From NCBI GenBank assembly GCA_003542295.1, contig DPKX01000221.1, forward strand, positions 1 through 13,098: a DNA stretch of 13,098 nt, read 5' to 3'. This document shows, in pieces, positions 1 through 13,098 of this stretch. This stretch comes from Candidatus Atribacter hydrocarboniphilus (lineage in GTDB: Bacteria; Atribacterota; Atribacteria; Atribacterales; Atribacteraceae). The stretch's first letter is position 1. Each line of letters opens with the position of its first letter. The position numbers and the translations under genes were made by a program. Below the pieces are notes generated by a model that searched no databases, had not been told where the DNA came from, and saw nothing but the letters and a program-made list of their open reading frames with translations.

Positions 1-498
1 ACCGAAGATCAATTTAAGCAAGTGAAGGAAAAATTGATAGAAATCAAAAGAAACTTGCGCACTCTGACCGTTGGATTCGATTCAGAGAAAAGTGTTCTTG
101 GTTCTGGTGAAACCAATCTGAGCGTATCCGGATATGACTCTGGTCTCGTCCTCTATCTCCGAGACGAACTGAAAATGAACGTAGGTCGTCTTACCCCAAA
201 AGAAGGCATTTATGTATGGGCTGATGGCTGGGTTATTTTAAAAGATTCAAAAAATCCCGATCTAGCCCATAAGTGGATTGACTTCATGTTATCAGACTTC
301 GCTCAAAAAGAACTGGCTAAGTATATGGGATTTGGAGCGGTTACTTCTGCAGCCAAAGAAGTTATTGACCCTGATATCGTTAAAATGTGCAATTATGACG
401 ATATCGATAGTGTTCCAGTTCCGGTCTTTTTAATGAAAAGCCCAGAGGATTTTGAAGCTCGGGTGAACCTCTGGAACGAAGTCAAGGCTACTCAGTAA
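1..498 (+). CDS. potD: Polyamine-type ABC transporter solute-binding protein (PotD/PotF family), 3' part only
   Basis: This is the C-terminal 165 residues of a periplasmic or lipid-anchored binding protein that would deliver spermidine/putrescine-like substrates to the PotABC importer downstream. The frame is open from base 1, so the gene starts before the window, and an internal GTG at 22 is not a credible start. The segment has the second-lobe pattern of the family: a P-K-E-G stretch followed by W73-A-D75, which aligns with a tryptophan/aspartate pair that contacts substrate in E. coli PotD (my alignment). After this come a hydrophobic strand, a helix rich in 'A-x-K-W-I-D-F-M-L' (cf. the family's 'A-L-K-L-I-N-F-L-L') and a C-terminal helix. 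An intrinsic terminator follows 17 nt after the stop, so the gene is probably made as its own transcript, as often seen for binding proteins needed in excess. The ligand could be another polyamine or a related cation. Confidence 0.85.
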   Translation, partial: TEDQFKQVKEKLIEIKRNLRTLTVGFDSEKSVLGSGETNLSVSGYDSGLVLYLRDELKMNVGRLTPKEGIYVWADGWVILKDSKNPDLAHKWIDFMLSDFAQKELAKYMGFGAVTSAAKEVIDPDIVKMCNYDDIDSVPVPVFLMKSPEDFEARVNLWNEVKATQ

Positions 499-514
499 AC
501 AATTAAAGGGTAGG

Positions 515-569
515 GGGAACAGTGAAAATAAATCAGATAATTCTCACTGTTCCCGTCTTTAGTTTTTTT
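515..569 (+). terminator. Intrinsic terminator after the potD-like gene
   Basis: A perfect 11-bp inverted repeat (GGGAACAGTGA at 515-525 and its complement at 544-554) encloses an 18-nt loop. It is followed by a T-rich run that ends in seven consecutive T at about 563-569. It lies between the binding-protein stop and potA, so it separates or attenuates transcription between them. Confidence 0.85.
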
Positions 570-595
570 AAGCAAATATTTTATGGCTTTTTAAA

Positions 596-624
596 TTGAT
601 CAATTAAAAATTAATTTATTTAAT
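596..624 (+). promoter_or_regulatory. Possible promoter for potABC
   Basis: TTGATC (596-601) and TTTAAT (619-624) are separated by 17 bp and lie in the AT-rich gap after the terminator, about 90 bp before potA. The -35 matches consensus at 4/6 positions and the -10 at 5/6. The -35 is embedded in a 12-bp palindrome (594-605). In sequence this AT-rich, such a match can occur by chance. The rest of the gap (570-713) holds nothing else recognisable except the potA ribosome site GAGG at 703-706. Confidence 0.3.
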
Positions 625-713
625 GAATTGAGATCTATTGGTAAATTGTGGGAATGTGTAAAAATAAATTCTTAAATTAATAAATCAAACATTTTCCCAA
701 TCGAGGTTTATTA

Positions 714-1850
714 ATGAACAACCAAGAGACAGAGATACAACTTATTCAGATTACCAAGAAATTTGGTAATTTTACTGCGGTTCAAAATGTTAATTTAGAG
801 ATCCATCATGGAGAGTTTTTCTCTTTACTTGGACCTTCTGGCTGTGGTAAAACCACCACATTACGTATGATCGCCGGGCTAGAAGAACCCACTGAAGGAC
901 AAATTTGTTTAGCGGGAGAAGACGTTACTTATAAACCTGCGTATTTGCGCAACGTGAACACGGTCTTCCAGGATTATGCCCTTTTTCCCCATATGACTGT
1001 TGAAGAAAATATCTATTTCCCTTTGAAAATGAAAAAGGTGAAATATTCCAGTGCTCGGGCAATGATTGAAGAAGCTCTTTCTTTGGTAAACATGACCGGG
1101 TTTGGTAAACGTTATCCCCAACAGCTTTCGGGGGGACAACGTCAGCGAATCGCCTTGGCAAGGTCACTGGTCAATCGTCCCCGTGCACTATTGCTCGACG
1201 AACCCCTAGGAGCCTTAGATTTTAAACTCCGCATCGCTATGCAAAAAGTTCTAAAAGATATTCAAAAAAACGTTGATATTACCTTCATTTATGTAACTCA
1301 CGATCAAACTGAAGCAATCACCATGTCGGATCGAATCTGTGTCATGAAAGATGGAGTAATCCACCAAATTGGTACTCCTGATGAAATTTATAATTCTCCT
1401 GAGTCTACTTTTGTTGCCAGTTTTATTGGTGATATGAACTTTCTTGAAGGTCAAGTAGTCCAAAAAGGAGAAAATTCAGTCACTATCGATGTAGATGGCA
1501 AGCCGATTATCAGCACGCGTTTTGAGGGAACTTTTTCAAAAGGGGATTCAGTTGTTGCCTGCATTCGGCCGGAAAAAATATGCTTAGATAAAATGTGCGA
1601 TAGTGAGTTTCAGAATAAATTCGAAAATCATTTCCAAGCTTCAATCCATAGAATTGTTTTCCGGGGAACTGATTATGAAATCACCCTCAAATTTGGACAA
1701 TCTGAAATTCGCTTGATAGAAAGCGCTTCGGAATTTAATAATAAAAAAATAGGTGATCAACTATTTATCGGTTTTCAGAAAGATGATGTGATTACTTATT
1801 TAAAGGAATGTAAAAAGGTATGTGATTATGAAACCAACCTTGACAACTAA
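714..1850 (+). CDS. potA: Polyamine ABC transporter ATP-binding protein PotA
   Basis: This is the cytoplasmic ATPase that powers the PotBC permease. The ABC domain is complete: Walker A G40-P-S-G-C-G-K-T-T48, Q-loop Q86, signature L138-S-G-G-Q142, Walker B ending D162-E163 with E163 as the catalytic base, D-loop A167-L-D169 and switch H196. Residues from about 240 to 378 form the TOBE-type C-terminal regulatory region usual for this subfamily, and 378 aa is the normal length. The start at 714 has GAGG (703-706) at good spacing. The 3' end overlaps potB by 23 nt, which implies translational coupling. The closest alternatives are other importers of the PotA/FbpC/CysA group. The immediate PotB/PotC/PotD-like neighbours favour polyamines. 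Confidence 0.92.
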   Translation: MNNQETEIQLIQITKKFGNFTAVQNVNLEIHHGEFFSLLGPSGCGKTTTLRMIAGLEEPTEGQICLAGEDVTYKPAYLRNVNTVFQDYALFPHMTVEENIYFPLKMKKVKYSSARAMIEEALSLVNMTGFGKRYPQQLSGGQRQRIALARSLVNRPRALLLDEPLGALDFKLRIAMQKVLKDIQKNVDITFIYVTHDQTEAITMSDRICVMKDGVIHQIGTPDEIYNSPESTFVASFIGDMNFLEGQVVQKGENSVTIDVDGKPIISTRFEGTFSKGDSVVACIRPEKICLDKMCDSEFQNKFENHFQASIHRIVFRGTDYEITLKFGQSEIRLIESASEFNNKKIGDQLFIGFQKDDVITYLKECKKVCDYETNLDN

Positions 1851-2721
1851 ATTGAATGTAAAAGCAAGAGGGCGATCTTCTTTTGTTTCCAAAATCTGGA
1901 TAGGTGTCCCTATAACCACCTGGCTGTTTTTATTAATCATCATTCCAATCTGCATTATGCTGGTTACCAGCTTCTATACCAAAGAAGGTTCTGTGGTGAT
2001 TAAAAAAATTAGCTTGGCGAACTATTTAGAATTTTTTATAAACCCAATCTACCTTCCAATCTTCTTTCGAACCCTCATCTTAGCCCTTTTGGTGTCTCTT
2101 ACTTCAATTTTATTGGGATATCCTTTGGCTTATTTGGTTTCAAGAAAAGTAAAATGCTTTAGAAACCAACTCTATATGCTGGTCATTGTTCCTTTATGGG
2201 TAAGTTATCTGGTTCGGATCGTGGCCTGGCGAACTATATTAGGACGAGTTGGGGTCCTCAATACCATTCTCCTTTCTTTAAAAATTATCGATGAACCACT
2301 CTCTATCTTTATTTATAGTCCTTTTGCTGTTTATGTCGCTCTCATCTATATTGCCTTACCCTACGTATTTATTTCTATATTTAATTCTTTGGAAAAAATC
2401 CCCAAAAACCTTTTAGACGCTGCCGCTGACCTGGGCGCTAATAGCTTTCATACCTTTATTCATGTCATTCTTCCTCTTTCTATGCCAGGAGTAATCAGTG
2501 GTTTTACTCTTGCTTTTGTTATTGCTCTCGGTGATTATATTATTCCCCAGCAATTGGGAGGTTTGAATGGAATGATGTTTGGCAATCTCATTGTCACTCA
2601 GTTTGGTTATGCTTATAACTGGCCGTTAGGAGCAGCATTGGGCTTTATCATGTTTACAGTTGCAGTGGTTATCCTGCTGGTTTCACAAAAATTCGGCTCA
2701 TCAGAAGGATTCTTAGAATAA
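1828..2721 (+). CDS. potB: Polyamine ABC transporter permease PotB
   Basis: This is an inner-membrane permease subunit that pairs with PotC to form the translocation path. It has 297 residues and about six hydrophobic segments, the first at about 26-49 after a basic N-terminus. The cytoplasmic EAA loop, which docks on the ATPase, is visible at about 196-215 (A-A-A-D-L-G-A at 198-204, followed by the L-P-x-S-x-P-G element). I chose ATG 1828 because AAAAGG at 1813-1818 sits 9 nt upstream. The in-frame GTG at 1822 would add two residues but lies only 3 nt from that site. The gene overlaps the end of potA, and its stop shares one base with the potC start (TAATG). Confidence 0.92.
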   Translation: MKPTLTTKLNVKARGRSSFVSKIWIGVPITTWLFLLIIIPICIMLVTSFYTKEGSVVIKKISLANYLEFFINPIYLPIFFRTLILALLVSLTSILLGYPLAYLVSRKVKCFRNQLYMLVIVPLWVSYLVRIVAWRTILGRVGVLNTILLSLKIIDEPLSIFIYSPFAVYVALIYIALPYVFISIFNSLEKIPKNLLDAAADLGANSFHTFIHVILPLSMPGVISGFTLAFVIALGDYIIPQQLGGLNGMMFGNLIVTQFGYAYNWPLGAALGFIMFTVAVVILLVSQKFGSSEGFLE

Positions 2722-3536
2722 TGAACAAAACATCAACTTTAAAAAGAAAGGGTAAATCTTTTCCTTTTTTGGGGATATATGGAGCTTTCGTGTATTTTTA
2801 TCTCTATTTTCCTTTGTTGGTCGTTTTTGTTTATTCGCTCAACTCCTCTCGATCAACCATGAAGTTTGAAGGAGTAACTTTTGATTGGTATATAAGGCTC
2901 TTCCAAAACAAAGAACTATTAAACTCGCTCTTCCACTCCCTTCAAGTTTCAGGGTTGGCAGTTCTTTTTGCAGTAGTCGTAGGAACATCGGGGGCGCTTT
3001 TTCTCAACCGAATTGAATTTAAAGGAAAAGACTTTTTTCGTACGCTGGCTATGCTTCCAATCATCCTCCCTGGAATAATAGTTGGGCTTTCTTTATTGAT
3101 ATTTTTCCTCAACTTGAAGCTTCAGTTGTCAATGTGGACGGTCATCCTTGGGCATATTAGTTTTACCACCCCAGTCGTTATGTTTCAGGTTTTAGCTCGA
3201 TTAGCACGTCTTTCTAGAAATTTAGAAAATGCTGCCATGGATTTAGGCGCAAATCCATTTCAAGCTTTTATATATGTCACCTTTCCCATGATCAAAAGAG
3301 CAGTCATTGGGGGAGCGTTGCTGGCTTTTACTATGTCCTTTGATGAAATCATCATAACTTATTTCCTTACCAGTACCTTCAACACTCTTCCCATCTATCT
3401 TTACGGCATGCTTCGTTTTGGTCTTTCTCCCGAGGTTTATGCGATCTCGACGGTTGTGCTTGGTTTATCCATCTTATTAATAATACTTATGGCAAAATAT
3501 ACTGGAAGTAGTGAAGAAACAATTATCATCCGTTAA
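2721..3536 (+). CDS. potC: Polyamine ABC transporter permease PotC
   Basis: This is the second inner-membrane permease subunit, 271 residues and normal in length. A hydrophobic segment at about 18-40 is followed by several more. The EAA loop is at about 171-190 (A-A-M-D-L-G-A at 171-177). The next membrane segment contains 'S-F-D-E', typical of PotC/PotI-type subunits. The ATG overlaps the potB stop by one base, so the two are translationally coupled. The stop is 6 bp from the stop of the convergent RseC-family gene, and no terminator is visible between them, so convergent transcripts probably overlap here. Confidence 0.92.
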   Translation: MNKTSTLKRKGKSFPFLGIYGAFVYFYLYFPLLVVFVYSLNSSRSTMKFEGVTFDWYIRLFQNKELLNSLFHSLQVSGLAVLFAVVVGTSGALFLNRIEFKGKDFFRTLAMLPIILPGIIVGLSLLIFFLNLKLQLSMWTVILGHISFTTPVVMFQVLARLARLSRNLENAAMDLGANPFQAFIYVTFPMIKRAVIGGALLAFTMSFDEIIITYFLTSTFNTLPIYLYGMLRFGLSPEVYAISTVVLGLSILLIILMAKYTGSSEETIIIR

Positions 3537-3542
3537 TGCGGT

Positions 3543-4022
3543 TTATTTATCCTGGAAATCTCCTTCCTCTTCTTTGGATTTTTTGCCCTTAAATGGGCAT
3601 TGAGAACAATCATCATCCTGAAGATACCCGGTTATTGAATACTCTGGCTGAATGAGTTGATCGGCCTTTTTCAATATTATGATTGAGATAAGTATGGCTA
3701 TTATGGTAACAGCCCCGATCAACATAACTTGAGAGGTTAAAGCTTTGACTATAAGATACGTACCTAAAACCAGAAGAATTGGCATGAGATAAATTAGAAA
3801 AGATATTTTTAAGGCGAGGGCGTCCTTTATCTCGACCATTACACTGGAACCAATCGAAGCCGATATTTCGTTTTTTGCTAATACTTTATAAAAATCAGTA
3901 CCTGAGTCATTCAATAACGTTGAACTCAATGGACAATGATGTTCTCCACAGTTCGTTCCTTTTTGCATTCGAACCCAGGCTTTTTCTCCTTCAATCTCTT
4001 CAACCTTACCTGGTTTTAACAT
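3543..4022 (-). CDS. rseC: RseC/MucC-family redox-associated membrane protein
   Basis: This is a 159-residue inner-membrane protein. The N-terminal cytoplasmic region (about 1-68) carries C25-x4-C30 in a 'G-T-N-C-G-E-H-H-C-P' context, the spot where RseC proteins have their cysteine cluster. It is followed by a beta-rich part and two membrane helices at about 73-93 and 98-117, the usual RseC fold. The C-terminal tail adds C139-x2-C142 and a run of lysine and acidic residues. RseC proteins are linked to SoxR reduction and sigma-E control in proteobacteria, and elsewhere they occur with Rnf electron-transfer systems. Neither is visible here, so the partner is unknown. GGAGG (4029-4033) supports the start. 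The gene lies 48 bp downstream of radC on the same strand and is probably co-transcribed. Confidence 0.8.
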   Translation of the reverse strand: MLKPGKVEEIEGEKAWVRMQKGTNCGEHHCPLSSTLLNDSGTDFYKVLAKNEISASIGSSVMVEIKDALALKISFLIYLMPILLVLGTYLIVKALTSQVMLIGAVTIIAILISIIILKKADQLIQPEYSITGYLQDDDCSQCPFKGKKSKEEEGDFQDK

Positions 4023-4070
4023 ACTATTCCTCCAAAACGGGCAAATTAAAAATTTCTCTATTTTTTAGCT

Positions 4071-4742
4071 TTAATGCTCTCCATTATTTAATAGACCACC
4101 GGCTTGGAAACTAAAATAAGTAGTTTTCCCAATAATAACATGATCCATTATCCGAATACCGATAATTTTTCCCGCTTCAACAAGTTTTTTGGTAACAGCT
4201 ATATCTTCACGGCTGGGTTGAATATTACCAGATGGATGATTATGAACACAAATAACCCCAGCAGCACGATCTGCAATGGCATCGGCAAACACTTCCCGAG
4301 GATGAACCAAGCTTTGGTTCAATGTTCCAATGAAAACCACTCTTTTTTGGATAAGTCGAGCGGCTCCGTCTAAAGTAATCGTAACAAAATACTCTTGCTT
4401 TTTCTCTTTTAAATCGCTTACCAATTTATAAACATCACTAGCATTTTGTATTTTTATGCCATCTTGAAATAAATATCTTTGAGAGAGCTCAAATGCAGCG
4501 AGAATTTGGCAAGCATGAGTTTTTCCTAACCCATTTATTCTCATCAGTGTCGTAAAGTTTAATTTTTCAAAATCATTTTCCACACACTCAAGAACTTCTT
4601 TAGAAAGCTGATACACATCTTTCGCCCGGGTCCCTTTTCCAAGAAGTACAGCAATGAGTTCAAGATTTGATAAAGCCTTGGGTCCTAATTTTTCTAGTTT
4701 TTCACGAGGTCGATCAAAATCGGGAAGTTCTTTAATTTTCAT
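4071..4742 (-). CDS. radC: RadC-family JAMM/MPN-domain protein
   Basis: This is a 223-residue RadC-like protein of normal length. The N-terminal half holds the family's 'D-R-P-R-E-K-L' start and a helix-hairpin-helix-like segment at about 66-83 (I69-N-G-L-G-K). The C-terminal half is the JAMM metal site: E117, then H167-x-H169 in 'H-N-H-P-S-G', then P176-S-x-x-D180. All ligands expected for a zinc-dependent MPN domain are present. The old link to DNA repair has weak experimental support, and the biochemical role is unsettled. The start at 4742 follows a short leader with GGAG about 11 nt upstream. A good promoter lies just beyond. RseC-family follows in the same direction. Confidence 0.9.
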   Translation of the reverse strand: MKIKELPDFDRPREKLEKLGPKALSNLELIAVLLGKGTRAKDVYQLSKEVLECVENDFEKLNFTTLMRINGLGKTHACQILAAFELSQRYLFQDGIKIQNASDVYKLVSDLKEKKQEYFVTITLDGAARLIQKRVVFIGTLNQSLVHPREVFADAIADRAAGVICVHNHPSGNIQPSREDIAVTKKLVEAGKIIGIRIMDHVIIGKTTYFSFQAGGLLNNGEH

Positions 4743-4778
4743 GTCATGATCTGCTCCATTTACTCATTTTTTAATTAT

Positions 4779-4807
4779 ATTATAGACAATATTCACCCGT
4801 TTCCCAA
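4779..4807 (-). promoter_or_regulatory. Promoter for radC-rseC
   Basis: Read on the minus strand, TTGGGA (4802-4807) and TATAAT (4779-4784) are separated by exactly 17 bp. The -10 matches consensus and the -35 matches at 4/6 positions. Transcription would begin near 4772, giving a leader of about 30 nt before the radC ATG. It stands back to back with the plus-strand promoter at 4817-4844, with 9 bp between the two -35 boxes. Confidence 0.55.
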
Positions 4808-4816
4808 CAGTCTTTC

Positions 4817-4844
4817 TTGACAACTTCAGTATAAAACTTATAAT
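4817..4844 (+). promoter_or_regulatory. Promoter for the sulfur-transfer gene cluster
   Basis: TTGACA (4817-4822) and TATAAT (4839-4844), both perfect consensus, are separated by 16 bp. The predicted start is near 4851, which gives an unusually long leader of about 310 nt before the ATG at 5160. A second TATAAT at 4856-4861 lies inside a duplicated 13-mer, but no good -35 box precedes it. Confidence 0.65.
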
Positions 4845-4867
4845 ATTAGTGTTTTTATAATATTAGT
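4838..4867 (+). repeat. 13-nt tandem direct repeat duplicating the -10 region
   Basis: TTATAATATTAGT occurs at 4838-4850 and again, identically, at 4855-4867, a period of 17 bp. Each copy contains a TATAAT. The spacing of nearly two helical turns could suit a dimeric DNA-binding protein, or the repeat may be a simple local duplication. It covers the predicted transcription start. Confidence 0.6.
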
Positions 4868-4888
4868 AACACCTATCCAGAGTGTCCA

Positions 4889-4921
4889 CGGGCATGATAA
4901 ATCAAGCCCCTCCAAAAGAAT
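4889..4921 (+). repeat. Dispersed palindromic repeat, copy 1
   Basis: This 33-nt unit matches 11967-11999 at 32 of 33 positions (the difference is at 4912). Its core is an imperfect hairpin: GGGCATGA (4890-4897), loop TAAA, TCAAGCCC (4902-4909), with one A-A mismatch present in both copies. A non-coding, short, hairpin-forming and repeated element resembles REP-type interspersed repeats. Confidence 0.7.
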
Positions 4922-4932
4922 ATAAAATTGTA

Positions 4933-4953
4933 GGGACACAATGTATTATGCCC
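4933..4953 (+). repeat. Degenerate palindromic repeat unit
   Basis: GGGACACAAT (4933-4942) and ATTATGCCC (4945-4953) can pair with one bulged A and one C-A mismatch. The unit begins with TGTAGGGACA, whose style (TGTAG + palindrome) resembles its neighbours in the array. It looks like a decayed member of a dispersed palindromic family, but no second copy is in this window. Confidence 0.4.
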
Positions 4954-4970
4954 ATTCTTTAACAATGTAG

Positions 4971-4990
4971 CGACATGCCATGGTATGTCG
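4971..4990 (+). repeat. 20-bp near-perfect palindrome
   Basis: CGACATGCCA followed by TGGTATGTCG forms a 20-bp palindrome with a single G-T mismatch, preceded by TGTAG like the unit before it. It is the third hairpin-capable unit in about 100 bp. A T-rich stretch (5000-5004) starts 10 nt after it, so a weak terminator effect is possible but not convincing. Confidence 0.55.
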
Positions 4991-5027
4991 AGTCTTGAGT
5001 TTTTATCCTTTCTGGTGTTGCTCTCTC

Positions 5028-5077
5028 ATTAAGGATGAAGGAATTTTTTATTTCATTTAAAGAAATCTTTCCTTAAT
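5028..5077 (+). repeat. Inverted repeat in the leader of the sulfur-transfer cluster
   Basis: ATTAAGGA (5028-5035) is the exact complement of TCCTTAAT (5070-5077). A short inner AAG/CTT pairing could extend the stem, with a large AT-rich loop. No T-tract follows on either strand, so it is not an ordinary terminator. It may be a leader structure or chance AT-rich complementarity. Confidence 0.35.
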
Positions 5078-5106
5078 CATAAGTTCCCTAATAGTTTTGA
5101 ATCAAC

Positions 5107-5137
5107 GAGCGTTTTATCAATTCGAATTAAAACGTTC
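5107..5137 (+). repeat. Stem-loop just upstream of the first ribosome site of the cluster
   Basis: GAGCGTTTTA (5107-5116) pairs with TAAAACGTTC (5128-5137) over 10 bp with one G-U pair and an 11-nt loop. It ends 9 nt before the GAGG ribosome site. It matches no riboswitch class I can recall. It could affect translation initiation or act as a weak attenuator, since the following TATCCTTTTG is U-rich. Confidence 0.4.
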
Positions 5138-5146
5138 TATCCTTTT

Positions 5147-5151
5147 GAGGT
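5147..5151 (+). promoter_or_regulatory. Ribosome site that fixes the first start of the cluster
   Basis: GAGGT lies 8 nt before ATG 5160. The longer reading frame opens with TTG at 5097, which has no Shine-Dalgarno site and would put the predicted stem-loop inside the coding region. ATG 5160 is therefore preferred. Confidence 0.75.
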
Positions 5152-5159
5152 GTTATTTT

Positions 5160-6209
5160 ATGATTAAAGCGGTTTCGTTATTTTCAGGAGGCCTTGATAG
5201 CTTACTTGCAACTCAAATCATTATGAATCAAGGTATCGAAGTCATTGCTGTTAACTTCATAAATCCCTTTGCCAATAATAAAAAAATGAAAGAAAAACAA
5301 TACTATGCCCGTACCATGTCTCAAAAAATGGGCATTGAATTGGTGGAAATAGAACTTAGAGAAAACTTTTTAGACCTTCTTCGAAACCCAAAATATGATT
5401 TTGGTAAAAATTTAAATCCATGTATCGATTGTAAAATTCTAATGATTACCCAAGCTCATGAAGTCATGAAGGAAAAAAAGGCTTCATTTATTGTAACTGG
5501 CGAGGTCCTCTCTCAGAGACCAAAATCTCAGTTCCTATGGGGGTTGAGTATCATTGACCGAGATTCTCATTTAAAAGGTTTAATTTTAAGGCCCCTTTCA
5601 GCGAAATTATTGCAAGAGACCATTCCAGAACAAAAAGGGTGGGTTGATCGGGATAAGCTATATAACTTTTCCGGCCGCATTCGTGGACCTCAATTTGCCT
5701 TAGCTCAAAAATTGGGAATCAATGATTATCCAGCCCCAGCCGGTGGATGTCTTCTCACCGATCCGATTTTTGCTCGAAGAGTTTATGACCTGCTTATCCA
5801 TGATGAACTGACTATGGAAAACATAGAACTTTTAAAATTAGGGAGATATTTCCGACTGAGTAACCGATTCAAGCTTTTAGTTGGTCGGAATGAAAAAGAT
5901 AATTTGGCATTACTCAGCCAAGCTAAACCAGAAGACTATGTTTTTACTCCTTCCCATACGAAGGGACCAACTGGCCTGGGAAAGGGAATAATCGACTTCT
6001 ATACTGAACAACTTGCTTCAGGCATTATTGCTTATTATTCTTCCTCTCTTATCGAACCACTTAATATCAAAATACAGCATCAAAGCTATTCATCACCAAA
6101 AATGGTTCAACCCATAACCTTATCACTGGATCAAATAGAAAAATACCGGATTGAAAATTTTCCTATTAAACTTATTCGCCAAAATACTCAAAAAACTCCT
6201 CAAAAATAA
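5160..6209 (+). CDS. PP-loop ATPase of the tRNA-thiolase type with C-terminal extension
   Basis: This 349-residue protein of the N-type ATP pyrophosphatase superfamily would be predicted to adenylate a substrate, probably tRNA, for sulfur insertion. The PP-loop S9-G-G-L-D-S14 is at the N-terminus. The pair C88-x2-C91 sits in an N-P-C-x-x-C-K context, and a third cysteine, C197, lies in 'P-A-G-G-C-L-L'. A C-x2-C plus distant C is the pattern of [4Fe-4S]-binding thiolases. Other conserved-looking blocks are T-G-E-V-L (113-117) and 'L-R-P-L-S-A-K-L-L' (143-151). The region from about 203 to 310 resembles the NFACT-R-like domain that I recall at the C-terminus of this ThiI/MnmA-like family, but no search could be run. 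Databases often label such proteins as thiouridylase- or ThiI-like. The exact product is unknown to me. The gene is first in a cluster with cysK, larE, mnmA and nadA. Confidence 0.75.
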   Translation: MIKAVSLFSGGLDSLLATQIIMNQGIEVIAVNFINPFANNKKMKEKQYYARTMSQKMGIELVEIELRENFLDLLRNPKYDFGKNLNPCIDCKILMITQAHEVMKEKKASFIVTGEVLSQRPKSQFLWGLSIIDRDSHLKGLILRPLSAKLLQETIPEQKGWVDRDKLYNFSGRIRGPQFALAQKLGINDYPAPAGGCLLTDPIFARRVYDLLIHDELTMENIELLKLGRYFRLSNRFKLLVGRNEKDNLALLSQAKPEDYVFTPSHTKGPTGLGKGIIDFYTEQLASGIIAYYSSSLIEPLNIKIQHQSYSSPKMVQPITLSLDQIEKYRIENFPIKLIRQNTQKTPQK

Positions 6210-6237
6210 CTTGTTCACCAATCTTATTCCAGAGTGA

Positions 6238-6250
6238 TACCATTATGGTA
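6238..6250. repeat. Perfect short inverted repeat before cysK
   Basis: TACCAT-T-ATGGTA (6238-6250) is a perfect 6+1+6 palindrome in the 72-bp gap between the PP-loop gene and cysK, about 30 nt before the cysK start. It could be an operator. It is short enough to be chance. Confidence 0.3.
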
Positions 6251-6270
6251 GATTATCCACTTGATGGAAA

Positions 6271-6275
6271 GGGAG
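6271..6275 (+). promoter_or_regulatory. Ribosome site that fixes the cysK start
   Basis: GGGAG lies 6 nt before ATG 6282. The upstream in-frame TTG 6261 and ATG 6264 would place this site inside the coding sequence and have none of their own. Confidence 0.75.
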
Positions 6276-6281
6276 AGTTAT

Positions 6282-7193
6282 ATGAAAATTGCCCAAAATA
6301 TTACTCAACTCATAGGAAATACTCCTTTAGTTCGTCTTTCTAAATTGGGTGCCTATCTCCCCGGGGAGGTAGTTGCCAAACTTGAATACTTAAACCCATG
6401 TGGAAGCGTGAAAGATCGTATTGGAGTATCAATGATAAACGAAGCTGAAAAAAATGGTTCTATAAGTAAAGATACCTTGATAATCGAACCAACCAGCGGG
6501 AATACTGGTATCGCCTTAGCTTTTGTCTGTGCTCAACGAGGATATAAATTAATACTCACCATGCCTGAAAGCGTATCCGTCGAAAGAAAAAAAATTCTTT
6601 CCTGGTTCGGGGCTAATCTAATCCTCACTCCTTCAGAAGAAGGAATGCAAGGATCAATCAAAAAAGCAGAAGAATTGGCAAAAGAGAAGGCTAATTCTTT
6701 TTTGCCAATGCAATTTAAAAATCCTGCTAATCCAAAAATTCATCGAGAAACAACCGCTGAAGAAATATGGACTGATACCGATGGGCTAATTGATATTTTG
6801 GTCTGTGGAGTAGGAACCGGAGGGACACTCACGGGAACTGCTGAAGTTTTAAAAGATCGGAAACCGTCCCTTAAGGTAGTTGCCGTTGAACCCAAAAAGT
6901 CAGCAGTATTATCAGGAGGAACCCCAGCTTCTCATCGTATCCAGGGAATTGGAGCCGGCTTCATCCCTGAAGTGTTACGTCGAGAATTGATTGATGAAGT
7001 CATTCCAGTTGAGGATGAAGACGCCTTTTCAACGGCAAAATGCATCGCTCAAATCGAAGGTATCCATGTTGGTATATCAAGCGGAGCAGCTGGTTGGGCG
7101 GCACTTCAATTGGCAAAACGAAAGGGAAATCAAGGGAAGTTGATTGTGGCTATTTTTCCTGACACTGGAGAACGATATTTATCAGTTTGGTAA
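6282..7193 (+). CDS. cysK: Cysteine synthase (O-acetylserine sulfhydrylase), PLP-dependent
   Basis: This cytoplasmic enzyme makes cysteine from O-acetylserine and sulfide, and at 303 residues it has the usual length. It has the N-terminal 'I-G-N-T-P-L-V' block (11-17), the PLP lysine K44 in N-P-C-G-S-V-K-D-R, the substrate loop T71-S-G-N-T75, the phosphate-binding loop G178-T-G-G-T182 and the C-terminal 'S-S-G-A-A' element. 'E-G-M-Q-G-S' at 120-125 also fits CysK. CysM or a cystathionine beta-synthase-like relative cannot be excluded by eye. In this cluster it can supply cysteine, or fix the sulfide that neighbouring thiolation enzymes may use. It lies 8 bp before larE and is probably co-transcribed with it. 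Confidence 0.88.
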
Positions 7194-7201
7194 AGAGATT
7201 C

Positions 7202-8029
7202 ATGGATAATATTATTAAAACTAAATTCGATAAATTACTACAAATTTTACATGACCTCAAGAATTGTTTGGTTGCCTATTCCGGTGGTATTGATAGTACT
7301 TTTTTGCTTTTTGCCAGTCATGAGGTATTGGGAGATAAAACCAGCGGGATTCTGATCGATACACTCTTTTTGCCAAAAAGTGAAAAATGCCTCGCTCTCA
7401 AGACCGCCAGCCAACTAAATCTTCCCTTAATAGTTCAAGAGATAAACCTTCTTCAATATTCTTCAATTATTCGAAATCAACCAAACCGTTGTTATTTTTG
7501 TAAAAAAATACTCTTTGAAACTATTCAAGAAGTAGCCAATCAGAAAAATTTTCAATTCATTACCGAAGGCTCAAATACCGATGACCTAAATGATTTTCGT
7601 CCGGGAATAAAAGCTATTCAAGAAATGGGAATTAAAAGCCCCTTGGTGGATGCAGGTTTTACCAAGGAAGAAATTCGTCAATTATCTAAAGAAAAGAACC
7701 TACCAACCTGGAATAAACCCTCGTTTTCTTGCTTAGCTACCCGCATTCCCTTTGGAACAACTATATCTTCTGAACATTTGGATCGAATCGAAAAAGCAGA
7801 ATTATTTCTTAACCAACTGGGTTTTGACCAATTTCGGGTAAGGGATCATTATCCAATTGCTCGAATTGAAATTCTCTTGTCCAATAAAAATTTTGCTCGA
7901 ATTCGTGACTATCGTCACCAAATCGTCGAAAGATTAAAATCCTTAGGATACCAAAGGGTTACATTAGACCTTGAGGGATATCGTTCTGGCAGTATGAATG
8001 AAGAACCTAAAATCAGGGAGTTAAAGTGA
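7202..8029 (+). CDS. larE: LarE-family ATP-dependent sulfur transferase, three-cysteine type
   Basis: This 275-residue PP-loop protein is similar to LarE, which adenylates and thiolates pyridinium-3,5-dicarboxylate during synthesis of the nickel-pincer cofactor of lactate racemase. The PP-loop is S27-G-G-I-D-S32. C97-x2-C100 lies in 'R-C-Y-F-C-K', and C177 lies in 'K-P-S-F-S-C-L-A-T-R', where Lactobacillus LarE has its sacrificial Cys176. LarE enzymes with this extra C-x2-C pair are known to bind a [4Fe-4S] cluster rather than giving up a cysteine sulfur. The 'R-P-G' motif (133-135) and T169-W-N-K-P are also typical. I chose ATG 7202 because TTG 7187 overlaps cysK and has no ribosome site; the one before 7202 (AAAGAGA) is weak. 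No larA, larB or larC is present here, so the substrate could differ. The stop overlaps the mnmA start. Confidence 0.85.
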   Translation: MDNIIKTKFDKLLQILHDLKNCLVAYSGGIDSTFLLFASHEVLGDKTSGILIDTLFLPKSEKCLALKTASQLNLPLIVQEINLLQYSSIIRNQPNRCYFCKKILFETIQEVANQKNFQFITEGSNTDDLNDFRPGIKAIQEMGIKSPLVDAGFTKEEIRQLSKEKNLPTWNKPSFSCLATRIPFGTTISSEHLDRIEKAELFLNQLGFDQFRVRDHYPIARIEILLSNKNFARIRDYRHQIVERLKSLGYQRVTLDLEGYRSGSMNEEPKIRELK

Positions 8030-9084
8030 AAACAAAAAAAATATTAATTGCTATGAGTGGAGGAGTCGATTCTTCGGTTGCTGCTTTCCTCTTAAAAAAA
8101 CAAGGATATCAAGTTTATGGGATTACTATGGCTTTTCAGGTAACTCACGGTTCTTCGAACGATCCACGTTTAGGATCAGCCTTAAACGATGCGAAAAGGG
8201 TATGTGAAATTCTTGAGATTCCTCATCAAACCCTTGAATTAAGCACTGAGTTTGAAAAGGAAGTCGTAAAGCCTTTTATAAAAGAATATTTATCAGGAAG
8301 AACTCCCAACCCGTGTGTAATCTGTAATCGGCAGATAAAATTTGGTTTTCTGTTTAATTATGCTATGAAAAATGGCTTTGACTTTTTTGCCACCGGACAT
8401 TATGCTCAAATTGACTTTATCAACAATCAATTTTTTTTAAGAAAACCTCGGGATCGTTCGAAAGATCAAACTTATTTTTTATACGGCATCCCCCGGGAAA
8501 CCCTCGATAGAATTCTTTTCCCATTGGCTCACCTTACCAAAGAAGAGGTTAAATCTCTTTCTGATCAACTCGATTTACAAATGGATGAAAAACCCGAGAG
8601 TCAGGATATTTGTTTTCTTCCTCAGGGAAGCTATCGTGATTTTATTAAAAACCGCTCTCATCTGGATCTATCAGGTCCGATCATTAACCTCCAAGGAGAA
8701 GTGCTTGGTCACCACGATGGAATATATCTATATACTATCGGCCAAAGAAAAGGGTTAGGACTCAGTAGTTCGCATCCTTTCTATGTTGTCGATATCGATC
8801 ATTCTCGAAATGCTGTAATAGTCGGTGAAAAAAAAGATTTATCAGCCATGGCTCTGGTTGCCACTCAAGTGAATTTCTTGGTCGATAGAATCCCTGACCA
8901 GGAAATTTTTGCTCTCATACGTTATTCCCAGAAAGAACACCAATGCACACTAGAAAAAATAAACCATGAAATAAAGGTCAATTTTTATAAAAAATTGGAA
9001 AATATAACCCCTGGTCAATCAGTTGTTTGGTACACTCGTGAAGGAATCGTAATCGGAGGAGGAACCATTAAGGAGGTTTTATGA
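8026..9084 (+). CDS. mnmA: tRNA-specific 2-thiouridylase MnmA, C-x-x-C type
   Basis: This enzyme inserts sulfur at C2 of wobble uridine 34 in tRNAs for Lys, Glu and Gln. It has 352 residues, the normal length. The PP-loop is S11-G-G-V-D-S16. The family's N-P-x-x-C-N-x-x-I-K-F motif is N95-P-C97-V-I-C100-N, so it carries two cysteines where E. coli MnmA has D-x-x-C. The second active-site cysteine is C196 in 'Q-D-I-C-F'. The K-D-Q-(T/S)-Y-F-L block is at 146-152, and the C-terminal beta-barrel region is present. The C-x-x-C form is associated with a [4Fe-4S]-dependent mechanism. The start is GTG 8026, which overlaps the larE stop as GTGA, with GGGAG (8016-8020) upstream. The stop overlaps nadA as ATGA. 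MnmA often lies beside a cysteine desulfurase gene, which is absent here. Confidence 0.93.
   Translation: MKTKKILIAMSGGVDSSVAAFLLKKQGYQVYGITMAFQVTHGSSNDPRLGSALNDAKRVCEILEIPHQTLELSTEFEKEVVKPFIKEYLSGRTPNPCVICNRQIKFGFLFNYAMKNGFDFFATGHYAQIDFINNQFFLRKPRDRSKDQTYFLYGIPRETLDRILFPLAHLTKEEVKSLSDQLDLQMDEKPESQDICFLPQGSYRDFIKNRSHLDLSGPIINLQGEVLGHHDGIYLYTIGQRKGLGLSSSHPFYVVDIDHSRNAVIVGEKKDLSAMALVATQVNFLVDRIPDQEIFALIRYSQKEHQCTLEKINHEIKVNFYKKLENITPGQSVVWYTREGIVIGGGTIKEVL
9071..9076 (+). promoter_or_regulatory. Strong ribosome site for nadA
   Basis: AGGAGG lies inside the end of mnmA. Two adjacent in-frame ATGs follow. The first (9081) is 4 nt away and the second (9084) is 7 nt away. The second has the better spacing, so the protein may begin with Met-Asn rather than Met-Met-Asn. 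Confidence 0.7.
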
Positions 9085-9995
9085 TGAATGCGGTCACCCA
9101 ACAAATTAAAGAATTAAAAAAAATGAAAAATGCGATTATTTTAGTTCATAACTATCAACCCCCTGACATACAGGATATAGCGGATTTTTTAGGGGATTCT
9201 TTGGGTTTGAGCATTGAAGCCAGCCGAACTAATGCCGATATAATCGTTTTTTGTGGTGTTCGTTTTATGGCAGAAACCGCCAAAATTCTCTCTCCGAATA
9301 AAGTTGTGCTCCTTCCTGAGAAAAATGCTGGTTGTCCTATGGCAGACACCATTACCGTACAAGAAGTTAAAAAGCTTAAATCAGAACATCCCAAAGCTAC
9401 GGTACTTGCCTATGTGAATACTACTGCAGATGTTAAGGCTGAATGTGACATTTGCTGTACATCGGCCAACGCCCTAAAGATTGTTACCGATGGATTAAAA
9501 GAAATTAAAGAAATTATTTTTATTCCTGATAAAAACTTAGCTAATTATGTTTCGAGAAAAACTGGGCGTCAATTTATTCTCTGGGACGGAGATTGTCCAA
9601 TTCATGCTCATATTCTTCCTGAACATATCCATTTTCAAAAAAAACTCCATCCCGATGCGTTAGTTGTTGTTCACCCTGAATGTCTTCCTGAAGTGATTGA
9701 TTTAGCTGATGAGGTTCAATCAACCGAAGGAATGTCCCGATTTATTGGTCAATCCAAAAATAGCGAATTTATCATTGGAACCGAGGTTGGCATTCTCTAT
9801 CGTCTTCGTAAAGAAAATCCTGAGAAAAATTTTTATCCCGCTTCAGCACGAGCCATCTGTTCCGATATGAAAAAAATAACCTTGGAAAAGGTTCTCTATT
9901 CTCTCCGTTTTGGTTACGGAGAGATTAACTTACCCGAGACAATTCGCCAGCGAGCCGAACGAAGCATTCAGCGTATGTTAGAGTATAAATCTTAA
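9081..9995 (+). CDS. nadA: Quinolinate synthase NadA ([4Fe-4S] enzyme)
   Basis: This enzyme condenses iminoaspartate with dihydroxyacetone phosphate to quinolinate, the precursor of NAD. It has 304 residues, the size of the short NadA form known from Thermotoga. The three cluster ligands are recognisable: C85 in 'A-G-C-P-M-A-D', C172 in 'W-D-G-D-C-P-I-H' and C260 in 'A-I-C-S-D-M'. H23 in 'H-N-Y', S40 in 'G-D-S-L', the S-A-N block (128-130) and H198-P-E-C are further active-site elements. ATG 9081 is taken as the start, but 9084 fits the ribosome site better. The overlap with mnmA (ATGA) indicates translational coupling. NadB or aspartate dehydrogenase and NadC are not in this window. The stop is 20 bp from the convergent cupin gene, and no terminator is visible in that gap. 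Confidence 0.94.
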   Translation: MMNAVTQQIKELKKMKNAIILVHNYQPPDIQDIADFLGDSLGLSIEASRTNADIIVFCGVRFMAETAKILSPNKVVLLPEKNAGCPMADTITVQEVKKLKSEHPKATVLAYVNTTADVKAECDICCTSANALKIVTDGLKEIKEIIFIPDKNLANYVSRKTGRQFILWDGDCPIHAHILPEHIHFQKKLHPDALVVVHPECLPEVIDLADEVQSTEGMSRFIGQSKNSEFIIGTEVGILYRLRKENPEKNFYPASARAICSDMKKITLEKVLYSLRFGYGEINLPETIRQRAERSIQRMLEYKS

Positions 9996-10015
9996 CTCGA
10001 ACTTATCTCTCATAA

Positions 10016-10375
10016 TCAAAGAACAATTTCATCTTCTTTTTTCCAGGCTGGATCAACAATACAAAGAAATACCAGATCTTGGCTCCCAGTGTTTTCAATG
10101 AACTGTATGGATTTAGGCGGAATGTAGATGGTCGAGCCTTCCTCCACCTGCTCGATTTGACTATTTATGTGCACAATCCCTTTGCCAGATAAAATATAAT
10201 ATACCTCAGATGAATAGAGATAATGAGGCTGAGATGCGCGCCCGGATGGAAGAGTAGCATGGGCAAGACTGTAATGGATTTCAATTCCTAATTTATCCGG
10301 ATGGAGTATTTCACGAAGTCTAGTTAAATCACCAGCTATGAATTCATCACAGTCTTCCAGTCTTCGGAGTAGCAT
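10016..10375 (-). CDS. Small single-domain cupin protein with altered metal-site residues
   Basis: This is a 119-residue protein of the cupin superfamily with no signal peptide. The first cupin motif is at 45-66 (G45, P50-H51, E57, then I-L-S-G-K-G), and the second is at 80-95 (G80, I-P-P at 85-87, N95). Of the usual ligands H-x-H, E and H, only H51 and E57 are seen. The second histidine position is L53, and the last histidine is replaced by Q91. The ending D-P-A-W is shared with a group of small bacterial cupins I recall with the same changes, so this is probably a family trait and not decay. No reaction or ligand can be assigned. AGGAGGA (10381-10387) supports the start. It follows cobQ after 19 bp, probably in one transcript. 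Confidence 0.75.
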   Translation of the reverse strand: MLLRRLEDCDEFIAGDLTRLREILHPDKLGIEIHYSLAHATLPSGRASQPHYLYSSEVYYILSGKGIVHINSQIEQVEEGSTIYIPPKSIQFIENTGSQDLVFLCIVDPAWKKEDEIVL

Positions 10376-10394
10376 AAAGATCCTCCTGTTGTAT

Positions 10395-11888
10395 TTAAAA
10401 ATTCTCTATCAAGCTTTCTATTCTTTCAATATCGAGGTAGGTTTCAAGAAAGCCTGCCAAACGGTCAAGCTCTTTTTCTACGACTTCCTGCCAGGATTGG
10501 GAAATCGATGATATGGCTGCTAACCCTTTTCTTTTGCGAAGCAAATTGACAAAATATCTTCTAAATGATCCATCATCAAACAATCCATGAAGGTAGGTTC
10601 CGAATATCTGATTATAGATTACTATACCTTCAGGTTCGATGCTGTTCCCCAAATTGAGATTAAAAAGTGGTTCATAGGCTTGTAGGAAAGAGCCTTTCCC
10701 CTGATGAATTTCATACCCTTTCACTGAAATTTGTTCAGCTTTTGCCAAACATCCTTGTCTAGTTTTGAGGGTCTTTTCTTTCTCAAAAAAGGTTTTCATC
10801 GGAATGATTCTCAATCCATCCATATCACCTTGGTAGTCTTCATTTCCATCGATATCTATTATAGATTCTCCCAGCATTTGATAACCACCACAGACTCCTA
10901 ACACCACCCCACCATTGTTGATATAGCTTTCCAAACGTTCTTGAAAATTAAATTTCTTCAGCCATTGAAGGTCTCGAATAGTATTTTTACTTCCGGGAAG
11001 CATTATCACGTCAAACTTACTAAGATTTTCATCAGGAAAAATGTATTGAGTTTCCACATCAGGCTCATTCGTTAATGGGTCAAAATCGGTGAAATTTGAA
11101 ATATGGGGTAGGCGAATAATACCAACTTGAATGTCGACGGTTTTGGGTGACTTATATGAGTTTTCAATTTTTTCCGTCATACTATCTTCATCATCCAGCT
11201 GAAAGCGAGAATAAGGAACAACACCCACGACTGGAATTTGAGTTAATTTTTCAATTTCTTTTAATCCTGGTTCTAAAATTGCATAATTTCCTCTGAATTT
11301 ATTGATAATGAAACCCCTCAGCAATTCTCTTTCCTCTTGAATCATAAGTGCCCAGGTTCCATAAAGTTGTGCAAATACCCCGCCTTTTTCAATATCACCA
11401 ATGAGAAATACTGGTATATGCGCATATCGAGCTACCGACATATTGACCAGATCCTGTTCTCGTAAATTTATCTCTGCTGGACTACCAGCCCCTTCAATGC
11501 AGATGAGGTCATATTCCTCAGCAAGTGAATCCAAGCTTTCGACGACCTTCTCCCAGAGAAATTTTTTATACTGATAATACTCATAAGCTTCATGAGTCTC
11601 CCAGATTTTTCCGCGAACAATCACCTGGCTCATGCAGTCTCCCTGGGGTTTTAGTAAAATTGGGTTCATTCGGGAATCAGGATCAATCAGAGCTGCTCGA
11701 GCTTGCAGCATCTGTGCTCTGCCTATTTCCTCACCGAATGGTGTCACCCCTGAGTTTAAAGACATATTTTGTGCTTTAAACGGAGCAACTCTTATGCCTT
11801 TTCGCGCAAATATTCGGCAAAAACCTGCTGTAATAAGGCTTTTCCCAACACCAGATCCAGTTCCTTGAAACATAATATAGCGCGCCAT
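10395..11888 (-). CDS. cobQ: Cobyric acid synthase CobQ/CbiP
   Basis: This glutamine-dependent enzyme amidates four side chains of adenosylcobyrinic acid a,c-diamide in cobalamin synthesis. It has 497 residues, the normal length. The N-terminal dethiobiotin-synthetase-like domain has the nucleotide loop G9-T-G-S-G-V-G-K-S17, then 'K-A-Q-N-M-S-L-N' (38-45) and 'E-G-A-G-S-P-A-E' (132-139). The C-terminal class I glutaminase domain has nucleophile C333 in 'G-V-C-G-G-Y-Q' and H434 in 'Y-L-H-G-L-F'. The start is ATG 11888, which gives the family's usual beginning. An upstream in-frame ATG at 11918 would add ten unrelated residues and lacks the ribosome site. No other corrin genes and no cobalamin riboswitch are visible, so the rest of the pathway must lie elsewhere. 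The cupin gene follows it. Confidence 0.95.
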   Translation of the reverse strand: MARYIMFQGTGSGVGKSLITAGFCRIFARKGIRVAPFKAQNMSLNSGVTPFGEEIGRAQMLQARAALIDPDSRMNPILLKPQGDCMSQVIVRGKIWETHEAYEYYQYKKFLWEKVVESLDSLAEEYDLICIEGAGSPAEINLREQDLVNMSVARYAHIPVFLIGDIEKGGVFAQLYGTWALMIQEERELLRGFIINKFRGNYAILEPGLKEIEKLTQIPVVGVVPYSRFQLDDEDSMTEKIENSYKSPKTVDIQVGIIRLPHISNFTDFDPLTNEPDVETQYIFPDENLSKFDVIMLPGSKNTIRDLQWLKKFNFQERLESYINNGGVVLGVCGGYQMLGESIIDIDGNEDYQGDMDGLRIIPMKTFFEKEKTLKTRQGCLAKAEQISVKGYEIHQGKGSFLQAYEPLFNLNLGNSIEPEGIVIYNQIFGTYLHGLFDDGSFRRYFVNLLRKRKGLAAISSISQSWQEVVEKELDRLAGFLETYLDIERIESLIENF

Positions 11889-11894
11889 AAACCA

Positions 11895-11900
11895 CTCCTC
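11895..11900 (-). promoter_or_regulatory. Ribosome site that fixes the cobQ start
   Basis: On the minus strand GAGGAG lies 6 nt before the ATG at 11888. This places the start ten residues inside the longest reading frame, in agreement with the family's conserved N-terminus. Confidence 0.8.
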
Positions 11901-11966
11901 GAAAATATACTGATTCAAATTTTATCATAGGGAAGAAAATCTCAGCCTATCCTGAAAATCTATATG

Positions 11967-11999
11967 CGGGCATGATAAATCAAGCCCCTACAAAAGAAT
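11967..11999 (+). repeat. Dispersed palindromic repeat, copy 2
   Basis: This copy is identical to 4889-4921 at 32 of 33 positions. The hairpin arms are 11968-11975 and 11980-11987 around TAAA, with the same A-A mismatch as copy 1. It lies in the 140-bp divergent gap between cobQ and the TolC-like gene. I saw no convincing promoter in either direction in the rest of this gap. Confidence 0.7.
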
Positions 12000-12028
12000 T
12001 AAAAAGAATAAAACTTGAGGTTAGGAAA

Positions 12029-13098
12029 ATGTCCTTAAAAAATAAGAAGAAACCATGTCACCCTTTCATGTATGGAATGGTAATCATGTCTTTCATTTTG
12101 TTTATGACTTTAATAACCTTTGCCGATGAAACGAAAAAAACTCCTCTTACTCTTACAGAAGCAGTTAGAATTGCCTTAGAGAATGGAAATGATATGAAAA
12201 AAGCTCTATTTGAGCTGAAAAAGAGTGAATTGACCTATCAACAGACCAAAGCAGATTTACTTCTAAATCCATCTATTTTAAGCGAGCTTTCCAACCAAAC
12301 CGCACTTTTGGTTGCTCAGCGTAATTATGAAATCACTCGTTCCAACCAGGTACAAGTCGTAGAAGAAGCTTATTATAATATCCTCAAACTTCAAAGGTTA
12401 GTTGCCTTATCTCAAGAAAACATTAACCGTTCTCAAAAACAATTGGAAAATGTAAAAGCTAAATATTCATTAGGAATGGTTGCCCAAATTGATGTCATCT
12501 CAGCAGAATACGAATTGTCAAAAGCTCAATCCGATCGCTTGAATGCAGAAAGTAATTTACAGATAGCCAAAATGAATTTTAACCAGCTTTTAGGACGAGA
12601 TTTAAACATTCTGGTTGAATTAACCACTGAGTTGGCATTTAACCCTTCAGTTGTTGATTTGAAACAAAGTACAGACTATGCCCTAACCCACCGTTTAGAG
12701 ATAAAAAAAGCTGAAGACGAAGTTGCTTTGAAAACCAAAGAAGTCCAAGTTAATACCAATGACTATACTCCTCTTCTTAACCAAAAAAAATCACAAGTTG
12801 ATTTAGAAATTTCGAAAGTTAGCCTTGAAAACATTCAAAATAACATACTTATCGAATTACAGCAAAATTACGAATCGTTAAAAAATACCGAACGAAATGT
12901 TCCTTTGCAAGAAAAGAATTTAAACAAAGCTAACGAATATCTTAAAATTGCTGAAGCTCGTTTCGATGCCGGAGCCATTACCAGCATCGAACTCATCGAT
13001 GCTCGAAATGATGCCTATGAAGCAGAAAATGCCTATTTACAAGCGGTTTTTGATTACAATGTGGCCATGTCGAAATTTTATAATTCTTTAGGAATGTC
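12029..13098 (+). CDS. TolC/OEP-family secreted protein, 3' end outside window, apparently lacking beta-barrel hairpins
   Basis: The frame is open from ATG 12029 to the window end (356 codons) without a stop. GAGG (12017-12020) lies 8 nt before the start. The N-terminus is a clear signal peptide: K4-N-K-K-K, a hydrophobic stretch at 13-31, and probable cleavage after A32. Two OEP-type repeats follow. The first begins T41-L-T-E-A-V-R-I-A-L and contains 'K-Y-S-L-G-M-V-A-Q-I-D-V'. The second ends with 'R-F-D-A-G-A-I-T-S-I-E-L-I-D-A-R', the family's helix-turn signature. In each repeat the stretch that normally forms two membrane beta strands is missing: by rough alignment to E. coli TolC it is about 36 residues shorter in repeat 1 and about 50 in repeat 2. 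What remains is almost wholly helical. The role in export is inferred from the family only; no efflux pump genes are in view. Confidence 0.82.
   Translation, partial: MSLKNKKKPCHPFMYGMVIMSFILFMTLITFADETKKTPLTLTEAVRIALENGNDMKKALFELKKSELTYQQTKADLLLNPSILSELSNQTALLVAQRNYEITRSNQVQVVEEAYYNILKLQRLVALSQENINRSQKQLENVKAKYSLGMVAQIDVISAEYELSKAQSDRLNAESNLQIAKMNFNQLLGRDLNILVELTTELAFNPSVVDLKQSTDYALTHRLEIKKAEDEVALKTKEVQVNTNDYTPLLNQKKSQVDLEISKVSLENIQNNILIELQQNYESLKNTERNVPLQEKNLNKANEYLKIAEARFDAGAITSIELIDARNDAYEAENAYLQAVFDYNVAMSKFYNSLGM

Follow-up and report, generated by a model that had tools for sequence, protein, structure and literature searches.

A 13,098-nt stretch of the Candidatus Atribacter hydrocarboniphilus assembly (contig DPKX01000221.1), here called the window, encodes three different PP-loop ATPases that all carry a CxxC motif plus a distant third cysteine. 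This raises the question of whether the shared triad marks a dedicated Fe-S-based sulfur-insertion operon, as the original prediction held, with NadA as a fourth three-cysteine cluster enzyme. The analysis below suggests that the window probably holds an Atribacterota operon-like cassette of three tri-cysteine, [4Fe-4S]-class PP-loop ATP pyrophosphatases with CysK and NadA, in which a protein of PP-loop/NFACT-R architecture is most likely the s4U-forming member.

Five Genes of the Window Form an Operon-Like Cassette

The features of the window considered here are as follows.

4817..4844, + strand: promoter-like site TTGACA-16-TATAAT, 12/12 consensus match, about 315 bases upstream of the first gene
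5160..6209, + strand: ThiI-type PP-loop (SGGLDS) and NFACT-R_2 protein, 349 aa (domain search, translation, alignment, fold comparison)
5421-5423, 5430-5432 and 5748-5750, + strand: codons of C88, C91 and C197 of this protein
6282..7193, + strand: CysK, cysteine synthase A, 303 aa (TIGR01139, 442.6 bits, cut-off 350.95)
7202..8029, + strand: LarE, 275 aa (TIGR00268, 296.7 bits, cut-off 150)
7490-7492, 7499-7501 and 7730-7732, + strand: codons of LarE C97, C100 and C177
8026..9084, + strand: MnmA of CxxC-C type, 352 aa (TIGR00420, 358.5 bits, cut-off 236.95; PRK00143, 399.5 bits, cut-off 284; alignment to 2der)
8314-8316, 8323-8325 and 8611-8613, + strand: codons of MnmA C97, C100 and C196
9081..9995, + strand: NadA, quinolinate synthase, 304 aa, with C85, C172 and C260 (TIGR00550, 359.1 bits, cut-off 262.9)

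The five genes lie on one strand with gaps of 72 and 8 bases and two 4-base overlaps, and between 4700 and 10050 terminator-like sites were found exclusively on the opposite strand, with none between the cassette genes. By strand, spacing and terminators, the five genes are operon-like and presumably co-transcribed. Promoter-like sites numbered 27 vs. 15.1 expected, and a consensus match is itself no evidence of function. An Rfam scan of the window gave zero matches at the gathering threshold, which lends no support to a known riboswitch or T-box in the long leader. The three PP-loop genes, originally described as side by side, do share one cassette, but the cysteine synthase gene (6282-7193) lies between the first of them and larE, so they are not all directly adjacent. 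The first protein, labeled ThiI/MnmA-like in that description, is neither ThiI nor MnmA; it has a ThiI-type PP-loop followed by NFACT-R_2 and is referred to below as the ThiI-like protein.

The Cysteine Triads Are Homologous and Conserved

All nine cysteines of the three PP-loop proteins were found in the translations at the positions first given for them. C88, C91, and C197 are the sole cysteines of the ThiI-like protein, while LarE has C22 and C63 besides C97/C100/C177, MnmA has C60 and C307 besides C97/C100/C196, and NadA has eight in all, C85, C172, and C260 among them. Profile alignments placed the triads of the ThiI-like protein, LarE and MnmA at homologous positions. In detail, the ThiI-like triad was invariant in 53/53 alignment rows and complete in 80 of 82 frames, a set that counts some genomes more than once, the remaining two frames being contig-edge fragments. 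The LarE triad was complete in 27 of 29 rows (the exceptions are one contig-cut row and one 118-residue frame) and that of MnmA in 32 of 34, and the three NadA cysteines were kept in 15/15 relatives. The triads are thus conserved beyond chance. Loss of a triad cysteine in homologous neighborhoods, which the original prediction named as refuting it and which thus counts in part against it, was not seen for the ThiI-like protein but did occur for MnmA, which truly lacks the third cysteine beside the ThiI-like gene at two loci (L022 and L109).

The threefold occurrence of the triad had been taken as the sign of a dedicated operon. It is weak evidence for one, because the triad is common to most LarE and C-type MnmA proteins and is in itself unremarkable; the kept neighborhood, not the repeated triad, is the real evidence for a functional grouping.

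The Neighborhood Is Conserved and Was Regrouped in Another Family

The ThiI-like/CysK/LarE/MnmA/NadA cassette was kept in 7 of the 20 compared stretches of relatives, across three families. A conserved neighborhood therefore stands, whereas a single sulfur-insertion pathway does not, since the products differ (two tRNA sites and one nickel cofactor). Likewise, NadA can be retained as a tri-cysteine cluster enzyme but not, on established knowledge, as a sulfur-inserting one.

The five genes could still be ordinary neighbors, that is, s2U34 formation, a second tRNA thiolation, nickel-pincer cofactor, NAD and cysteine synthesis that share a stable operon but neither sulfur delivery nor regulation, with the triad being simply how each family looks in anaerobes. 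The family-wide occurrence of the triad (PMC9283937 and the present alignments, in which LarE copies located in lar clusters also carry it) is in line with this, as is the loss of LarE, MnmA, and CysK, each from the cassettes of some relatives: LarE was missing in 4/20 stretches, and 6 further stretches held the ThiI-like gene and MnmA only. However, MnmA lay within 5 kb of the ThiI-like gene in 28 of the 32 genomes having both, and an Rrf2 gene stood directly upstream of the ThiI-like gene in 12/20 stretches, three cysteines being present in 33 of 34 aligned Rrf2 hits (the remaining one is contig-cut). Further, a locus from a different family of the same phylum (L109) regroups the same five families in a different order, together with a cysteine desulfurase and FdhD, and its ThiI-like protein belongs to another branch of the tree than that of the window. 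The regulator at this locus scored 125.6 bits against TIGR02010 (IscR), below the cut-off of 207.55, and 138.5 bits against the Rrf2 superfamily, above the cut-off of 73.3. Taken with these data, mere neighborhood appears rather unlikely, and a functional grouping is preferred.

Counting against the grouping, the larE gene lies by larC in 8 genomes. Because no other LarE above cut-off occurs in the draft genome, the window LarE is not regarded here as a second, specialized copy. LarB (298.6 bits, cut-off 175) and LarC (LarC1, 194.4 bits, cut-off 90; LarC2, 141.1 bits, cut-off 50) are encoded on another contig. NifS is also found on another contig, and the window cassette itself has no desulfurase. 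Outside the phylum, primase and diacylglycerol kinase recur as neighbors of the ThiI-like gene.

The ThiI-Like Protein Is a Candidate 4-Thiouridine Synthase

In the ThiI-like protein, the PP-loop starts at residue 3 and NFACT-R_2 occupies residues 228-330; the domain search gave no THUMP match, and an NFLD-THUMP part is absent ahead of the PP-loop. The AlphaFold2 model of this protein is confident (mean pLDDT 92.7). Against TIGR00342, it scored 56.5 bits, below the cut-off of 264.5, and covered model positions 174-312 only. Canonical ThiI above cut-off was found in 0/41 genomes of the phylum, and in a Bacillota sample it occurred in 0/14 genomes with the ThiI-like protein vs. 64/105 others, both being comparisons that ignore the shared ancestry of the genomes. 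In 8 genomes, the gene of the 4-thio-UMP desulfidase TudS, reported to prefer 4-thio-UMP as substrate (PMC11417400; PMC10611767), lies directly upstream of the ThiI-like gene; no such pair was seen in the Atribacterota stretches examined. Judged from domain make-up, distribution and neighbors, a 4-thiouridine synthase with a new architecture is a good candidate identity for the ThiI-like protein.

A sulfur insertase with a target other than s4U, such as thiazole synthesis, another tRNA position or another RNA, is unlikely given this near-exclusion of canonical ThiI and the upstream TudS genes, although some loci would suit it. Thi4 adjoins the ThiI-like gene in three archaeal loci (L013, L014, and L018), so that its product may act in thiazole synthesis; two genomes (G127 and G146) carry canonical ThiI alongside the ThiI-like protein; and tandem pairs of ThiI-like genes in G264 and G303 suggest more than one role.

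Shared [4Fe-4S] Chemistry Is Predicted for the Three PP-Loop Proteins

All three triad cysteines of the window LarE are matched in the alignment with 8cnz, a LarE solved with a [4Fe-4S] cluster, and the window MnmA triad aligns with D99/C102/C199 of Escherichia coli MnmA (2der). That such a triad holds a [4Fe-4S] cluster in some LarE and MnmA proteins, as was originally stated, agrees with reports on Thermotoga maritima LarE (PMC9283937) and on the CxxC-C MnmA of Thermus thermophilus, active only without oxygen (PMC8584467). Homologous triads together with the match to cluster-bearing relatives make shared [4Fe-4S] chemistry very likely in the three PP-loop proteins, and from these relatives we infer clusters in the window proteins themselves. 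The proposal that the cysteines act through persulfide/disulfide chemistry, as first suggested for E. coli MnmA, with any cluster adventitious, draws on the disputed E. coli cluster and on non-specific loading during reconstitution (PMC11784392), and on T. maritima LarE, for which PMC9283937 allows for a persulfide in addition to a cluster, but it is improbable beside the full three-cysteine match of the window LarE and the oxygen-sensitive T. thermophilus enzyme. That one host has three tri-cysteine sulfur insertases, each acting on a different substrate, bears on this dispute.

Proposed Mechanism and Significance

The proposed mechanism starts from directly established sequences, homologous triads, conservation, neighborhoods and gene distribution, and would add to them an s4U product and its position, co-transcription and metabolic links. 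Each PP-loop enzyme would adenylate a substrate oxygen. A [4Fe-4S] cluster bound by the three cysteines would carry a sulfide on its free iron, and this sulfide would take the place of the activated oxygen. MnmA would thereby form 2-thiouridine at tRNA U34, LarE the thiocarboxylates of the nickel-pincer nucleotide, and the PP-loop/NFACT-R protein, replacing canonical ThiI, 4-thiouridine in tRNA, probably at position 8, with NFACT-R as the RNA-binding part in place of NFLD-THUMP. CysK in the cassette and NifS elsewhere would link the enzymes with the pools of sulfide and cysteine, and both NAD and the LarE substrate would draw on the nicotinate precursor made by NadA.

More broadly, though with somewhat less than even confidence, the PP-loop/NFACT-R family may supply the s4U synthase missing from many anaerobes, as a [4Fe-4S] enzyme in which an RqcH-type RNA-binding domain replaces THUMP, and in Atribacterota may belong to an Fe-S-regulated module, assembled at least twice, with one sulfur source for three insertases and NadA. 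NFACT-R fused to ThiI-like domains has reportedly been predicted in print. Open-access searches (NFACT with ThiI or thiouridine, and 4-thiouridine, THUMP and 4Fe-4S since 2021) returned no recognized study of this family, and one may exist in print. According to PMC11417400, two groups of organisms keep the s4U-removing RudS enzyme without the ThiI homologue searched for, and differently built ThiI homologues, or no s4U, were supposed; the PP-loop/NFACT-R family would fit this gap.

Comparison With Known Systems

A close counterpart of the ThiI-like protein is TtuI, the [4Fe-4S] U8-tRNA sulfurase of Methanococcus maripaludis and Pyrococcus furiosus formerly called ThiI. Both have a PP-loop with CxxC and a distant cysteine, which in the window protein lie in the PP-loop domain and in register with LarE and MnmA, and s4U is the probable product that they have in common; TtuI, however, belongs to the THUMP-containing ThiI family, whereas the window protein gave no THUMP match and ends in an NFACT-R_2 domain. 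Canonical ThiI (TIGR00342; 2c5s and 4kr6) is the nearest fold for the PP-loop part and the best-scoring NCBIfam equivalog, but the window protein stays below its cut-off and matches part of the model only. CxxC is not known as part of the bacterial canonical enzyme.

The window LarE is of the same family and has the same CxxC-C triad as the [4Fe-4S] sulfur insertases of T. maritima and M. maripaludis (8cnz), while its gene lies beside those of MnmA and the ThiI-like protein instead of larB and larC. The window MnmA shares family, above cut-off, and triad with the C-type MnmA of T. thermophilus, but lacks, as does its genus, the CC motif preceding CxxC, which is part of the C-type definition and is present in several relatives; C-type variants without this motif have been described in Campylobacter and Helicobacter (PMC11784392).

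Finally, the clustering itself has a parallel. Cysteine desulfurase genes of Bacillus subtilis are paired with ThiI, MnmA or NadA. Although the window cassette has CysK and no desulfurase, its sulfur-mobilizing gene is likewise clustered with the clients, and at the L109 locus one desulfurase stands with all these families.

Cysteine triads of the three PP-loop proteins

Translation reproduced exactly the cysteine triads and reading frames of the original prediction, which had read the shared CxxC plus distant cysteine of three neighbouring PP-loop proteins as a sign of Fe-S-based sulfur insertion. The genes concerned form one cassette, preceded by a promoter-like site:

4817-4844, promoter-like site (12/12 consensus; consensus match only)
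5160-6209, + strand, ThiI-like gene (C88, C91, C197)
6282-7193, + strand, CysK
7202-8029, + strand, LarE (C97, C100, C177)
8026-9084, + strand, MnmA (C97, C100, C196)
9081-9995, + strand, NadA

C88, C91 and C197 of the ThiI-like protein were invariant in 53/53 rows of its alignment. Profile-profile alignments (probabilities 98.0 for ThiI-like/LarE, 98.9 for ThiI-like/MnmA and 99.0 for LarE/MnmA) paired CxxC with CxxC in all three cases, and C197 of the ThiI-like protein with LarE C177 and MnmA C196; the LarE/MnmA alignment stopped just short of the third cysteine. Further, all three LarE cysteines aligned with the [4Fe-4S] cluster-containing M. maripaludis LarE structure, and MnmA was aligned with E. 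coli MnmA at D99, C102 and C199. LarE of T. maritima is reported to require a tri-cysteine [4Fe-4S] cluster (PMC9283937), and the CxxC-C MnmA of T. thermophilus to hold such a cluster and to be active only without oxygen (PMC8584467). The same chemistry is very likely, judged by homology, in the three proteins here. The triads are real and homologous, and their Fe-S reading is well founded. They are an ordinary part of the finding, and by themselves unsurprising, because the triad is reported in most LarE homologues (PMC9283937), and LarE copies in the lar clusters of relatives carry it as well.

Neighbourhood homologues lacking a triad cysteine had been named as evidence against the prediction, and such cases occurred in 2 of 34 MnmA rows (loci L109 and L022), where the third cysteine was missing; the other 32 rows were not so affected. 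Ahead of CxxC, both proteins instead carry a CYGPGE motif whose single cysteine may take over as third ligand. In these MnmA genes, located beside the ThiI-like gene (L109:186-1268 and L022:3006-4094), the sequence reads ESQDF where the third cysteine is lacking. The definition of C-type MnmA, as given in PMC11784392, includes a CC motif; the MnmA of the window differs in lacking it, and several relatives have it.

Composition of the cassette and its source genome

In the product of the first gene, a ThiI-type PP-loop domain is followed by NFACT-R_2 at the C-terminus, and genes 2-5 all passed curated family cut-offs (Pfam, NCBIfam); no NCBIfam cut-off was passed by the ThiI-like protein, whose nearest named records (88 and 87% identity) are Candidatus Atribacteria MAGs. 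All five genes lie on one strand; the first three are separated by 72 and 8 bases, and each of the two later junctions is a 4-base overlap. Terminator-like sites (consensus matches only) number three in 4700-10050, every one on the opposite strand.

The source genome, a draft assembly (2.13 Mb in 307 contigs, 87.6% complete), encodes NifU (362.3, cut-off 273.3) and NifS (630.9, cut-off 530.75), and on another contig LarB and LarC over cut-off. Its Lar_N-domain protein scored 179.6 vs. a cut-off of 500, the nearest model being nickel-dependent hexonate epimerase. Based on known pathways, NadA would feed nicotinate nucleotide to LarB and LarE, and CysK would link the sulfur-inserting enzymes to sulfide.

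Elsewhere in the window, polyamine-type ABC transporter-like genes (ATPase and two permeases, named by eye) occupy 714-3536, upstream of rseC and radC. An identical 22-base intergenic repeat occurs at 4890-4911 and 11968-11989 (0 expected in shuffles), with one further copy in a relative (G003, L069:2391-2412); L039 and L094 duplicate the window.

Conservation and probable second assembly of the gene set

Among twenty relatives' stretches compared by tblastn, seven (G002, G003, G005, G010, G011, G016 and G023), spanning Atribacterota families f1, f2 and f3, had the full order ThiI-like/CysK/LarE/MnmA/NadA. LarE was absent from the cassette in four (G012-G015) and MnmA in one (G008); two (G006, G007) had ThiI-like/LarE with CysK about 3 kb off, and six, from f5 and f7, ThiI-like/MnmA alone. 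By our own count, with MnmA required over cut-off, 32 genomes had both MnmA and the ThiI-like gene; in 28 the two were at most 5 kb apart, and in the other four they were on different contigs. Of 26 genomes with LarE over cut-off, 15 had it within 5 kb of the ThiI-like gene, and in eight it lay within 5 kb of LarC. The cassette CysK of G013 matched only as three short overlapping pieces (L081:3811-4260) and looks degraded.

A different order, NadA/MnmA/LarE/ThiI-like/SufS-type desulfurase/FdhD/E1-like/Rrf2/CysK, was found in L109 of family f7, and L108 repeats it from LarE onward. In detail, the L109 NadA comprises only its last 62 residues at a contig edge, the desulfurase scored 471.1 vs. 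475.1 for the SufS model, FdhD scored 207 vs. 140.9, and the E1-like protein was under its cut-offs. The stretch L109:3063-7465 (desulfurase, FdhD, E1-like adenylyltransferase, Rrf2 regulator and CysK) consists of mostly overlapping genes and, with MnmA/LarE/ThiI-like ahead of it, is by predicted function a broad sulfur-transfer cluster. In a quick tree, the L108 and L109 ThiI-like proteins paired (support 100) and branched outside both cassette groups of the Atribacterota (supports 97 and 99); archaeal and Geobacter sequences were their neighbours, in a poorly resolved group. Because of this placement and the other gene order, the five families probably came together on two occasions, the strongest evidence for a functional link; the L109 MnmA, however, is among the two that lack the third cysteine. 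This kept, probably twice-assembled gene set merits follow-up.

Twelve of the 20 stretches (f2, f3, f4 and f7) had an Rrf2 gene immediately before the ThiI-like gene, and two further ones (f1) had it ahead of CysK; none was found in stretches from the window's genus. Three cysteines occurred at the L109-protein positions in 33/34 aligned Rrf2 hits, among which genomes repeat; the exception, L161, is contig-cut and not beside a ThiI-like gene.

Distribution of the ThiI-like protein and canonical ThiI

In 119 Bacillota genomes (the phylum of G052, the chosen centre), canonical ThiI was present in 64. Seventeen candidate stretches, evaluated by HMM, C-terminal domain, CxxC and GGC, confirmed the ThiI-like protein in 14 genomes; in the other three, G257 and G328 proved to be MnmA, and G273 was not confirmed. 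Among matches listed, canonical ThiI occurred in 0/14 genomes with the ThiI-like protein vs. 64/105 others (Fisher p 7e-6, or 1.6e-5 without G052, kinship ignored), at least 14 genomes having the protein and the remaining 105 possibly containing more such genes among their weaker matches.

In 148 genomes from the phylum of G057, a Desulfobacteraceae record, 133 had an NFACT-R_2 match, some probably to other NFACT proteins, and six had canonical ThiI. Of these six, three lacked an NFACT-R_2 match and one, G087, matched weakly; the remaining two, G127 and G146, had both genes, each confirmed (Fisher p 0.014 as listed, 0.0012 if G087 is counted without the protein, kinship ignored). Two different ThiI-like genes from separate tree branches stand in tandem in L146 (G264) and L147 (G303).

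Gene neighbours and comparison with known systems

The 105 neighbouring frames in 30 loci outside the Atribacterota included TudS (PF04463) and Thi4 three times each, and PALP (CysK type) and an MnmA domain twice each. The Thi4-family genes, directly upstream in three archaeal records (L013:1349-2140, L014:2896-3693 and L018:1336-2121), adjoin the ThiI-like gene, whose product may alternatively serve thiazole synthesis.

In L012 (Actinomycetota), L020 (Syntrophomonadaceae) and L023 (Thermoanaerobacterales), TudS immediately precedes the ThiI-like gene and shares its strand; the L020 frame has 114 residues and lacks its N-terminal part. Across 117 ThiI-like loci, many of which share a genome or have short flanks, it occurred in nine, from eight genomes, each time so placed; six of the eight belong to the 14 Bacillota genomes with the ThiI-like protein. 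In a search of all loci, no TudS was found in Atribacterota stretches. TudS is described as a [4Fe-4S] desulfidase preferring 4-thio-UMP (PMC11417400, PMC10611767). The ThiI-like protein is a candidate 4-thiouridine synthase of new architecture, a case worth following up. The study of RudS, which removes 4-thiouridine, reports organisms that have RudS but lack the ThiI homologue searched for, and its authors supposed that these organisms either possess architecturally different ThiI homologues or make no 4-thiouridine (PMC11417400). Of these two suppositions, the former agrees with the ThiI-like family.
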